From Mucilaginibacter sp. Bleaf8 (lineage in GTDB: Bacteria; Bacteroidota; Bacteroidia; Sphingobacteriales; Sphingobacteriaceae): 64,000 nt of DNA. The DNA is taken from contig NZ_JAHBBK010000002.1 of the NCBI RefSeq assembly GCF_018390515.1, positions 663,743-727,742 of the forward strand. Direction: 5' to 3'. Numbering within the stretch: position 1 is the first letter of the stretch; each line of letters starts with the position of its first letter. Both the position numbers and the translations under genes were made by a program. Under the pieces are notes generated by a model. It was not told the origin of the DNA, made no database searches, and was given only the letters and a program-made list of their open reading frames with translations. Below, piece after piece: positions 1 to 64,000 of this stretch.

Positions 1-454
1 TATCCAGATGGCAAATTTCCCAGGGCTTTTTACAGGAAATATCCAGTTGTTTAGGCAGCTTAATGCGGTTGATGAGCATGCGGCGGCAGATGTACGGAAA
101 ATCGAACTCTTTAGCATTATGGCCGCATAATATCAATTTCTCGGACATGCCGTTCAACAGGTCGGCAAACTTGCCAAGCAAAGCGGCCTCATCATGAGAT
201 GCGAATGATTTTACTCTGAAACCTTTACCATTAGTAAATATACCGGCCGATATACAGATAATTTTACCAAACTCAGCCAGGATGCCTGCGCACTTATAAA
301 ACTCTTCGGGCGTTTCATCAACCCCGCGCTGGCGTTTGGTTTTGTCGGCCCATAGCTTTTGCATATGCCCGGGCAACTGATCGTAGCTGCTGTACTGTGG
401 TACAGTTTCTATATCAATCACCATTACGTTATGTAAATCAAGGGTCTCCAGCAT
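1..454 (-). CDS. 3'-5' exonuclease, PolB-like (partial, C-terminus outside window)
   Basis: The frame read leftwards from the ATG at 454 stays open to the window edge, giving about 151 residues of the N-terminal part. It shows a DIET stretch near residue 14 (Exo I, D-x-E of the DEDD superfamily) and a GHNAKEFDFPY stretch near residues 112-122 (Exo II), with a Phe-Asp-Phe-Pro arrangement typical of the stand-alone exonucleases related to the proofreading domain of DNA polymerase B. The expected role is metal-dependent 3'-5' hydrolysis of nucleic acid; the biological substrate of this stand-alone family is not settled. The Exo III motif would lie outside the window, so catalytic completeness cannot be judged. 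It is divergent from the glycosyltransferase at 687. Confidence 0.75.
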   Translation of the reverse strand, partial: MLETLDLHNVMVIDIETVPQYSSYDQLPGHMQKLWADKTKRQRGVDETPEEFYKCAGILAEFGKIICISAGIFTNGKGFRVKSFASHDEAALLGKFADLLNGMSEKLILCGHNAKEFDFPYICRRMLINRIKLPKQLDISCKKPWEICHLD

Positions 455-686
455 TAGCCTGTTTAAGTATATTAATCTGCAAAGTAACAAATTTTACCTC
501 ATGCAACGTAGCGCTACAACGTAATTAAGACTATTAGTATGCTTTTTTTACCCCAATACACTGCTTGTTATAAGCAAATGGCTTTATAAGCGTTATAGAA
601 GGGTGTGGTTTTGTTGAAGGTAGCTAGTGATAATTTACAATAAACGTTACCTTCGCAAATTATTAAGTAAGATACCTGTTGTTTAA

Positions 687-1412
687 ATGATTATTACTAA
701 GCTATCCGTTGTTATCCCGGCTTATAATGAGGGAAGAACCATCCACCTGATTTTAGACAAAGTAAAGGCAGTGAATCTGATTAATGATATTCAAAAAGAG
801 ATCATTATTGTAAACGACTGCTCAAAAGATGATACAGAAGAGGCGGTTACCCGCTATCAGTTGGCCAATCCGGATATAAATCTTCAGTATTATAAGCACG
901 AGGTAAACAAAGGTAAAGGTGCTGCACTACATACCGGCATTTCGAAAGCAACCGGCGAGTATCTCATTATTCAGGATGCTGACTTAGAATATGATCCACA
1001 GGAGTACAATGACTTGCTGAAGCCGGTTGTAGACGGGTTTGCTGATGTGGTTTATGGATCGCGTTTTATGGGCAGCAACCCTCACCGTATACTTTTCTTT
1101 TGGCATACTATCGGTAACCGCTGGCTTACCTTCGCATCCAATATGTTTTCCAATCTCAACTTAACCGATATGGAAACCTGTTATAAGCTTTTCAATACCC
1201 GGATGATTCAAGGGATACATCTAACTGAAAAGCGCTTTGGCTTTGAGCCGGAGGTTACACAAAAAGTGGCGCGCATACCTCGTATAAGAATATATGAAGT
1301 AGGTATATCTTACTACGGGCGTACCTATGAAGAAGGCAAAAAAATAGGCTGGAAAGACGGCTTCCGGGCAATTTTTTGCATTTTGAAATACGGGTTGTTT
1401 AAGGCAAAATAA
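687..1412 (+). CDS. Glycosyltransferase family 2 (dolichol-phosphate mannosyltransferase-like)
   Basis: 241 residues with the GT-A fold signatures of GT2: VVIPAYNE at residues 8-15, [10 protein letters not shown] at 41-50, the NKGKGAAL loop at 74-81 and the metal-binding DADLEY at 97-102. The order and the GSRFMG stretch near residue 125 resemble the DPM1/polyprenyl-phosphate glycosyltransferase group, which moves a sugar from a nucleotide donor to a lipid phosphate on the cytoplasmic face of the membrane. No C-terminal membrane helix is present, so it would act as a soluble or peripheral enzyme. The sugar and acceptor cannot be read from sequence. It is a lone plus-strand gene ending at a strong shared terminator (1441-1493). 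Confidence 0.85.
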
Positions 1413-1440
1413 GTTTATAAAAATACTATAAGTAGTTCTT

Positions 1441-1493
1441 CTATAAAAGAAAAGATCCATTGTTTATCAGACAATGGATCTTTTCTTTTATAG
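1441..1493. terminator. Bidirectional terminator with perfect 23-bp arms
   Basis: Positions 1441-1463 and 1471-1493 are perfect reverse complements separated by a 7-base loop (1464-1470). The arms end in T-rich and A-rich tracts, so the hairpin can stop transcription from both strands. It lies between the convergent ends of the glycosyltransferase gene and the 134-aa gene downstream of topA. Confidence 0.85.
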
Positions 1494-1531
1494 ATATTTT
1501 CCGATTAAACCTCCGGTGCTATAAATTATGA

Positions 1532-1936
1532 TTAACGAATCATTACGCCTGGCTTGTTCACTATCGGTATATGAATGAAGTTGGAATCAATAATGCTTTC
1601 GGGCAAAAAGATGAACTTCTTATCATAAATATCACGACCAATGTAGTAGCTCAGCCAGTATTCATTATTAAGGCCGAAGGTTTGTTCATCAATAGGCTCA
1701 ATCAGTGCTGATGCTTTACCTTCAAGCAATGGAATCATATGGCGCAAGGTAGAAGTTTTAACCTGTTTGCCCTCTTTTTCACCATAACCTTTTGACGTGA
1801 TCAGCACATTTTCAATAGGGTGGTCTTTTAAGTTTATCACATAAACATACCACAGCTTGGTTTCCACTGTTTCATTCTCGAGGGCAACGGCGATGGCAAT
1901 ATCTTCAACAATATTATCAGGCAAATCTTTTTTCAT
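1532..1936 (-). CDS. Conserved hypothetical protein (134 aa)
   Basis: I do not recognise a named family. A longer open frame reaches 2086, but its first 50 codons overlap the topA 3' end in another frame and are low-complexity shadow. The ATG at 1936 gives MKKDLPDNIVEDIAIAV and lies just after the topA terminator hairpin, so it is the better start. The product is soluble, without signal peptide or membrane helix, acidic at the N-terminus, with alternating beta-rich segments (LWYVYVINLKDHPIENVLI). It follows topA on the same strand but a hairpin with a T tract separates them, so it probably has its own promoter or depends on read-through. Confidence 0.7.
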   Translation of the reverse strand: MKKDLPDNIVEDIAIAVALENETVETKLWYVYVINLKDHPIENVLITSKGYGEKEGKQVKTSTLRHMIPLLEGKASALIEPIDEQTFGLNNEYWLSYYIGRDIYDKKFIFLPESIIDSNFIHIPIVNKPGVMIR

Positions 1937-1946
1937 GGCGTAAATC

Positions 1947-1970
1947 AAAAGCGCCTGCATGTGCAGGCGC
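1947..1970 (-). terminator. Rho-independent terminator of topA
   Basis: GCGCCTGC and GCAGGCGC arms around a 4-base loop (1951-1970) are followed on the minus strand by TTTT (1950-1947). The hairpin lies 10 bases after the topA stop codon and directly before the start of the 134-aa gene at 1936. Confidence 0.75.
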
Positions 1971-1979
1971 GTTATCGTG

Positions 1980-4361
1980 TTATTTCTTTTTGGTTGCTTT
2001 CTTAGCAGCTGGCTTAGCTGCCTTTGCAGCTGGTGCCGATTTTGCACCTCGCCCAAAACCTTTTTTGGTGTCTTTCGGTGCGGCATCAGCTAAAGCCTTG
2101 CACTGGTCGTAAGTAAGGGTTGTGGGATCGGCAACATCTTTAGGTATTTTAACGTTCTGTTTGCCAAATTCAATATACGGTCCCCAGCGTCCGTTTAAAA
2201 TTTTAACTTCCGGATCTTGGTCAAAACTCTTAATCAACTTCTCCGCATCTTTTTTGCGCTTCTCCTCAATGATTTCGACACACTGCTCTTCCGTCACACT
2301 CATTGGGTCAACACCTTTAGGTAAGGAATAGAAACTGCTGTTGTGGCGAATATAAGGGCCGAACTTACCAATGGCAACCGTCATATCCTTATCCTCATAC
2401 ATACCTACTTTTTTAGGCAGTTTGAAGAGTTCTAAGGCTTCTTCAAGTGAAATGGTCTCTATCATTTGTCCTGCACGTAAACTGGCATACAAGGGCTTCT
2501 CTTCGCCTTCAGCGTCGCCAATTTGTACAAAAGGGCCAAACCGCCCAATTCTAACAGATATTTTCTTTCCGGTTTCGGGATGTGCACCCAGTTCGCGTTC
2601 GCCACGAGCTTTGTCTGCAGTTTGAATGGTGCTTTCAACACCTTCATGGAATGGCTGGTAAAAGCTGCGAATCATTTGCGTCCACTCCTTCATGCCTTGT
2701 GCTATCTCGTCAAACTCCTTTTCTACGTTAGCGGTAAAATGGTAGTCTACAATACCCTCAAAGTGCTGAACTAAAAAGTCGTTCACTACAGCGCCAATAT
2801 CAGTAGGGAATAACTTACCCCGTTCGGCACCGGTGTTTTCAGACTTTTGCTCTTGCTTGATTTCGCCGCTTTTTAGCGTTAGCACCTGAAAGTTGCGGCT
2901 TTTGCCTTCCCGATCTTCTTTAACAACATATCCACGGTTTTGCACAGTGGAGATAGTAGGGGCGTAGGTAGACGGGCGGCCGATACCTAACTCTTCCAGC
3001 TTTTTAACTAAGCTAGCCTCGGTATAACGGGCAGGGGGGCGGGAGTAACGTTCGGTGGCGGTCATTTCCTGCAATACAAGCTGCTGCCCTTTGGCTAAAG
3101 GCGGCAGTATGGCATTGTCACCATCTTGCGTATTCTCGTCCTCGTCATCATTCGATTCGAGGTAAACCTTCAAAAAGCCGTCAAATTTCATTACCTCGCC
3201 GTTGGCTACCAAGTCTTCCTGGCGGGTTGAAATATCTATTTTAGCCGTGGTTTTTTCAAACCGGGCTTCACTCATTTGCGATGCAATGGCGCGTTTCCAG
3301 ATCAGCTCATACAAACGTCTCTCTGCATTGTCACCATCAACCGTATGCTGGTCAAAATAGGTTGGACGAATAGCCTCATGCGCCTCCTGTGCATTGGCCG
3401 ACTTGGTTTTGTATTTACGATGCTGATGATATTGCTCGCCGTAAGCCGACATAATTTCCTGAGCGGCAGCTTGTAAAGCAACTTCAGATAAATTAACACT
3501 ATCGGTACGCATATAGGTTATTTTACCGGACTCATACAGCTTCTGCGCAACCGACATGGTGCGCGATACCGAGAAACCAAGCTTACGGCTGGCTTCCTGC
3601 TGCAGGGTGGAGGTGGTAAATGGTGCCGCCGGCGAGCGTTTGGTAGGGCGTGTTTCTAATGACCTTACGGTGAACGCTGCAGCAATGCAGTCTTGCAGAA
3701 ACTTTTCAGCATCTTCCTGCTTGGTAAAGCGTTCGGGTAGTTCCGCTTTGAAAGCTTCACGTCCTTTGCCGAAAATGGCTACGATACGAAAAGCAGCTTC
3801 GGCCTTGAATTTATTTATTTCACGCTCGCGCTCCACAATAAGGCGTACAGCAACGGATTGCACACGGCCGGCAGATAAGGATGGTTTTACTTTTTTCCAG
3901 AGTACTGGAGAAAGCTCAAAGCCTACCAGCCTGTCCAGCACCCGGCGGGCTTGCTGTGCGTTTACCAGATTATAATCGATCTTTCTTGGATTTTCGATGG
4001 CCCGCATAATAGCCGGTTTCGTAATCTCATGAAAAACGATGCGCTTGGTTTTATCTTCTTTTAGTCCTAAAGTATCAAACAGGTGCCAGGAGATCGCTTC
4101 ACCCTCCCGGTCCTCATCGGAGGCGAGCCATACGGTTTCTGCTTCTTTAGCTAACTTCTTTAACTCGCTTACTATCTGTTTCTTATCTGAAGGTACCTCA
4201 TATTTTTGTGCAAAGTTATTTGCCAAATCTATAGCATCTTCAGATTTAACCAAATCGCGGATATGGCCGTAACTTGACTTTACCGTGAAGTCTTTTCCTA
4301 AGTATCCCTCGATGGTTTTGGCTTTCGCCGGTGACTCTACTATGAGTAAATTTTTAGCCAT
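1980..4361 (-). CDS. topA: DNA topoisomerase I (type IA)
   Basis: 793 residues, usual length for bacterial TopA. It relaxes negatively supercoiled DNA by passing one strand through a transient 5'-phosphotyrosine break. Visible: N-terminal TOPRIM start VESPAKAKTIEGYLG (residues 8-22), acidic metal motif SDEDREGE (81-88), AGRVQS (164-169), and the active-site block ITYMRTDSVN with catalytic Tyr283. A GIGRPSTYA motif lies near residue 455. After about residue 580 come repeated topoisomerase C-terminal repeats of the zinc-less type (GRFGPFVQIG, GKFGPYIRHN, GRWGPYIEFG) and a final Lys/Ala-rich tail of about 30 residues typical of Bacteroidota and some other phyla. The start MAKNLLIVESPAKAK is the family start. 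Ordinary housekeeping gene. Confidence 0.98.
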   Translation of the reverse strand: MAKNLLIVESPAKAKTIEGYLGKDFTVKSSYGHIRDLVKSEDAIDLANNFAQKYEVPSDKKQIVSELKKLAKEAETVWLASDEDREGEAISWHLFDTLGLKEDKTKRIVFHEITKPAIMRAIENPRKIDYNLVNAQQARRVLDRLVGFELSPVLWKKVKPSLSAGRVQSVAVRLIVEREREINKFKAEAAFRIVAIFGKGREAFKAELPERFTKQEDAEKFLQDCIAAAFTVRSLETRPTKRSPAAPFTTSTLQQEASRKLGFSVSRTMSVAQKLYESGKITYMRTDSVNLSEVALQAAAQEIMSAYGEQYHQHRKYKTKSANAQEAHEAIRPTYFDQHTVDGDNAERRLYELIWKRAIASQMSEARFEKTTAKIDISTRQEDLVANGEVMKFDGFLKVYLESNDDEDENTQDGDNAILPPLAKGQQLVLQEMTATERYSRPPARYTEASLVKKLEELGIGRPSTYAPTISTVQNRGYVVKEDREGKSRNFQVLTLKSGEIKQEQKSENTGAERGKLFPTDIGAVVNDFLVQHFEGIVDYHFTANVEKEFDEIAQGMKEWTQMIRSFYQPFHEGVESTIQTADKARGERELGAHPETGKKISVRIGRFGPFVQIGDAEGEEKPLYASLRAGQMIETISLEEALELFKLPKKVGMYEDKDMTVAIGKFGPYIRHNSSFYSLPKGVDPMSVTEEQCVEIIEEKRKKDAEKLIKSFDQDPEVKILNGRWGPYIEFGKQNVKIPKDVADPTTLTYDQCKALADAAPKDTKKGFGRGAKSAPAAKAAKPAAKKATKKK

Positions 4362-4493
4362 TAACGCTCAATTTTTTGCAAATAAAACACAAAGAATGTG
4401 AATCACAAATTCACACCCTTTATATTTTTTATCTTTTCAACACCAAAATTCAGGAATTGTTCACCCTAGGAAGCGGGGTAGCAGATAACCGGA

Positions 4494-5582
4494 TTACATC
4501 AGGAAGCCACCGCCCAGCAAATCACTGCCTTCATAAAACACGGCCGACTGGCCCGGTGCAATGCCTGATACATGGTGATCAAAATCTACTTTCATGTGTT
4601 CGCCCATTTGCACAATGGTACTTTCAGCACCCGCATCTTTATAACGGATTTTGGTTACGGCTTGTATAGGTTCGTTTATGTTTTCGTATTTAACCAGGTT
4701 GAGGTTGCGTACCCAAGCCTCTTTTTGTTCCAGTTCATCGGCAGTGCCCAGCACCACGGTGTTGGTAGCGGCATCTATACGGGTTACAAACATTGGGTGC
4801 CCCAATGCAATGCCCAAGCCTTTACGCTGGCCAATAGTATAAAAAGGATAGCCTTGGTGTTTGCCCACCACGGTGCCATTAGTAAGCACAAAATTACCCG
4901 GACCAACACGCTGGTCCAAATCCTCTACCTTATGGCGCAGGAAAGAGCGGTAATCATTATCCGGCACAAAGCATATCTCATAGCTTTCGCTTTTGCCAGC
5001 AAGTTCGGCTTGGCCCATTTCAAGCGCCATTTGCCTTATTTCGGCTTTTGTAAAGCTGCCTAAAGGGAATTTGGTACGTGCAAGGTTTTGCTGCGATACG
5101 CCCCAAAGTACATAAGATTGATCTTTGTTCTCGTCCCTACCTTTGGAAACTACATAACGACCATTATCCTGCAAGCGAATGTTAGCGTAATGGCCGGTAG
5201 CTATAAACTCACAATCCAATTTATCTGCACGTTTTAGCAGCGCCTCCCACTTGATATGGGTGTTGCACAATACGCAAGGATTAGGCGTGCGGCCAGCCAA
5301 GTACTCATCAACAAAGTTATCGATCACAAAATTGCCGAACTCATTGCGGATGTCCAGAATGTAGTGGGGGAAACCATAACCTACTGCCAACGCCCGTGCA
5401 TCATTGATGCTATCCAGGCTGCAACAGCCGGTCTCTTTCGAGCTTCCGCCCGATGAGGCATAGTCCCAGGTTTTCATAGTAAGGCCGATTACTTCATAGC
5501 CCTGCTCATGCAACATAATTGCTGCTACCGAACTGTCTACACCACCACTCATGGCTACTAATATTCTACCGTGCTTACTCAT
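4494..5582 (-). CDS. mnmA: tRNA-specific 2-thiouridylase MnmA
   Basis: 362 residues, full length. It adenylates and then thiolates U34 of tRNA-Lys, -Glu and -Gln, using persulfide sulfur delivered by a relay. Visible: PP-loop SGGVDSS (residues 12-18), the catalytic cysteine pair Cys103 (in NPCVLC, 101-106) and Cys204 (in SYEICFVPD), and the TGHYA and TIGQRKGLGI blocks of the family. The C-terminal region is the beta-barrel domain. The start at 5582 gives MSKHGRILVAMSGGVDSS, placing the PP-loop at the expected distance. No close operon partner. Confidence 0.97.
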   Translation of the reverse strand: MSKHGRILVAMSGGVDSSVAAIMLHEQGYEVIGLTMKTWDYASSGGSSKETGCCSLDSINDARALAVGYGFPHYILDIRNEFGNFVIDNFVDEYLAGRTPNPCVLCNTHIKWEALLKRADKLDCEFIATGHYANIRLQDNGRYVVSKGRDENKDQSYVLWGVSQQNLARTKFPLGSFTKAEIRQMALEMGQAELAGKSESYEICFVPDNDYRSFLRHKVEDLDQRVGPGNFVLTNGTVVGKHQGYPFYTIGQRKGLGIALGHPMFVTRIDAATNTVVLGTADELEQKEAWVRNLNLVKYENINEPIQAVTKIRYKDAGAESTIVQMGEHMKVDFDHHVSGIAPGQSAVFYEGSDLLGGGFLM

Positions 5583-5761
5583 TGTAATGCAAAGATAAGC
5601 TTTTGCCTGCGGCTGTAAAAAAATGTACAGTCAGACTTAGGTAAAAGATACTTAGTATGTTGGTTTCGGTATTAATTATAGGTTAACTTCTATTGTTAAT
5701 CAGTTACTTGTGTTAGTCACCTCTTTTATCTATTTAGATAAGGAGGCGGCTATAGAAAATG

Positions 5762-7129
5762 TTATTTGATGTAGACTGTCTTGATATTTACAAATTCATG
5801 AATGCCAAACATGCCCAGTTCCCGCCCGTAGCCCGACTCCTTGATGCCGCCGAAAGGTAGGCGCGGATCTGATTTTACAAGTGAGTTTACGAAGCATGAA
5901 CCTGCTTCAAGTTGGGTTGCCGCAATGCGTTCGCCGCGTTCTAAATCTTGTGTAAACACAGCACCTCCTAAACCAAATTGGCTGTCATTGGCAATCGCCA
6001 AAGCTTCGGCTTCATCTTTGGCAATGATGATGGAAGCAACCGGACCAAACAACTCTTCATCAAACGCAGGCATGCCTTTTTTTACCTGCGTAAGAAGAGT
6101 AGGCGGATAAAAGGCATGATTACCTTCGGGTATCTTACCACCCAACAGGCATTGCGCACCGGCATCTATTGACTTTTGTACCTGCTCGTGCAAGCCGTCT
6201 CGTAGATCAGGCCGGGCCTGCGGGCCTACTTCTGTATCTTTGCTGAGCGGGTCGCCCATCCGCTTACCTCGCATCTTTTCCAGCATCAATTCTGTGAACT
6301 GTTCTGCTACTTCTTTAACTACTACAAAACGTTTGGCGGCAATGCAGCTTTGGCCACTGTTTATTAAGCGGCTGTCTACACAGGTGCGTGAGGCATGTTC
6401 CAAATCGGCATCTTCCAAAATCAGATAAGCATCACTGCCACCTAGTTCCAAAACGGTTTTTTTGATTAATGATCCGGCTTTGGCTGCTACTTTTTGGCCT
6501 GCCTGGGTACTACCTGTTAATGTAACCGCCCTGATGAGTGGATTTTCAATAATGCCATCTACCTCGCTACTGCCAACTAAAAGTGTCTGAAAAACATAAT
6601 CGGGAAAGCCTGCCTGCTTTACTATATCTTCAATTGCTAATGCACAACCCGGAACATTAGATGCGTGCTTAAGTACGCCGCAATTGCCTGCTGCCAACGC
6701 TGGTGCCAAAAAACGGAATACCTGCCAAAAAGGAAAGTTCCAGGGCATAATGGCCAGCACAACACCAATGGGCAGGAAAGTTACGTAACTTTTCCGCGCA
6801 TCGCTATCAATTATCTGCTCCTTTAAAAAGCCGGCTGCATTTGCGGCGTAGTATTCACAAACAGCGGCGCATTTTTCCACCTCGCTTACGCCCTGGTTTA
6901 CTGGCTTGCCCATTTCAAGTGCCATCAGTTCGGCAAGTTCATCCTGGCGTTCGCGTAGTATTGCGGCCATGCGGTTCAGTAATGCCGACCTTTCGTTAGC
7001 GCTGGTAAGTTTCCATTGTAGCCAAGCTTGGTGTGTTTGATTTATTTTTTCGCTTACCTGGGCGCTGGTATGTGTCGTATAATTTTTGATGCTTTGGCCA
7101 TTAGCCGGATTAACAGATGTAATGCTCAT
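5762..7129 (-). CDS. gabD: NAD(P)-dependent aldehyde dehydrogenase, succinate-semialdehyde type
   Basis: 455 residues from the ATG at 7129 (an upstream in-frame ATG at 7168 adds 13 unlikely residues). Aldehyde dehydrogenase fold with PWNFPFW (129-135), LELGG containing the general base Glu228, and GQSC with the nucleophile Cys262; the C-terminus carries LPFGGIKESGYGREL. The overall pattern and short N-terminus match the bacterial succinate-semialdehyde dehydrogenase group (GABA and 4-hydroxybutyrate breakdown, feeding succinate to the TCA cycle). The symbol is a family-level call; related aldehydes are possible substrates. Lone gene. Confidence 0.85.
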   Translation of the reverse strand: MSITSVNPANGQSIKNYTTHTSAQVSEKINQTHQAWLQWKLTSANERSALLNRMAAILRERQDELAELMALEMGKPVNQGVSEVEKCAAVCEYYAANAAGFLKEQIIDSDARKSYVTFLPIGVVLAIMPWNFPFWQVFRFLAPALAAGNCGVLKHASNVPGCALAIEDIVKQAGFPDYVFQTLLVGSSEVDGIIENPLIRAVTLTGSTQAGQKVAAKAGSLIKKTVLELGGSDAYLILEDADLEHASRTCVDSRLINSGQSCIAAKRFVVVKEVAEQFTELMLEKMRGKRMGDPLSKDTEVGPQARPDLRDGLHEQVQKSIDAGAQCLLGGKIPEGNHAFYPPTLLTQVKKGMPAFDEELFGPVASIIIAKDEAEALAIANDSQFGLGGAVFTQDLERGERIAATQLEAGSCFVNSLVKSDPRLPFGGIKESGYGRELGMFGIHEFVNIKTVYIK

Positions 7130-7416
7130 ATAAATAGTTTTAAAAATCCTACTCTCACCGAAAGGCAATGCTTAATTGGCATTTATGCGCATTTAAAGCA
7201 GCTTTCGCAGAGCTTTATCGAATAAAATGCTAACAATTAATTTTGAAAAAGGAGTTAAAAAACTGTGATGATTACGTTATTTTAACAATAAAAATATTTG
7301 GTTAATGCAGATTAATTAGTGTAAACGAGCATTCAATAATTATTTTGCAAAAGTGATTTGAGGTATTGCACGATTTTTAGGGCCTGCTATTTTTGTTATA
7401 GTAATCCCTAATTAAA

Positions 7417-7509
7417 ATGAGCGTAAAGAATTTAACCTTAGAACAGAAGCTGCAAGGCGTTATACTGCTTATTATATGCTGTGTAGCAGCAATTAATTAC
7501 GTACTGTAA
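7417..7509 (+). CDS. Possible 30-aa single-membrane-span peptide
   Basis: ATG at 7417 to TAA at 7507-7509. The translation starts MSVKNLTLEQKLQGVILLII and ends CCVAAINYVL: a short charged N-terminus followed by one hydrophobic helix of about 18 residues containing a Cys pair. A TATTTTTG sequence at 7388-7395 fits the TAnnTTTG promoter element and lies 22 bases before the start. There is no other gene in the 7170-7530 gap. Short length makes chance possible. Confidence 0.4.
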   Translation: MSVKNLTLEQKLQGVILLIICCVAAINYVL

Positions 7510-7530
7510 TTAAGCTTTATAGGGCGAAGG

Positions 7531-7884
7531 CTATTTCTTTGAATAGTCGTGTCCCCAGTTTTTGAGCGAATAGTTCCAGTTGGTATCTGAAATATCGCCG
7601 TGCGGCTTTTGAGCCAGGTGGCGTTTAATATAGCCAACAACTTTTTGCATATGTTGATAATCGGCATCATGTAAATCACTTTTGTTTTTGCTAAGGATGC
7701 CGATTATTTTTTTGCCCGATTTATGACCGACGGACTCACCATCGCCACTATCCCAACCAACTGCCTTTGACTCGTCCGTTTTCAGCCACTTTTCAAGTAC
7801 CGAAGGTGTCATGTTCACCAGCTCTTTAAATTCCTGGTAAATACTCTTCTGTTCGTCTGAGTCAAAGTTTTTATGTGCAGCCAT
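7531..7884 (-). CDS. DUF3140 family protein
   Basis: 117 residues matching the DUF3140 pattern: an FKELVNMTPSVLEKWL segment, then SKAVGW, SVGHKSGKKI and a C-terminal helix ending in YIKRHLAQKP followed by TNWNYSLKNWGHD. The family is small, soluble and of unknown function; members often sit alone near stress genes and have been suggested to bind DNA, which is not shown here. No signal peptide or membrane span. It stands alone between the small peptide gene at 7417 and kdsD. Confidence 0.75.
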   Translation of the reverse strand: MAAHKNFDSDEQKSIYQEFKELVNMTPSVLEKWLKTDESKAVGWDSGDGESVGHKSGKKIIGILSKNKSDLHDADYQHMQKVVGYIKRHLAQKPHGDISDTNWNYSLKNWGHDYSKK

Positions 7885-7953
7885 AGCAATGATGTTTAGT
7901 TACATTAACATCGTTGCCCCAAGTTTGTTAAAGGTAACTAACAACCAGTATGT

Positions 7954-8889
7954 TTAGCGATTGTATATTTGGTAAGTGCCCGTCACGCTCCGGTGTTCCG
8001 GAGAACCAACCAGTATAGTGGCAATTTTACGGTCAATCATTAATTGTTCCGCATTGCTTATGTATTCGTCTTCGGCAATAATAATTGGGTCCGCAGTCAT
8101 CATGTCTAAAGGCTTAAGTGATATAGGGTCGGGATTGCGTATAAGTGCCCGGCGCAGGTCGCCATCTGTAATAATTCCCTTGATGTTGGATGGTTCGCCG
8201 ATGATGACCATACCTAACCGACCTTCGGACATACAAAGTAATAGCTCCGTAAAAGAGGCATCTTCACTAATAAAGGGCAGGCCATCGGTACGCATCAGAT
8301 CCTTCACCTTAACCAGCAGTTTGCGGCCCAGGCTTCCGCCAGGGTGAAAACGGGCAAAGTCTTCCGACTGGAATTCACGCGCCTCCATCAAGGCAACAGC
8401 CAATGCATCGCCCATTACCAGGGTTGCTGTGGTAGACGATGTTGGTGCCAGTTTAAGCGGACATGCCTCGTGGGTTATATGTACGTTTAAATGATAATCG
8501 GTGTTTTTAGCAATGGTTGACTGCGGATTGCCTGTAATGCTTATAACTACGTTCTTATTCCATTTCAGGAACGGAATGATTTTTAAAAGTTCATCAGTTT
8601 CGCCTGAGTAGGAGATAAGTACAACCAGATCACCCGGGCCAATCATGCCTAAGTCGCCATGGAAGGCTTCGCCCGGGTGCATAAAAAAGCTCGAAGTACC
8701 GGTACTGGATAAGGTAGCTGCAATTTTTTTACCGATAAGCCCAGATTTGCCTGCGCCGGATATAACCAGCTTACCCCGGCATTGCAATATTGCTTGAACG
8801 CATTGGGTAAACTGTTCGTCAATAAGATTGCAAACTTCCTGTAACGAATCTATCTCGTCTTTAAAAACTCTTTTAGCTATTTCTTGCAT
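7954..8889 (-). CDS. kdsD: D-arabinose-5-phosphate isomerase (KdsD/KpsF family)
   Basis: 311 residues: an N-terminal SIS sugar-isomerase domain (about 35-180) with GAGKSG (45-50) and SYSGETDEL (93-101), a conserved HPGGSLGRKLL linker near 182-192, then two CBS domains to the C-terminus. It converts ribulose 5-phosphate to arabinose 5-phosphate, the first step of Kdo synthesis for lipopolysaccharide. It lies downstream of kdsA on the same strand with a 127-bp gap, so the two consecutive steps' genes are clustered. Confidence 0.93.
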   Translation of the reverse strand: MQEIAKRVFKDEIDSLQEVCNLIDEQFTQCVQAILQCRGKLVISGAGKSGLIGKKIAATLSSTGTSSFFMHPGEAFHGDLGMIGPGDLVVLISYSGETDELLKIIPFLKWNKNVVISITGNPQSTIAKNTDYHLNVHITHEACPLKLAPTSSTTATLVMGDALAVALMEAREFQSEDFARFHPGGSLGRKLLVKVKDLMRTDGLPFISEDASFTELLLCMSEGRLGMVIIGEPSNIKGIITDGDLRRALIRNPDPISLKPLDMMTADPIIIAEDEYISNAEQLMIDRKIATILVGSPEHRSVTGTYQIYNR

Positions 8890-9016
8890 TTTTATCAGGT
8901 GCCGGTTAGTAACCTTAAAATGATTGTTGAACGCTTATAGTTGCGAAACTTGTTAGCTAAGCAAAATTGCTATACATCAACAACCAAAGAATGCCAGCGG
9001 GCTACTATTTGAAGAA

Positions 9017-9793
9017 TTAAATAAGCGGTTGTATCACTTTATCCAGATCTTGTAGCTTAACCATGTTAGGGCCGTCGCTCAAAGCGTTGTCCGGGTCAGG
9101 ATGGATTTCCATGAAGTAGCCATTGGCACCGAAGGCTTTAGCGGCTAAAGCCATCATGGGAACGAAGGTGCGGTCGCCACCGGTTTTGCCGCCAGCTCCG
9201 CCGGGGCGTTGTACCGAGTGCGTACAATCCATACAAACCGGATGACCGAATGCTTTCATATCATGAATGTTTCTGAAATCAACCGCCAAGTTATTATAGC
9301 CGTACATGTTGCCGCGCTCGGTTAATATTACCTGGTTGTTGCCAGCTTCAATTACTTTTTGTGCAGGATAAAACATATCCTGTCCCGACAAAAACTGCGC
9401 TTTTTTAACATTTACAATTTTACCTGTTTTGGCTGCAGCAACCAGTAAATCGGTTTGGCGGCATAAAAAGGCCGGTATCTGTAAAATATCAACCACCTCG
9501 CCGGCAATAGCCGCCTGGTAGCTCTCGTGTATATCTGTAGTTACCGGCAGGTCGAAGCGCTCTTTTACTTTTTGCAGCATCTCTAAGCCTTTTTCTAAGC
9601 CAGGTCCGCGGTAGGAGTGGATGGAGGTGCGGTTAGCTTTGTCGAAAGAGGATTTGAAAACTACCGGCACCTGGTATTGCTGACCAACGCGGGCCACCTG
9701 TTCGGCCACCTGGTACAACAATTCCTGATTTTCCATTACACACGGGCCCAAAATAAAAAAGGGCTTGCTTTGCATTTGTTCAAAAAGCGACAT
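9017..9793 (-). CDS. kdsA: 3-deoxy-8-phosphooctulonate (Kdo-8-P) synthase
   Basis: 258 residues, TIM-barrel DAHP/KDO8P synthase family. It condenses arabinose 5-phosphate with phosphoenolpyruvate. Family blocks: FILGPCVMEN near residue 13, VFKSSFDKANRTS (the KANRTS substrate loop), IPAFLCRQTDLL, and the C-terminal CTHSVQRPGG. A Cys in the FILGPC block is consistent with, but does not prove, the metal-dependent class. The start at 9793 is standard. kdsD follows on the same strand. Confidence 0.95.
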   Translation of the reverse strand: MSLFEQMQSKPFFILGPCVMENQELLYQVAEQVARVGQQYQVPVVFKSSFDKANRTSIHSYRGPGLEKGLEMLQKVKERFDLPVTTDIHESYQAAIAGEVVDILQIPAFLCRQTDLLVAAAKTGKIVNVKKAQFLSGQDMFYPAQKVIEAGNNQVILTERGNMYGYNNLAVDFRNIHDMKAFGHPVCMDCTHSVQRPGGAGGKTGGDRTFVPMMALAAKAFGANGYFMEIHPDPDNALSDGPNMVKLQDLDKVIQPLI

Positions 9794-9942
9794 ATTGGCT
9801 GGAGTATTTATGCATGCAAAGGTAGAACTTTTTTAAATTGCCGGTAGCACCTGTTTAATGATGGCCGGGTGATGACAGAGGTAAAACAAAGCCCCTAGGT
9901 TTTATCTTAACATTGGTGTGATACGAAGCTCGGTCGCAAAAC

Positions 9943-9950
9943 TATATTTG
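9943..9950 (+). promoter_or_regulatory. TAnnTTTG promoter element before hscB
   Basis: TATATTTG matches the Bacteroidota -7 consensus TAnnTTTG and lies 30 bases upstream of the hscB ATG (9981). I do not see a convincing TTTG -33 partner. Confidence 0.45.
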
Positions 9951-9980
9951 CATTTGTAAACAAAGAAACCATCATATTAC

Positions 9981-10508
9981 ATGATAAACTATTTTGAATT
10001 TTACGGCATACCAGAGTCGTTTAACCTTGATCAGGCAGCTTTGAAAAAGAAGTTTTATGCACTGAGTAAGGAATACCACCCCGATTTTTTTGCCAATGAA
10101 GGTGATGAGCGCCAGCAGGAGATTTTGGAAATATCAACGCTGAACAATAAAGCCTTTCAAACTTTATCTGATCCGGCTAAGCGGTTGGAGTATATTTTAC
10201 GTCAGCATGAATTGGTATCAGAAGGGGCGAAGCCACAGCTACCTGCCGACTTTTTAATGGAGATGATGGATATCAACGAGCGCTTAATGGAGGTAGATGA
10301 TGCCGAACAACTGGCTGATATTACCGCAGAAGTGCTGGCCGTTGAAAATAATTTACAAGATGAGATAGCAGCCTTAACTGCTGATTATGAGCAATTAAAT
10401 GATACGGCGAGAGAAGAAAGGTTGATTTCGATCGCAAATATTTACTACAGACAAAAATATTTGTTGCGAATTAGAGAGAGTTTAAATACATTTGCATCCC
10501 GCTTCTGA
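9981..10508 (+). CDS. hscB: Fe-S cluster co-chaperone HscB
   Basis: 175 residues. An N-terminal J-domain carries the HPD motif at residues 33-35 (EYHPDFF), beginning with the NYFEFYGIPESFNLD pattern typical of HscB rather than general DnaJ; a C-terminal helical bundle (from about 80) binds IscU. It delivers the Fe-S scaffold to an HscA/DnaK-type ATPase. It ends 19 bases before the tRNA-Leu gene on the same strand; no other isc/suf gene is visible here. Confidence 0.92.
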   Translation: MINYFEFYGIPESFNLDQAALKKKFYALSKEYHPDFFANEGDERQQEILEISTLNNKAFQTLSDPAKRLEYILRQHELVSEGAKPQLPADFLMEMMDINERLMEVDDAEQLADITAEVLAVENNLQDEIAALTADYEQLNDTAREERLISIANIYYRQKYLLRIRESLNTFASRF

Positions 10509-10527
10509 AGGAAAGAAGTGAGGACAG

Positions 10528-10611
10528 GCCCAGATGGCGGAATCGGTAGACGCGCTGGTCTCAAACACCTGTGGCTGCAAGGCCGTGCCGGTTCGACCCC
10601 GGCTCTGGGTA
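10528..10611 (+). tRNA. tRNA-Leu (anticodon CAA)
   Basis: An 84-nt class II cloverleaf: acceptor arms GCCCAGA and TCTGGGT, a long variable arm, T arm GCCGG-TTCGACC-CCGGC, anticodon loop CTCAAAC with CAA in the centre. The anticodon stem CTGGT/ACCTG has a T-T mismatch at its second pair. The 3' CCA is not encoded. Its last bases (10600-10611) form part of the 14-bp attachment core used by the two elements to the right; the integrated element leaves the tRNA intact but supplies the following terminator. Confidence 0.9.
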
Positions 10612-10613
10612 CT
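10600..10613 (+). repeat. Attachment core, left junction (att)
   Basis: CGGCTCTGGGTACT, overlapping the tRNA-Leu 3' end, is repeated exactly at 57292-57305. This is the crossover region expected for a tRNA-targeting tyrosine recombinase. Confidence 0.85.
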
Positions 10614-10620
10614 AAAGCAA

Positions 10621-10657
10621 ATAACCGCTACAGTAAAACGTAGCGGTTATTGCTTTT
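10621..10657 (+). terminator. Terminator after tRNA-Leu, supplied by E1
   Basis: ATAACCGCTAC (10621-10631) pairs with GTAGCGGTTAT (10640-10650), followed by TGCTTTT. Because it lies inside the element boundary, it replaces the host terminator. A near-identical hairpin sits in E2 at 57313-57349. Confidence 0.75.
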
Positions 10658-10678
10658 AAACGCTTTATAAGGCGTTTT

Positions 10679-10696
10679 CTATGGCTTTATCCGGAT
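10679..10696 (+). repeat. 18-bp repeat CTATGGCTTTATCCGGAT, left copy
   Basis: The same 18 bases occur at 55462-55479 near the other end of E1, and 16 of them at 57370-57385 in the E2 integrase leader. Position inside the integrase promoter region suggests a recombination or regulatory binding site; this is inference. Confidence 0.5.
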
Positions 10697-10711
10697 AGCT
10701 GTTGTGCTTTC

Positions 10712-10730
10712 TGCTCCGAGTTTGCTCCGA
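10712..10730 (+). promoter_or_regulatory. Paired TGCTCCGA motifs, candidate integrase arm sites
   Basis: TGCTCCGA at 10712-10719 and 10723-10730, 11 bp apart (one helical turn), directly before the integrase start. The same pair with the same spacing precedes the E2 integrase (57402-57420), and a single copy lies 52 bp left of the right-hand core (57233-57240). Confidence 0.55.
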
Positions 10731-10732
10731 GT

Positions 10733-11935
10733 ATGAATAATACATCAGAAATGTACAGCTTCAGTTCAAAACTGTGGTTTAATAAGAGGGCTATTGCCTT
10801 TAAAACCGGTGAAGCATCTATCTACCTTCAGGTAGTCATAAATAGGTCTCACAAAGAATTTCCGCTAAAACTTAAATGGCCAGTCCACAAGATTGATTTA
10901 GCCAAAGGATTGCTATTGCCTCGCCAGCGCGGCGATAAAGACGTCGACGATTACAATCTCTTGCTACTTAGTGAGCAGGCGAAGCATATCGAAATTTTAC
11001 GGAGTTACCGTATCAGGCGTGCGCCTATCGACATGCAGAAGTTCATACGTGAACTGAATACATTTGACAACAAAGACAGCTTTATCGCTTTTATGCTGGG
11101 ACATAACCGGCGCCGGTATGATAGTAAAGAAATTGAAAACCGTACATATAAAAATGTTCGGTCCACAATAATGCTGATGATGGATTTCAATCTAAGTTGG
11201 CGCTATGAGATGTTAACCGTAAAATTTTTGAAGCAGTTTAAAATTTACCTGCAGGGTAAGGATTATGAACCCGGTCATATATGGTCAAAAATAAGGGATG
11301 TGAAATCTCATCTGAAAATGGCATCCACTGAACCATTGATACACGTCGATCCGGAGGTGATTGCATTTTCAAATCCCCAACCACAGTGGCGCACTACTTA
11401 CCTCAACCGTGAGGAGGTAAATTTGTTAATCAAGGTATATCGCGAAGAGGAGTTAAAGGCTATGGACAGAAATGTCTTGCGCGCGTTTCTTTTCACCTGT
11501 TTCACCTCATTACGAATCTCTGATGTATATCGTGTGAATGCAGACTGGCGAATAGACGAAAACTTTATTGACTTCATCCCCAAGAAAAATCAAAAGAAGC
11601 GTAAGCGGCTAAAAGTGCCAATAATGGGTATGGCGACTATGTTTATCCAGAATGAAGCAGGCCAATACTTTGACCTGCCAACCGAGCAGGAGTATAACAG
11701 AACCTTGAAGCTAATGGCCAGCAAGGCTGGGATAAAGAAAAGACTAACCAGTCACGTTGGTCGTCATACCTTCGGTTATCTTTTTATGACTACGGTAGGC
11801 AATATGAAAGCCTTGCAAGAAATTCTCGGTCACACCAATTCAAAAACCACAGAGCGGTATGCTCATCTTGATGATGAGTACAAATATTTATCTGTTATGC
11901 GAATGCAGGAGGGCTTCGATAACCTCAGATTGTAG
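10733..11935 (+). CDS. int: Tyrosine recombinase / phage integrase of E1
   Basis: 400 residues in the Bacteroidota integrase layout: N-terminal arm-binding domain (about 1-95), SAM-like core-binding domain (about 100-215) and catalytic domain. Catalytic residues are all present: Arg261 (TSLRISDVYR), His341 and Arg344 (SHVGRHTFG), His367 (LGHTNSKTTERY) and nucleophile Tyr376. The start MNNTSEMYSFSSKLWFN follows the candidate arm sites by 3 bases. It reads away from the tRNA and should catalyse integration at, and excision from, the 14-bp core. It is closely related to the broken integrase at 57423 (similar in length, with identical key blocks). Confidence 0.95.
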   Translation: MNNTSEMYSFSSKLWFNKRAIAFKTGEASIYLQVVINRSHKEFPLKLKWPVHKIDLAKGLLLPRQRGDKDVDDYNLLLLSEQAKHIEILRSYRIRRAPIDMQKFIRELNTFDNKDSFIAFMLGHNRRRYDSKEIENRTYKNVRSTIMLMMDFNLSWRYEMLTVKFLKQFKIYLQGKDYEPGHIWSKIRDVKSHLKMASTEPLIHVDPEVIAFSNPQPQWRTTYLNREEVNLLIKVYREEELKAMDRNVLRAFLFTCFTSLRISDVYRVNADWRIDENFIDFIPKKNQKKRKRLKVPIMGMATMFIQNEAGQYFDLPTEQEYNRTLKLMASKAGIKKRLTSHVGRHTFGYLFMTTVGNMKALQEILGHTNSKTTERYAHLDDEYKYLSVMRMQEGFDNLRL

Positions 11936-11978
11936 GAAATAACTATATTCGCGACTTATGTGATAAGGTTTAGGTTGA

Positions 11979-12013
11979 AAAACCCCGAGCGCGATGCTTC
12001 GGGGTTTTCTTTT
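11979..12013 (+). terminator. Terminator after int
   Basis: AAAACCCCGA (11979-11988) pairs with TCGGGGTTTT (11999-12008), followed by CTTTTT. It separates the integrase from the convergent secreted-protein gene. Confidence 0.85.
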
Positions 12014-12090
12014 TACCATTGGTCTTATATAATCATAAACACAGAAATGTTCGCGTAGTAGCGCACACTTAATGTTTTAGACGTGACTTG

Positions 12091-12636
12091 TTAGAGCTTC
12101 GTTTTAGCTTCAGAAACTAAGGCCCCTAGTGCCTTGAAGGCTTCTTGATCTAAAAAGAAGTAAGAATTGCTATCATACTTTTCGAGTTTCACATAACCTT
12201 TCCATTTCTTACTGTAGTTATAAGCGCCTCCAGAGAACCCCCCCCTTGAGTGAAAATTGTACTCGACACTATTTTCAGGGACTTCTGACGTAAAAACTTT
12301 ATTGTTTATATAATCAATAACTTTCAAAAAAGCGTCAATTTCATCGGCATCTAGCATAGCGCTCTTAGTATCGGAACCATAACTCGCGTGATAATTCGCA
12401 CTTAATTTGATCCCGGAAACGATTTTGTTAGATAACAGATCAGTGATTTTGATTACCTCTACTGTTACCTCCTTGGCCTTGCCAATCTCGACGAAGTCTT
12501 TTTTAGAAAATGTTCCAGCCTGCTCAGAGATAGTTTCGATGTTAGATTTTGCTGCTTCAGGCGTTGCTTTTTTAACCTGTGCATAAGTAAGTGTAGCGCT
12601 GGCCAAAAGTAGACCAATTAGTAAGGTTTTCTTCAT
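12091..12636 (-). CDS. Secreted hypothetical protein, candidate lysogenic conversion gene
   Basis: 181 residues with a clear signal peptide (MKKTLLIGLLLASATLTYAQ, cleavage near residue 20). The mature part is lysine-rich and alternates strands with one acidic helix (LDADEIDAFLKVIDYINNK). I know no named family. It sits between the integrase and the last virion gene, the usual place for a phage-borne host-modifying gene. The protein at 58691-59209, in the same position of element E2, has the same plan: signal peptide, an I-x-x-TD-x stretch, then a helix with EI-x-x-F-x-K. They look like distant homologues. Exported protein of unknown role. Confidence 0.7.
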   Translation of the reverse strand: MKKTLLIGLLLASATLTYAQVKKATPEAAKSNIETISEQAGTFSKKDFVEIGKAKEVTVEVIKITDLLSNKIVSGIKLSANYHASYGSDTKSAMLDADEIDAFLKVIDYINNKVFTSEVPENSVEYNFHSRGGFSGGAYNYSKKWKGYVKLEKYDSNSYFFLDQEAFKALGALVSEAKTKL

Positions 12637-12771
12637 ATAGAATATTAATTAGGTTATAAAGGTAAAATAAGTGGATGGATAATGGATAATAGCCAATCAA
12701 ATCGGGTTAAATCACTGATTGTTAATAAATATTATCCAAGCGCTTATATCAACTTAGCCAGCATTATCCAT

Positions 12772-13212
12772 CTACTTAATCTGTATTTGCTTTACAGCAG
12801 CATCAGCTTTAAAGCCGGCAACAATATCCGCCAGCTTTGGTACCTCTTCCTCCAGTACCGGGTTCAGCCACTCTTCGGCTTGCCGCTCACCAGTATTCAT
12901 TTTGCCGAATGAGTTGGGATTGGTTCGTTTACGCTCACCGTTGGGCCCGATCCAGCTGGAGCCTTTCGTACCGCCATGTCCTTTACCCGCACCTTTGTGC
13001 ACGAATACCAAGTGGCGGTCAAAGATGAAACCGCCCTGGTCAACCTCACCGTATTTGGATTTAGTTTTATACTTCAGCCGGTCAAGGCTGTCACCACTTC
13101 GGTTGGCACTGGTGACAAGGCGCATATACCGGCCTTTAATTTTACGGTAGGTGGTTCCAAACCACCCCTTGACCGCATTGTTCTGGGCGTTTAAGTTATC
13201 AGGCGTTGACAT
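12772..13212 (-). CDS. Minor virion/tail completion candidate (146 aa)
   Basis: A basic, Gly-rich soluble protein. No family recognised with certainty; its C-terminus (EEWLNPVLEEEVPKLADIV) resembles the end of HK97 gp10/Mu gpG-type tail completion proteins, which is a weak resemblance. It starts inside the last codons of the tape measure gene (14-bp overlap), so it is translated as part of the tail operon. A copy broken by two 1-bp deletions lies at 59287-59725 in E2, again next to a tape measure end, showing the gene pair is an ancestral unit. Confidence 0.7.
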   Translation of the reverse strand: MSTPDNLNAQNNAVKGWFGTTYRKIKGRYMRLVTSANRSGDSLDRLKYKTKSKYGEVDQGGFIFDRHLVFVHKGAGKGHGGTKGSSWIGPNGERKRTNPNSFGKMNTGERQAEEWLNPVLEEEVPKLADIVAGFKADAAVKQIQIK

Positions 13213-16200
13213 TATCTAAAATCTCCTGCATTTTTTCTTCGTTCTTTTTGAATATCCTGTTGCTGAACGTCAGCTTCATGTTGGCCACTGCATGGCGGGT
13301 CATGCGCATCTCGTCAACTAATGGCGAGAGGTCAACGGGTGGAGGAGCTGGCGCTGCCGGCGTTTGAACGGTTACCGGCTGTTGAACCTTTTTTACCGCA
13401 TTGCTAAAGCCACCGGCTTCGAAGCGGCGCACACCGCGGTTAGCTTCCATTGCCCCAACGAAATCGGAGATCACCGGGTCCTTCAGCTGCTCACTGCTCA
13501 CAATGTATTCGGTTTTGAATTTCTCACCTGCAGTATACTCACGGCCGCTCGCGCTGTTTTTAAACAGGGTAGGGCTGCGCACCCAGCCTTGTGGCTTCTT
13601 ATAATCAACGGACGAATAACCACCGTCCTCATACTGCGGCGGTTTCTCTTTGCCAATCTTTACCACCTGAACAGCGGTAGCTGCTGCAACGGCAGCGGCA
13701 TTTATGAGGTTGAACGGCCAGGGCGAAGAGGCCAGTGCCATAGTAACGGCTAGCGCTCCGTTGATAATAGCCTGTGTACGCTTTGCCGCCTGATCCGCTT
13801 TCCAGGCTTTGAGCTTGATCTGGGCGGCCTGCTTATCGTACTTATCTTCAATGGCCTGCTTTTGCGCTTCGGTCAGGTTTTTATTTTGCAGTTCTTTTTC
13901 TTTACGCTTGTCGAGCGAGGCGAGCTGTGCATCTGTTTCGGCTCGGCGGTTATTCGCTCCAACTTCAAAGAAAGCATCTGATATAGCACGGGTCGTTTCA
14001 TAAGCTGCCTGTTCGATAGCCTGTTTTACTTCCTTGTCCTTTTCCTTTTCATATTGTGCCGTTTCATTTTTTCGGTTCTTTTCTATTACGCCAAGAGCCT
14101 CTTGAAACTTTTCCTCTAAGTCTTTCCGCTTTTCAAAGTTCCTCTTAAGAGCGTCAATCTGATCATCATACTTTTTATTGATCCGGGCAAGCTCAATCTT
14201 ATCCTTGTCGGAGGCGGACACCACCCCTTGCTGCTTCAGCTCTTCAATCGTATCCTGCAGGCGTTTTTCTTCCCGAATCTTCGCGTCGGCAATTTCTTTT
14301 GCGCGGTTTTCTTCCAAGTACATCCACTCCTCCAAGTCGAGGGCGTTTTCCTGCTGTTCATCATAAAAGGCATTGATGCGGACGCTTTCTTTCTGTAGTT
14401 CGGTTTCGTGGGCGTTAGCCAGCGACCGGCGAAGCGCCAGCACTTTATCGGTCAGCTCTTTTTCCTGCCGAAAAATGATGTTGTTAACGGCCTGCGCCTG
14501 ATCGGCTTCCAGCTTTTCAATGTTCTCATTAGTCGTTGCAGCCTGTGCCTTGCTAACACCTTTTTGCAGCAGGAACGCTTTTTCCTTATCAATCAGCTTT
14601 TGGTACTTATCAGAAGCGGCCTTGATCTCACGGGAATTAGCGGCCATCGCCTCTTCGCTCGATTTACCATACAGCTCCTTTACTTCTTTCTGAAGCTGGT
14701 TAAACTGCCGTTTCGCTTTTTTAACAGGATCTTCTTCTTTACCACCGCCACCTATACCGGTATCGATACTAATCTCCTTTAAGCGTTTGCGGATAGCCAC
14801 CATCTCAGTAGCTACCTTGTTATATTCCTCGGTACCACGCTTTAACTGAGCGATGGCTTTCGTGTCTTTGGCTAGCTGCTCTTCCAGCTGATCTTTGGTT
14901 GAATTCTTCAGATCGAAGCCGGCACTACCACCATTTTCGGTATCTGTGATTAAATTCTTTTTGATGTCTTCACCAAAGTTGGCCTTGAGCGCCTCCATCT
15001 GCTGGTCTATCAATTGGAGCGCTTCTTCCTTATTGAAATTTTTAGTTCTATCCAAATATCCCTGGCCATCCTGAAAAGTAATATCCCTGGCTATTACACC
15101 TACCCATTGTGCAACATTCAGGTCTTTACCCTCCCGCATGACGGTTTGGCGTTGCTTCTGAAGTTCCTTCATCTGCTCAAAGGCTGCTTCCGCGTTGGCC
15201 CGTCGTTCCAACTGGCGTATATATCCTGCGATAGCGTCCGTTGCTTTTAAGGCAAGCACCTGTTCATCTGAATAGGATTTTAAATGTTCCGGCATTATCT
15301 CCCGAAGCCTTGCCACTGCCTGAAGCTTTTCATACCTTGTTGCTGTTTCACTTTTGAGGATAGCCTGCAACTGCTCAACTTTGGTCTTTTCATCGATGAT
15401 CTTATCGGCTCCTTCCTGGTGAACCTTGTTCATCATTTCCTGAACCTTGACTGCATTGTTGACCTCGGATTTAAACAATACCAGGGCAGTGATCACAGCG
15501 GCAATACTGGCCACAATTAACCCGATCGGGTTGGCGCCGGCTACCACGTTGAACGCGGCCATCTCGGTTTTGGCCAGTGCCCATTCACCACGCATCAGGG
15601 CGACTACTACTTTCTGCGCAGCCGTGGCCAGCGTGACCAATTTTGTATAGGCCTCGGTTGCCTTGAGCGTGGCGATCCAGTCTTTTTGCAGCAGTATCGT
15701 GATACCGAGTACGGCATTGTAAGCGCCATACGCCACGGCACCCACGATGACCAGTTTAGTAACGGCCGAAATAAAGCCCATAGCTTTGTTCAGTCCGTCA
15801 ATAAAGGCGGAAGTAGCTTTAACCAGGGCGATCAGGAAGGTGGTCAGATTGGAGTTTGAAGTAAGCGCGTTGAACTTCTTACCGAGCTTTTCCAGCGTAG
15901 CCGCAAAGTTGTTGTTCTTAACGTTGTATTCGTTCGTCAGTGAGATACCCTCATCAAACGAGCTTTTAGCCATCTTTTGCCGTTCCTGCAAAAGCTCCAG
16001 GTTATTAGTCAAAAGGCCCAGCGCTGCCGTCGCCCTGGCACCCTCTTCACCGATCATGCCCATGCTTTCGGCCATAGCGCCGATACCTTCACCGGATGAT
16101 TTTAAATTCTTCAGTACCGCGATCAGCGCCTGGTTGCCATCCGTGGCCAGTAGCTTGCTGAACTCAGCAACACTCAAACCCGCAACCTTGGCAAACTTCG

Positions 16201-17065
16201 GAATATCCTTACCCAGCCCCATTACGAACTGGCTGATGGCGGTGGACGCGGCTTCAGCCGGTTGGCCCAGCTCGTCCATGGTCGCCGCTAAACCGAGAAT
16301 ATCCTGAATGCTGATTTTGGCCTGCGGTGCGATACCACCGAGCCGTTTGGTAAATTCTACTATGTAACCCTCATTGGCCGTACCGGCTGCGCCCAGGTCA
16401 TTGATGGCCGAACCGGTTTTAAGCAGGGCCTGCTCCAGTCCGTAGGCATCTTTGATCTTAAAGATTTCTGTCAGTTTACCCAGGTCATTGATAGCGCCTT
16501 CGGCATTGCCCAAATCTTTGCCCAGGGCAACGTTGATCTGGTCAGCTGCTTTAACAAATCCCAGGACGTTTTCCTCACCGGTAATACCGAGTTTACCGGC
16601 CACTTCGGCCAAACTGCTGAGTTCCGCCCGGGACGAGCGGGTGTCGATCTGTTTAAATGAAGATTGCAGCCTTTTGACAGCTGCTTCGCTCATGCCGGTG
16701 GTTTTCTGGATATCGGCAATGCTATCGGCCAGCTTTGCATTCTGGCTGATGATGTTGCGGAACTGGTCGGTAACGAACTGAAAGCCGAGAAAGCCGGTAG
16801 CCAGTACACCCAGTTTACCGATCTCGGTTTTCAGCCAGCCAAAGGCGCCGCCAACGCCGCGTATATCGTTCTGAACGTCCTGCAGCACGCGGTTGACCTG
16901 CCGGAGTTCCATCATTTTCCGCTTAAACTCTTCGGTGCCCGGAATGAGTTGGGCCAGCTGGTTACGTAGTTTTCGCGAACCTGCTTCCAGGTTCTTTAAG
17001 GTCATGTCGGCCTCACTGCCATTGATGAAAATGGAGACTCGCCTTACTTCTTCTCTTGATGCCAT
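13199..17065 (-). CDS. Phage tail tape measure protein
   Basis: 1288 residues. The N-terminal third has the phage minor tail protein/tape measure signature region (about 90-420) with repeated ALxxTGSAIN and GxxxAEAAS-type helices; a hydrophobic stretch follows at about 440-530 (VVGAVAYGAYNAVLGITILL; GLIVASIAAVITALVLF); then long charged coiled coils (about 540-1100), a second Ala-rich segment and a proline-rich end. It sets tail length and is a tail-lumen protein that may help DNA entry. Such length suggests a tail of roughly 180-200 nm if the usual 0.15 nm per residue holds. It precedes the 146-aa gene with overlap. Confidence 0.93.
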   Translation of the reverse strand: MASREEVRRVSIFINGSEADMTLKNLEAGSRKLRNQLAQLIPGTEEFKRKMMELRQVNRVLQDVQNDIRGVGGAFGWLKTEIGKLGVLATGFLGFQFVTDQFRNIISQNAKLADSIADIQKTTGMSEAAVKRLQSSFKQIDTRSSRAELSSLAEVAGKLGITGEENVLGFVKAADQINVALGKDLGNAEGAINDLGKLTEIFKIKDAYGLEQALLKTGSAINDLGAAGTANEGYIVEFTKRLGGIAPQAKISIQDILGLAATMDELGQPAEAASTAISQFVMGLGKDIPKFAKVAGLSVAEFSKLLATDGNQALIAVLKNLKSSGEGIGAMAESMGMIGEEGARATAALGLLTNNLELLQERQKMAKSSFDEGISLTNEYNVKNNNFAATLEKLGKKFNALTSNSNLTTFLIALVKATSAFIDGLNKAMGFISAVTKLVIVGAVAYGAYNAVLGITILLQKDWIATLKATEAYTKLVTLATAAQKVVVALMRGEWALAKTEMAAFNVVAGANPIGLIVASIAAVITALVLFKSEVNNAVKVQEMMNKVHQEGADKIIDEKTKVEQLQAILKSETATRYEKLQAVARLREIMPEHLKSYSDEQVLALKATDAIAGYIRQLERRANAEAAFEQMKELQKQRQTVMREGKDLNVAQWVGVIARDITFQDGQGYLDRTKNFNKEEALQLIDQQMEALKANFGEDIKKNLITDTENGGSAGFDLKNSTKDQLEEQLAKDTKAIAQLKRGTEEYNKVATEMVAIRKRLKEISIDTGIGGGGKEEDPVKKAKRQFNQLQKEVKELYGKSSEEAMAANSREIKAASDKYQKLIDKEKAFLLQKGVSKAQAATTNENIEKLEADQAQAVNNIIFRQEKELTDKVLALRRSLANAHETELQKESVRINAFYDEQQENALDLEEWMYLEENRAKEIADAKIREEKRLQDTIEELKQQGVVSASDKDKIELARINKKYDDQIDALKRNFEKRKDLEEKFQEALGVIEKNRKNETAQYEKEKDKEVKQAIEQAAYETTRAISDAFFEVGANNRRAETDAQLASLDKRKEKELQNKNLTEAQKQAIEDKYDKQAAQIKLKAWKADQAAKRTQAIINGALAVTMALASSPWPFNLINAAAVAAATAVQVVKIGKEKPPQYEDGGYSSVDYKKPQGWVRSPTLFKNSASGREYTAGEKFKTEYIVSSEQLKDPVISDFVGAMEANRGVRRFEAGGFSNAVKKVQQPVTVQTPAAPAPPPVDLSPLVDEMRMTRHAVANMKLTFSNRIFKKNEEKMQEILDNVNA

Positions 17066-17113
17066 TGACCCGAAATTGCCACCGGATCAGGCCGAAAAAA
17101 ACGACAGGTACTT

Positions 17114-19180
17114 TCAGGAAATCACGTGGTAATCAGGACCCGGATGCAGTTCGTAATACTTGTTCCAGTAGTCTTTGGAGCTTTTGTAGTATACAGTTTG
17201 GTCAATGCCTAAGTCTTCCATCACCTGGTGACTGGTGCCGCTGGCGTACACCGTAAACGGCTTATCCACGTAGTTCCGCGAATTAGCGCCACGGTATTTA
17301 TAAAACATATTGATGGGCAGGTTGCTGACGTTGCGGGGCTTGGTGCATTCCGGGTCACTGAAAAAGTCAAGGTAACCGTTCACGTACCTGGACAGTATGA
17401 TGATCTGGTTAATGACCCGGATCTTCTCTTCCTTGTACACGTCCATGCGAAGCTTCACATAGATTTCGCCCGGGTTCTCAATCTCGCCCGGCTGGAACTC
17501 AACAAACTGTTTTACATCAGATGCCGCCTGGTTGTAGATCGGGTACACCAGCAGCTTGGCGCCAATGCGGTCATCATAAAGGTCAACCGTCTCGAAGCTG
17601 ATCTGACTGAGCATGGCCGGCATGAGCGCCTGTGTAGGCGTTGTCCAGGTTAGTTTGCGCAATGGCGAAAGCTTGAACAGCAGCTCCGGAGGCAAAAAGG
17701 CGGTCAGCTCCACCTGCTCCGTGCGCAGGTAGAACAAGATCCATTCTTTTAAAAACTCGTTGATCATGCCGCGCCGGGTACCCAGCCAAAGGGAAATCTG
17801 GTTTTCCGTTTCCTGTCCGAAACTGTTCAGGTTGTCGCTGGAGGCATAGGGGTATTGCTGGTAGGCCGAATCGTACTGCATACCGTGGTAGGCCAGTAAG
17901 CGGAGGTCAAACGCATTTTTATAATAGCCCTGCTCATTGTAGGCCTCGCTGGAGGCGGCTTGCGCAGTGAAGCCGTTACCGAGCATGCGCACGCGCGGGA
18001 TGCGCCAGGTATTGTTGGTTTCCCGCCTCGGTTCCTGTGTGCTGGACATAAAGGTGGTACCGATAAAACTTTCGAGTTTCTGCGGTTCGGTATTGTCTCC
18101 GATGAAGTAGCTGTTCACATAGCTGAAGGCGCTGAATAGGTCATCCTTTTCATCGATCGGCTGCACGAGCTCGTAACCGGTGGCCACATATTGTTTGATG
18201 GTATAACCTGGTTCCGTGTAACCGGTTATATCCACGGCTTCAGGCGAAGCGGCAATACGGGGCGAATAGGTAAAGATTGCTTTGCGCTCCTTGCCATCAA
18301 AATATATACCCAGCTTAAAAGTGGAGCGCAGTTTCTTGATGAAATCCGCAATCTTGATGCTTGGCAGGTGCCGGGCAGGTGCCAGCTTGCAGCCATCGGT
18401 GGCAAAAATGTCGTTCATTCCGATAAAGCCGGTATTGAAGATAACGAGGTTAGCGGTACGAGGATCAAGAAAGAAATCACCGGTGGGCTCAAAGCCCAGG
18501 TAAAGGCAAAGTTTTTTAATCACCCAGTGCAGGTAGTAGAACGGCACATAAAAGTGTGTCCGGGCGTTCGCACCATCGTAGGCCATAGGCGCAAAGCCAC
18601 GGTCAGGCGTGTGATAGTTGAACAGGTCAACACTGGAGTCATAGTCCAGGCTACCCGAATCGGGCGAAGTACCGCCCAGCATCAGGTCATTTTTAAAAGG
18701 AAAAAACACGCAGCTGCCTTTTCCCGGATTTTGCGCCCGGTCGTTCAGGGTGTTCAGTACCTCCAGGCGGCTGCTGCCGAGCAGGTCATACACGTGATCC
18801 ACAAAGCTGCCGGCATTCGTATTAATAAAAATATCGGTCAGCAACTTTTCTTTGATGATCTTGGCGAATTCCGCGTTGTCGATCTTGCAGTAAAAACTAT
18901 AACCTTCCGGCGTTACGTCAAAGGAAAGTTTGGCCTGCTTCCAGGGCTGGCCGAATATCTCGATAGTAACCATCGACTCACCTCTGGCCGAGCGGTTCTC
19001 TACCAGGCACGCATTTTTTAAGAGGTCGTTGTTTTTCTCGCTAAATGGTGCCCGGACAGGGTAGGAGTACGAGCCGTTGAATTCGGCTTCATCGTTAAAG
19101 ATAGTTGAAATGTATTCAATGGTGATGGCTTCACCGTTTTCCAACTCCAGGTACTGGCCGTCTTTTATTAATTTTATCAT
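17114..19180 (-). CDS. Tail-tip/distal tail protein (688 aa)
   Basis: 688 residues starting MIKLIKDGQYLELENGEAIT. No catalytic motif is visible. The N-terminal region (SYSYPVRAPFSEKN, then VTIEIFGQPWKQAKLSF) resembles the tail-tip proteins encoded after the tape measure in Bacteroidota siphophages, rich in beta strands and aromatic residues. It lies immediately upstream of the tape measure gene in transcription order (48-bp gap). Call is by position and composition, so the exact part (Dit- or Tal-like) is uncertain. Confidence 0.65.
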   Translation of the reverse strand: MIKLIKDGQYLELENGEAITIEYISTIFNDEAEFNGSYSYPVRAPFSEKNNDLLKNACLVENRSARGESMVTIEIFGQPWKQAKLSFDVTPEGYSFYCKIDNAEFAKIIKEKLLTDIFINTNAGSFVDHVYDLLGSSRLEVLNTLNDRAQNPGKGSCVFFPFKNDLMLGGTSPDSGSLDYDSSVDLFNYHTPDRGFAPMAYDGANARTHFYVPFYYLHWVIKKLCLYLGFEPTGDFFLDPRTANLVIFNTGFIGMNDIFATDGCKLAPARHLPSIKIADFIKKLRSTFKLGIYFDGKERKAIFTYSPRIAASPEAVDITGYTEPGYTIKQYVATGYELVQPIDEKDDLFSAFSYVNSYFIGDNTEPQKLESFIGTTFMSSTQEPRRETNNTWRIPRVRMLGNGFTAQAASSEAYNEQGYYKNAFDLRLLAYHGMQYDSAYQQYPYASSDNLNSFGQETENQISLWLGTRRGMINEFLKEWILFYLRTEQVELTAFLPPELLFKLSPLRKLTWTTPTQALMPAMLSQISFETVDLYDDRIGAKLLVYPIYNQAASDVKQFVEFQPGEIENPGEIYVKLRMDVYKEEKIRVINQIIILSRYVNGYLDFFSDPECTKPRNVSNLPINMFYKYRGANSRNYVDKPFTVYASGTSHQVMEDLGIDQTVYYKSSKDYWNKYYELHPGPDYHVIS

Positions 19181-19467
19181 TTATGATATAAAACTTATAA
19201 GAATATTTTTTAACTTCATTTAATCCCACTTATAAGCTCAAATAGGGCTTTCGTCATAGTATTTTTTGAACCTCACAAAAGCCTGCGGCGAGCGCGGGCT
19301 TTTGCATGTTATGTTATCACTATTATTTTTTACAGAAAATAATCTAAACTTAATGTGCCTTAACAGGTTGATTACTACGAGTAGTTTAACAAATGGACAT
19401 TATGTAAGAGCCGTTCAAGTTTATTTTAGCCGATACAAAACCCGCATAGTCTGCGGGTTTTTTTTGT
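19181..19467. other. 287-bp gap with two terminators inside the tail operon
   Basis: Hairpin 1: CAAAAGCCTGCG (19276-19287) with CGCGGGCTTTTG (19293-19304). Hairpin 2: AAAACCCGCA (19437-19446) with TGCGGGTTTT (19452-19461) followed by T tract on the plus strand. No convincing gene lies between them; a 74-codon plus-strand frame covering both hairpins looks spurious. Hairpin 2 can end the 61-aa gene, and hairpin 1 would block read-through into the tail-tip gene, so the latter probably has a promoter here. Confidence 0.5.
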
Positions 19468-19653
19468 TTAGCGGTAATGCACAATTTTGATGGCGCTGCC
19501 TGTTTGAATTGATGGCAGCGCCACACTTATTCCTTTGAAGCCGATCAGCGGCTCCATCGTTTGCTTCTTATTGGTGGTTATGGTAAGTCCCTTAAAACCC
19601 TTCAGCGGCTCAAGGAACTGTGCGGGTTTGGCTACGACGGTTATACTAAACAT
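19468..19653 (-). CDS. Small phage protein with internal duplication (61 aa)
   Basis: 61 residues, overlapping the end of the 457-aa gene by 8 bp, which supports translation. It holds two similar units, EPLKGFKGLTIT and EPLIGFKGISVAL, about 20 residues apart. No known family; no membrane span. A role in the tail fibre module is inferred from position only. Confidence 0.55.
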   Translation of the reverse strand: MFSITVVAKPAQFLEPLKGFKGLTITTNKKQTMEPLIGFKGISVALPSIQTGSAIKIVHYR

Positions 19654-21019
19654 AGTTGTTAGTTAAGGTTACCCGAATTTGGATCCAAACGGCTGATACC
19701 GGTGAAAGGCTGGCATTCTTGTTGAATGATGCGCTGCCGTTACCAAAGCCCATCGTATCAAACAGCGGCTGCGTGTTCCATTCAAAACGAAGGAAACTAC
19801 CCGGTGCTACAATCGGCGTTACTGTCCAGTCAACATCTGAACCAGGCATCGTATCATTATCAGTCCAGCGCATTTCATATGATAACCGGTCGGGATTGCC
19901 GCCGCCATTGGCAGCGCTGCCGGCATAGATATTCGCATCAGGTACGTTGTTATTGGTGGCCGAACCGCCTGGCTGGCTTTTATTAAACCCTAAAAAGCCG
20001 TTGTACTGCATCAGCTGAATGGCTGCGGGGTTTAATGAAATACGCATCGGTGCGGAAGTTATAGTGCCGGATGCCTTTCCCTGTGCTAAAACCAAATCTG
20101 TACCGCTCATCACTAGGTCGGGGTTCTGTCCATCACTCCGGCTGATCACGGCGTTTGGCTCCAGCCATTGCGGCGCAACCCCGGCCACGAAGGGCACACC
20201 GTAACTCGTGCCGCCTATATTGAGCGTTCCGTCACTATTGCCGGCACCTATGTGCGGACTATCAGCTTGCAGGGTAAAATCATATTTAGCCGGGTTATTG
20301 AACTTTGGCGGCAGGTTAATGCAATTCAGGAAGTAGCCTGGATAATCAGCTTTGAAATCAGCGAGGGACTTGTAAGTGCCGTTCGTACCGTTTCGCAGCA
20401 TACCCATAATGTTGTTGTAGTCCACGTTTCCCACGCTGGTCACGGTTTCCATTGCCATCGTTATTGTACAGTTCCCATTGAAGTAGGTAGCTTTGAAGTT
20501 GTTTAACCCACCCGGAAAACTGCAATCAAGAAAAATTGAGCTTATTGAGGTCGGCCTGCTGGCAATCGTTGCGCCAATTATCAGGCAATTACTAATGCTT
20601 GCACCAACGATGCCAGGCGAAACATTAGGGCAATTTCGGATTATACAGTTATTTATCCCGTTTCTAAATGCAATGGCAGCATAATTTTCAAAGTTGCAGC
20701 CGTAGACCGTACAGCCGGGAGAAACGCTCAAAGAAAAAGTGTTAACACCGTTACCGCGAAAGGTTACCTGCCCGTCAGCAACCATTTGTGAACCCTGTGC
20801 CATTTTATTACTGGAATTTACCGCTTCTTCATAAACACCGGCACCAATAATAATATATACAGCTGTAGCTGCTGATAAAGCGGCAATAGCAGCCATAACG
20901 CCGGAGATAGTTGCTTTGGGTGTATCAGGTGTTAAGCCATCATTGCTGTCACTGCCTGCTTTACTTACGTAATAGGCTAAGAGGCCAGCCGGTACAATTG
21001 CTCTGAAAGTATTAGCCAT
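19646..21019 (-). CDS. Right-handed beta-helix protein, tail spike or fibre candidate
   Basis: 457 residues. The N-terminus (YYVSKAGSDSNDGLTPDTPKATI) is the pattern that opens pectate-lyase-like parallel beta-helix proteins (DUF1565-type), followed by about 200 residues of short repeated strands (NCIIRN, GASISNCLI) and a C-terminal beta sandwich. In a tail operon this suggests a receptor-binding or polysaccharide-binding spike. No catalytic residues can be assigned. It overlaps the upstream 94-aa gene by 8 bp. Confidence 0.7.
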   Translation of the reverse strand: MANTFRAIVPAGLLAYYVSKAGSDSNDGLTPDTPKATISGVMAAIAALSAATAVYIIIGAGVYEEAVNSSNKMAQGSQMVADGQVTFRGNGVNTFSLSVSPGCTVYGCNFENYAAIAFRNGINNCIIRNCPNVSPGIVGASISNCLIIGATIASRPTSISSIFLDCSFPGGLNNFKATYFNGNCTITMAMETVTSVGNVDYNNIMGMLRNGTNGTYKSLADFKADYPGYFLNCINLPPKFNNPAKYDFTLQADSPHIGAGNSDGTLNIGGTSYGVPFVAGVAPQWLEPNAVISRSDGQNPDLVMSGTDLVLAQGKASGTITSAPMRISLNPAAIQLMQYNGFLGFNKSQPGGSATNNNVPDANIYAGSAANGGGNPDRLSYEMRWTDNDTMPGSDVDWTVTPIVAPGSFLRFEWNTQPLFDTMGFGNGSASFNKNASLSPVSAVWIQIRVTLTNNYV

Positions 21020-21296
21020 CGATAGTTGTTGTTAAAGTGTAAAAGATATTGTCAAGCCCGGCCCATTCTTTAGAAGTGGGCAGCTCATTGTACACATACT
21101 GCACATTTAAAAAGTAATTGCCCATAGCATACACCTGCGTCAATGTACGGTGATAGCCGTTGAGCGTTGGTTCAGTACTTTCGTTAATGGGATTTTCCCA
21201 CATGGCCGTGTAAGCCAGTTCCTGCGCTTCGGGTTGTTGTGCGTAAAGCGGTAAGTCGGTATCCCAGATGATACCTTTTGCTAATTCGTAAATCAT
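21012..21296 (-). CDS. Small tail-module protein (94 aa)
   Basis: 94 soluble residues starting MIYELAKGIIWDTDLPLYAQ. No family recognised. It shares its start/stop junction with the 428-aa gene (stop base overlap at 21296) and overlaps the beta-helix gene, so it is part of a tightly coupled string. Possible fibre chaperone or adaptor, by position only. Confidence 0.6.
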   Translation of the reverse strand: MIYELAKGIIWDTDLPLYAQQPEAQELAYTAMWENPINESTEPTLNGYHRTLTQVYAMGNYFLNVQYVYNELPTSKEWAGLDNIFYTLTTTIDG

Positions 21297-22582
21297 TAGG
21301 GTAAAAGTTTGATGTTAACACCTGCAAGGGCCATATTCGGCGCATAAGTAATACGCCAGCGCACCCAGGTACCAGCCGGTATTTTAATATTTTTTGATCC
21401 ATCAACAGGCAATGGCAAGGTTGGCGTGATGTAACTGGTACCATTATCTATGCTATATTGAAATGAAGAGACATTGAACAGGTTAATTGCGCTGATAATG
21501 CCTTGCTCTTCATAAAGTTCCGGCCATTCTTTATTCGGGAAACTATATCCTATAGTATAACTCTTGTTTAATGATTGCTGAACCGCTTGTTTGAAGTCAC
21601 TGATGGTACTGGCTGCCTGCGTACCGGTATGGTTTGCCCGGTTCTTCGCATCGTCAAATGCTGTTTTCAGCGCCGGGTTATCGGCAGGCTGGCCAGTTAC
21701 CTGGGCAAAGGTTGAAGACTGAGCGGCCGCACCTTGCAGGTAGAAGGCGGCATTCGGGCCATACACCAACGTATATATGCCGGGCTGCAAATCACCGGCT
21801 GATAGGCTTGTGCCGTTATTCTTGTAAATCTGAACCGATGCCAGGCCGTTCAATGTGATCTGCGTGTTAACGGCGTTATTAGCGTTTTGCACACGGACAA
21901 TAACAGGTTGGCCAACCGTGTAACCGGTTATGGCGGGCGTAAGCGTACCGGAATAGACGTTCGTCGTGGCGTTATAGGTTAACACCACATAGTTACTCAG
22001 ATCAGTAAGGTTACGGATAGTTCCGGTACCATCAATAAACTGCAGGTTAGTTCCGGTACCGATGGGTACGGTTTTGCCTTTATGCTGCAAACCATTCTGC
22101 AAGATCTTGAAGATATCCTGATAACGGCCGTTATCGTTTTTGCGAAATAGCCAGCCGTTACCGTCGTTCAGATCATTGAGCCACTCAAAGATGTAAAGAT
22201 TGTCTTCTTCATTGGTACCTTGCGCAAACTGATCATGCCGGTCACCGGTGTTTGGGTCAGCTGACCATTTGGGCGTAGTATTGGTACCGTTGTTCAGATA
22301 TACCTGGCCTCGAATGGTACCACCAGACGAGCTGATCACATCGAACTTTTTGGTAAGTGCACTGTCGCTTAGATCAGAAGGGTGCCAAATGTATTCAACT
22401 ACTTTATTGTTTTCGAGTATTCCGATTGTTTGGCCTGAGCGCCTCCAGAGCGGCACACCGGCAATGGCCGAGGCTTTGTCGATCCAGGCGATATCGCCAC
22501 CGCCATAATACCAGTCAATGTTACCGGCTACTGTTCTTTTATATGCGCCAGCGTTTTGTACTGCTGCTGCGTTATCTGCCAT
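21296..22582 (-). CDS. Tail fibre candidate (428 aa)
   Basis: 428 residues with a collagen-free fibre-like composition: many Asn, Thr, Gly; repeated strands; the segment GSKNIKIPAGTWVRWRITYAP at the C-terminus; and a TGTQAASTISDFKQAVQQSL helix near 340 of the sort that recurs in tail fibre trimerisation regions. No enzyme motif. It follows the 917-aa gene by 2 bp and is coupled to the 94-aa gene. Confidence 0.6.
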   Translation of the reverse strand: MADNAAAVQNAGAYKRTVAGNIDWYYGGGDIAWIDKASAIAGVPLWRRSGQTIGILENNKVVEYIWHPSDLSDSALTKKFDVISSSGGTIRGQVYLNNGTNTTPKWSADPNTGDRHDQFAQGTNEEDNLYIFEWLNDLNDGNGWLFRKNDNGRYQDIFKILQNGLQHKGKTVPIGTGTNLQFIDGTGTIRNLTDLSNYVVLTYNATTNVYSGTLTPAITGYTVGQPVIVRVQNANNAVNTQITLNGLASVQIYKNNGTSLSAGDLQPGIYTLVYGPNAAFYLQGAAAQSSTFAQVTGQPADNPALKTAFDDAKNRANHTGTQAASTISDFKQAVQQSLNKSYTIGYSFPNKEWPELYEEQGIISAINLFNVSSFQYSIDNGTSYITPTLPLPVDGSKNIKIPAGTWVRWRITYAPNMALAGVNIKLLP

Positions 22583-22584
22583 TG

Positions 22585-25308
22585 TTAATTATTCGTAAGG
22601 GTAAATACATGATCGTGTGAGCTGTCATAAGTACCGGATTGTGACTTCACATAAAGTTTAAAGCCGAATACCGGGCTACCACCGGCATCATTGACGCTGA
22701 AATTGCTATCGAGCAGCTGGTACTCGGTCGTGATATCGTTATTGGTGGTGGTGTCCATCACTTTGGCAACCTTTTTACCTGGTGCGATAATTACCGCCCA
22801 TCGGGTGAGCGTGATGCCGGTAGCTACGGTAAAGGTGTTAGCGGTACTCCAGGCCGAGTTACCGAGGCGACCTTCGGCTGCGGTTGCCGGGTTAGCGCCG
22901 ACCGCTGACCAGAAATGTTTATACAGACCGGTAAACGATGCGCTGACCTTATCCGAGATACCGGCCTGCATAGCGCCACCGAAATTATTGCCCTTGCTGT
23001 CTTTCGGCTGCGGCCCGGCATTGTAAATCACATCGGCCTTAAAGCTGTTAGCGCCCGGCAGTACCATATAGTTTTGCTTTTGATAGTTAGTTCCGCCAAC
23101 AATCTGGAAGCCGGATTCATCTGCATTCCAGAAACGGTAGCCGGTGGCCTCACCAACTATCGGCATATCTACGCCGCCCGGCCATGTGGCCTGTATTTTT
23201 CCACGGTCGAAATTGAATACCAGGTCAACGGTTAGTACGGTGCCCACTTCAATCTGTGCCGGTTCCTGATGGGATAGCGAAAACTTAGGCAAATTCAAAA
23301 TCGGGTAATAAACCTTGTAGGCGAAAGCTTTCATGGCCTGTGTGAAGTTGGTGCCCTTGGCCAGCGTTGCACCTTGTGTTACGGCACCGACCTGTATATC
23401 AAAGGTGATGTCTTCGGCCAGAACGCCACCGGTATCAATCGCCTGCTGCAACTGGATGAGCAAATCCTGCATTTCTGCAATGGGCATATACCGGTCATCA
23501 TGGTTATGATTTACATCAGCTTTCTGCTTGAGCTGCAAAATGACTTCCTGAATATCTTCGCGCTCCTGGATACTCATGGCGCTCAGCTGGGAATTGATCA
23601 GGGCAATGAAATCATCAACCTGCGTGATGTTGTAGGTTTCCGTTTTGCGGTAATACCGGCTATCGTATTTATCAGCCGGCTCATCATCGGCAGGCGGCCC
23701 GCCACCTACTATGATCGGGAAGTACAGCGCTGCCGGTGCATCGTCCTTATCATCGAAGGTGTACATCTGCTCTTTGAACAGAAATCCCATTTCAAAAGTG
23801 AGCGCGGTCAGATCATCACCATCCTTGAACTCGCTGATCTCTTTGGATGCCAGGGTAACGGGGTAGGCCCGGCCCTTGCGGATCAGGAACTTGTCGCGGC
23901 TCAAAAACAGATCCTTAAACTGTCGGATATCGCGTTTGGTACGATAGCCTGTGGTAATGGTTTCCGTGTTGGTCAGCGAGTTGGAATAATCGACCTGCTC
24001 ACCGTTCATGAGCTGAAACGCGCCTACACGGGTCACGTTGGCCTGCTGCTTCACCAGTTCATAGGCAGCGCTGGCTTTGCCATACGTTATTTGCGTATCG
24101 TAAGTGCCCCAGCTGCTCAGGTACAGGTAATACCGGGTGTAGGGCTTATAGTCGCCATCCAGCCAGTAAGTTTTAATTTCCGATACCGTCGCGCCCTGCT
24201 CGTCCACCAGGTAGACTTCATATTTGTACAACTGCTTATCGCCGGCAACCAGGTTCAGGTTATTCTGCGCGTAACCTACCGGAAAGGTCAGCTTGGTGTA
24301 TTTCGGTACGGCAGGAAAGGCAGCGCCCGGCAGGTTCAGCGTACTATCATCAGTGAAATACATTTTGGTGGCCAGCTGCAGCTGGGCGTAGCCCTGGCTG
24401 AAGGTAACCACCGATAGGAATTCCGGCTGCTCCGGGCGAATGTATTTTTCCTGCGGTTCCTGCTTTAAGAAACGGAGTTTGCCCTGGGAAGTGAATGATT
24501 CCGGAAAAGCGAACTCTTCCAGCAGCTCGTTGCTGATACCGCCCAACAGGGAATAGAAAGTTTCCGTTTTGTTAAGCTTACGGATCACCTGCGTATCGCC
24601 ATACACCTCGGCATACTGCAGGTAGTATTTCCGGAGGGAAAGTATGTCACGCTTCGCGATGGCGTTTTTCAAGCTTGGCCGGTCATAGCCATCGGCCAGT
24701 AAAGCGCCGGTTAGGTGCAGGCTCAGGTCGATAGCTGCTTCACCTGTTATGCCCGGCTCCAGGTAGGCCTCGGACTTCTTGTCGTAACCGCTACCGGTTG
24801 CGTTCTCTACCCATAGCTCATAATACAGCCGGAAGTTTTTATTCAGCACCTCATCAGCGCCGGACTGCATTGTATAAACATAACAGTTATAATCAGACCG
24901 GTCGGACTGGAGGTTGAACGCGGTACCGGGCGACTTGGCCGTAAACTTTACGTAACGGGTACCACCGCCCACCGTATCTGTGGTAATATCAAAATCGCGG
25001 TTCAGGTAAAAGTTAGCGTTGAGGTCCTTAGCGGCCTGGATGATCAGCGCGTCATGGTTTTCGTTGCCTGATATCTTGGTGATCTGGTAACCGCTGTCAT
25101 CCGGAACGGTAGTGACGCGCATCGGCAGCTTCTGATTGCCGTAGGTAAGCGTAAAGGGAATATCCTGATCATCGGTGATGTTCAGGTATAAATAAGCGAG
25201 GCAAACAGCGCCATTATAGGAGCGCTGGGCATCGCTTTTAAAGCGAAATATGTTTGGATTGCGGGAAAAGGAAATTTCCTTGGGCGTGCTGATTAACCGT
25301 ATTGCCAT
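22585..25308 (-). CDS. Large tail-tip/baseplate protein (907 aa)
   Basis: Start chosen at the ATG at 25308 (MAIRLISTPKEISFSRNPN), ten codons after the first possible ATG. The N-terminal ~350 residues are beta-rich; around 640-690 there is a helical stretch (QVDDFIALINSQLSAMSIQ and following) and HNHDDRYMPIAE, a motif common in phage fibre proteins where HxH pairs bind metal; the C-terminus is another beta domain. This fits a tail-tip hub with an attached fibre neck. No family named with certainty. Confidence 0.65.
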   Translation of the reverse strand: MAIRLISTPKEISFSRNPNIFRFKSDAQRSYNGAVCLAYLYLNITDDQDIPFTLTYGNQKLPMRVTTVPDDSGYQITKISGNENHDALIIQAAKDLNANFYLNRDFDITTDTVGGGTRYVKFTAKSPGTAFNLQSDRSDYNCYVYTMQSGADEVLNKNFRLYYELWVENATGSGYDKKSEAYLEPGITGEAAIDLSLHLTGALLADGYDRPSLKNAIAKRDILSLRKYYLQYAEVYGDTQVIRKLNKTETFYSLLGGISNELLEEFAFPESFTSQGKLRFLKQEPQEKYIRPEQPEFLSVVTFSQGYAQLQLATKMYFTDDSTLNLPGAAFPAVPKYTKLTFPVGYAQNNLNLVAGDKQLYKYEVYLVDEQGATVSEIKTYWLDGDYKPYTRYYLYLSSWGTYDTQITYGKASAAYELVKQQANVTRVGAFQLMNGEQVDYSNSLTNTETITTGYRTKRDIRQFKDLFLSRDKFLIRKGRAYPVTLASKEISEFKDGDDLTALTFEMGFLFKEQMYTFDDKDDAPAALYFPIIVGGGPPADDEPADKYDSRYYRKTETYNITQVDDFIALINSQLSAMSIQEREDIQEVILQLKQKADVNHNHDDRYMPIAEMQDLLIQLQQAIDTGGVLAEDITFDIQVGAVTQGATLAKGTNFTQAMKAFAYKVYYPILNLPKFSLSHQEPAQIEVGTVLTVDLVFNFDRGKIQATWPGGVDMPIVGEATGYRFWNADESGFQIVGGTNYQKQNYMVLPGANSFKADVIYNAGPQPKDSKGNNFGGAMQAGISDKVSASFTGLYKHFWSAVGANPATAAEGRLGNSAWSTANTFTVATGITLTRWAVIIAPGKKVAKVMDTTTNNDITTEYQLLDSNFSVNDAGGSPVFGFKLYVKSQSGTYDSSHDHVFTLTNN

Positions 25309-25353
25309 AGCACGAAATTGCAGCGATAGCCGCAACAAAAAAACGACAGCGAT

Positions 25354-25848
25354 TTATGCGCTCCAGCGCTCCGGTTTTACCCAGTGTTCAAAGTAATCCT
25401 GCAGGTTGAACATACAGATGTAGCCGTAACGGTCATCCGCAATGGGGCCGACCGGCGCCATATGGAAACTGTCGAGATCAACCATGCAAAGCTTCGTCAT
25501 CCGGTCGGCAATGACCTGGCTAATAAAATCATTTGCGATTTCTTCGCACTGGCTTTGTCCTTGGATTACTTCCTTTGGTGATGACCGGCTAACTTTTTTC
25601 AATACCAGGAATACGATGGTTTTACCCCAGATAAAGCTTTCCTGCTTCACCGGCAGCATGGTTTTCTCGTAAGGCAGCAGCACCATCACCAGTTCACGCT
25701 CGCAGGCCTTGATGAGGTTCTCGGCGCTGTCTTCTTCGGTGTTAGCAGCGGTAAAACAGGATTGACTGTCATCATCCGGAACGTGCTGCAGCTCGTGATG
25801 GCGGATAGCGTAATTTTCGAAATAGGTAAAAATTTCAAACAGCGTCAT
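25354..25848 (-). CDS. Tail-module protein (164 aa)
   Basis: 164 soluble residues starting MTLFEIFTYFENYAIRHHEL. It overlaps the 274-aa gene by 4 bp (ATGA-type coupling) and is followed by the 907-aa tail gene. No family recognised; the position between an adaptor-like gene and tail-tip genes would suit a tail terminator or neck protein, but this is inference. Confidence 0.6.
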   Translation of the reverse strand: MTLFEIFTYFENYAIRHHELQHVPDDDSQSCFTAANTEEDSAENLIKACERELVMVLLPYEKTMLPVKQESFIWGKTIVFLVLKKVSRSSPKEVIQGQSQCEEIANDFISQVIADRMTKLCMVDLDSFHMAPVGPIADDRYGYICMFNLQDYFEHWVKPERWSA

Positions 25849-26669
25849 ATGTCGTATTGGGATTTGAGCTGGTCCATTTTGTCTTTGTTGCGGTCCAGCG
25901 AAAATAGAATGTAGGTCAGCCAGTCATCTTCCAGTTTCTCCGGGCCTCCGAATTTGGGATCACCGCGCAGATCATCGTACACATCCAGCCAGCTGCCGTT
26001 CGCCTCGCCACCATCAGCCGGCTGCTTTAGCTTTTCGTAAGGCGCGAACAGCTGATACCGGCAGGAGCAGAACCAGACATAAATGCCCTGGAGCGTTGGT
26101 GCGTCCAACTTTTCCAGCATGGCCATGCGGCTATCTACCAGCTGCTCGTTAAATTTTTCGCGCCGGTCGCCGCGGTAAGTGGCATGACCGGGCTTATACT
26201 CGTTACCTTCACCTGCAGGCCGGTACAAACAGGCGGCTAAACCGCGCATACTTTCGAGGGTTTCATCTTCCGGTACGTTTTGCGCATAGGTATTTGCCGT
26301 ACACCATTCTGCAAAACGCAGGTTTTCCATACCATCAGCAGGGCCGATCAGCACCTGTTTACCAATCTTGATTTCCGGTTGATGGTTAACCGTCAGATCA
26401 AGCTGATTGAACACCCACTCGACCAGTTTCACCAGCTCGTACATTTCCTCCGGAAGCAGCTGCTCGATCACGCGCCAGTGATGCCAGGTCAAAAGCACGA
26501 ACGCCCGGACAAACTTATCATGTTCGGACATTTTTTTATCCGTGGCCATGTACAGGCTCGCTAAATGCGGATAATCGGCTGCCGGCACTTCGTTCCAGCT
26601 TTCAGGCAGGTGGATGTCGGCAATCTCCAGCTTACCGTTGATCTCTAATTTGATAACCAGGTTCTTCAT
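25845..26669 (-). CDS. Phage structural/assembly protein (274 aa)
   Basis: 274 residues, Trp- and Leu-rich, with the opening MKNLVIKLEINGKLEIADIHL and a helical body (HWRVIEQLLPEEMYELVKLV). Overlaps the spanin-like gene by 4 bp. I do not recognise the family. Helical content and placement before tail-tip genes are compatible with a tail assembly chaperone. Confidence 0.55.
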   Translation of the reverse strand: MKNLVIKLEINGKLEIADIHLPESWNEVPAADYPHLASLYMATDKKMSEHDKFVRAFVLLTWHHWRVIEQLLPEEMYELVKLVEWVFNQLDLTVNHQPEIKIGKQVLIGPADGMENLRFAEWCTANTYAQNVPEDETLESMRGLAACLYRPAGEGNEYKPGHATYRGDRREKFNEQLVDSRMAMLEKLDAPTLQGIYVWFCSCRYQLFAPYEKLKQPADGGEANGSWLDVYDDLRGDPKFGGPEKLEDDWLTYILFSLDRNKDKMDQLKSQYDI

Positions 26670-27196
26670 TTCCTCAAATGTAGAAAAAGGAGTCTGCCGA
26701 TTATTAGACAGCTAATAACGGCTACGATCCATAGGAAACCGCTGTTCGGCTTCGTATCTGTGGTGGTATTAATTGCTGTTTTCTTCAGTTCCGTTTTGGC
26801 TTCCTTGCTACCGGTGACGGTCAGGCCTTTTTTCTCCAGTACGGTTTTATCGACCTTCAGATGCTGCTCAGTGGCTTTGGCCGTCGCTTTTGCCCGGAGC
26901 GTTTTGGTGGCCGGGTTGTAATCCAGCTCCAGGCGCACACGGCCGGAATCAACCACTACCGAAAAGGGGCGGTATTGGTCCATTTGCATGAGCCGCTCTA
27001 CCACCTGCTCGGGCTGGTGCAGCACACTGTCGGCCATTTCGCGCGTAAGTGTGTAACCGGTATCCACCAGGTGAAACGCGGACCGGGTTTCACTTATGGA
27101 ATCTGTTTTTACTTTCTCCTTTGTTTTGACCTTGTTCCTGAACAGGCTGCAGCTGGAAAGTACAACAATCAATATCAACGCTATTCTGAACTGCAT
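26666..27196 (-). CDS. Lipoprotein with C-terminal membrane anchor, unimolecular spanin candidate
   Basis: 176 residues. The N-terminus has a lipoprotein signal with lipobox LSSC (Cys16); the middle is a charged helical region (Lys/Glu/Thr-rich, about 20-145); the C-terminus is one membrane helix (FLWIVAVISCLIIGRLLFL) ending in a basic tail. A lipid-anchored N-terminus in the outer membrane plus a C-terminal helix in the inner membrane is the architecture of unimolecular spanins such as T1 gp11, which fuse the two membranes at the end of lysis. It lies three genes after the endolysin. Function is predicted from architecture only. Confidence 0.6.
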   Translation of the reverse strand: MQFRIALILIVVLSSCSLFRNKVKTKEKVKTDSISETRSAFHLVDTGYTLTREMADSVLHQPEQVVERLMQMDQYRPFSVVVDSGRVRLELDYNPATKTLRAKATAKATEQHLKVDKTVLEKKGLTVTGSKEAKTELKKTAINTTTDTKPNSGFLWIVAVISCLIIGRLLFLHLRK

Positions 27197-27198
27197 AG

Positions 27199-27387
27199 TT
27201 ATCGGGTTTTATGGGTGATAGCTTTTCCCAATGAATCAGCGCTACGGTTCAAACGATCGGCAGCGCTGGCCAGCTCGGCAACGGAGTTGCGGAAAATGGC
27301 ATCCTGCGTTGATTCCTTGTGTTTACGGGTAGTACCTGAGCCGCTTGCTGCAACAAGCAGCAAAGCGGCAATACAAAACTTCTTCAT
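27199..27387 (-). CDS. Small exported helical protein in the lysis module (62 aa)
   Basis: 62 residues: signal peptide MKKFCIAALLLVAASGS, then a basic linker and an amphipathic helix (SVAELASAADRLNRSADSLGKAI). No lipobox Cys at the expected position, so it is probably secreted to the periplasm. It overlaps the upstream gene by 4 bp and precedes the spanin candidate by 2 bp. Unknown function, likely part of lysis. Confidence 0.6.
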   Translation of the reverse strand: MKKFCIAALLLVAASGSGTTRKHKESTQDAIFRNSVAELASAADRLNRSADSLGKAITHKTR

Positions 27388-27665
27388 GGTTGGGTTCCTT
27401 TCTGTTGAATGGTAGTGGCCACGGAGTCCACTTTGGTTGCGACCTGGTTAAGGTGGTCTACGGGCGGCTTCAGGTAATTGATCAGCTTGTCGTACAGCTC
27501 GCGTTGCAGCGACTGCTTTTCATCCTCCAGTTCAAATACCTTTCTTAATAAGTAGATGTTGGAAATGATCAGCATACCCAAAATGGCGGTAATCAACCCG
27601 GAACGCATCCTTGCGGTCACGAAACCGAAGGTGGCCAGCTCTTTTTCATTGGGTGATGCTGCCAT
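27384..27665 (-). CDS. Membrane/coiled-coil lysis protein, holin or inner-spanin candidate (93 aa)
   Basis: The ATG at 27665 gives MAASPNEKELATFGF; it overlaps nothing upstream except a 2-base gap to the endolysin stop. One membrane helix (about 22-40, LITAILGMLIISNIYLL) is followed by a coiled coil (EDEKQSLQRELYDKLINYL). A single N-terminal span plus periplasmic or cytoplasmic coil fits either a class III-like holin or an Rz-like protein; topology cannot be decided here. Confidence 0.6.
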   Translation of the reverse strand: MAASPNEKELATFGFVTARMRSGLITAILGMLIISNIYLLRKVFELEDEKQSLQRELYDKLINYLKPPVDHLNQVATKVDSVATTIQQKGTQP

Positions 27666-27667
27666 AA

Positions 27668-28120
27668 TTAAACTTCGATGTAGCCTAAAATGGTTCCGGC
27701 CTTCCGTGTTCTGCGGCAAACCTTGATCCCTTCGCGGCTGCCGTCATCGTTGGTGTTACCTTCGATGGTGTGGATGATGTTACCTTCCACGCGCTCCACA
27801 AAACCGGTATGGCCGGTGCCTTTGCCGAAATCCATGATAAAGATGGAACCCGGTGCGGGCGTTTTCGTGCGTTTACATAAGGTTCCGTTCCACTGCTTCA
27901 GCACGCCACCGGTTTTTAAAAGCGGATTGCGTACACCCAGCTGCGTGCCGGCAGTGTTCACGCACCAAACCACGAAGGCCATGCACCAGGGGTTACCTTT
28001 GTTCAGGCCTACGGCTTTCAGGTATTTTTCAACCTCCGGCCCGTCATTGTTACCGGTTTTCTCATGGACACCCAATTGGGTTAAAGCAACTGCAATAGTT
28101 GCCATACTTAATTTACTCAT
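27668..28120 (-). CDS. Endolysin, CHAP/NlpC-like amidase or endopeptidase
   Basis: 150 residues of the TIGR02594-type phage lysin family. Nucleophile Cys46 in GNPWCMAFVVWCV, His104 in GKGTGHTGFVERVEGN, and the TIEGNTNDDGSREG stretch (about 118-131) complete the papain-like site that cuts peptidoglycan. No signal peptide, so it needs the holin for access. It overlaps the 326-aa gene by 4 bp and starts the lysis string. Confidence 0.85.
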   Translation of the reverse strand: MSKLSMATIAVALTQLGVHEKTGNNDGPEVEKYLKAVGLNKGNPWCMAFVVWCVNTAGTQLGVRNPLLKTGGVLKQWNGTLCKRTKTPAPGSIFIMDFGKGTGHTGFVERVEGNIIHTIEGNTNDDGSREGIKVCRRTRKAGTILGYIEV

Positions 28121-29097
28121 ACTGCTACAAATGATTTGTCTTGACTATTTTGGATTTTGAATAGGGGCGAGTCGGTATCCGGCGCCTGGAAGTCCGGATA
28201 TTCAGTTGGGTTGCGTGCCAGCTCGTCGGCCAGCTCCTTCAGGTACTTGGAGCCCTGCTCCCGTAATTGCTGGGCTACTTCGCGGAGCTTGTCGAGTGGC
28301 GCGGCCTGTTTTTGCTGACTGTTACTGTTATCCTGGATGGCGTTGACGGTGACGCCGAAGTCACTCACGTCAACTGCTTTTTCTATCACGGCGTAGGAAA
28401 TGGTCAGGAGCGCCAGCGCTGGCCGGATATATTCATCCAGCAACACCTGGTAGTTTTCGTCCACGTTACCGGTAAGCAGCTGCGCTTTGATCTTCCGGAA
28501 CAGGTCAACGCCAAGTGCCGGCTTCAGGTCAAAGCGCTCCACGCGCTGCAGGATATACAGCACAGACAGGAAAGTGTACCTGGAATTACGGATGTTGAAA
28601 TACTGCGAAAACTCGACGCCGGAGCTGATAAAGTACTTCTTGTAAGTTTGGTAGGCGGTGCTGCCGTACCATTCCGGGTAAGCTTCCGGCTTACTTTCCA
28701 TCAGGGCGAGCAGGTCATCCAGCGCATCAAAGCCGGCACGTACATAGCTATCCTTTAAAGCAATCTCCTGGTACTGGAAAGCCGACTTGATCTTTTCCGT
28801 TTCGTTCCTGCGGGCGCCATTTTCATCAATAGTTAGCGCGGTACGTGTTACGGCCATCGACATAGCCAGATTGGCCAGCGCTTCCTGCGTAATATCAGCC
28901 AGCGCCTGCAGGTCTTCCGTCATTTGCGACGGGTCAGCAATTGCAGCTGCAAGCCGGGCGTATTGCGCACCGCCTAAAACGGCCAGGAGGTACCGGCGTT
29001 CTGCTGTACGGATAGAAGGAGAGAAGTAACTGAATTTCGCGGTCGGGTTAATCTCGATGTATTTGGCGAGGTCAGCGGTATTACGGATGATCTTCAT
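28117..29097 (-). CDS. Phage head/tail structural protein (326 aa)
   Basis: 326 residues, helical, starting MKIIRNTADLAKYIEINPT. The length, composition and place directly after the portal match the DUF6712-like proteins found in Bacteroidota phages, which I name with moderate confidence. It shares one base with the portal stop and overlaps the endolysin gene by 4 bp. Probably a connector or tail-neck protein; no motif proves this. Confidence 0.6.
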   Translation of the reverse strand: MKIIRNTADLAKYIEINPTAKFSYFSPSIRTAERRYLLAVLGGAQYARLAAAIADPSQMTEDLQALADITQEALANLAMSMAVTRTALTIDENGARRNETEKIKSAFQYQEIALKDSYVRAGFDALDDLLALMESKPEAYPEWYGSTAYQTYKKYFISSGVEFSQYFNIRNSRYTFLSVLYILQRVERFDLKPALGVDLFRKIKAQLLTGNVDENYQVLLDEYIRPALALLTISYAVIEKAVDVSDFGVTVNAIQDNSNSQQKQAAPLDKLREVAQQLREQGSKYLKELADELARNPTEYPDFQAPDTDSPLFKIQNSQDKSFVAV

Positions 29098-30455
29098 TAG
29101 CTTACGGTTTTAGATGTTCCTTTGCCCTGATCCAGTGTGGTGAGTACCTGGTCGATGGTGCGCAGCTCGATATCCGGGTCGTACCCGTTGTATTCGCGCA
29201 CGAATGGCCACCAGCTGTAAATGGTGTCCCGTTCACCCTGGGAAGAAGCGATCAGCGTTAGCCAGGCTTCGCGGATATTGGAGCCGCCATTGTTACCCAT
29301 GCCGCCGCTCGGAGAGTCCAGGCCGAAGATGGCCGGGTTGATGCCGATGGCAAAAAGGATCTGGGCAGCAGCAGCCGTATCAACGCCTGTCCAGGAATCG
29401 TACTTCATTTTGTCATCCAGCGGAACGATCTCCCAGCCGGTCTCCTTGCCGGTTATGCGGTCAACGGTATAATGGCTGATGAATGCTTTCATCTGGTTAT
29501 CCTGACCGCTAAGGAAATCGTTGATTTCTTGCAGCTTATCTCCTACGATCTTATCCCGTTCTTTATCTGAAAGCTTTTTAAAATTCGGATACAAAGTTTC
29601 CCAGTAGCTCAGCGGAATACGGATGTGATATTTGATGGACATCACATTTTTGATCATCGATTTTACGATGGCCGGTATGCTGTTGGAGTTCGCGAGGGTA
29701 CCGTTTTTGCGTAATGCCTCCTGTATGGTTACCGCATAGTAATCGTTCAGGATATCATAGCTCTGGATGGGGTAAACGTATTTGTACTGGTTGTCGTAGC
29801 GGATGCGGTCAACCTCCAGCGCATACAGGTAGCTGTCAATGGCCGCCAGCTCTTCATATTGCCCTTCGCTCGGATTCGGCCAGTTGGCGGAACGGAAAAC
29901 CTTATCAATGCGGCCTTTTTGTTCATCGAAAGGCGCAAAGCGGAATTTGGAGGCCTTGTCATGTACCACCATTGAGATCTTGCTGCGGTCCGGATTAAGC
30001 AGGAATATCGGGAAGATCATGCTGAGCCACACGAAATCGGTAATCGCCCGGCTACGGAAAGCGTTGATGTTACTACGTGTTAAAAACTGGTTGATTTCCG
30101 GATCACTGACAATCTCGACCACTTCCTTCTGGGCACCATCATCAAAGCCTTTGACCTTGCAAGCTACGACACGTTTGCCATAAAGCATGTCACCTTTGAG
30201 CTTCAGGCCTCGGGATGCGATACCGTTCAAACGGAAATCAGCAGCAGCTTCTACCGGGTAGTTGTTTGTCGGGCCCCACGGCACCCAACGGGTCGCCGCT
30301 CTGGCTTCAACCACATTGGGCGCCACATGGCCTGCAGGTTGTTTCGGCTGATCAGCTGGCGCACCGAAGCTGGAGGCGCTCATCACGAGCGGACTGCCTT
30401 TGATATAACCAGATACCGGCAGGCCTTCGTTATTGTATTTAATTAGGGTACTCAT
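29097..30455 (-). CDS. Phage portal protein
   Basis: 452 residues. It begins with a flexible Pro/Ala-rich N-terminus, then SRGLKLKGDMLYGKRVVA and a helical body typical of portals of Bacteroidota siphophages; the stretch FAIGINPAIFGLDSPSGGMGNNGGSN (residues about 365-390) is the clip/NPxxxG region seen in SPP1-type portals that handle DNA entry. It forms the dodecameric ring at one capsid vertex and binds terminase. It is coupled at both ends (4-bp overlap with 90-aa gene, 1-bp with the 326-aa gene). Unusually it lies 3.8 kb from the terminase large subunit gene, with cargo between. Confidence 0.85.
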   Translation of the reverse strand: MSTLIKYNNEGLPVSGYIKGSPLVMSASSFGAPADQPKQPAGHVAPNVVEARAATRWVPWGPTNNYPVEAAADFRLNGIASRGLKLKGDMLYGKRVVACKVKGFDDGAQKEVVEIVSDPEINQFLTRSNINAFRSRAITDFVWLSMIFPIFLLNPDRSKISMVVHDKASKFRFAPFDEQKGRIDKVFRSANWPNPSEGQYEELAAIDSYLYALEVDRIRYDNQYKYVYPIQSYDILNDYYAVTIQEALRKNGTLANSNSIPAIVKSMIKNVMSIKYHIRIPLSYWETLYPNFKKLSDKERDKIVGDKLQEINDFLSGQDNQMKAFISHYTVDRITGKETGWEIVPLDDKMKYDSWTGVDTAAAAQILFAIGINPAIFGLDSPSGGMGNNGGSNIREAWLTLIASSQGERDTIYSWWPFVREYNGYDPDIELRTIDQVLTTLDQGKGTSKTVS

Positions 30456-30724
30456 GGGGTTACTTGCATGTTATTGATCTCGTAGATCAGGCGCAGGTGT
30501 ACCGGTGTCACCTTGCCGGTCGCATCTTTAAAGCCGCGCATCTCGTGGTCCTTGCAATGGAAGGGCAGGCCACACTTTTGCACGTTCTCCAGCTTTACCC
30601 ATTCACCACCGGTTTTTTTGGTGCGGTTACACTTGAGGTAGACGAGCGAGCCGATCACAGCGCCGCCCTTATGGTCTGCAGCATCGATCAGTTTGAGCAG
30701 GTCACTATAAAAGATGGTTGTCAT
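30452..30724 (-). CDS. Small phage protein (90 aa)
   Basis: 90 soluble residues starting MTTIFYSDLLKLIDAADH, with a CNRTKKTGGEWVKLENV segment and two more Cys plus one His (QKCGLPFHC) that could bind a metal. Overlaps the portal gene by 4 bp and is the first gene of that transcription unit. Function unknown. Many phages of this host group carry a similar small protein before the portal. Confidence 0.6.
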   Translation of the reverse strand: MTTIFYSDLLKLIDAADHKGGAVIGSLVYLKCNRTKKTGGEWVKLENVQKCGLPFHCKDHEMRGFKDATGKVTPVHLRLIYEINNMQVTP

Positions 30725-30786
30725 TTACTGCGAAATTGCAGCAGGAGAGAGTGGATAAAAACGACAGGCAATTCAGGTGTTTTTAC

Positions 30787-30819
30787 CGTTGTGTAAATAC
30801 AACGTTTATACTATATTTG
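30787..30819 (+). promoter_or_regulatory. Palindromic operator plus TAnnTTTG element of cargo operon
   Basis: CGTTGT-N6-ACAACG at 30787-30804, and TATATTTG at 30812-30819, only 3 bases before the ATG of the 67-aa regulator (30823). If this element is used, the mRNA is leaderless or nearly so. The same 18-bp operator form recurs at 33863-33880. Confidence 0.6.
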
Positions 30820-30822
30820 AAT

Positions 30823-31026
30823 ATGGATGGACTAACCACGAAGGAAGCTTTCAAAAAGTTAATTGACGAAAGAGGCTTCCATAAAAAGATACCAGGCTTA
30901 TCCGAGTCGACCGGCCGTTCTTTAAGAAAATACTTTAATGACGGAAAAATTACTATTGATCGGATGGAAGAAATACTTCTAAAAGCTGGGTTTAATGTGA
31001 TACAGGAAAAACTTTGGGGTAATTAA
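30823..31026 (+). CDS. Small HTH-like regulator of the DUF262-HEPN cassette (67 aa)
   Basis: 67 residues from the ATG at 30823: MDGLTTKEAFKKLIDERGF, then PGLSESTGRSLRKYFNDGKI, a helix-turn-helix-like segment resembling the XRE/antitoxin class, ending in MEEILLKAGFNVIQEKLW. Upstream frame extension to 30718 is non-conserved looking and lacks a start in keeping with the promoter. It lies 23 bp before the DUF262 gene on the same strand and its promoter carries a palindrome, so it may repress its own operon; it could also be the antitoxin. Confidence 0.6.
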   Translation: MDGLTTKEAFKKLIDERGFHKKIPGLSESTGRSLRKYFNDGKITIDRMEEILLKAGFNVIQEKLWGN

Positions 31027-31049
31027 TAAAAGCAATAATTATAGTACAT

Positions 31050-32171
31050 ATGAGTAGTTTAAAATATAATCTCACTTCGCTACAAGAAAAAGCGAAGGAA
31101 AGAACAGTCAAAACTCAAAGTATTGAGTATGATCTTGAAACATTGGTCAAAAAGATTGAAAAAAATATAATAAAGCTTGATCCTGAATATCAAAGAAGGC
31201 ATCGGTGGGATGATAAGACCTCTTCTAGACTAATTGAAAGTTTAATATTAAATATACCAATACCTACGATATATATATCGCAAGATATCGATGTCGATGC
31301 AGAAACACATGATGAGGAATACAGGTATTCAGTTATTGACGGACAGCAAAGGCTGACTTCAATTTACAACTTCTTAAAGGACAAATATCCTTTAGCAGGT
31401 TTAGACACACTGGAGGAGTTGAATGGTTGTTTTCATCGAGATCTTCCACCGTTTTTAATTAGAAGACTCGAAGAAAGAACAGTCAAGTGCTTGCGTATTG
31501 ACTCAACTTTGGATGCGCAGGTAAAAATTGACATTTTCGAACGCTTGAATTCAGGATCTATCAAGTTAGAAGCGCAAGAGTTAAGAAACGCTGTTTACGG
31601 TGGAAAATTCAATACTTTATGTAAGAAGTTGAGTACCAATTCTAATTATCGGACATTATTACAAATCGATAACGATCTTCCTGAAAAAAGTAATAGGGTA
31701 AGAAAGATGGAGGATGTAGAGATAGTGTTGAGGTTCTTTAGTTTGATTGATGGCAAGTATGCGAATTATAAGAAAACAAAGGATAAAGGCTTTATAGACT
31801 TTCTTTCAGATACCATGGAAGCCTATGAAGATGTAGGCTCCTTGCAATTGGAAATAATGGAATTTGAGTTCAATCAATCGATGGCAATAATACTAAGAGA
31901 CTTTGGTCCTAATGCGTTTGCGAAATATAAACTCCTAGAAACTGGTGATTTGAAATTGCAATCGACATTTAATGTTGCAGTATTTGATTCACTCGCAATC
32001 AGTTGCCACGATTTGATATTTCATGAAAATATTGATCACTTTTATGACAAAGCTTTAGCTTTTCAAGATCTTTTCAGAAATGCAGATTTTTATGAATCAA
32101 TATCCGGCAGTTACCTTGATACCAGTAAACTCAAGTATAGGATTGAACAAGCAAAAGTAGTATTGCAATGA
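31050..32171 (+). CDS. DUF262 domain protein (ParB/GmrS-like)
   Basis: 373 residues with the DUF262 core: LDPEYQRRHRWD (44-54), LILNIPIPTIYIS (66-77), and DGQQRLTS (97-104), then FERLNSGS near 160. DUF262 has a ParB/sulfiredoxin fold that binds and hydrolyses nucleotides; in GmrSD it pairs with DUF1524 to cut modified phage DNA. No DUF1524 nuclease is attached here; the partner is a HEPN protein instead. It overlaps the HEPN gene by 4 bp. AT-rich with codon use unlike its phage neighbours. Confidence 0.8.
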   Translation: MSSLKYNLTSLQEKAKERTVKTQSIEYDLETLVKKIEKNIIKLDPEYQRRHRWDDKTSSRLIESLILNIPIPTIYISQDIDVDAETHDEEYRYSVIDGQQRLTSIYNFLKDKYPLAGLDTLEELNGCFHRDLPPFLIRRLEERTVKCLRIDSTLDAQVKIDIFERLNSGSIKLEAQELRNAVYGGKFNTLCKKLSTNSNYRTLLQIDNDLPEKSNRVRKMEDVEIVLRFFSLIDGKYANYKKTKDKGFIDFLSDTMEAYEDVGSLQLEIMEFEFNQSMAIILRDFGPNAFAKYKLLETGDLKLQSTFNVAVFDSLAISCHDLIFHENIDHFYDKALAFQDLFRNADFYESISGSYLDTSKLKYRIEQAKVVLQ

Positions 32172-32986
32172 CCCAATCTTACCTAAACCTTCGGTTTGAG
32201 CAAATAGATAAACGATTCAACGAAATCCAAGTATTATTAGATTTTGCAGTAAAAAGTCGCCATGATTCTGATCTGTATCAAGCTCTATGCCGGTCAGCTC
32301 ATGTTCTTCTTGTAAGTCACTTTGAAGGTCTTTATAAGGAGATAGTTAAAGATGTGATTGACGATATTAATCGAAATATAAACTTTCATCAAGTAAAAAG
32401 AAATATTTTTAATACACATTGTAACTACTTTTTGAATGGGACGGAGTTAAACCTTAACAGCAAAGAGGCAAATAATATTAGAATAAAATTATACGAAGCA
32501 TTCAAGGACTATCCGTCAAAACTTAAAGCTGAACCTTTTCTATGGGTTGATAATAAAAACCCTGCTCCTAACATAATCGAAACTTTATTGGGTAAATTCG
32601 GTACAAAAAACTTTTTTAAATCTCTAGAGGGCTCTGACTTAGATTTAGTTTTTGAAAATCAAAAAACGATGATAAGGAGGCTTCGGGACAGATTAAAAAA
32701 CTATGTAAATCGTGGGACTTATAGTTACCCTTATACCGTAGATACTAGTTTCTATCATCCGACAGATAAGATAACCGACAAAAAAAGTAATACACTTTGG
32801 GAAGATTTCCTAAATAATTTTTTACTTGAACGTCATAATATTATTCATGGAAATACTTTAAGCAATCCAAACGATAATGAATCACTTCAAAAGTCAAAGA
32901 TAAAAATGGAGATATTAATCTATGCCTTTATTATCAACCTTTGTTCTTCAGCTAGTCCTATGTTCTTTTTAGCAGAGGCCCAGTAG
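32168..32986 (+). CDS. HEPN-family nuclease (MAE_28990/MAE_18760-like)
   Basis: 272 residues, all-helical. An early segment (LLVSHFEGLYKEIVKDVIDDIN, about 44-65) and the C-terminal RHNIIH (residues 222-227), an R-x4-H signature, mark the RiboL-PSP/MAE_28990 HEPN type. HEPN domains dimerise and cut RNA; DUF262-HEPN pairs recur in predicted antiviral and toxin loci. Its start overlaps the DUF262 stop by 4 bp, so the two are translated together. Predicted role: RNase effector controlled by the DUF262 partner. Confidence 0.7.
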   Translation: MTQSYLNLRFEQIDKRFNEIQVLLDFAVKSRHDSDLYQALCRSAHVLLVSHFEGLYKEIVKDVIDDINRNINFHQVKRNIFNTHCNYFLNGTELNLNSKEANNIRIKLYEAFKDYPSKLKAEPFLWVDNKNPAPNIIETLLGKFGTKNFFKSLEGSDLDLVFENQKTMIRRLRDRLKNYVNRGTYSYPYTVDTSFYHPTDKITDKKSNTLWEDFLNNFLLERHNIIHGNTLSNPNDNESLQKSKIKMEILIYAFIINLCSSASPMFFLAEAQ

Positions 32987-33007
32987 TGTTGAGCCGTTTT
33001 TCTTTTG

Positions 33008-33046
33008 TTACTTTTCTTTCGGGCGCTTGACGAAAAAGAAAAGTAA
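33008..33046 (+). terminator. Terminator/repeat hairpin after the HEPN gene
   Basis: TTACTTTTCTTT (33008-33019) pairs with AAAGAAAAGTAA (33035-33046). Similar T/A-rich inverted repeats are common between genes in this host group, so it may also be a dispersed repeat. Confidence 0.65.
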
Positions 33047-33176
33047 AGCGGCCATGCGAAGGCCACTCACTTGATTAAGCGGTGGCTGCGCTGGTGCGTT
33101 TTCAGGGGTTTTGTTTAATCCCTAAACCATTCTCAAAAGCACCCCTTCAAAATTCAGTATAAAGGGATATTATTAA

Positions 33177-33311
33177 CTATTGTATGCTATCGGTGAAATC
33201 AGCTAATTCACGTTTAAACTTCTTTGGGTCGCTGGCTGATAATTGCTCGGCATAACCTTCCCAAAATATTTGATTGGTGAGTTCTATAAATAGGGTTATA
33301 ATTGCGTCCAT
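33177..33311 (-). CDS. Small conserved-looking protein (44 aa)
   Basis: ATG at 33311 to TAG at 33177-33179. The translation starts MDAIITLFIELTNQIFWEGY and continues AEQLSASDPKKFKRELAD: an aromatic amphipathic helix and a soluble end. Good coding-like composition; it follows the 144-aa gene after a terminator hairpin. Unknown function. Region 33047-33176 holds only hairpin-rich non-coding DNA. Confidence 0.5.
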   Translation of the reverse strand: MDAIITLFIELTNQIFWEGYAEQLSASDPKKFKRELADFTDSIQ

Positions 33312-33343
33312 TTTGTAATGATTGGAATAAGTTTCATTCATGC

Positions 33344-33381
33344 AAGCCCGGCAAGGTGGCAGCCTTAACCGGGCTTTTTTA
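33344..33381 (-). terminator. Hairpin between the 144-aa and 44-aa genes
   Basis: AAGCCCGG (33344-33351) pairs with CCGGGCTT (33369-33376), with an inner AAGG/CCTT pair. The T run on the plus strand side (TTTTTT from 33375) favours plus-strand termination as well; the 144-aa gene stops at 33383. Confidence 0.6.
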
Positions 33382-33382
33382 C

Positions 33383-33817
33383 TTAAAGGTTGATTACAAT
33401 TTCTGCTTCTACCTCCGTGATTTTTGCAAGCGTCTTTTCCTTTAAGAAATCAACAATCTCCGCTATTAACACGGGGTTTTTCGTTGCAAACTCTTTTCGG
33501 TTCTCGTCTTTGATAGTCAGGATGCACCCGGTAAAGTAATTACTATTAGTATCTTCTAAATCATCTTCGCGCTCATAATTAATAACGAAGTTGTCCAACT
33601 TTAAAAGAGTGTTGGCTAATAGGTTTCGCTTCTCTTTCTTGCGATGCAGTTCCTCAACAATTTTAATTGTCTCGTCCAGATTCAAAGCTGGCTTTACATC
33701 AATCTTTTTTTTCTTAGGTGTTTCAAGTGCCTTAACTACTGCCTGCACAGGTTTAGATTCTTGCTTAGCGCCTTCATTGCCTTGCAATGAGCTGTTTTCG
33801 TTGTTTTGGAAATCCAT
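33383..33817 (-). CDS. Hypothetical protein with lysine-rich linker (144 aa)
   Basis: 144 residues: disordered N-terminal ~45 (Gln/Lys-rich), then a helical-beta domain (ALNLDETIKIVEELHRKKEKR, FVINYEREDDLEDTN). Proteins like this occur on many Bacteroidota mobile elements; their role is unknown. Its start is 45 bp from a perfect palindrome (33861-33882) matching the operator in front of the DUF262-HEPN cassette, so it may share its regulator. It runs opposite to that cassette. Confidence 0.65.
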   Translation of the reverse strand: MDFQNNENSSLQGNEGAKQESKPVQAVVKALETPKKKKIDVKPALNLDETIKIVEELHRKKEKRNLLANTLLKLDNFVINYEREDDLEDTNSNYFTGCILTIKDENRKEFATKNPVLIAEIVDFLKEKTLAKITEVEAEIVINL

Positions 33818-33860
33818 TTTGTAACTGTTTTTGTTTCTTTCAATACTTAAAAATAATAAA

Positions 33861-33882
33861 AACGTTGTATATATACAACGTT
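33861..33882. promoter_or_regulatory. 22-bp perfect palindrome, operator candidate
   Basis: AACGTTGTATA followed by TATACAACGTT. The central CGTTGT-N6-ACAACG is the same as at 30787-30804. It lies 44 bp upstream of the 144-aa gene. Confidence 0.6.
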
Positions 33883-34277
33883 TTTAGATGTTTATATGCA
33901 CTTTTTTTTAATAAAATATGTTCCAAAAAATAACCGTGCAAACTTTGGAACGCTTTGGAAAACAGCAGTTTAATGCATAATCGTTTTTCAAAATGTTCCA
34001 AATATGTCTCTTGAGACCCCGCCGTGCCCTGTCAAAAAAGGGCATTTGCCGTTTTTCGGGGCGCCGGAATATGACAGCGACGGGGCCGGAGGGGGCGCCT
34101 GACGAGGCAAAGCCGACGCAGGCAAGGCGATCTCCGCGCGGAGGGGTTGGGCGATAGGTATAGAGCAGGGTCGCTTATAGGGGCTTAAAACGCTTCTAAT
34201 GGGTTGCAGGTGTGCCCCTCATGCTAAGGTGGTGCCCTTGCAAATGAAAATGCCCCTTCGTGAAAAGAGGCAATTGC
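33883..34277. other. Non-coding control region with GTTCCAAA repeats and a GC-rich structured block
   Basis: GTTCCAAA occurs at 33920-33927 and 33995-34002, and as TTTGGAAC/TTTGGAAA at 33944-33951 and 33954-33961: four sites in 83 bp. From about 34010 to 34250 the base composition turns GC-rich with short inverted repeats (CTCCGCGCGGAG at 34132-34143; CCTGTCAAAAAAGGGC near 34029). No gene is seen. It lies directly after the terminase gene, so a packaging site or structured RNA is possible, but nothing proves it. GCCCCTTCGTGAAAAGAGGC near 34251-34270 can end terL. Confidence 0.5.
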
Positions 34278-35798
34278 TTATTTGGATTTGAGTAAATGGC
34301 TGGGTAGCCAGAGGCCGGAGCTGGAGAGATTGTGTGCGTATTTGAAGTAAGCCAGCATGTCACCGGCATCGGAGAAGTGGGTGGTGTAGCGCTGATCGAG
34401 GTGCGGGTTCTTCTCGTCCGTCTTCACCTTTTCGATACCCTTCAGGCCATCCTTAGCGGCGGCGTTGTTGATGGATTCGATCAGGTACTTCGCATTGTTC
34501 TTGTTCCATGCAAAGTGTGGCAGCGATGGATCATTGTTACGCAGTGCGATGTTCCAAAAGTTGTACTTATCCACGTGCGTTGGTGCTGCACCATAGTACT
34601 CCTCATACACCGTCCATCCCCGCTTATCCAGTGTCTCCACCACGATCTCGGCATAAGTCTTCGGGGTACGGCCATCACGGCCAACAGCGGTCTGATCATA
34701 CCAGTAGGTAACCGTCTTATCCACGTGGAATTCATAGTAATCACACCACTGATTAACCAGGTCTTCCGTAAGCTTTGGGCTTTCGACCGAAAAGGCAGAA
34801 ATAAATCTGAAGATGTTCATTGTTTCCTGCCCGGTCACGATACAATTGAACTTACCGTAGTCCAGCGCGATGTCCAGTGGTGCATTCGGGTACCAGTCTT
34901 TATCCTGCCTGCAATCGAGGTTATTGAAGGTGTTGACGTTGTAGGTACCGTCATTATCCAACAGGCCTGCCAGGTAATCATTGTTGTAGGCCGTATAGGT
35001 ATGCATCTGTTCGTTGAACAGCGGATAGAAACCACCACCCAAAGCTTTAGGCCGTATGTTGTTGATCTCGATATCGTACTCATACTTGGTCATGATCCGC
35101 TTCTGGTCCTCGAACCAGCCTGCCGGCAGATTAGCCTTGTTTATATGGGAGCTGGCACGGACGTAGAACACTTTCTCCGGGCTGACCTGCGCTTCTTCCT
35201 GGTACTTGTACATGAACTTGCCCAGCTGTGTGCGCGGGATGGATGAGGTGTAGGTTTGGTTCCGGTACCGGCGACATTTTTCAAACCGATGCTTCTGGCC
35301 TCGGATGGTGGCCAGCGTTTCCGCCTGGAACTGTACCGGGTCGAGCAGGGCAAACTCATCGGCAATACCGGAGCAGGTGTTCAAACCGCGGGAGTTGGTA
35401 TCCTGGCTCAATAGCAGGTAAACGGAGCCATTGTAAAAGGGAATAGCCCGGCCATAATCCAGCGGCGGCTCGAAAGCTTCTTTCCATCTCAGCTTCTTAT
35501 CCGGCTTGCAGCACACCTTGTAATGGATGTCTTTTTCGTACCCCAACGTGCGCAGGGATTCGATAGTTGACGGCAGGGTACGGGTTAATATTTGTTGGAA
35601 GGTGGCACCTTGTAAGAAGTTGGTAGACTGTGGCATATCATGCACCACATCTACAATCTCATCAGCCAAAACGGTAGACTTTCCAACACCACGGCCTCCC
35701 TCTACAACTTTAACAGGTTGCTTCGCAGTCCGTACTAGGTACTGCATCAGGTTTCGGGTAATTTTCTTTCTTGGCAGGCTGGCTCTATTCTTCATCAT
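34278..35798 (-). CDS. terL: Terminase large subunit
   Basis: 506 residues. ATPase with Walker A EGGRGVGKST (33-42) and Walker B GIADEFALLD (144-153); the C-terminal nuclease domain shows acidic clusters beginning at DIALDYGKFN (about 330). It pumps DNA into the capsid and cuts it. The start MMKNRASLPRKKITRN overlaps the upstream gene by 14 bp. Three genes of probable small-subunit and accessory role precede it. The 304-codon plus-strand frame within it is a shadow. Confidence 0.9.
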   Translation of the reverse strand: MMKNRASLPRKKITRNLMQYLVRTAKQPVKVVEGGRGVGKSTVLADEIVDVVHDMPQSTNFLQGATFQQILTRTLPSTIESLRTLGYEKDIHYKVCCKPDKKLRWKEAFEPPLDYGRAIPFYNGSVYLLLSQDTNSRGLNTCSGIADEFALLDPVQFQAETLATIRGQKHRFEKCRRYRNQTYTSSIPRTQLGKFMYKYQEEAQVSPEKVFYVRASSHINKANLPAGWFEDQKRIMTKYEYDIEINNIRPKALGGGFYPLFNEQMHTYTAYNNDYLAGLLDNDGTYNVNTFNNLDCRQDKDWYPNAPLDIALDYGKFNCIVTGQETMNIFRFISAFSVESPKLTEDLVNQWCDYYEFHVDKTVTYWYDQTAVGRDGRTPKTYAEIVVETLDKRGWTVYEEYYGAAPTHVDKYNFWNIALRNNDPSLPHFAWNKNNAKYLIESINNAAAKDGLKGIEKVKTDEKNPHLDQRYTTHFSDAGDMLAYFKYAHNLSSSGLWLPSHLLKSK

Positions 35799-36369
35799 GT
35801 ACTATTTGTGCGTCTTCAGCCATTGCGTTCATGAGGTTGCCGGTGATCGCATCCAGATCAATATTGCCATGCGCGGCCAGCTGCTTCACCGCATTTTGAG
35901 CCGTATCATCCAGGTTCATTTCGATGATGTGCTGTTCAATCATCTCGGCATTGAACGGCTGCTCTACGTCCTTACCGGCAATAGCATGCAGCTCTTTGGC
36001 TGCTTTGGTCATGCTGTCCGGATTGTTCTGGCGCCAGGCCATGCCGATGGCATCTTTCAGTACCTCGGAGCAGTAATGCGTAATAGCCTCGGCTTTAGTT
36101 TTGGAAATGAAGCCGAATACATCCTGCGCGTCATTTACGTAGCGCCTGGCTGTAGATTTGCTGATCGGCTCCTCCAGTTCAACGGAAAGTTTAACCAGGA
36201 TCTTAATTACGTCAGGCGTGGAGTTGTAGGAGCGGATAAGATCATACGCCCGCATGTAGTATTTCAGCAGTGATTTCTGCTTTGTTGTAAGCGCGTCCAT
36301 ATCCTCATCTTCCGTGCGTAGATAAGCGATGATCGCGTCTTTGTTGGTGTCTTTTTCAATCAGGTTCAT
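35785..36369 (-). CDS. Terminase small subunit candidate (194 aa)
   Basis: 194 residues, helical, with an HTH-like N-terminal half (LTTKQKSLLKYYMRAYDLIRSY, then ISKSTARRYVNDAQDVFGF) and a C-terminal helix pair. Directly upstream of, and overlapping, terL by 14 bp; it overlaps the 94-aa gene by 4 bp. TerS proteins bind pac/cos DNA through such HTH domains. The family call is by position and domain plan. Confidence 0.65.
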   Translation of the reverse strand: MNLIEKDTNKDAIIAYLRTEDEDMDALTTKQKSLLKYYMRAYDLIRSYNSTPDVIKILVKLSVELEEPISKSTARRYVNDAQDVFGFISKTKAEAITHYCSEVLKDAIGMAWRQNNPDSMTKAAKELHAIAGKDVEQPFNAEMIEQHIIEMNLDDTAQNAVKQLAAHGNIDLDAITGNLMNAMAEDAQIVHDEE

Positions 36370-36650
36370 GATTTGGAATCATTTAAAAAGGTTTGTTCCG
36401 CCAGCTTAGCTTCAATGGCCTGTGCCGGTGAGGAGAGCTGATCGGATAGGGAAGTGATGTTGCGGTGGTACTGGGCCTTGCGCCTGATGCGCCCCTTTAA
36501 GAATGCAATGCCGGCTTCATGATCATCATCGCCTAATACCGTAGGATCGGACAGGCCAATCACCAGGGCAATTTCTCTTTTGGACATATACAGGTAGGCG
36601 AAATTCTCAATCTCGGCCAGCTGCTCAGCCGACAGGTTAGGCTGCTCCAT
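36366..36650 (-). CDS. Small HTH protein near terminase (94 aa)
   Basis: 94 residues: LSAEQLAEIENFAYLYMSKREIALVIGLSD is an HTH-like, phage-terminase-small-subunit-type opening, followed by an acidic DDDHEAG and a basic helix (RIRRKAQYHRN). It overlaps both the PLD gene (14 bp) and the 194-aa gene (4 bp). Might be a second DNA-recognition subunit. Function inferred. Confidence 0.55.
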   Translation of the reverse strand: MEQPNLSAEQLAEIENFAYLYMSKREIALVIGLSDPTVLGDDDHEAGIAFLKGRIRRKAQYHRNITSLSDQLSSPAQAIEAKLAEQTFLNDSKS

Positions 36651-37230
36651 TGGTTACCTCCTTTATCCAGCGCTGGTTAGCCAGGGCAATGTTTTTATCC
36701 CAGATGATCACGCCCACCTCTTTACGCGGGTTCTTGGTGTAGTTGGCCGACCCGATCAGCGTAATGTGGTGGCTCCCGTTGGTAATGACGGTTGCCTTGG
36801 CATGGCAATGGGCAAACTTGAGATTGGTAAACGTAGCCGCTGCACGGTGATATATTGCCGGCTTTTTATTGCGCAGGCCCACGTCAATTACCGCATGCAG
36901 CTCGGTAATGAGTCCGGAGGCCTGCCACGACAAAAACTTAGTTATCGCAATTTCACTGATTGCCCAGGTGGTGAAGCAGACCTCGGCAGGCCCGGTGAGT
37001 TGCAGGATATACTCAAGTAAATAATAGTTGCTCCATGCCCCATCGGTTTTAAAGCAGACGGACTGGCCGGGCTGCAGCTCGCCAATGGTGGCGCGGATCG
37101 CCTCCAGATCAGGGCCTCTCTCAAATACCGGCTCAGTAGAAAAGGCAATTGCCTCTGCTTCCTTTTTCGGTTGCAGCTGCTCGGCCTTTTGCGGTGTGAT
37201 TAGATCGGCTGTGGAAAATAAAGCCTTCAC
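36637..37230 (-). CDS. Phospholipase D-like nuclease domain protein
   Basis: 197 residues. The C-terminal part has one HKD half-site: His143-x-Lys145 in HCHAKATVI, then GSANYTKNPRKEVGV (160-174) with the Asn and Glu that complete it. Single-HKD members act as dimers and usually cut DNA (Nuc/BfiI class). Placed between two small-subunit-like genes in the packaging cluster, it may help DNA processing or host DNA breakdown. No signal peptide, so cytoplasmic. Confidence 0.7.
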   Translation of the reverse strand: MKALFSTADLITPQKAEQLQPKKEAEAIAFSTEPVFERGPDLEAIRATIGELQPGQSVCFKTDGAWSNYYLLEYILQLTGPAEVCFTTWAISEIAITKFLSWQASGLITELHAVIDVGLRNKKPAIYHRAAATFTNLKFAHCHAKATVITNGSHHITLIGSANYTKNPRKEVGVIIWDKNIALANQRWIKEVTNGAA

Positions 37231-37412
37231 GGTTTACCCCCTTTCCGAAAGATGGTCATTTCGTTGGTAGCCGGGTCAATGTAGACGATTTGTTCTTCAG
37301 CTATCGGGACTTGCATGTATTCCCGTTCATAATCGAGCTGGCTTTTCATTCGCTTATAATCATTGAACCAGCTTGCCGGTATTTTAACCGGGCGTGAATT
37401 TCGCTTAGACAT
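37227..37412 (-). CDS. Small phage protein (61 aa)
   Basis: 61 residues, basic: MSKRNSRPVKIPASWFNDYKR and a C-terminal beta strand (EEQIVYIDPATNEMTIFRK). It overlaps the PLD gene by 4 bp and the 236-aa gene by 8 bp, supporting translation. No family known. Confidence 0.55.
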   Translation of the reverse strand: MSKRNSRPVKIPASWFNDYKRMKSQLDYEREYMQVPIAEEQIVYIDPATNEMTIFRKGGKP

Positions 37413-38115
37413 GGGCTAACCTTTCTTTTACTAATTTGAGTTTGATGGTGTTTTCCTGGAGGCGCATGAAAGTCTTATCGTACTTCGTGGTACCGGATTT
37501 AAGCGCGGTCAGCTTTTTTTTATCCTTGGTGATGTAGGTAGGCAGGTTCTTATTGAGTGCAATCAGTTCCGTGACCGATAGATCGCTTACTTGCTTTTCT
37601 TGCTCTTCCTTGATGTCATCCTTAATCTTACCGGTAACGTGATACTCTTTGATCTCCTTCCAGTTCTCGTTGATCTGTGACCGGTCATCGAGCTGAGCTA
37701 GGGCAAGCTCCAACCGAGCGGCAGGCGTGGGGGCGCTGCGCACCTGCAGGTACAAAAAGTCGGCACGGGTTTTTAGACGGCTGTTTTGGGTGTACAGTTG
37801 CTTTATGGGTTCGGGTGATCTGGAAAATTCGGAATCAGCCAGGGCATGGCGCTGAGGAGGTACCGGTATGGTTTCCAGTGCCGGGATAAATACGGCTGCT
37901 GCTCTGGCCTCCGGTTGTTCAACCGGTTCAGGCTGCAGCTTATGGTTAAGCTGTTCGAGCGCCTCGGTGAGGCGGTTGAGGTGATATTCAGAATCACCGT
38001 GCTGGAGTACGGTTTTAAGTAGGGGATTGTCCCCATGTTGGTTGTAGAGCGCCAGGCCAATTGTATAATTTTTGACCGGGGCGGCTAACCATTGGGTAAT
38101 AGTTGCAATTGCCAT
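37405..38115 (-). CDS. Hypothetical phage protein (236 aa)
   Basis: 236 residues: helical N-terminus (ITQWLAAPVKNYTIGLALYNQ), a Pro/Gln/Ala-rich linker, and a charged helical C-terminal half (ENWKEIKEYHVTGKIKDDIKEEQEKQ). No catalytic motif or family. Similar proteins occur in Bacteroidota prophages just before packaging genes. First gene of the packaging string (41-bp gap to the 93-aa gene). Confidence 0.6.
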   Translation of the reverse strand: MAIATITQWLAAPVKNYTIGLALYNQHGDNPLLKTVLQHGDSEYHLNRLTEALEQLNHKLQPEPVEQPEARAAAVFIPALETIPVPPQRHALADSEFSRSPEPIKQLYTQNSRLKTRADFLYLQVRSAPTPAARLELALAQLDDRSQINENWKEIKEYHVTGKIKDDIKEEQEKQVSDLSVTELIALNKNLPTYITKDKKKLTALKSGTTKYDKTFMRLQENTIKLKLVKERLAHV

Positions 38116-38155
38116 AGGTCAAAAATGACGCATGGCAATTGCTAGAAAAACGACA

Positions 38156-38437
38156 CTAAATTTGCCGTTCCTGAATGCACCAAATGATGCACTGATGTGT
38201 AACAGAATCTATCCATTCGTATTTGAGGTAAGTTAATACCTGGTACACATCTTCAGTCGTGTATTTGTCGGATGCATATAGTGATTGTAGGCGCGTAAAT
38301 ATCTGTGCGGTTGTATAAAGTAGCTCCGTTTCAGTGCTTACCGGCTTTTGGTAGAATTTCTCGAAAATGTTTATCAGTTTGATTTGCTCCGGGGTGAGTG
38401 ACTCTTCCATTGTATAATTAAGCAAGGGATTGCTCAC
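38156..38437 (-). CDS. Hypothetical phage protein (93 aa)
   Basis: 93 residues, helical, acidic (LTPEQIKLINIFEKFYQKPV; FTRLQSLYASDKYTTEDVYQVL). No signal peptide; ends with a basic tail. Unknown. It lies next to the inverted-repeat block at 38432-38549 that marks one edge of the KAP cargo. Confidence 0.55.
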   Translation of the reverse strand: MSNPLLNYTMEESLTPEQIKLINIFEKFYQKPVSTETELLYTTAQIFTRLQSLYASDKYTTEDVYQVLTYLKYEWIDSVTHQCIIWCIQERQI

Positions 38438-38549
38438 ATCACAGTTTTACCCGCGCTGGTTGGCAGTATTCAATATATTTCCGCCAGCCCCTTGCCATGA
38501 GTTGAGTCATAGCTGAGCCAGCGCGGGTAAGGTAAAAAAGGATGTGAGC
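38432..38549. repeat. Nested long inverted repeats at cargo edge
   Basis: GCTCACATC (38432-38440) with GATGTGAGC (38541-38549), and TTACCCGCGCTGG (38447-38459) with CCAGCGCGGGTAA (38518-38530). It lies in the non-coding gap between the 93-aa and KAP genes. Confidence 0.65.
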
Positions 38550-38585
38550 GATGCGAAGGTCCTAAAAGTTTTTGGAATTCAAAAA

Positions 38586-40151
38586 CTATTCAATCAAATG
38601 TTCCTCCGGGAAAGGAGAGGCAGATTCTCTTAAATAATTAAGACGTTTGCATCGAAGATACCCAATATAGAAAATCTCAAAAGGATTCACTCTGGTCTTT
38701 TTGTAAGGTGGTGCGCCACCATAGGCATCTTCGAAGTGAAACTTCAAAATTTCACTGTTCATTTTTGGTCGGTCAATGAAATATTTGAGTTCGAGGCTCC
38801 GTCCATTAAGCGATTCATATGGAAAATTCTGTTGCTCTAAGGTGACGCCTCGGGTGTCTGAAATTCGAGATTCTTCTACGACGAAAGGTAGAGAGATTGA
38901 CAAAATATACCTTTCAGTAAATTCTTCTTGTCCTCTAGATTGGTAATAGTCGATAGTTCTCCGATGGTCAAATCTTTCTTGAATGACTTTTAAAGCACTC
39001 TCTAAAAGAATCAGGCTGCCGAATAGCTGTTTTAATAAGTATATTAAGACCAGAAATTCATAGTCACCAGCATGATGGAGTTTTCGTTCCGCAACTGTGA
39101 ATGTGTAGTTCGGTAAACCATAAAACAAGAGATGGTTAAAGCTTCGGACTTTTATGAGGCCAAGATCAATTAAATTAACAATAAAAAATTCAAAAGCTAG
39201 ATAAAATTCAGACCTTGATGCAAGCGCATATTCTTTATGATATGGCCTTGGCATACCTCTGTACTTTTCTTTCACAAAACCGTATAGGAGGTTCTGAAGA
39301 AACAATTTGTTATCAAAGTGATAGATCTCTGTTGAGTAAAATTTATCTATATAGCCTGAAAATTCAACGTTTTGTCCATAGCGATTATGGAAAATGTTAT
39401 GTATATTATTGATGTCGCATACAAAAACAACCTTATCTAAGCCAAATTTATTTTGGCTATAGTCGTTATTGTAGTGCGAGGAGAAAATGTTAAAAAGACG
39501 GAAGAGATGCTCAGGATCTAGTCTATCTAAATCATCCACCACGAGTACAAATTGCTTAGTTGGATGTTGCTCTTTTAATTCAGCGACAAATTTATTTATT
39601 AAGATTGTGAACTCATCACGTTCATAGATAGATCCTTGGTTGTTTTGAAACGATTTTAGATACTCTTTGAACTTGGATGCGTCTGTATCGTTGATTTCCT
39701 TCTTAAACTTTAAAAAGTCATCACCGGTTGCTTCGAGTGTTTCAAAAAAGTCTACTAGATTTTCTCCGTTTGGTACTATTGCTTTTAAGGCGGCCTTAGC
39801 AATTCTAAGGTAGTCCAACTTCGATGTTGCAAAACTTTTTATGACCCATAATGCTGAGAAATCATTCCTCCGCAAATCAAGCTCATTGCCCCATTGCTCC
39901 AAAATTTGTGTTATAATATCGAATTTGATTAGCTCGAATATGTCTTCATTTGTGGCGACTGAATAATTTACTGGATTCAATTTAAGTACCAGAAAGGTGT
40001 TAGATTGGTGGTTAAAAAATTCGTCAAGGAAAGTTGACTTTCCACTGCCAAAAGGGGCCGAAAATAGAATGCGATTATTTAAAGGATTCTTAAGGTGGTT
40101 GTAGAAGCTAATTATGATTGAATTATTATCAATCCATGGACTATTTTCCAT
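38586..40151 (-). CDS. KAP-family P-loop NTPase
   Basis: 521 residues. Walker A APFGSGKST (32-40), Walker B VLVVDDLDR (202-210) followed by LDPEHLFRLFN. This spacing and the N-terminal WIDNNSIIISFYNHLKNPLNN match the KAP NTPase group (Kidins220/ARMS, PifA), whose members couple NTP use to membrane events. No membrane insert is obvious here. AT-rich and unlike phage neighbours in composition. KAP proteins include the F-plasmid exclusion protein PifA, so an anti-phage role is plausible but not shown. The cysteine peptide is 77 bp upstream on the same strand. Confidence 0.8.
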   Translation of the reverse strand: MENSPWIDNNSIIISFYNHLKNPLNNRILFSAPFGSGKSTFLDEFFNHQSNTFLVLKLNPVNYSVATNEDIFELIKFDIITQILEQWGNELDLRRNDFSALWVIKSFATSKLDYLRIAKAALKAIVPNGENLVDFFETLEATGDDFLKFKKEINDTDASKFKEYLKSFQNNQGSIYERDEFTILINKFVAELKEQHPTKQFVLVVDDLDRLDPEHLFRLFNIFSSHYNNDYSQNKFGLDKVVFVCDINNIHNIFHNRYGQNVEFSGYIDKFYSTEIYHFDNKLFLQNLLYGFVKEKYRGMPRPYHKEYALASRSEFYLAFEFFIVNLIDLGLIKVRSFNHLLFYGLPNYTFTVAERKLHHAGDYEFLVLIYLLKQLFGSLILLESALKVIQERFDHRRTIDYYQSRGQEEFTERYILSISLPFVVEESRISDTRGVTLEQQNFPYESLNGRSLELKYFIDRPKMNSEILKFHFEDAYGGAPPYKKTRVNPFEIFYIGYLRCKRLNYLRESASPFPEEHLIE

Positions 40152-40228
40152 ATATAAATTGTGTGCTTAGGAAGTTAGATATAATTTATCGAATAGGATG
40201 GCTTTAGGAAGAAGCATGCTGTTTGCGT

Positions 40229-40417
40229 TTATTTTTTACAAACGCCACAAGTACCGCCATTCTTGGTGCAGTTCTTACAGTATTTACAATTTTTACAGGC
40301 TTTGCAGCTTTTAGTACCGCTACAGGTAGCAAACATGAGCTTACTAGCTGGCCGCTCCGGGCCATGCGAAATAAAGGTGGTAGCAGCCAAGGCCACCATT
40401 GCGATAAGGGCTTTCAT
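40229..40417 (-). CDS. Exported peptide with cysteine ladder (62 aa)
   Basis: 62 residues: N-terminal signal-like stretch MKALIAMVALAATTFISHG, then eight Cys at 32, 38, 41, 44, 47, 50, 57 and 60. Five of them fall every third residue (CKACKNCKYCKNC). This pattern suits a metal-binding or disulfide-knotted secreted peptide. No family recognised. It precedes the KAP gene by 77 bp on the same strand and may share its transcript. The opposite-strand frame at 40223-40450 is weaker. Confidence 0.6.
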   Translation of the reverse strand: MKALIAMVALAATTFISHGPERPASKLMFATCSGTKSCKACKNCKYCKNCTKNGGTCGVCKK

Positions 40418-40519
40418 TATAAGTTGAATTGTTTTGGAGATGAAAGATAGAAAGTATTTTTCTTAGAACAAAAGGCCAAGTTTGTTATACTGAATGGTCT
40501 AATATCATTATTTTTAAGC

Positions 40520-41506
40520 ATGAATAGAATACTGAATTTTATTAAAGATCATACTTCGCTCTTGCTGGCAATATTTTCTGCTTACGTATATATCGGTACG
40601 TATGAGTATGAAGCCGCTTATCTAAAGACGCTCGATGTGCCAACGGAATTTATAAAGATTGATTTGAACACGGTCATTACAGATAGTTCAAGAACGTTGG
40701 GTGTTTTGGTGATTTCAATTTTTCTATTCAAATATATTCGAATTGCGCTTAGAAGGTGGACGAAAATATCTCCAGTAACCAATTATCTTACTTATTTGAT
40801 TGCAGCTTTTTGGGTAGTTGCAGCGCTGTCGTACACAACCTTTCCAGTACCCAACTTTATTGCAAGAATAATTACCTACGCAGTTATTGTGCTCACGATA
40901 GTTATCTTGATCGTTTTAATTGTTGTAAAAAAGAAAAGCAAAAGGCTGAATATCCGAACAATTGAAAACAACAATATTAAAGACGATGGTCAAGTTGTGG
41001 AAGAATTAGGCTCTGGGGGACTTGAAAACCAACAAACAGGTGAACGTGACAAAAATGTACAAGCAGAAGCCCCAAAAGACACTAATTCACGTCTCACAAT
41101 AGACGATTATTTATTCCTTGGATTCGTATTTATTTTACCTGTTGTATTTTGCATTGTATTAGGTGATGGAGAAGCTGCAAAAAAGACGACCTTTCCAGTT
41201 TTTAAAGATTCTGTGAAATATGCTTTAATAAGGGTTTATGGAGATTTTATGATCTGTAAGAGAGTCGATACCGTGAACCATACGTTAGATTCGACACTAG
41301 CCATTTATAAATTCTCGTTAACAAAACCCGTAATCTTGAAGGAGGAAAAGCTTGAATATTTTGAGAATAAATTCAAGATCGAAAACATAATTAAAAAGGT
41401 TGACACAGCAAAAGTGAAACGCAAAGTGCTTCCGAAACCCAAAACTCGTGTCGATTCTGTTAAACAAAAATCCCCGGCCTTGCGCCAGGGATTTATTTCA
41501 ACTTAA
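40520..41506 (+). CDS. Membrane protein with four predicted spans (328 aa)
   Basis: 328 residues, cargo-type (AT-rich) sequence. Hydrophobic segments near 13-28, 56-72, 85-105, 110-135 and again near 200-220, followed by a soluble Lys/Asp-rich C-terminus. Starts MNRILNFIKDHTSLLLAIF. It is divergent from the cysteine peptide/KAP pair, sharing a 102-bp control gap. No known family. Its last codons form the terminator hairpin at 41468-41494. Confidence 0.65.
   Translation: MNRILNFIKDHTSLLLAIFSAYVYIGTYEYEAAYLKTLDVPTEFIKIDLNTVITDSSRTLGVLVISIFLFKYIRIALRRWTKISPVTNYLTYLIAAFWVVAALSYTTFPVPNFIARIITYAVIVLTIVILIVLIVVKKKSKRLNIRTIENNNIKDDGQVVEELGSGGLENQQTGERDKNVQAEAPKDTNSRLTIDDYLFLGFVFILPVVFCIVLGDGEAAKKTTFPVFKDSVKYALIRVYGDFMICKRVDTVNHTLDSTLAIYKFSLTKPVILKEEKLEYFENKFKIENIIKKVDTAKVKRKVLPKPKTRVDSVKQKSPALRQGFIST
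41468..41494. terminator. Bidirectional terminator overlapping the end of the membrane protein gene
   Basis: AAATCCCCGGC (41468-41478) with GCCAGGGATTT (41484-41494), one mismatch. Serves both the membrane protein and the opposing 69-aa gene, which stops at 41550. Confidence 0.65.
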
Positions 41507-41549
41507 ACCTTATCACAAGTTTTTTAGAATTATACAGCTAAGATACGAA

Positions 41550-41759
41550 TTATGCTGCGGTTGTCTTGCTTTTAATGGGGGCAGGTTTAGCCACCAAGTA
41601 AGGGGTCTTTTTAGCAATCTTGCCGGCAGTCTTGAGATCAACCTTGCTCAGGTCAACCACGCCGATACCCGGCAGATCATAGGTGCCAACGCTCAGTATC
41701 TTCAGGTCATATTTATCAGCAACCGCTTTAGGCAGTTGCTGATCGGGTGTGTTAGCCAT
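41550..41759 (-). CDS. Small capsid-module protein (69 aa)
   Basis: 69 residues: MANTPDQQLPKAVADKYDLK, then a strand-rich centre (ILSVGTYDLPGIGVVDLSKV) and a basic Lys/Thr/Ala tail. Lies 27 bp after the 256-aa gene and ends the head string. Decoration or cement protein possible; not provable here. Confidence 0.55.
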   Translation of the reverse strand: MANTPDQQLPKAVADKYDLKILSVGTYDLPGIGVVDLSKVDLKTAGKIAKKTPYLVAKPAPIKSKTTAA

Positions 41760-41786
41760 GTTAAACAGTTAAGGTAAAACCATCAG

Positions 41787-42554
41787 TTAAGCACCAGCCG
41801 CTGGCGGCGGCTCTACCGGTATAGCACCCAAATAAGTTGGTGATGGAATGCTGCCATAAGCTTTGAACCCGTGCTTCTGGCTGTTACCGTCTGCTACTTT
41901 CTCGCCGTTTTGGATCTCGTGCATTTCAACATAAGCCGGGCATTCTTTGTTGCCAATTACCTTAAGCGTACCTTTCAGTTCACGAGCAATGATGATTACA
42001 GGTTTGTTGCCAATGTAAACGATGTGCCCTTTCAAGTCGTCTTCATTATCCGGATTGGAAAAGGTAGCGCCTTGCTCGTATCCTGCCGAGCCGATCGGGC
42101 CGACACGGGTTGACTTAACCTGACCACCTTCCAATAAACAAGGGAAAGTGTGAAAGAATTTTCCGGGCTGCATCACGAATAGATCGTCAGCTGCAATGGT
42201 AACGAGATCGGCAAAGCTTTCGGCAGTAAGAAAGTCCGGATTCAAACCTGCAGGCCAAGTTTTGATATCTTCAACAAACGCGTAGTAATGCTCCTGTGCG
42301 AGGCCGCCTAAGTTTTTTGGGTTAGCGTTCCGCTTGATATTCTTTGCCGAAAGCGCCATGAAGAAAAGGCCTTGTGGCAAGTTATCACTTGCATAGCCAG
42401 AGATAAATACAACGAACATCACCAGGGCGGTTACGGCGTTGGTAGTGATCTGCGAAAGCGCCATTACGTTTAAGCATATGTTGCCGACGAATGCACCCGC
42501 AAATAGTGCCAGTGCTACACTGGCCAGAAAAAATAGAATGCTTTGAAATTTCAT
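41787..42554 (-). CDS. Structural-module protein with two N-terminal membrane spans (255 aa)
   Basis: The ATG at 42554 gives MKFQSILFFLASVALALFAG; five codons upstream is another ATG. Two hydrophobic segments (about 3-25 and 35-55) are followed by a soluble domain of about 190 residues (FADLVTIAADDLFVMQPGKFF, and KGHIVYIGNKPVIIIARELKG). A membrane-anchored protein inside a head gene string is unusual; candidates are a capsid-associated or DNA-injection protein. No family recognised. Confidence 0.55.
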   Translation of the reverse strand: MKFQSILFFLASVALALFAGAFVGNICLNVMALSQITTNAVTALVMFVVFISGYASDNLPQGLFFMALSAKNIKRNANPKNLGGLAQEHYYAFVEDIKTWPAGLNPDFLTAESFADLVTIAADDLFVMQPGKFFHTFPCLLEGGQVKSTRVGPIGSAGYEQGATFSNPDNEDDLKGHIVYIGNKPVIIIARELKGTLKVIGNKECPAYVEMHEIQNGEKVADGNSQKHGFKAYGSIPSPTYLGAIPVEPPPAAGA

Positions 42555-42616
42555 GTGAGTGTTAATCAATGCTTTTAAAAACTCGGTTAGTTATTTAATT
42601 AGGGGATAGGGGTCAT

Positions 42617-43036
42617 TTACTTTTTCGGTATCAGGAAGCCAACACCGGCTTTGACCAGCTCGGCCTGCAGCGGTTTGTCTTTTAACAGCTCCGCTACGGT
42701 GATTTCTTTGGATTCAACTTCACCTTTGCGGCGATAGATGAACTTTTGACCGATCACCGCATATTCTTTTTTATCAACGGTGATAGTCGGCTCGGCTTTA
42801 TCAGCAATGGTTTTTGCCTTGCTCAGTTCAATGCTTAGGTTTCCTATTTCTTCCTGGGAGGATGTCATCAGGTCATCGAACTTTGTTTTTAAAACCGAAT
42901 TTTCGGCTTGTAAGGCGACTTTGTCGCTGCTAAGGTTAGTTACCTGGTTCTTTAAGGTAGCGTTGGTCGTAGTAAGCGCCTGTTTCTCTTGCTCCAGTCG
43001 CGCTATTTTTTGTTCTAAAGTTTCTTCAGTTGCCAT
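42617..43036 (-). CDS. Coiled-coil phage protein (139 aa)
   Basis: 139 residues. The first ~85 form a heptad-rich coiled coil (EQKIARLEQEKQALTTTNAT ...); the remaining part is a small beta unit (TVDKKEYAVIGQKFIYRRKG). Lies 77 bp after the capsid gene. Similar coiled coil + beta arrangement could serve as capsid or scaffolding accessory. Unknown. Confidence 0.55.
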   Translation of the reverse strand: MATEETLEQKIARLEQEKQALTTTNATLKNQVTNLSSDKVALQAENSVLKTKFDDLMTSSQEEIGNLSIELSKAKTIADKAEPTITVDKKEYAVIGQKFIYRRKGEVESKEITVAELLKDKPLQAELVKAGVGFLIPKK

Positions 43037-43113
43037 TTTTTGATATTAGAAATGTCCCGGTCTCCCGGGACGATTGATATTTATGAATTGTAGATTGTTG
43101 TGAAGGATTACGA

Positions 43114-44085
43114 TTAAACTAAGTCCTGATCGTTATGCCATACCCAGCCAAGGTACCAGAAGCCGATACCTACCCACCAGTCGCTAAGCAGCTTAACACC
43201 ACGATCAAACTTTTGCATATCAAACGTTTGCTGGTTAGCACCCCATTTCTCAGGCGCAGCGGTGTTGGCCTTGAATGTGGCGTACATCATGTTGCTGCCG
43301 GCCATTGAAGCAACGCCATTGATGGCAATGTTTTCAGCATCCAATACGGTCAACAGGGATGATACCTGGGCATAGTTGACGTTGTATTTCAAACGCATAC
43401 CTTCCTTGAAGCGTGCACGCAACGTTTTATTCATGGTCAAGCCGTCCATCCGGAAGCGATACAGCTCAGGAATTTGCTTTATGAAGTCTTCCACGTACTC
43501 CACAAATTCAACCGGATCAACTGGAGGCGTACCCATTGTGATCATGTTGGTCTTGCCGGCAGTATGGCCATCACGTAATTTTTTACGGACACCGTTAATC
43601 GAGGTACCTTCCAGGTTAGGCGTACCTTCTATTATCGGACCTTTAACACCCTTGAAGATTTCGGAAATTTCGAGATCTTGTTTGTACTGCTTCACGATCA
43701 GCTCTTCGATCATGTAACGCACGATGCCCCACTGGGTACGGTCAACCGGCCCCATGCCGGCCAAAAAGCCCAGGAAGGTTGGCATGATATCATCGGGTTC
43801 GATGTATTCGTCAATTTTCACGCGGTCGAGAGCGATTGACTCCAGTTCGAACTTCACATCACCAATTGGCGTGAAGCTTTTCTGGAAAGCTTGTAACACA
43901 CGCTTGATGCTTGCGGTTGCTTTGTAAACTATCGTATCCTCTGTAGGCCACGGTGTAAATAGGCTGCGGGTTTCTTCCGGCTGGAAGATAGCAGTTTGCA
44001 GGTTCTGCTGGCCGATGCCGCCCTGACGGTATTGGGCGCCGAACTCAGCAATAATTTGGTCAATATTTATTTTAGGATATGCCAT
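43114..44085 (-). CDS. Major capsid protein candidate
   Basis: 323 residues starting MAYPKINIDQIIAEFGAQYR. It lies 2 bp after a protease/scaffold gene, in the standard order for HK97-like capsids. Contents fit: N-terminal arm, long helix (YMIEELIVKQYKQDLEISE), then beta strands and a C-terminal loop with LLSDWWVGIGFWYLGWVWHN. No sequence signature proves the fold. The most abundant virion protein by inference. Confidence 0.75.
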   Translation of the reverse strand: MAYPKINIDQIIAEFGAQYRQGGIGQQNLQTAIFQPEETRSLFTPWPTEDTIVYKATASIKRVLQAFQKSFTPIGDVKFELESIALDRVKIDEYIEPDDIMPTFLGFLAGMGPVDRTQWGIVRYMIEELIVKQYKQDLEISEIFKGVKGPIIEGTPNLEGTSINGVRKKLRDGHTAGKTNMITMGTPPVDPVEFVEYVEDFIKQIPELYRFRMDGLTMNKTLRARFKEGMRLKYNVNYAQVSSLLTVLDAENIAINGVASMAGSNMMYATFKANTAAPEKWGANQQTFDMQKFDRGVKLLSDWWVGIGFWYLGWVWHNDQDLV

Positions 44086-44087
44086 TT

Positions 44088-44471
44088 TTATCGTCCTCCG
44101 AAAAATGAATTAATGAATTGGTTATGCGCAAAGCCGGCAATGGTAGCCTGCTCTTTCTCCGCCTCGGTCTTTTCAACCTTTGGATCGGCAGGAGGTACCA
44201 CCGGCGCTGCCGCTGCCGGCGCTTCAGCGACCTTAGCTTTTAAAGCAGTATTTTCTGCTGTCAATGTGCCGATGGTGCTGTTAGCTGTAGCAAGGTCAGT
44301 TGTTAATTTAGCGTTAGCCTGTGTAGCTTCGGCTGCATCGGTTACAACTGATTCCGGATGCACGCCAAATGCCGTGATGCCTGCCTCTGTCAGCTCTGCG
44401 TTAACAGCTGCTAACTCATCCTGGCTCGCTGCAGTCTTGCCAGCCAGGGCAAATAGTTTTGGAAATTTCAT
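44088..44471 (-). CDS. Possible internally started scaffold protein (127 aa)
   Basis: Nested in frame with the S49 protease: an internal ATG at 44471 reads MKFPKLFALAGKTAASQDEL and runs to the same stop. Upstream bases are AT-rich (ATATAAAC just before ATG), as Bacteroidota starts often are. The region is the coiled-coil scaffold part. Lambda-type Nu3 translation from within C is the precedent. Not provable without ribosome or protein data. Confidence 0.4.
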   Translation of the reverse strand: MKFPKLFALAGKTAASQDELAAVNAELTEAGITAFGVHPESVVTDAAEATQANAKLTTDLATANSTIGTLTAENTALKAKVAEAPAAAAPVVPPADPKVEKTEAEKEQATIAGFAHNQFINSFFGGR

Positions 44472-45419
44472 GTTTATATTTAAATCAGGGTTATGTGCGG
44501 AAAATGATGAAGAAGATGATTTGCGTTTGCTGTCGGCGCCATCAGCCATTTCCTCCAGTCGCGCAAAGGCTGCGCTGTAGGAGAGAATACCGTCAATGAG
44601 GCCTATCTCTTGCGCCCAGCTGGCCGAACCGTCCTGCCCTTTGTTCCATGCGGACGGTTTTCCCTGGAGCCGGTCGCCACGGTAGTCGGTTACTTTTTGG
44701 ATAAATGTTTGGGCAACAGCGCTCAGGCTCTCATCAAGCAAGTCGTAATTGCCTTTCATAGCATCACGATAAGTTTTATTTTTCTCGGTGCTTTCCGGTG
44801 CGTAACGGTCAATGACTTTGATGCCCATTGCTTTCAGGCGCTCGGAGTGATCCTGAATGGTTTGATATACACCAATACCACCGATCGTATTCAGCTCATG
44901 TGAAGCATATACCTCGTCAGCTGCCAAGCCGGTCCAAACACCACCGCTGCACATCAGGCCGTCATTTACAAAAGCCAATGAGGGTTTACCGAAATCATTT
45001 ATGGCGTCGGCCAGGGAAGAGGTACCGGATACCTGACCACCAGGGCAATCCATTTCGATAAAAAGACCGCGAATGTTGTCATTCGCTTTCGCCTCCTGAA
45101 CAAGTTGCGTTAGCTCGTATGATCCGGAGCTACAATAGCCATATTTCATTAGCGGGCCGATCAGATCGATCTTAGCAAAACTGCCCTTGGGCGCTTTTTC
45201 GAAACCGGAAAAATAAGAAGGAGCGAAGAGCGTACCGGCAGTGATCACACTGACACGGTAATCGGGGGATGGCTTTGGAGCCTGCCCGAAATTGACAGAT
45301 TTTCCTTCCAGTACATTCGCCCAGATGGAAATATTGTCCTTTGCCCACTGTGCATCAAGCAACCAGGCGTTACGAAGAATGGCGGATATTAAGTGAAACT
45401 CACTATTCATTTGCTGCAA
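44088..45419 (-). CDS. S49 peptidase fused to scaffold-like C-terminus (capsid maturation protease)
   Basis: 443 residues. The SppA/S49 fold covers about 80-290: DCPGGQVSG (124-132), nucleophile Ser158 in MCSGGVWTGLAAD, and NTIGGIGVY (177-185). After a Ser/Lys linker (about 295-310) an Ala-rich coiled coil (317-443) resembles a scaffolding protein. Phage lambda C/Nu3 works this way: the protease and the scaffold share a C-terminus. An in-frame ATG at 44471 starts the scaffold part (see separate entry). The capsid gene follows after 2 bp. Confidence 0.85.
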   Translation of the reverse strand: MQQMNSEFHLISAILRNAWLLDAQWAKDNISIWANVLEGKSVNFGQAPKPSPDYRVSVITAGTLFAPSYFSGFEKAPKGSFAKIDLIGPLMKYGYCSSGSYELTQLVQEAKANDNIRGLFIEMDCPGGQVSGTSSLADAINDFGKPSLAFVNDGLMCSGGVWTGLAADEVYASHELNTIGGIGVYQTIQDHSERLKAMGIKVIDRYAPESTEKNKTYRDAMKGNYDLLDESLSAVAQTFIQKVTDYRGDRLQGKPSAWNKGQDGSASWAQEIGLIDGILSYSAAFARLEEMADGADSKRKSSSSSFSAHNPDLNINMKFPKLFALAGKTAASQDELAAVNAELTEAGITAFGVHPESVVTDAAEATQANAKLTTDLATANSTIGTLTAENTALKAKVAEAPAAAAPVVPPADPKVEKTEAEKEQATIAGFAHNQFINSFFGGR

Positions 45420-45456
45420 TGATACAGCAGCGCATTAGCCCCGGAAACGACAGAAA

Positions 45457-45936
45457 TCAGGCCTTGTACAGCGGTGCGCGCTGTTTTCCGCGACCTGTAA
45501 ATGTGAAAGTGTAGCCAATGGCATCACCTGGTTCGATACCGGAGTTGAAAACAGCAGTGAAAGTGAGCGGAGCATTGTAGCCAATAAGCCGGCGACGGCC
45601 AGCATGATCTTTTGCTATCACCAGGTGCCGAATGTGATCAGCTTCCATCTCGGCAAACAGCGCAGCCGCTGCCGGATCATCGCCAGGGTAGAAGCCGGTG
45701 ACCTTCCAATTGTAGATGGTACCGTTATCATCCGTTGCGCCTTCTTCGTCGAAACTTAGCTTCCTGATAACCGAAAGGCCGTTTAAAAAGCGGTCAGCGC
45801 TCCGGAGCTTTACCAACTGGGTGATGGTGCCCTGGCTAACCGGTGGCAGCGTCTGGATATATTGTGAGGGAATAAAAGCAAAGCTAACCAGGCCGGGCAG
45901 GTAAGCGCGTTCAATGGATGGAAAGTCGGTAATCAT
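45457..45936 (-). CDS. Tail tube or head-tail protein candidate (159 aa)
   Basis: 159 residues: MITDFPSIERAYLPGLVSFA, many short strands (TFTAVFNSGIEPGDAIGYTF), acidic helix (AALFAEMEADHIRHLV). Size and beta content suit a major tail protein; the gap of 37 bp to the protease gene puts it in the same string. Weak assignment because no family signature is seen. Confidence 0.5.
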   Translation of the reverse strand: MITDFPSIERAYLPGLVSFAFIPSQYIQTLPPVSQGTITQLVKLRSADRFLNGLSVIRKLSFDEEGATDDNGTIYNWKVTGFYPGDDPAAAALFAEMEADHIRHLVIAKDHAGRRRLIGYNAPLTFTAVFNSGIEPGDAIGYTFTFTGRGKQRAPLYKA

Positions 45937-46007
45937 GTTGTAAAGCTGAGATGAGGCGCGAAAGTTTAAAATGAAAATGGGCGTATTAGCCCGTAAAAAT
46001 GGGGCTG

Positions 46008-46098
46008 AAAAATTTCCGACCGAAAAGTCAAAAGTTTTTTTAAAATCAGGCTAAAAAGTTTCCGACTGAAAAGTCAGAACTTTTTTTTAAATCATGCT
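46008..46098 (-). terminator. Tandem duplicated terminator hairpins
   Basis: Two 45-bp units (46008-46052 and 46053-46098) of about 80% identity. Each contains GAC-GAAAA-GTC inside a larger AAAGT/ACTTTT pairing and T tracts on both sides. They end the 155-aa gene (minus strand) before the tail-tube gene. Confidence 0.6.
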
Positions 46099-46559
46099 GA
46101 TAGCGCCATTTTTACCCGCTTGCGGTAACGCTCGTACTTCTTCTCCATACATTTTAAGGTAAACAAGTCTTCATGCAGTCCATAGTTTTCGCGGAAGGCA
46201 AAGTAATGATCCTGAATTTTGCCGCCAACCATAGTGCTGCACACATCCATCCAGTTGCAAAAATCTTCATCCAGGGTATAAAGCACCAAATTGTTGAAGT
46301 CGATAACTTTCTTTGGGTGGATGTGCAGGCCCTGGCGCCCCCATATCCTTTCAGTAATCTGCAAACGGAGCGTTTCAGAATACTTTTCATGAAATTCTAC
46401 CTTGCCAACCACTGGTCGAAGTAACGTAAGTGAGTTAAATAAGAAGATACCGTATTTATTGTTACGATAAAGCTCAAACGGCTCCACCGGATATTTATGA
46501 CGTAAATAGGCTTTGACCACCGGCAGGACAGGTATCTTAATCTCCAGAATCATAATCAA
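46092..46559 (-). CDS. Hypothetical phage protein (155 aa)
   Basis: 155 residues starting MIMILEIKIPVLPVVKAYLR; contains LRLQITERIWGRQGLHI and a basic C-terminus. No signal peptide (Met-rich start is hydrophobic only briefly). Possible alternative start at codon 3. Function unknown. Ends at the tandem terminators. Confidence 0.55.
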   Translation of the reverse strand: MIMILEIKIPVLPVVKAYLRHKYPVEPFELYRNNKYGIFLFNSLTLLRPVVGKVEFHEKYSETLRLQITERIWGRQGLHIHPKKVIDFNNLVLYTLDEDFCNWMDVCSTMVGGKIQDHYFAFRENYGLHEDLFTLKCMEKKYERYRKRVKMALSA

Positions 46560-46642
46560 TTAGGGGTGTATAAAATTACTTATTTCCCCGAAGATAGACA
46601 ACTGGTACCGAGCGCTATACGACAGAACTTCTTAACAGGTGG

Positions 46643-46942
46643 TTAAACACTTAACGGTAAATTTTTGCGCGGATCCATTAACGAGAATGTCATGTCGATG
46701 CATTGCCTGTATGCAGCGTACCATTGCAGAGCCTCGGTGATCGATTCCAGTTGGTACCCATCACTATACTGTGTTTCAAATGCAAACGATGCATTTTCGC
46801 TCTTACCGTAGAAATCCATCTTTCCCGGAGTTGGCTGATAGTCTTCTGAAGCCAAGTCATAAACCCGAATCCGGATGCCCAGGGCTGGGCTTGCGATTAG
46901 CGTTTCAGTTTCGTGGTGTACCAGGTAAAAAGCAGCTGACAT
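46643..46942 (-). CDS. Hypothetical phage protein (99 aa)
   Basis: 99 residues, aromatic-rich (FYLVHHETETLIAS; DFYGKSENASFAFETQYSD). No family known. Lies at the start of the minus-strand head string, 83 bp before the 155-aa gene. Confidence 0.5.
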   Translation of the reverse strand: MSAAFYLVHHETETLIASPALGIRIRVYDLASEDYQPTPGKMDFYGKSENASFAFETQYSDGYQLESITEALQWYAAYRQCIDMTFSLMDPRKNLPLSV

Positions 46943-47550
46943 ATTTACAAAGATAGCGCTAAAACGCCGACAAGTAAATAACGATGGTAGTCCGCAGGTA
47001 GTATTTTGTGTTGTCGTTTCTCTGGAGGCATCACGTGCTTAAATTGTATCAAATTCAAAAACTGAAATAAAAGTCATTTTAACTGTTACAACTGTTACAG
47101 TGTTACATGTCTATGTAACCTATTGATTGTTAGCTTTTTGAGTTTGTAACGTTGTTGTAACAGCTGTAACACTTTGTAACACATTGTAACGTTTAAAATC
47201 CTGTTGTTACAAATTGTTACACTTTTTTGTTTTCTTCTATTCTCCTCACTTTCAGGTTTATTATTTTTTCTACATAAAGAAAAGTTATAGTGTTGTAACA
47301 GTTGTAACGCTTTTTTAGGGAAATTTAAAAAATGTATTTTTACAGAATATAATTTTGTTGCTCGCTCAAAAAATTTTCGAAGTACCCCTCTCTCTCGTAA
47401 AAATGTGAAAAAGCGGATTTTGCGGTGGTGGGAAGAAGATAAAGGTATTCAGCTGATGTGATCAGCTGAATTGTGTGCGTTGTTCCTATGCTTCGCAAAG
47501 TCACGAACGCGCATGGGTAATACAGGTTCATTAATTATTGAAGCTTAAAT
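46943..47550. other. Non-coding control/origin region
   Basis: 608 bp with no convincing gene. It contains the TGTAAC repeat cluster (47085-47308), followed by AT-rich DNA and the region upstream of the plus-strand 82-aa gene. A 63-codon minus frame at 47340-47531 is considered spurious. Confidence 0.6.
47085..47308. repeat. Cluster of 13 TGTAAC/GTTACA motifs
   Basis: GTTACA at 47085, 47094, 47102, 47206 and 47216; TGTAAC at 47114, 47145, 47156, 47165, 47175, 47185, 47294 and 47303. Several are 9-11 bp apart, on one face of the helix. Mixed orientation and dense packing suggest iterons of a replication origin or a multi-site operator. It sits between opposing transcription units. Confidence 0.75.
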
Positions 47551-47799
47551 ATGGAGTCAAGAAAAAAGTTTAATGGCGAGTGGGATGATCTTTCATTCGA
47601 GTACCCGCTTTACTACGAGGGCAATATGGTAAGCTGCCGGATTGAACCTGGTGAAAGCGGCTATGGCGTAAAGTTTGATGGCCGGTTAGTTGCAGAATTG
47701 GCTATGAACGAATCTAACGAGTGGGAACAAAATTCCGGTACCCTGGATGAAGATACAGTTTACAGCATCGGCTTAAAAATTAATGATCACTTCGAATAG
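47551..47799 (+). CDS. Small hypothetical protein (82 aa)
   Basis: 82 residues, acidic, with alternating strands (PLYYEGNMVSCRIEPGESGY; EWEQNSGTLDEDTVYSIGL). It lies 2 bp before the SRAP gene on the plus strand and is likely co-transcribed. Unknown. Confidence 0.6.
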   Translation: MESRKKFNGEWDDLSFEYPLYYEGNMVSCRIEPGESGYGVKFDGRLVAELAMNESNEWEQNSGTLDEDTVYSIGLKINDHFE

Positions 47800-47801
47800 C
47801 T

Positions 47802-48527
47802 ATGTGTTACCATTACTCACAGACCCGCAGCAAGCAAGCGCTAAAAGAGCGTTTTAAAGCTGAACTGGAAGAAGGAACTAAAATTGAGCCGGTATACCAT
47901 AATAACGGCTTTCAGCACCGCGCCATGCCGGTGATCACGGCTGATGAGCCGAAAACCATACAGCTCTACCGGTGGGGATTAATCCCGCACTTCATGAAAA
48001 CGCGTGAGGATGCTATCAAGATAAGTAACCTAACGTTGAATGCTATTGGTGAAGAGATACACCAGAAGCCATCTTATAAGCAATACATTACCAAAAAGCG
48101 TTGCCTGGTGCTAGCAGATGGGTTGTATGAATGGATGCACGCGGGTAAAGAAACGTATCCGCACTTCGTTTACCTGAAGGAGCGTAAGCCGTTCGCCTTT
48201 GCCGGCATTTACTCGCACTGGAAGGATGAGCAAACGGGTGAGGTGATCAAAACCTATTCGATCATCACTACGGCGGCCAATAAGCTGATGTCAAAGATTC
48301 ACAACACGAAACAGCGCATGCCGGTGATCCTCCGCCCGGAGCTGGAAAGAAAGTGGCTAGATCAAACGCTACTTAAAGAAGAGATTAACGACCTGATGCT
48401 GCCCTATGATGACGAGTTAATGGAAGCGCATACGATCACCAAAGCATTCTCAAGCAAAAAGGCTATTACCGATGTGCCGGATATTCAGTGTGTTGTAGAG
48501 TACCCAGAGTTGGCACTATGGGGATAA
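47802..48527 (+). CDS. SOS response-associated peptidase (SRAP/HMCES family)
   Basis: 241 residues. Catalytic Cys2 follows the start Met (MCYHYSQTRS). GLIPHFMK near 58, NAIGEEI near 81, CLVLADGLYEWMHAG near 103-117 (Glu) and RMPVIL near 171 match the SRAP fold. Homologues YedK and HMCES form a covalent thiazolidine with abasic sites in single-stranded DNA. A phage copy would protect replicating DNA. Plus strand, opposite to most early genes. Confidence 0.88.
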   Translation: MCYHYSQTRSKQALKERFKAELEEGTKIEPVYHNNGFQHRAMPVITADEPKTIQLYRWGLIPHFMKTREDAIKISNLTLNAIGEEIHQKPSYKQYITKKRCLVLADGLYEWMHAGKETYPHFVYLKERKPFAFAGIYSHWKDEQTGEVIKTYSIITTAANKLMSKIHNTKQRMPVILRPELERKWLDQTLLKEEINDLMLPYDDELMEAHTITKAFSSKKAITDVPDIQCVVEYPELALWG

Positions 48528-48533
48528 TATTAG

Positions 48534-48582
48534 TACTTGACATTGCTAATAAATTTAGTATATCTTTGTTAAAAACAAAGAT
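48534..48582 (+). promoter_or_regulatory. Promoter with operator-like inverted repeat before 48-aa gene
   Basis: TATCTTTG at 48561-48568 fits TAnnTTTG; an inverted repeat ATCTTTGT (48562-48569) - ACAAAGAT (48575-48582) overlaps it and abuts the ATG at 48583. The TTG at 48536-48538 could serve as an upstream element. Confidence 0.5.
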
Positions 48583-48729
48583 ATGGACAGCAAAGAAATA
48601 ATGTTTGACGAATTAGATGAAACTAACTGTATGCCGGGCACTCTTCTACTTCTTAATGGTAAAGTAGACGTTGATGAAGCCAAACGGATTGACCAGGAGC
48701 ATAAGCTACGGGAAAACAAAATAAACTAA
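48583..48729 (+). CDS. Small acidic protein (48 aa)
   Basis: ATG at 48583, TAA at 48727-48729. Starts MDSKEIMFDELDETNCMPGT; acidic N-terminus, then a helical Lys/Glu/Arg stretch. It has its own promoter element and is 6 bp before the next start. Unknown. It is below the size of many gene finders. Confidence 0.5.
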   Translation: MDSKEIMFDELDETNCMPGTLLLLNGKVDVDEAKRIDQEHKLRENKIN

Positions 48730-48735
48730 TCATTC

Positions 48736-49140
48736 GTGGTTACGTTTATCAATAGCGTTTATGCCCTTGGCGATAAGCGCTTTCCTGTAACACTAAATTC
48801 CAACGAATTTGGCGGTGGGGGCTATGCAATTGCTTGCATGGGCAAAAAACTCGGTTCATTAGTTCCGACCACAGCTTTTGGTTGGCGTTATATAGGCGAA
48901 CATCTAACACTTGATGATATTCAAATTTTGCTGGATATCATCTTCGAGGCTAATAATTGGCCTGAAAGCGGTTTAGACTTTAGGGACAATATCGTGATTC
49001 ACCGGGAACTTAGACGAAGGATGCTTAACCATCCATCTTATTATTTGCAGGCCATTGAATTAACTACAGATTACTTCTACAAATATGGCAATTCTCATCA
49101 GGACGATCCGATGTACAACCCATTTCAAAAACCATTTTGA
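48736..49140 (+). CDS. Hypothetical phage protein (134 aa), GTG start
   Basis: 134 residues; the frame opens at a GTG (48736), 6 bp after the 48-aa gene stop. Contents: NSVYALGDKRFPVTL, GGGGYAIACMGKKLGSLVP, LTLDDIQILLDIIFEANNW. No known family. Part of the plus-strand early block. Confidence 0.55.
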   Translation: MVTFINSVYALGDKRFPVTLNSNEFGGGGYAIACMGKKLGSLVPTTAFGWRYIGEHLTLDDIQILLDIIFEANNWPESGLDFRDNIVIHRELRRRMLNHPSYYLQAIELTTDYFYKYGNSHQDDPMYNPFQKPF

Positions 49141-49168
49141 GTTTAAGTCAATGGCCATGAACAATCAA

Positions 49169-49187
49169 AGCCGGCTTTACGCCGGCT
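49169..49187. terminator. Terminator between convergent genes
   Basis: AGCCGGC - TTTAC - GCCGGCT hairpin, between the plus-strand gene ending at 49140 and the minus-strand gene ending at 49189. Confidence 0.65.
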
Positions 49188-49188
49188 C

Positions 49189-49791
49189 TTAATTCAATTT
49201 ACTTTTGATAGCTTCGTCATAAGCAGCTTTAATCCTCTGAAATTTCTCCTTATTGCCTAATGGCCGCATGTCCGGGTGATATAACTTGGCAAGCGCATGA
49301 AACGCTTTTGTTATTGTCTCCAGGCTTGCATCGGGGCTCACTTCAAGTGTTCTCCACCAAGTTTCAACCGGTGCCGGAGTGTGATCTCCAGAGCCAATCA
49401 ATTTAAAACGCTCAAAAGCGCTGTTGATTGCGTCCGCAATGCCGTAGCGTTCGGGACGGCGGATCCCCTCAATAGTCAGCTCAATCGCGCGTAAATTGTC
49501 TTCAATTTTTGGATAGCTATCGCATGCAATCACCCTTTGCTTATTGTTCCAGATGAAATATACCGCCACACCGTGATCCTTATTTACTGGGCGCAGCGTA
49601 GCATATAACTGGCCATCCAGCCGTACAGGTATATTCGTAGAAATAACTGGCCGGGTACCGCCGAGCAATTTGATCTCGTTCATTACAGCCTTACGAACCA
49701 GGTCAAGAGAAGCTACTTTAAAAGGGGATCTTTTATGTGATCTCGTCCGGGCGTACCCAACTGGCCATTGTAGTGGAAATGCCTCAATCAT
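49189..49791 (-). CDS. J-domain-containing phage protein (200 aa)
   Basis: 200 residues. The C-terminal ~60 form a J domain (WWRTLEVSPDASLETITKAF, LYHPDMRPLGN with the HPD motif), so it probably recruits a DnaK-type chaperone. The N-terminal ~135 (VRLDGQLYATLRPVNKDHGV; RVIACDSYPKIEDNLRAIEL) is a conserved mobile-element domain of unknown role. Starts with an SD-like AGGAGG 10 nt upstream and overlaps the 83-aa gene by 4 bp. Confidence 0.8.
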   Translation of the reverse strand: MIEAFPLQWPVGYARTRSHKRSPFKVASLDLVRKAVMNEIKLLGGTRPVISTNIPVRLDGQLYATLRPVNKDHGVAVYFIWNNKQRVIACDSYPKIEDNLRAIELTIEGIRRPERYGIADAINSAFERFKLIGSGDHTPAPVETWWRTLEVSPDASLETITKAFHALAKLYHPDMRPLGNKEKFQRIKAAYDEAIKSKLN

Positions 49792-50039
49792 GCTACTGCC
49801 GCCTCCTGCTCAGCTGCTTTTTTTTCTATTTCAAGTGTTTCCAGATCGCGTGGGGATTCCAGTCCGATCGCATACGCTGTAGCAAAATCTTTGCGTTTAA
49901 TTGCACCATAATAGTCAACCAGGTACTGCGCACGCTCGACCGTAAGCGTAGTTTTAACAAACACTTCCGGAAAGATCATTGGGCAGATTTTGGCAAATTC
50001 GTGCGCCAAGGCAGTACGCTGGGTTAAATCTGTATTCAT
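49788..50039 (-). CDS. Small phage protein (83 aa)
   Basis: 83 residues: helical, MNTDLTQRTALAHEFAKICP; C-terminus EKKAAEQEAAVA. The last codons carry an AGGAGG that serves the next gene. Upstream junction also has a GGAGG 10 nt before its own ATG. Function unknown. Confidence 0.6.
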   Translation of the reverse strand: MNTDLTQRTALAHEFAKICPMIFPEVFVKTTLTVERAQYLVDYYGAIKRKDFATAYAIGLESPRDLETLEIEKKAAEQEAAVA

Positions 50040-50449
50040 ACGAAAGCCGCCTCCAGCCGGATATTTACTTCGTTAACGTTAATAATGTTGTGACTTAGCA
50101 TTAGGACGATGACTCCGGCACGAGCTGCAGCTTCTGAGTGAGCCGCAACTTCTATACTTCCCGCGGGTGTATTGTATGAGTAGCACACCCAAATCTCGTG
50201 GGGTTCATTTCCAGCGACAGCTTTCGTCATAAACCTACCGGTGTAAAAGGCGAGTGGTAGCATGATGCCAAGCTCAGTAGCAGTGTAAGCTATCGCTCTA
50301 CCTTCAGTGATTGGCGTAATTTTAGGATGCCACTGATAGGGTTTATCTTGGTCGTTCTCATAGAACCAGGTACCGATCTGAAGACAGCCCAACGCTTTCA
50401 ACTGTGCAGCTTCCACAGGGCCGGCCAATTGCTTTTTAATTAGCGTCAT
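50036..50449 (-). CDS. Conserved phage protein (137 aa)
   Basis: 137 residues with LGIMLPLAFYTGRFM and a C-terminal helix ARAGVIVLMLSHNI typical of a small conserved protein seen in Bacteroidota phages and integrative elements. Unknown function. Coupled to neighbours by ATGA overlaps on both sides and preceded by AGGAGG. Confidence 0.65.
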   Translation of the reverse strand: MTLIKKQLAGPVEAAQLKALGCLQIGTWFYENDQDKPYQWHPKITPITEGRAIAYTATELGIMLPLAFYTGRFMTKAVAGNEPHEIWVCYSYNTPAGSIEVAAHSEAAARAGVIVLMLSHNIINVNEVNIRLEAAFV

Positions 50450-50712
50450 GCAGCTGCTGCCTCCTGATCAGCCGACTCGTGAACTTCAAATGCTTTATAA
50501 GTTGCAAGCTGGCCGCTTGATCTAACGGCCAGTTTTAATTTGTGAACCGAGATAAGCCGTTTAGCTTCAGCTATACCGGTGTCAAGGTTTGATACGCGGT
50601 ATTCTATTTTACCGGTAAAAATTTTGTATTTATCCTCCTGGAACAGGCGGACGAATTTTTGCAGGTCTGTTTGGTTATTCACTTGGAAAAGTTTGTGTCT
50701 CCAGGCCATCAA
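50446..50712 (-). CDS. Small phage protein (88 aa)
   Basis: 88 residues starting MMAWRHKLFQVNNQTDLQKF; the first two codons are both ATG. C-terminus ends ADQEAAAA, similar to the 83-aa gene's end. It overlaps the upstream 114-aa gene by 38 bp, unusually long, so the true start might be later. No function. Confidence 0.55.
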   Translation of the reverse strand: MMAWRHKLFQVNNQTDLQKFVRLFQEDKYKIFTGKIEYRVSNLDTGIAEAKRLISVHKLKLAVRSSGQLATYKAFEVHESADQEAAAA

Positions 50713-51019
50713 AGTCGATGGGCCTTTGACCGGTTTCTAAAAAATCTATTTGTTGCTGATAGAAGCTGAATGCCTCCTTGATCTTTTGCCAGTACTTTTT
50801 TCTCAGTATCCAGCTTAGGGCTGCGCAGCTTGGGCCATAGCCATCAACGAAAATATTTGGTTGGTCGATAATCAGATCGGGGGTGGTTACCACAAGCCAG
50901 TACTGGTGATCTTCGTAGGTGAAAGTTATTTTGGCCAGGAAACGGCTGACACCTTCCACTTCGGTAAGGAAAAGGTTTCTTTCCCATTCGTTACCAAATT
51001 TTCTAAACTCTATTTTCAT
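50675..51019 (-). CDS. Small phage protein (114 aa)
   Basis: 114 residues: MKIEFRKFGNEWERNLFLTE, FTYEDHQYWLVVTTPDLIID, SFYQQQIDFLETGQRPIDFD. Acidic, soluble. Overlaps the 82-aa gene by 4 bp. No family. Confidence 0.55.
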   Translation of the reverse strand: MKIEFRKFGNEWERNLFLTEVEGVSRFLAKITFTYEDHQYWLVVTTPDLIIDQPNIFVDGYGPSCAALSWILRKKYWQKIKEAFSFYQQQIDFLETGQRPIDFDGLETQTFPSE

Positions 51020-51264
51020 GATGCTGGCTGTAATGGGTGTTGCTCTACATCAGACGGGTGGTACACTTCGCTTTTCTTTTCTCCATCCAATTTAACATGG
51101 ATGTAATAGACGTACTCCATTCCGCTGACGGAGCTAACTTGAAAGAATGTGATCTTACCTGGCTTGCCTAATGCTAAAACCTCAGCTCCGTATCGCATCC
51201 AGTCTTCTTTTTTTCTCATTGGACACATAGAATTATTTGCGTAACATTCTTTGCATTCCATCAA
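51016..51264 (-). CDS. Cys-rich small phage protein (82 aa)
   Basis: 82 residues with three Cys in the first 14 positions (MMECKECYANNSMCPMRKKE), a spacing that could bind one zinc. Overlaps its upstream gene by 32 bp. Unknown. Confidence 0.5.
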   Translation of the reverse strand: MMECKECYANNSMCPMRKKEDWMRYGAEVLALGKPGKITFFQVSSVSGMEYVYYIHVKLDGEKKSEVYHPSDVEQHPLQPAS

Positions 51265-51472
51265 AAGACTCTCGCGCCTTTAAGGCATCGAAGGCATCGA
51301 AGTCTTTCTGACAGGATTCTCCTTCCGGAAAACTGACCTTCGTTTCCATGGTAATTCCATTTCTGAAGGTTCTCACACAAATCTGGTCTCTGTCTTCCTG
51401 AGCATCATAGTCCATAATAACCAGGAGCTGACCCGTTTCGAATTCAAATAATTTTGCAAATTGATTTTCCAT
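51233..51472 (-). CDS. Small phage protein (79 aa)
   Basis: 79 residues: MENQFAKLFEFETGQLLVIM, EDRDQICVRTFRNGITMETK. Soluble. Next gene upstream ends 1 bp before its start. Unknown function. Confidence 0.5.
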   Translation of the reverse strand: MENQFAKLFEFETGQLLVIMDYDAQEDRDQICVRTFRNGITMETKVSFPEGESCQKDFDAFDALKARESFDGMQRMLRK

Positions 51473-51473
51473 T

Positions 51474-51755
51474 TTATGTAGATTGATTAGTTTCGGATTT
51501 GAGTTTGATCATTTCACCAGCTTCAATATGTCGGACGAATGTTTCCCAGGTTGTTATCTCCGGGTCTTGTGTAAATCGTTCCAGCACATGCAGGAGCGTT
51601 GGTATTGGCGGCTCTTTGCAGGCCTCATCCGCAAACTCGTGCACGATGCGGACGATTACAAAAATGCGCTGGCCGCTTTTACTTCGCCACCAGCTGTACT
51701 CGGTGATGTAAGGCACGTAGTTGATGGGTGTCAGGGGTTTGTTTTCTGCGGCCAT
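51474..51755 (-). CDS. Small phage protein (93 aa)
   Basis: 93 residues, MAAENKPLTPINYVPYITEY, with a Trp-rich start (SWWRSKSGQRIFVIVRIVHE). Follows the primase gene by 7 bp on the same strand, so probably in the replication operon. Unknown. Confidence 0.55.
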   Translation of the reverse strand: MAAENKPLTPINYVPYITEYSWWRSKSGQRIFVIVRIVHEFADEACKEPPIPTLLHVLERFTQDPEITTWETFVRHIEAGEMIKLKSETNQST

Positions 51756-51762
51756 AACGCGG

Positions 51763-54099
51763 TTAGTTAAATTTGATATTGTCTTCGTCGTCTATTAGCT
51801 TACCGGTCTTCCGCATTTCCAGAACCTGGTCGTAGTCCATATAATCGCCCAGTTCATTGCGGATCTCGTCTTCGCTCAGGAAGTCTTCAATTCGGAATTC
51901 GTAGCACCTGCCAACTTTATCATCCGTGCGCGTATTTTTATTGCCGTACGGATCGTTAGGGAATTGGTAGCGGCCCATACGTGGGGTAAGGCCCAGCTTT
52001 GCCTGGAGCTGCTCTTTAATATCACCCTTTCTAAACCGAACGCCGGAACTTGGCCCGTTCAGTAAATCATAAATTTCTTTAAGGCTATAGTAAAGGGTAT
52101 GGTACCGGTAATCGAAGAAGTGCTCTTTTAAAGCCTCGTTCAGTTCCTGGACAAACCAACCTTTTGATTTTTCCTTGATCTTGCGAAGGGCATCGGTCTC
52201 CAGCAGGTCTTTATGAAACCAGAAGCGGCCGCTCTCCGGGTGAACGATCTTTCTGTTCTGCAGGTAATGCAAAAAGTAGGGGAGTTCTTCGATCATTTTC
52301 TCCAGTAAGTGCGGATCTTCTTTCTTGTATACAGGCACCTTCACTACCCAAAAGCGAATCTCTTCTTTATCGATCACGATAAAGTTTTCTTCATCGTTAG
52401 AGGTCAGAATGAACCAGCCAAAGAAGCTTACATCCTGACGCCCGGCATACATGCCCCTCAGCTTGATCTTGTCATTAGTAGACTGAGACTTAATTTTCTC
52501 CAGTACGATCTTTTTATCAATAAAGCCCTCATCAATGCCGATGATAGCTTTGGATGCCCAGTCATCATTGTACTGGTCATTGATCTCCTGGTTGCCAATT
52601 ACCGTTGCGTTTTCGCCAAATATTTCACGCATCAACCATAAGAAAGTTGATTTACCGGTATTACGCTCGCGGTTAACCAGGCAAAGGATTGGTAGCTTTT
52701 GCGTTGGTCTGAGGTATTTAAGTTGTATACAGTCCAAACCAAGGTCTAAACTTGTTGTGCTGCCGTCACCGATCGGATGCTCACCGAAAACGTGCGTTAA
52801 GTAACTTCTGATTGAGCTCCAGTCACCAGCTTCGGGGTCATGATCCAGCTGGTAGTACATATTGTAGCATTTGTTGATGACCTGCTCGTATTCTTTAGTG
52901 TTATTGGGTACGTTGCAGAATGCATCGTACTTCGGAATCTGATCGAAGAAATTTTCGAATCCTTTTTTTACATAGTCCATGGTGATCTCACCCTTACTCC
53001 AGGGAATGCGGCGTTTTTCCAGCACACCTTTTGAGTTAGGTACTTTGATCTCTTTAAAGTAATCACAGGCCACGCGGATATACTGCGCGCTGTCCTCGTG
53101 CTTAACCATCTCCAAGCCGATGTCTTTGCTGAACTGGAATAAAGCTCCATTGAAATTGAATACCTGCTCTTTGATTGTATCTTCATGCCAGGCATAAAAT
53201 AATGCCGGCAGGTTTTTATTGTAGGTAAGCAGAAAATAGGACTTAATCTTGTTGACGCTTTCCGTCTTCAGATTGAGTGTTTTAAAATAAACCCTGGAGT
53301 CGGCTAGCTTTGCGATATCGGTCAGGATCTTGTCTTCTTGGCCGCGTAATAAGAATAAAAGATCGTCAAGGCCTTTCGCTTCTCGGATATAGGCCTGTTT
53401 TACATGGGAGAAGTAAACATCTTTCACTTTTTCTTTCGCCAGCTCTCTGAAGTTTTTCACTGAGCTGTAAAAAGAATTAAGGCGTTTAGCCAGGTCTTTC
53501 TGCGGTTCATCAACGATGTTCCAGTTCAATTCGAACAGGTCGCCATCAAGTAACAAAACGAGGTTTTCAACCTTACAAGCCTTGATGAGCGCTTGTATAT
53601 CGCCATGCAGACCACCTTCCGGATCTTTAAACAAATCTTTACCGCCCAGGCCTACAATGTCAAGTCCGGCGAGAGAGCCGGCGAAAGCTTTAAACTCACC
53701 CTCTACAACGTAAAGGGTTTTGATCTCAGCTTTATCCTTGAATTTTTTCAGGATGCTTGGCGGGTGGAAAATATGAACGCCCGAATTAGGCTGCTGGAAA
53801 TACTTGTGCCTTGGATCATGCTGATTGTCCGGGTGAATACGTATCCGCCAAAAGGCGTTTTCAGAATCAGCAATGGGTTCAGCGCCACCATACAGGCAAG
53901 GGTAGTGTATCTTGATGTCGCCGTTCTCAGTTGGCGCAAAGATCGGCTGTTTGTAGCTGGTACCCGGAAACTCAACATCTACCTTGAAAAAGTGATCAGC
54001 GGTGTTAGTTATGCCAATCTCGTACATGCGTTTTTCGAAGTACGTTTCCTGGTGTTCTGGATTAATCGTGGTAGTTTGTTTATGTTGACGTGGAGCCAT
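51763..54099 (-). CDS. Primase-helicase (TOPRIM + superfamily 3 helicase)
   Basis: 778 residues. The N-terminal third has a TOPRIM-type segment: VVEGEFKAFAGSL (Glu133 in the first acidic site) and LLLDGD (about 182-187). The central-C-terminal part is an SF3/DUF5906-like ATPase: Walker A RNTGKST (G482-K483), Walker B GIDEGF (D523-E524), sensor TSNDEENF, and arginine finger near FWVVKVP. A fused primer-synthesis and unwinding enzyme, used at the phage origin. It is the largest early gene and lies near the TGTAAC cluster (4.5 kb away). Confidence 0.85.
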   Translation of the reverse strand: MAPRQHKQTTTINPEHQETYFEKRMYEIGITNTADHFFKVDVEFPGTSYKQPIFAPTENGDIKIHYPCLYGGAEPIADSENAFWRIRIHPDNQHDPRHKYFQQPNSGVHIFHPPSILKKFKDKAEIKTLYVVEGEFKAFAGSLAGLDIVGLGGKDLFKDPEGGLHGDIQALIKACKVENLVLLLDGDLFELNWNIVDEPQKDLAKRLNSFYSSVKNFRELAKEKVKDVYFSHVKQAYIREAKGLDDLLFLLRGQEDKILTDIAKLADSRVYFKTLNLKTESVNKIKSYFLLTYNKNLPALFYAWHEDTIKEQVFNFNGALFQFSKDIGLEMVKHEDSAQYIRVACDYFKEIKVPNSKGVLEKRRIPWSKGEITMDYVKKGFENFFDQIPKYDAFCNVPNNTKEYEQVINKCYNMYYQLDHDPEAGDWSSIRSYLTHVFGEHPIGDGSTTSLDLGLDCIQLKYLRPTQKLPILCLVNRERNTGKSTFLWLMREIFGENATVIGNQEINDQYNDDWASKAIIGIDEGFIDKKIVLEKIKSQSTNDKIKLRGMYAGRQDVSFFGWFILTSNDEENFIVIDKEEIRFWVVKVPVYKKEDPHLLEKMIEELPYFLHYLQNRKIVHPESGRFWFHKDLLETDALRKIKEKSKGWFVQELNEALKEHFFDYRYHTLYYSLKEIYDLLNGPSSGVRFRKGDIKEQLQAKLGLTPRMGRYQFPNDPYGNKNTRTDDKVGRCYEFRIEDFLSEDEIRNELGDYMDYDQVLEMRKTGKLIDDEDNIKFN

Positions 54100-54120
54100 G
54101 TAGTATATAGTTAGGAAAGG

Positions 54121-54774
54121 TTAGACAGTTGTTGTTTTCGGTGAGTACAAGTCCGGGTTAAACCCATACATGAAATCGGGCGGATTTACCGGCTGCCGGC
54201 CTTTTAAAAATGATTTAAACTCCGGTAGTTCTACGCAAAGCTTTTGGTAAAGGAAATGATCGTCCTTAACCACTGGGTGCAAATGCTGGATCCAGAACCG
54301 GCCCTCCGTGTAGTCATCGTAAACACGGTCTTGCTCGTTTGTCGCGCAGATAAACCATGTTCTGCTTTTAATATAACGAGCATGTTCGTAGGGATTACGT
54401 ACCCTTATAACTTGGCTTGTTAGGTTCGTCACCATAACTCTAATCATACTAGGGGATAAGAAACCGCCATCAATACATACCACCCCACTTTCAGCCCATC
54501 CGTTGCCTCTGTGGGCTAGCATTTCGCTGTCAGCATTGATACAATCAAGCTCAAAAAGCGTATCGATCATCCATAACAAAGTAGATTTACCGGTGGGGCG
54601 GCCGTTACTTACCAAGCACAATATTGGAAGTTTCTGTATCGGGTTTCTAAGCTTAATGGTTAAGCAATCTAAGAAGAGCTCATAACGGCTCGGGCCAGAC
54701 TCATTGGCGTTAGATGATTTAAAAGTGTGTTGTAGGAAGGCCTCAATAGTAGGCCATAGGTGTTTATTCTCCAT
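54121..54774 (-). CDS. Stand-alone SF3 helicase-like paralogue (217 aa)
   Basis: 217 residues, similar to the helicase half of the neighbouring primase: LPILCLV then GRPTGKST (58-65) parallels LPILCLVNRERNTGKST. The Walker B site reads VVCIDGGFL (Asp102 but Gly103 where Glu is expected), a change expected to weaken ATP hydrolysis. The sensor ATNEQ and EGRFW (arginine) remain. It lies 21 bp upstream of the primase-helicase. It could be a regulatory or inactive partner, or a degenerate copy; open reading frame is intact. Confidence 0.7.
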   Translation of the reverse strand: MENKHLWPTIEAFLQHTFKSSNANESGPSRYELFLDCLTIKLRNPIQKLPILCLVSNGRPTGKSTLLWMIDTLFELDCINADSEMLAHRGNGWAESGVVCIDGGFLSPSMIRVMVTNLTSQVIRVRNPYEHARYIKSRTWFICATNEQDRVYDDYTEGRFWIQHLHPVVKDDHFLYQKLCVELPEFKSFLKGRQPVNPPDFMYGFNPDLYSPKTTTV

Positions 54775-54787
54775 GAATTTTAATTGG

Positions 54788-54934
54788 TTAATGTTTGACC
54801 ATTTTATTTCGCTGCCGGTTGTATTCCCGGAAACTCTGCTGATCGCGGCGCCGGTGGTTAGTTCGCCGGCGCCGGTTAAGGAAAGACAATGCGCATAGCA
54901 CTATCAGTCCGAGTATGACATATCCTATAGGCAT
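54788..54934 (-). CDS. Small membrane protein (48 aa)
   Basis: ATG at 54934 to TAA at 54788-54790. MPIGYVILGLIVLCALSFLN is one membrane helix followed by a basic Arg/Gln-rich tail (RRRRTNHRRRDQQSFREYN). Stop is 14 bp before the helicase paralogue start. Too short for most gene finders. Confidence 0.55.
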   Translation of the reverse strand: MPIGYVILGLIVLCALSFLNRRRRTNHRRRDQQSFREYNRQRNKMVKH

Positions 54935-54946
54935 TTCATTGTCTTT

Positions 54947-55003
54947 TCATGCATTAGCAATAATGAACAGGACGATTACAAGAAGTATGATATAGAAGAT
55001 CAT
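54947..55003 (-). CDS. Tiny hydrophobic peptide (18 aa)
   Basis: ATG at 55003 to TGA: MIFYIILLVIVLFIIANA, almost pure membrane helix. It begins 6 bp after the 91-aa gene stop and 13 bp before the next start. Chance is possible, but context (tight string) and composition are suggestive. Confidence 0.35.
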   Translation of the reverse strand: MIFYIILLVIVLFIIANA

Positions 55004-55008
55004 GGCGT

Positions 55009-55284
55009 TCAATAACTCATTGGTTTATCGGCCAGGAACAGTTTGTCAAAAACAACATGATCTAGGTTTTTGCTATTGCCAATACTTACGTGGCAATGGA
55101 TCTTCCTGCGCAGCTCGTGAAGCTGCTGTGCTTGGTCAATGGTCAGTTCATTGAACTCAACCAAAACGCCATTTGCGCCGGAAGCAGGTTCAAAATCAGT
55201 TAGTGTTAATGTCGGCTTGGGAATTTGTGAATTTGCCCAGGCTTGAATAATGTCCACTTGTTCGGGGGAAAGTGCTTTGCTCAT
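55009..55284 (-). CDS. Small phage protein (91 aa)
   Basis: 91 residues: MSKALSPEQVDIIQAWANSQ; ending LDHVVFDKLFLADKPMSY. Helical N-terminus then mixed. First gene of the replication string on this strand. Unknown. Confidence 0.55.
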   Translation of the reverse strand: MSKALSPEQVDIIQAWANSQIPKPTLTLTDFEPASGANGVLVEFNELTIDQAQQLHELRRKIHCHVSIGNSKNLDHVVFDKLFLADKPMSY

Positions 55285-55528
55285 ATACTTGATGGATTGG
55301 TTTTTGTGAAAGCCGATACGCTCGGCGGGGCGGCTGGGGGTATCCTCAGCAAATGCCGGCAGGGCTGGCCGGTGTAAAACTCAACATTGATGATTTTAAC
55401 TACTGTATAAAGAACTCATGCCCAATACTTCCGGAAGTGAATAACCGGCTACTCTCATAAACTATGGCTTTATCCGGATGCTGGGTGTTTCGTTTCCAAG
55501 GCAATCCGAAAGATTTAAGAACGATCGC
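55285..55528. other. 244-bp gap with 18-bp repeat
   Basis: Non-coding; contains the 18-bp repeat at 55462-55479 and short GC-rich stretches. No gene seen. Confidence 0.5.
55462..55479 (+). repeat. 18-bp repeat CTATGGCTTTATCCGGAT, right copy
   Basis: Identical to 10679-10696, on the same strand. It lies 1.8 kb left of the right attachment core. Confidence 0.5.
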
Positions 55529-55954
55529 TCACTTTTTAATATTTGTGTTGCACATTTCCTCGCAAAATGTCAGGATTGGCCTGATGATGGTGTTATAGTA
55601 GTTGAATTGATTGGATGTCTCGGGCGGCGCGATATCCACGAAAAAAGACTTGTGCTCGGCTATGAAAGAACAGAGTCCGTGGAAAGCTCTCTGTCGCTCA
55701 TAAAAACCAAGTAGTACGTATAGCCTGGCGGACGTTGTTGGGTCTTTGGGTGTCATGCCATATCTAATTGCGATCTGACGTTGGTTTAGCCATGACTTCA
55801 GCTTCTTAACAATGTACTGTTGGTTTTTGTAATTCAGAAGCTTTTGAGCCTCAATAGCGTTGTCCGCTTTTGCAAATTCACGTTCTTTTCGATCTGGGAA
55901 AATAATTTCCAGTGTCATAAAAGTTGGGTAATGTCTTGCCTGTGCTGTAATCAT
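55529..55954 (-). CDS. Phage protein (141 aa)
   Basis: 141 residues: MITAQARHYPTFMTLEIIFP; KNQQYIVKKLKSWLNQRQIA; RPILTFCEEMCNTNIKK. Helical; no known family. Overlaps the LuxR-type gene by 4 bp, so translated together. Confidence 0.55.
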   Translation of the reverse strand: MITAQARHYPTFMTLEIIFPDRKEREFAKADNAIEAQKLLNYKNQQYIVKKLKSWLNQRQIAIRYGMTPKDPTTSARLYVLLGFYERQRAFHGLCSFIAEHKSFFVDIAPPETSNQFNYYNTIIRPILTFCEEMCNTNIKK

Positions 55955-56493
55955 GATATTCCGTATTTAATAGATTGCATTGCGATATCGGCCTTTCTAG
56001 GCGCGTTGAGTTTTAGTTGAATGCTCTTCTTGTGTGAGCGAAGCGTGTCGAGTGCTATATTCAGATTAGAGCAGATCTCTTTGTCCGAGAAGCCTTTTCT
56101 TATCTGGGAAATGACCCGCAGTTCAGAAAGCCGGATTTTGTGTTCGTTGATAATTAGGCTCTGACAAAGGCGACCTTCGACAAAACACTTACCCCTATGT
56201 TCACATGTGACGTACTCCATCTGCAATGTTTCACGCCCTGCTTTTATATCTGCAGTAAGGTCAAAATTGCTGTTATTGCACATTAAAAATTTGTGTCGTC
56301 TGTGCATTGGATCTGAAATCTTCAGTTCATTGAGCGCTTCATGATGTATTTGATTCATAGAATTGTCTATTACGACAAGTAGATGTTTAGGCAAGTGCTC
56401 CAGAGTAGTTTTATGTCCTTCGTGGATTGCCACGAGCTCCGCTCCAATTCTACCGAATTCCGTTTCCCCTAATTGAAGTCCAGCCGGTATCAT
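55951..56493 (-). CDS. LuxR-type HTH regulator
   Basis: 180 residues. The last ~60 form a GerE/LuxR helix-turn-helix (LSELRVISQIRKGFSDKEIC, LDTLRSHKKSIQLKL). The N-terminal ~115 residues (HEGHKTTLEHLPKHLLVVID) have no known sensory fold. It follows the small repressor-like gene with a 4-bp overlap in the early operon. Probable activator of phage genes; specificity unknown. Confidence 0.75.
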   Translation of the reverse strand: MIPAGLQLGETEFGRIGAELVAIHEGHKTTLEHLPKHLLVVIDNSMNQIHHEALNELKISDPMHRRHKFLMCNNSNFDLTADIKAGRETLQMEYVTCEHRGKCFVEGRLCQSLIINEHKIRLSELRVISQIRKGFSDKEICSNLNIALDTLRSHKKSIQLKLNAPRKADIAMQSIKYGIS

Positions 56494-56729
56494 AATGCAG
56501 CCGCTTTTGTTGTGAACGTCTGTGTTTTTTTCTTCTGTTCTGCCGCAATGCCCAGTGCCTCTTCAATTATGTCATCGTTCCAAAATTCAGTTTCGGAATT
56601 GACAACCCGAGAGATGTAAGAAGCGCTCGGCTTTTTGCCAGTCTTCTCATAAATCTTTTTTGCGATTACAGAAGAAAAGCCTCTAGGTAAATGACCTAGC
56701 AAGCTTTTTTTAATTTCTTTTTTATCCAT
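56490..56729 (-). CDS. Small repressor/Cro-like protein (79 aa)
   Basis: 79 residues from the ATG at 56729 (a longer frame to 56918 crosses the operator region and is rejected): MDKKEIKKSLLGHLPRGFSS, then KIYEKTGKKPSASYISRVVNSETEF, an HTH-like stretch, and a basic tail. First gene of the leftward early operon, divergent from the putative repressor. Function as Cro-like or early regulator is inferred. Confidence 0.6.
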   Translation of the reverse strand: MDKKEIKKSLLGHLPRGFSSVIAKKIYEKTGKKPSASYISRVVNSETEFWNDDIIEEALGIAAEQKKKTQTFTTKAAAL

Positions 56730-56753
56730 AGCACTAATGTGTGATTGAATAAA

Positions 56754-56807
56754 GTGTACGAATGTGTAAACTTTGTGTACAAATATGAAAGTATATGTAC
56801 ATATATG
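56754..56807. promoter_or_regulatory. Three 13-bp direct repeats, lysogeny operators
   Basis: GTGTACGAATGTG (56754-56766), GTGTACAAATATG (56775-56787) and ATGTACATATATG (56795-56807), at 21 and 20 bp spacing (two helical turns). They lie in the 130-bp gap between the divergent regulators at 56729 and 56860. Confidence 0.65.
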
Positions 56808-56859
56808 CAAGAGATATTGTAAATAAATATTGCCAGTTGTGTAAAGAATTTTGTCAACT

Positions 56860-57225
56860 ATGAAAGTTTGGGTTGGCGATATTGTAAAAAATGAGGTGAC
56901 CCGATCTGGGAAAAACAAAACTCAGATCGCGAAGGACATCGGCCGTAGTCGTACGCTCTTAAACAACATCTTGGACGAAGAGTACATGGAACTTGACTAT
57001 GTGCTTAAAATTGGGAAGTCTATAAGGCATGATTTTACTGATCAGTTGCCGGAAATGAATAAGTATGTCTTCCAGGAAGAAGAAGTTCATTACGACACTT
57101 TCAATAAATCAGAATTAAAGAATGAGCTTTTGGACCTCCAGAGAAAATATATTTCGTTGCAGGAGGCGCATATACAATTGCTCAATGAAGTGAGGGGATT
57201 TGATAGACAGAAATCAACTGTTTAA
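56860..57225 (+). CDS. HTH repressor candidate, coiled-coil tail (121 aa)
   Basis: 121 residues from the ATG at 56860. The N-terminal ~55 residues (VGDIVKNEVTRSGKNKTQIA, RSRTLLNNILDEEYM) are an XRE-type HTH; the C-terminal half (ELKNELLDLQRKYISLQEAH) is a coiled coil for dimerisation. Divergent from the leftward early operon over three operators, as for a lysogeny repressor. It is the last gene before the right attachment core. Confidence 0.75.
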   Translation: MKVWVGDIVKNEVTRSGKNKTQIAKDIGRSRTLLNNILDEEYMELDYVLKIGKSIRHDFTDQLPEMNKYVFQEEEVHYDTFNKSELKNELLDLQRKYISLQEAHIQLLNEVRGFDRQKSTV

Positions 57226-57232
57226 CCGATTC

Positions 57233-57240
57233 TGCTCCGA
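57233..57240 (+). promoter_or_regulatory. Single TGCTCCGA, candidate right arm site of E1
   Basis: Same motif as the pairs next to the two integrase genes; it lies 52 bp left of the core at 57292. Confidence 0.4.
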
Positions 57241-57291
57241 TGATTTTTTTAACTAATTAATTTATAAATAATTAAAATGCTGAAAGAACTT

Positions 57292-57305
57292 CGGCTCTGG
57301 GTACT
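57292..57305 (+). repeat. Attachment core, right junction of E1 / left of E2
   Basis: Exact copy of CGGCTCTGGGTACT. On its left is AT-rich E1 end; on its right the sequence again resembles the E1 left end (AAGCA, ATAACCGCTACA and the terminator). Confidence 0.85.
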
Positions 57306-57312
57306 CAAGCAG

Positions 57313-57349
57313 ATAACCGCTACAATAAAATGTAGCGGTTATTGCTTTT
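57313..57349 (+). terminator. E2 copy of the tRNA-proximal terminator
   Basis: ATAACCGCTACA (57313-57324) with TGTAGCGGTTAT (57331-57342), then TGCTTTT. Counterpart of 10621-10657; here no intact tRNA precedes it. Confidence 0.7.
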
Positions 57350-57401
57350 AAACGCTGTAAAAGGCGTTTCTATGGCTTTATCCGGTAAGCTAAAGTATTT
57401 C

Positions 57402-57420
57402 GTGCTCCGACATTGCTCCG
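57402..57420 (+). promoter_or_regulatory. Paired TGCTCCGA before E2 integrase
   Basis: TGCTCCGA at 57402-57409 and 57413-57420, 11 bp apart, as in E1. Just before the integrase start at 57423. Confidence 0.5.
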
Positions 57421-57422
57421 AC

Positions 57423-58654
57423 ATGAAAAAAACAGCAGAAGAAATGTACAGCTTCAGTTCAAACCTGTGGTTTAACAAAAGACGTGTGTCTAAAACCGGT
57501 GAAGTATCCATTTATTTACAAGTCGTAATAAATGGCGCTCACACAGAAATTCCTCTAAAATTAAGATGGCCTGCCGACAAGGTTGATGTGGTCAAGGGTG
57601 AACTTTTGCCAAAGCGAAAGCGTGACCCGGATGTTGACGACTATAATCTCCTCATCGCCACCGAGCAGGGCAAGCACACCGAGATCCTGCGTAGCTACCG
57701 ACTTAAGAAAGCTTATATTGATCTGGATATATTTCGCAGGGAGGTACAGACTTTTGATAACCGCGAAAGCTTTTTAGGTTTTATGATTACTGAAAACAAA
57801 GCGCGGTACAGAGATAAGGTCATTGAGCATAAAACTTTCCGTAACATCAAAAGCACCATTACCCTGATGGCCAAGTTCGATCCCAGTTGGCGTTATGACA
57901 CTTTGAACCAAAAATTCGTTGCTAAGTTTAAACGGTACCTGATGGAGCAAGACTATGAACCTGGCCAGGTATGGACTAAGATCAGAGATGTAAAGGCTCA
58001 CCTCACCATAGCCGCTAAAGAGCCAATGATCTTTATAGAACCGGATGTTTTGAAGTTTCCGAATCCTCAACCCAAATGGCGTACCACCTACCTGAACAGG
58101 GATGAACTTGGACGCCTTGTGAAGTTTTACGCCGAAGAGTACATGAGTTCTCACTGGAACCAGGTACTAAGAGCCTTTTTATTTACCTGCTTCACTTCCC
58201 TTCGTATATCGGATGTATACAGGATAAACTCCGACTGGCGGGTTGATGAAAATTATATTGACTTCATTCCGAAAAAGAATGAGAAGAAAAAGAAGCGGTT
58301 GATTGTACCGATTATGCCGATGGCCAACCAATTTGTAATAGATAGTCAAGGAATGTATTTTAACCTCCCGTCGGAACAGGAGTACAACCGTACGCTAAAA
58401 GAAATTGCTGAGAAGGTTAATATTGGTAAGCGCCTTACCTTACCAGCCACGTAGGCCGGCACACGTTTGGTTACTTATACATGACATCAATCGGCAACAT
58501 ACAAGGTTTAAAAGAAATATTAGGTCACAGCAAGGTCCAGACGACTGAACGATATGCACATTTGGATGATGACTATAAATTAGAATCGGTTAAGATTTTG
58601 CAGAATCACTTTCTGAAGAATTTCCAAGTGACCAGCAATGCACGGCTTAGATGA
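57423..58654 (+). pseudogene. int: E2 tyrosine integrase, broken by a 5-bp tandem duplication
   Basis: Homologue of the E1 integrase. It reads MKKTAEEMYSFSSNLWFNKR to ...GKRLTLPAT and then stops early at 58454. TTACC is duplicated at 58435-58439 and 58440-58444; removing one copy restores TSHVGRHTFGYL and the rest, with GHSKVQTTERY and the final TGA at 58652-58654 (about 409 residues). The Arg of the catalytic set is before the break; the HxxR, His and Tyr are after it, so the truncated product is inactive. Slipped-strand loss of one copy would repair it. Confidence 0.85.
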
Positions 58655-58657
58655 TAA

Positions 58658-58686
58658 AAAGCTACCGGGTATCTGCCGGTAGCTTT
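58658..58686. terminator. Terminator after E2 integrase
   Basis: AAAGCTACCGG (58658-58668) with CCGGTAGCTTT (58676-58686). It lies between the converging integrase and secreted-protein genes. Confidence 0.75.
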
Positions 58687-58690
58687 CTAT

Positions 58691-59209
58691 TTAATTAGTA
58701 CTTGTGAGTGCTTTTGACGCCTTGTCCAATTTGTCAAGTATTTCAACCAGACCCTCTTTTCCGAAGTTAAAGTCGGAATCTGGGTAGAAAGTATCGATGA
58801 CGATTTGGTAGTTCCATAAGTGCAACAGGTTGTTTTCGGTGACGTTAAATTGAAATCGGTTGGAAGAAGTAATTCGGACTTTGCCGTGTTGCCTTATTTC
58901 AGTATCATCCTTCAGTTTCAGAAGGGTTTTGATAAACAACTGAATTTCTGCCTTATCGATTATATTTATTATTGCCTGGTCACCACGTTCTACTTGAAAC
59001 TGCAGTCCCCCCCAGATGCTGTCAGTTGTCATATCTGTCGCTCTAATTATGTCCAGTTTGACTTTGCCATCAAGGCTGCCCAAAGAATCATACTTTTTAC
59101 TGATTGGTGTATTTTGTTTGCTCATAAGTTGAATAAGCCGCCCAGGCTTCGTTTGGCCAATCCCCGCAAACGGGAGTAGCCAGACAGCAAAGAATAAATA
59201 TCGCTTCAT
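58691..59209 (-). CDS. Secreted hypothetical protein, E2 counterpart of 12091-12636
   Basis: 172 residues from the ATG at 59209 (16 codons after the longest frame start): signal peptide MKRYLFFAVWLLPFAGIGQ. The mature part has KLDIIRATDMTTDSIWGGLQ, then KAEIQLFIKTLLKLKDD and an acidic C-terminal helix. Position next to the integrase and signal peptide plus helix layout match the E1 protein, but identity is low. An accessory exported protein of unknown role. Confidence 0.7.
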   Translation of the reverse strand: MKRYLFFAVWLLPFAGIGQTKPGRLIQLMSKQNTPISKKYDSLGSLDGKVKLDIIRATDMTTDSIWGGLQFQVERGDQAIINIIDKAEIQLFIKTLLKLKDDTEIRQHGKVRITSSNRFQFNVTENNLLHLWNYQIVIDTFYPDSDFNFGKEGLVEILDKLDKASKALTSTN

Positions 59210-59286
59210 GTAGTTAATTGAGTTTACAACAGAAAGGTAATAATTAACCACCAACACAGAAGAGTTTTATCCAATTTACCTTGTAG

Positions 59287-59725
59287 TTATTTGATCTGCA
59301 CCTGCTTTACCGCTGCATTAGCCTTGAAGCCGGCCACGATATCGGCCAGCTTAGGCACCTCTGCCTCAGTACCGGGTTCAACCATTCCTCAGCCTGCCGT
59401 TCACCGGTATTCATTTTGCCAAAGGAAACCGGGTTAGTTCGCTTACGCTGGCCATCTGGGCCAATCCAGCTGGAGCCCTTGGTTCCGCCATGACCCTTGC
59501 CGGCACCCTTGTGCACGAACACCAGGTGACGATAAAAGATGAAACCGCCCTGGTCAACTTCGCCATATTTGGATTTGGTTTTATATTTCAGCCGGTCAAG
59601 GCTGTCACTACTTCTGTTCGGACTGGTGACAAGGCGCATGTACCGGCTTTTGATTTTGCGGTAGGTGGTTCCAAACCATCCTTTGACCGCCTCGTTTTGG
59701 GCTGTTAATTATCAGGCGTTGACAT
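59287..59725 (-). pseudogene. Frameshifted copy of the E1 146-aa tail gene
   Basis: Matches 12772-13212 nearly throughout. A 1-bp deletion soon after the start (MSTPDN then frame loss) and another near the end (after EEWLNPVL) break it; the longest open part is 110 codons. It starts inside the tape measure remnant's end, as in E1. Confidence 0.85.
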
Positions 59726-59866
59726 TTTCTGAAATCTCCTGCACTGTTTCGTCATTCTTTTTGAATATCCGGTTGCTGAACGTCAGCTTCATGTTGGCCA
59801 TTGCCTGACGGTTCAGACGCATTTTGTCGAGCAGTGGCGTCAGGTCAACCGGTTGGGGAATAGGCG
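59712..59866 (-). pseudogene. Tape measure gene remnant (last ~50 codons)
   Basis: The reading frame ends with NMKLTFSNRIFKKN and then a stop at 59712-59714, matching the end of the 1288-aa E1 protein. The upstream part is replaced by IS21-like sequence from about 59868. So E2 once had a tail operon. Confidence 0.85.
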
Positions 59867-59867
59867 C

Positions 59868-60181
59868 TGATGGTTCTTATGTCAAGGAAATAGCCAAAAT
59901 AGAAAGGCAACAATCGCTTATTCTGGATAACTTGGCATTCAGCCTATTGATATGCAAAGCAGGGTTGCCCTGATGAAAATCATCGAAGACCGGCATGGTA
60001 AAACCCACTGATCATCACCTCACAGCTTCCGGTCAGTAAGTGGCATGAAGTTCTTGGTGAGAAAACAATCGCTGATGCTATTCCAGACCGGATCGTTCAC
60101 AATGTGCACCGCATTGAACCCAAATGCGACTCGATGAGAAAGAAACGAAAGTCGGAACCAACTATCAAAAAATACATTTAA
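59868..60181 (+). pseudogene. istB: IS21-family istB fragment
   Basis: Translations in shifting frames give GSYVKEIAKIERQQ, RVALMKIIEDRHGK, ITSQLPVSKWHEVLGEKTIAD and DSMRKKRKSEPTIKKYI up to TAA at 60179-60181. These are the C-terminal blocks of IstB, the ATP-binding helper of IS21 transposition. At least two frameshifts; the istA gene is absent. It joins the tape measure remnant at about 59867. Confidence 0.8.
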
Positions 60182-60761
60182 AATCATTACTTTCAATACC
60201 AGCTACCGCATACACGCTTTAGCACTCTTGCCAGATAAATAGGCGTTACTTTGACACGGAATCACCTAGTTAACTCCTCCGGAATATACAATTAGATGTG
60301 AAAACGGTTTCCTTACACTTTTTGTGCTTATAGAAGAGTTCGAAGAATATTTTGATGAAAATAGAGAAATTATAAAAATAAATATACTTAGAGGTTATAC
60401 ACCTATCGTTAGAATAAAACGTGACGTAATGGCCAAAGAGCGAATTAGTTCTCTAACTGCTACCGGATAAATGTTATCTGCTTTTGTGCGTTTGAGGTTA
60501 AGAAGGATTTTTAAAGTAAACCATAAATCTGTTGGTTATGGCTAGTTGATGTGCTGACAGTGTACTATCAGATATGAGACTTTGCAGGTATTACTAAACG
60601 CTTTTCTCAACCAAAAAAGCCCTCTCAATCATCATGAGAAGGCTTTTACAAGTGATTCCGTTTGGTGAACATTTGGCTTTGTTGCTCAAATAGTTAATTT
60701 GAAATGTTATAGCAAGTGTTGAAAAACTACACTATTGCTGTAAGTTATGTTATAGGTGATC
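60182..60761. other. 580-bp region with possible gene remnant and terminator
   Basis: A frame from about 60269 to 60470 (VLIEEFEEYFDENREIIKIN ... RIKRDVMAKER) looks coding-like but has no good start, so it may be a remnant. A hairpin AAAAGCC-x-TCTCA / TGAGA-x-GGCTTTT near 60616-60647 resembles a terminator. Nothing else seen. Confidence 0.4.
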
Positions 60762-61544
60762 TTAGAATAGCCCAAGCCCTTTTTCTGAAAGGTTCTCTTT
60801 GTTTTTAACCACTAAATCGTAGTAATCAAATAAGGATATTTCCGTAATTGCTTGTGATACATCTTTTCCTGTATGCATTTTTCTGTTTATAGCAGTCAAA
60901 ACCTCTTCATTTGTTGTTGCAGATTTAGATTGAAACTTATTTACAGCTTTCTCGAGATTCCTAATTCCTTTTATTGCCTCCCTTAATAGTGCCACAGATT
61001 GGTTAGATTCACTGTCATTGTTCTCACTAAGTTTCGTTATAGTACTGCTACTTTCGGCCTCTGTATCTTCTAAAATTTTCTTGAACTTTTCTTCGAAGTC
61101 GGGCCAAAATTTATCAAACACTTGGTCCAATACCACAGGATTAACTGGTTTCAAAGTACGCCCATTTATGACGTGCATTAATTTTCTAATTCCATCTTCA
61201 GTAGGCTTGGTGTGATTGAATGCTGATAAGGGGCTTAGTATAATTTCGTCACCGGTCAGATCTATCATTAAAACATAAACTCGATTTTTTTCCAATCCTC
61301 TAGCTAAGCCGCCAGCTTCAAACAAAATCCAAGGCTGATCTTTGTTTTCTCGGGTTAGGCAGATAATACCGTTAATGATTTCGGAAACCTGGCTTTGAAT
61401 AGAGTTAAACCATAGTTCTCCGTCTTCAATATTTTGAGGAGAGAACCAGGTCTCAACAGATTGGATTACACATGGTATCCAAGCATTTAATAAGGCAGCA
61501 ACTTTTTGACTGCGTGGTTTAGACCAGCTTAAAAATACTTTCAT
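60762..61544 (-). CDS. TIR-domain protein, predicted defence effector
   Basis: 260 residues. The N-terminal ~140 have the TIR fold: VFLSWSKPRSQKV at the start, SVETWFSPQNIEDGELW, IICLTRENKDQPW and Glu76 in WILFEAGGLARGL at the catalytic glutamate position. Bacterial TIR proteins break down NAD or make nucleotide signals. The C-terminal half (EDTEAESSSTITKLSENND, LREAIKGIRNLEKAVNKF) is coiled-coil-like with no recognised sensor domain. It stands alone, transcribed leftwards. Confidence 0.75.
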   Translation of the reverse strand: MKVFLSWSKPRSQKVAALLNAWIPCVIQSVETWFSPQNIEDGELWFNSIQSQVSEIINGIICLTRENKDQPWILFEAGGLARGLEKNRVYVLMIDLTGDEIILSPLSAFNHTKPTEDGIRKLMHVINGRTLKPVNPVVLDQVFDKFWPDFEEKFKKILEDTEAESSSTITKLSENNDSESNQSVALLREAIKGIRNLEKAVNKFQSKSATTNEEVLTAINRKMHTGKDVSQAITEISLFDYYDLVVKNKENLSEKGLGLF

Positions 61545-61713
61545 AAGGTTTGATATAATTGGTTTTTAATCGGGCTCTTTGGATGCTGCCCTAATTATCA
61601 TAATTAGGCGATTAATTCGTTTTAAAGAATTATTGTAAATGACTGCCATAGCGGCTCTTTAAATATTTACATTGCTGTTGCGCTCAACTTTTCGCCGTTC
61701 TATTGGTTTTATT

Positions 61714-61721
61714 TATATTTG
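61714..61721 (+). promoter_or_regulatory. TAnnTTTG element before the 71-aa gene
   Basis: TATATTTG, 7 bases before the ATG at 61729. This implies a very short leader. Confidence 0.45.
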
Positions 61722-61728
61722 AATTGAA

Positions 61729-61944
61729 ATGTCACTGATATTCTTAATCTTCTGCATCTGCATTATTGGTATAGAGATGCTGGCTATCTATAGCCCACTC
61801 TATTACCTATGCTATGCTGTTTTTAAGATTGACAAGAAAATTGGAGATACAAGATTGATGGTAATTTTATTGGTAACGTCATTCATTGTATCTCTGTTAT
61901 TGTTCCCTTTAGCTGCTGGTCTCTACTATAGATTAGCGTATTAG
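61729..61944 (+). CDS. Small two-span membrane protein (71 aa)
   Basis: 71 residues: MSLIFLIFCICIIGIEMLAI, then a loop with KIDKKIGDTR and a second span (LMVILLVTSFIVSLLLFPLA). Likely a membrane protein; convergent with, and overlapping by 4 bp, the 381-aa gene. Unknown. Confidence 0.55.
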   Translation: MSLIFLIFCICIIGIEMLAIYSPLYYLCYAVFKIDKKIGDTRLMVILLVTSFIVSLLLFPLAAGLYYRLAY

Positions 61945-63086
61945 TCCTCTTTAATTTTAGGGTCCGAGTCATTAGCTGTTGAATCCTTATCTGTAGACTT
62001 GTCTTCGATTACTTGGATGTTATTCACTGTGTTTTTTTGAATGTGTATACGTTTAATTTCCCGGTGAATTTCTTTTTCGTCGCTAGCCTTAACTGGATTA
62101 TGTATTGAATTGGCTTTTAATCTATCAATACTGTCACGAAATTTTTCGTACTTAATTCTTCGTTCAAGTTCCTTATCTGCATCCTCATTTTTGTGATGCG
62201 ATAATGTCTTTAAGAATCCATCCGCCTTGAAATCGAACTTGTATGGTCCAAGTTCTGCTTTCAATTCCGGATTGTCAGATAAAGCGAATAGGGTTGCAAC
62301 AAAAACAACACCACCAGCGATCAGGGCTGTAAGTGCCATTTTGCCTCTTGACTGCATTTTTATCTTGAGATAAAGTTGCTCGTTATCTGCAAAACCATGC
62401 ACCTCGCAATATTCCTTATAAAAGTATGTCAAACCAGAAAGGAAGTCATTGAATGCAAAGGCATTTATGTCTTCGTCCTGATTGATCTTTATAGTGAAGA
62501 AAATTCTGTTGTCTCTGATAAATAGAGAGGATAAATGTCCTTCAATAGCATCGCTATAATCATCGGCAGCTGTAATTGCAGCATGGGTAGCACTTAATCC
62601 GCGCAGATCTCCATTCAAATCATCTTTGGCAATTTGTTTTAACCACTTAACCTTTTTGCGTTTTTCCGGGACAACCTCATATTTACCCTCGAATAAGAAA
62701 GTCTTGTCTTCTTTAGCTAGATAAGTTTCACTTTCAACAATTCCGAATGCATACTCAGAGGAATTTTGATTAGGCATTATTACCATGTCACCCGGTTTCA
62801 AAATATGCTCAAAGTTTATTAGTTGATTAGCCCATCCCGTTACTGTTCCTTCTTTAAAATCATAAATGCTTTTAATTGATAATCTTAACTGATTAAAAGT
62901 AGGTTCATCTGTCTTTGATGCTTGTTTTATGATAGAATAAGGCACTTTGTTAAGGCCCAACCCAATGTAATTTCTCTCATAATAATCATTGTACAGCTGT
63001 CCCGAATAACTTCGGATGAACCGGTATTTTCGGTCTACATCTATTACTCGAACATTATCTAGTACTTTCTCTACTGAAAAGTCCAT
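61941..63086 (-). CDS. PUA/EVE-like domain protein with membrane segment (381 aa)
   Basis: 381 residues. Residues about 20-188 match the PUA/EVE-like module that precedes Mrr-type nucleases: YERNYIGLGLNKV, TGWANQLINFEHILKPGDMVIMP (81-105), EYAFGIVESETY, KKVKWLKQIAKDDLNGDL. A middle region (190-248, INAFAFNDFLSGLTYFYKEY) is unassigned; a membrane helix follows at 250-269 (MALTALIAGGVVFVATLFAL). The rest is a charged tail. In restriction enzymes this module recognises modified bases; here a membrane effector replaces the nuclease. Predicted defence protein; third gene of an operon with a HTH regulator. Confidence 0.6.
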   Translation of the reverse strand: MDFSVEKVLDNVRVIDVDRKYRFIRSYSGQLYNDYYERNYIGLGLNKVPYSIIKQASKTDEPTFNQLRLSIKSIYDFKEGTVTGWANQLINFEHILKPGDMVIMPNQNSSEYAFGIVESETYLAKEDKTFLFEGKYEVVPEKRKKVKWLKQIAKDDLNGDLRGLSATHAAITAADDYSDAIEGHLSSLFIRDNRIFFTIKINQDEDINAFAFNDFLSGLTYFYKEYCEVHGFADNEQLYLKIKMQSRGKMALTALIAGGVVFVATLFALSDNPELKAELGPYKFDFKADGFLKTLSHHKNEDADKELERRIKYEKFRDSIDRLKANSIHNPVKASDEKEIHREIKRIHIQKNTVNNIQVIEDKSTDKDSTANDSDPKIKED

Positions 63087-63111
63087 TTTGTTGTATTGCG
63101 ATAAGTAAATT

Positions 63112-63321
63112 TTATAATTTTTCGAAGCCTAAATCCTTGGCAATGGGAATAATAGCTTGTATGAATTTTTTATAATTTATAGGCAGCGCCTGGTCAGCTG
63201 GATATTTGAATTTTAGTTGAATTGTGTGCTTTTCTGGATCAATTCCAGAATTTTCAAATATTGCTTTAATGTCATCATCCGAAAAGCCGTACTTTTCCCT
63301 TGGATCTATTGGTTCACTCAT
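63112..63321 (-). CDS. Small conserved-looking protein (69 aa)
   Basis: 69 residues: MSEPIDPREKYGFSDDDIKA, ending in LKFKYPADQALPINYKKFIQ and AKDLGFEKL. The last ~35 residues resemble the C-terminus of the neighbouring HTH protein (IKVNIEIAGELEAMKNFHEL ... AKKLGFQLT), suggesting a shared small domain. It is 25 bp before the 381-aa gene. Confidence 0.6.
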   Translation of the reverse strand: MSEPIDPREKYGFSDDDIKAIFENSGIDPEKHTIQLKFKYPADQALPINYKKFIQAIIPIAKDLGFEKL

Positions 63322-63323
63322 AT

Positions 63324-63686
63324 CTATGTTAGTTGAAAGCCTAGTTTCTTTGCAGAGGTCTTGAACTCCTTTAAAAGCTCATGAAAATTCTTCATCGCCT
63401 CAAGTTCTCCAGCAATCTCAATATTGACCTTAATTAGCTTACTATCCGTTAATGTTTCATTAACATCTTGAGCTATACTCATTAAGTTTTTTGGCTTGTA
63501 ATAGGTAGTTAGGTCTTCTTTTAAATACTCCGATGCGCGTTGCAATTGCAATGCGGAAATATCCTTTCGCTTGAAAAAATTTTGAAGGTTCCGTTCGCTC
63601 ATTCCCATATGGTCGGCAAATTTCCGGAAGGTAATATCCTTCTGTTCCAGTTTTTCTCTAATTATTTGACCTATTTGGAAGTTCAT
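63324..63686 (-). CDS. XRE-type HTH regulator (120 aa)
   Basis: 120 residues: IREKLEQKDITFRKFADHMG, RNLQNFFKRKDISALQLQRA is a helix-turn-helix; the C-terminal part (about 75-120) shares its plan with the 69-aa protein. It leads a three-gene operon (gaps 2 and 25 bp) and likely controls it. Divergent from the plus-strand gene at 63847. Confidence 0.75.
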   Translation of the reverse strand: MNFQIGQIIREKLEQKDITFRKFADHMGMSERNLQNFFKRKDISALQLQRASEYLKEDLTTYYKPKNLMSIAQDVNETLTDSKLIKVNIEIAGELEAMKNFHELLKEFKTSAKKLGFQLT

Positions 63687-63750
63687 TTCTACAAAACTGG
63701 AAAAAATTTACGGGTTGATAATCAAAGCTTTATGTAATAAGTATGAAGTT

Positions 63751-63792
63751 AAATGGAAAATAATTTGAAGTAAATGAAATTAGTTTCCATTT
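63751..63792. promoter_or_regulatory. Inverted repeat AAATGGAAA ... TTTCCATTT, operator candidate
   Basis: AAATGGAAA at 63751-63759 and its exact reverse complement at 63784-63792, in the gap between the divergent HTH gene (63686) and the plus-strand gene (63847). A third half-site CTTCCATTTAT is at about 63808. Confidence 0.55.
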
Positions 63793-63846
63793 TTGGTAAA
63801 CAAAACTTCCATTTATATACCACTTAAACAATACCCTTTTAGTGTT

Positions 63847-64000
63847 ATGGCAAAAAGCAAAAACAGCAACTGGTCGAAAAGTGAGCTGACCAAGCTCCGC
63901 AAATCACTGCCTTCCAACTGGAAGGAAACCCTTGCCGATAAACATGAACTGTCTACCGGTACAATTGAAAACATCATCTACGGTACCTCCAAAAATGATG
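63847..64000 (+). CDS. HTH-like small protein (partial, 51 codons seen)
   Basis: Starts MAKSKNSNWSKSELTKLRKS and continues to the window edge. The segment KSLPSNWKETLADKHELSTG looks like the start of an HTH domain. Divergent from the regulator operon, so the pair could be a switch. Its end is not seen. Confidence 0.5.
   Translation, partial: MAKSKNSNWSKSELTKLRKSLPSNWKETLADKHELSTGTIENIIYGTSKND

Follow-up and report, generated by a model that had tools for sequence, protein, structure and literature searches.

A cluster of thirteen TGTAAC hexamers in a tailed prophage of Mucilaginibacter is very probably the replication origin of that prophage, with the hexamers acting as iterons that would be bound by the phage's own primase-helicase. 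We draw this reading from comparative sequence analysis and structure prediction. The observations behind it are the repeats themselves, a layout that is conserved among relatives, co-inheritance of the cluster with one protein, a hexamer that changes by clade and the predicted domain layout of the protein. Throughout, 'the window' is the whole 64-kb stretch of DNA that was analysed.

The TGTAAC cluster and its setting

The first-pass annotation had listed thirteen TGTAAC/GTTACA motifs in 224 bp, and the recount returned the same number: 13 lie at 47085-47308, against 0.8 expected (mean 0.84 and maximum 6 in 5000 dinucleotide shuffles of the cluster alone). In the 608-bp intergenic stretch as a whole, 5000 dinucleotide shuffles gave a mean of 0.73 and a maximum of 5 TGTAAC, and the commonest hexamer of any kind (with at least three different letters) came to no more than 9 in 1000 shuffles. 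The proposed count over the remainder of the window was also run. It found 31 copies on both strands where shuffling predicts 28.2, so the word is not frequent window-wide, and 13 of the 31 fall inside the cluster. The cluster therefore has the array of many short repeats, beyond chance, that is looked for in an iteron origin.

The description of the motifs as partly helically phased and of mixed orientation was borne out. Successive copies start 9, 8, 12, 31, 11, 9, 10, 10, 21, 10, 78 and 9 bp apart, so that the steps are mostly 8-12 bp, and the starts are in phase at a period of 10.0 bp (vector length 0.77, the highest of ten periods tried). From left to right there are three reverse copies, one forward, five forward, two reverse and, after a 72-bp gap, two forward (Table 1). 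The outer pairs are the two arms of a perfect 15-bp inverted repeat (47085-47099 and 47294-47308), and the AT-rich spacer inside it is a candidate unwinding element. DNA folding of the cluster gave a z of -3.1, a value for which the opposed iterons may by themselves be sufficient, although a cruciform is possible. No clear turn in GC skew was found around the cluster.

Table 1. Features of the cluster and its surroundings (positions in the window)
Feature	Position	Strand	Basis or remark
Iterons 1-3, GTTACA (minus-strand TGTAAC), starts 47085, 47094 and 47102	47085..47107	-	Motif positions
Iterons 1-3, outermost two, left arm of 15-bp inverted repeat	47085-47099	-	
Iteron 4, single TGTAAC	47114..47119	+	No perfect copy in the three same-genus relatives
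Iterons 5-9, central array, five TGTAAC, 9-11 bp spacing	47145..47190	+	
Iterons 10-11, opposed pair, 10 bp apart	47206..47221	-	One perfect copy in G087 and G170
72-bp AT-rich spacer (75% AT) between iteron sets	47222..47293	.	Composition
Iterons 12-13, TGTAACAGTTGTAAC, right arm of 15-bp inverted repeat	47294..47308	+	
Candidate initiator, 778-aa primase-helicase, PF19263 (DUF5906)	51763..54099	-	Pfam, model, structural matches
Partial paralogue, 217 aa (L047), helicase core only	54121..54774	-	Aligns to primase-helicase residues 425-632
Integrase	10733-11935		PHROG match
Tape measure protein	13199-17065		PHROG match
Large terminase	34278-35798		PHROG match; 11 kb from cluster
Head maturation protease	44088-45419		PHROG match
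First leftward gene beside cluster, 99 aa, no family	46643..46942	-	Relative in G153 only; neighbour, outside the putative origin
SRAP/YedK-type gene beside cluster	47802..48527	+	Taken as cargo

The window carries a tailed prophage, as judged by PHROG matches (five of the ten proteins submitted had none). Its ORFs up to 46942 run mostly leftward, and the early region, which includes the primase-helicase and its partial paralogue, is also leftward, from 56918 to 49189. The cluster sits between this early region and the leftward region that ends at 46942; a small gene also adjoins it. Beyond the right end of the prophage, at 57342-59639, lies a second integrase, shortened by eye and with a weak PHROG match. 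ORFs near it resemble by eye those at 12091-13212, and the segment looks like the remnant of a related prophage in tandem.

Conservation in prophages of the same genus

With the primase-helicase as query, 15 of 149 same-genus genomes gave a match. Besides the window's own genome, three carry a full-length relative (71% identical in G153, 48% in G087 and 50% in G170), and in all three the cluster lies at the same place with the order and orientation of its sets unchanged. Pairwise identity is 83% in the motif columns, 47% in the other columns of the cluster and 39-40% in the flanks. The left set has three sites in each of the four prophages, the outermost reading GTTACG in G170, and the central array has four or five copies in the relatives, some of them CGTAAC. 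Iterons 12-13 are found in all four prophages, one base shorter in G170, and the gap that matches the 72-bp spacer is 70 bp in G153 and about 59-70 bp in other relatives. G170 lacks one letter from the spacer of each arm of the inverted repeat, so the arms may change together, to judge from this single case.

The rest of the prophage is shared far less evenly. G153 has many more window genes in common than G087 or G170. Among 44 selected window ORFs, the primase-helicase alone has its own relative in the G170 region (about 52 kb); the G087 region (also about 52 kb) holds a relative of the primase-helicase and a weak integrase match (24%). The ORF of the helicase paralogue matches only the primase gene itself in G153, G087 and G170. 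From this comparison the cluster travels with the primase-helicase and not with the regulators, the late genes or the cargo, and because it does so between otherwise dissimilar viruses it is most likely a start site for the phage's copying enzyme. Joint inheritance of repeats and candidate initiator is thus seen, though not in every relative. As the primase and a weak integrase match are all that was detected in common with the window's tailed phage, the G087 and G170 elements may be another kind of virus. Ten ORFs lie beside the putative origin in these elements (L051 in G087 and L052 in G170), six without a PHROG match and the rest mostly with weak ones.

The same relatives bear on the other function that the first-pass annotation had offered beside a phage replication origin, namely a multi-site operator. 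An operator or activator array that controls the late genes on the leftward strand, the SRAP genes on the rightward strand or both would suit the window itself, where the cluster does lie between opposing units, as had been described (a leftward ORF with its start codon at 46942 and a rightward ORF from 47551). Five bases before that start codon stands TATCTTTG, a -7-like box in leftward orientation, and a spacing of about 10 bp also fits cooperative regulators. However, the opposing arrangement does not extend to G087 and G170, where the nearest longer ORFs run leftward on both sides. The LuxR-like protein has a relative in G153 only, and the XRE-like ORFs have one in none of the three regions, although distant regulators could be missed; in many relatives, furthermore, the array stands directly behind the helicase gene. 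With the regulators that were compared missing from the distant relatives and the neighbours of the cluster changing, an operator is unlikely, and the origin half of the proposal is favoured by the co-inheritance with the primase-helicase, the change of hexamer by clade and the predicted C-terminal winged helix. It is possible that the initiator doubles as a repressor at the cluster.

The SRAP gene was taken as cargo because G153, G087 and G170 have their nearest SRAP matches a long way from the cluster. That the hexamers are a Bacteroidetes SOS (non-canonical LexA) operator array for this gene is scarcely credible. SRAP genes are tied to SOS by name, and one diverged SOS site, TTAC-AAATT-GTAA, is described (PMC8565304), but TTAC-N5-GTAA, CTAA-N5-TTAG and GGA-N5-TCC are all absent from 46943-47550 and the cluster is kept in prophages with no SRAP gene nearby.

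TGTAAC palindromes also occur elsewhere in the genus. G002 has seven scattered palindromic repeats of about 100 bp built of GTTACA/TGTAAC (L011, L016, L020, L024 and L026-L028); in six of them the array is followed by a tail like TGACAAACCATTGGCAGTGGTGG, and in L024 the tail is inverted and precedes the array. G023 has two TGTAAC hairpin clusters 1.5 kb apart (L010, 1481-3024) with similar hairpins of GAAACA step nearby, which look like a family with 9-bp internal repeats. The cluster might accordingly be a genus-specific interspersed repeat that landed in the prophage by chance, but we regard this as highly improbable: the window's genome has no other cluster by the paired pattern (four matches outside the window, against five for the reversed control pattern in the whole genome), the phage element keeps one place in divergent phages, and the G002 copies have sequence in common beyond their hexamers that is missing from it. 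The G002 repeat is not the phage element.

The candidate initiator and its relation to known systems

The primase-helicase is predicted to comprise a DnaG-like primase (about residues 1-302), an SF3 AAA+ helicase (about 330-640) and a C-terminal winged helix (about 646-735). Its structural model has a mean pLDDT of 84.5 and a pTM of 0.53. The first 300 residues of the model match DnaG catalytic domains (Z about 12.6), residues 333-735 match the helicase region of NrS-1 (6k9c; Z 25.2, sequence E 7e-17) and residues 335-718 match the SaPI5 primase-helicase (7om0; Z 17.8); the structural matches listed cover the helicase and primase halves separately, and none among them spans the whole enzyme. 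The winged helix is predicted from the order of elements at the C-terminus of the whole-enzyme model, which is helix-strand-helix-helix-strand-strand. A primase, an SF3 helicase and a predicted C-terminal DNA-binding domain are therefore found in one element. The cluster ends 4.45 kb past the stop codon of the primase-helicase gene; its position on the 3' side of the gene is retained. The partial paralogue is unlikely to read the iterons, because the winged-helix part is missing from it; it could act on the ring helicase as a decoy or as a regulator.

The earlier view that the cluster matches no system that can be named did not survive comparison, as it resembles the iteron origins of SF3 helicase initiators, namely P4 alpha, SaPI Rep and SCCmec Cch2. 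The P4 origin has short repeats in both orientations. By published descriptions, the alpha protein unites a primase, an SF3 helicase and a C-terminal winged helix in one enzyme, as modelled here; the P4 word differs from TGTAAC. As outlined in PMC4234260, the winged helix of alpha binds the origin repeats before the enzyme unwinds and primes, and the primase is of bacterial type; for the related enzyme of archaeal pRN1, the same source gives a stem-loop rather than iterons as the proposed origin. P4 is a satellite, whereas the window element is a temperate tailed phage with virion genes of its own.

The SaPI origin has two iteron sets around an AT-rich stretch, which is also the arrangement in the window, and the SaPI5 helicase is among the fold matches given above. 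SaPI Rep recognizes its iterons through the C-terminal domain of the helicase, has its origin directly downstream of its gene and carries a primase of archaeo-eukaryotic type, and the C-terminal domain of SCCmec Cch2 binds short direct repeats 3' of its gene, according to the account in PMC7581432. The differences are several. SaPIs are Gram-positive satellites and their primase type contrasts with the DnaG-like domain of the window enzyme; Cch2 has AAGTG iterons, in three 5-nt copies only, and its primase is a separate protein pair; and the iterons of both stand directly downstream of the helicase gene, unlike the distant cluster in the window. The NrS-1 phage primase-polymerase offers the closest solved helicase fold, but its N-terminal domain is a primase-polymerase and not DnaG-like, and we know of no iterons in NrS-1.

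Hexamer arrays beside DUF5906-type helicases

A search by primase alignment, in which the motif was not used, gave 55 loci (one genome contig and 54 viral). TGTAAC occurs at least eight times in 300 bp in 15 of them, four or five times in 4 and no more than three times in 36. Loci with arrays include some at 32-35% and at 22-27% identity in the best segment, and the primase-helicases that accompany the cluster or variants of its layout are 35-71% identical. L068, L070 and L071 keep the window's layout apart from differences of some bases in spacing, L073 has a modified layout and L069 a decayed form. In more distant relatives the array follows the helicase gene almost at once, at 3 bp in L082 and at 12 bp in L103, for instance. 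Some of the loci duplicate others: L072 has 300 bp of its primase gene identical to G087 and represents that element, and L103 and L105-L110 are near-copies of one sequence. The window primase had no match in the phage collection.

Arrays of any word were sought in 72 DUF5906-type loci, none of them brought in by the motif and some of them near-copies, by scanning ORF-masked DNA up to 7 kb from the helicase. At least six copies of one hexamer in 280 bp were found in 46 of the 72, against 0.7% of 720 shuffles; 42 of these 46 arrays are on the 3' side of the gene and 31 within 300 bp of it. Adding 12 loci from the motif scan gives a dense array in 58 of 84, 52 on the 3' side and 38 within 300 bp. 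A dense hexamer was absent in the other 26 of the 72, including L075 and L077 at 30-33% identity; L068 and L069 are among the 26 only since their array falls outside the 7-kb limit or just at it. No array was found for the paralogue L047 or for L046 and L048, which are fragments; these three were left out of the survey that gave the distances for L082 and L103. Helicases of DUF927 and NrS-1 type, with four loci and one locus respectively, are too few for a count free of motif bias.

A phylum-wide sample was picked by Pfam family and not by motif. The 30 best-scoring DUF5906 (PF19263) loci, from 80 genomes with a match, include 12 that carry a dense hexamer no more than 400 bp from the stop; in none of the 12 does either of the two leading words have a GTAA core. 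The best 30 VapE loci from 30 genomes, some below the family cut-off, left 29 with enough 3' DNA, of which 8 have a dense hexamer, and in 4 of these a GTAA core is present in the two leading words. Such helicases thus often have a dense array directly behind them, but by no means as a rule. The idea that all of them use TGTAAC was rejected on the same sample.

The reverse test started from the first 120 viral stretches listed by a triple TGTAAC pattern, with the first 120 listed by the reversed word CAATGT as control. The TGTAAC cluster has an SF3-type gene no more than 1 kb away in 16 of the 36 listed stretches with at least eight copies, 5 of 39 with six or seven, 0 of 32 with four or five and 0 of 13 with three; the corresponding figures for CAATGT, which is not a clean control as it may itself serve as an array word, are 0 of 9, 2 of 21, 0 of 48 and 3 of 42. 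The SF3 calls were made with local profiles seeded from proteins of the motif loci and one control protein. An SF3-type gene anywhere in the locus was hardly more frequent for TGTAAC (22 of 120 listed) than for CAATGT (19 of 120). In the same collection (L123-L242), strong TGTAAC clusters also stand beside Toprim/AAA_25 proteins, DUF3987 proteins and terminases, with no SF3 helicase found in the DNA examined.

These loci also raise the possibility that the cluster serves the phage in partition, like a centromere, or in packaging. Some centromeres are typically arrays of short words in both orientations, and a member of a terminase-small-like group lies within 5 kb in 10 of 75 strong viral motif loci, at a median distance of 126 bp. 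Against this, the large terminase of the window is far from the cluster, none of ten proteins scanned around the cluster is ParA- or ParB-like, and the array tracks the helicase across families; we therefore hold either function to be very unlikely.

The hexamer changes with the helicase

Shorter helicase loci in the same genus have a different word. In 11 of 13, dense TCATCA or CTCATC stands 1-357 bp 3' of the gene, and the two without are truncated. Of the 11, one is in the window's own genome (contig C15) and one in G170 (C8). Both genomes thus have two words, and each word goes with a different helicase. The word therefore follows the helicase and not the host, which tells against a reader encoded by the host.

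Of 67 VapE-type loci collected by protein match only, 56 have dense arrays. In the 360 bp around and after the stop, 58 loci were usable; 49 of them have at least six copies, compared with 3.4% of shuffles, and the top word contains GTAA or TTAC in 43 of the 58, against 16%. The words of this set include TGTAAC, GGTAAC, AGGTAA, TGTAAT and TAAACA.

To locate the region of the protein that varies with the word, identity in 40-column windows of 47 VapE proteins was correlated with the similarity of the downstream word spectra while identity in the rest of the protein was held constant. L363, L371, L425, L417 and L407, which have no array after the stop, were dropped by hand; loci with a top count below 5, identical proteins and pairs at least 95% identical were also left out, and 1057 of 1081 pairs were used. 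Overall, the closest agreement with the word is at columns 661-720 of 728, with a partial correlation of 0.28-0.34, although such correlations are inflated by relatedness and the sole control is the other windows of the same protein. Among pairs 60-95% identical, these columns reach 0.42-0.46 (median window -0.07); among pairs 40-60% identical, the C-terminal window comes second, at 0.19 against 0.20 for columns 391-430. In the more diverged family of the window's own enzyme, residues 704-743 reach 0.26 and are tied with residues 384-423 at 0.25. The C-terminal peak in VapE is what a word-reading C-terminal domain would be expected to give.

Five named phage records were read around a related gene, and a strong array stands near it in one of them. 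This is Flavobacterium phage mumin6-1 (MN812220), with 8-9 GGTAAC on the 3' side of its VapE gene. Muminvirus phages thus resemble the window element in the pairing of a primase-helicase with a dense array on its 3' side, and differ in the helicase family (VapE), in the word and in an annotation table that carries no repeat or origin feature. In mumin6-1 (L430, 6241-7068) the array is about 650 bp behind the VapE gene, after a nuclease gene that may have been inserted at the origin, whereas in L408 (a 39,365-bp contig) the GGTAAC array lies a few bases behind the VapE gene. Cellulophaga phi46:1 has 6-7 AAAGTT about 3 kb on the 5' side of the related gene and Nonlabens P12024L has 4-5 ATTACA near it; no convincing array was found around the related gene of Pseudomonas MP1412 or Pseudanabaena Pam3. 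In the PLEs of V. cholerae, the origin and the DNA-binding domain of RepA are described as covarying (PMC8263062), which provides a precedent for modules of origin and reader, although the initiator family differs.

Proposed mechanism and implications

At the proposed origin, the primase-helicase would recognize each TGTAAC through its C-terminal winged helix, and copies about one helical turn apart on both sides of the AT-rich stretch would permit the assembly of opposed ring helicases. The rings would open this stretch and load onto its strands; the protein's own DnaG-like domain would then prime, and the host DNA polymerase would extend the primers. We infer the steps from binding to priming because they are those of the initiator families named above. 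Several observations count against the origin reading. The candidate initiator gene is separated from the cluster by 4.5 kb and does not have it directly behind; 36 of 55 loci have no more than three TGTAAC and 26 of 72 have no dense hexamer; the GC skew makes no clear turn at the cluster; and the phylum sample (12 of 30), the named phages (a strong array in one of five), the tied correlation in the window's own family and the second place of the C-terminal window among VapE pairs 40-60% identical weigh on the same side.

More generally, we suggest, with slightly less than even confidence, that the origin of phages with VapE- or DUF5906-type enzymes is a clade-specific hexamer array read by the last 60-100 or so residues of the primase-helicase. 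Array and protein end would form a portable two-part cassette that crosses otherwise unrelated phages, the word would be predictable from the protein and vice versa, and a TGTAAC-like GTAA core would recur in several branches. A full-text literature search, judged by titles only, found no description of TGTAAC as a phage origin.

For this prophage group and for many viral contigs, the array indicates an origin and names a candidate for the protein that reads it. The words TGTAAC, GGTAAC, TGTAAT, TAAACA, TCATCA and others provide an evolutionary series in which helicase and word change together, and how SF3 initiators gain a new origin specificity becomes a directly testable question. Furthermore, two helicases with different words in one host would be natural compatible replicons.
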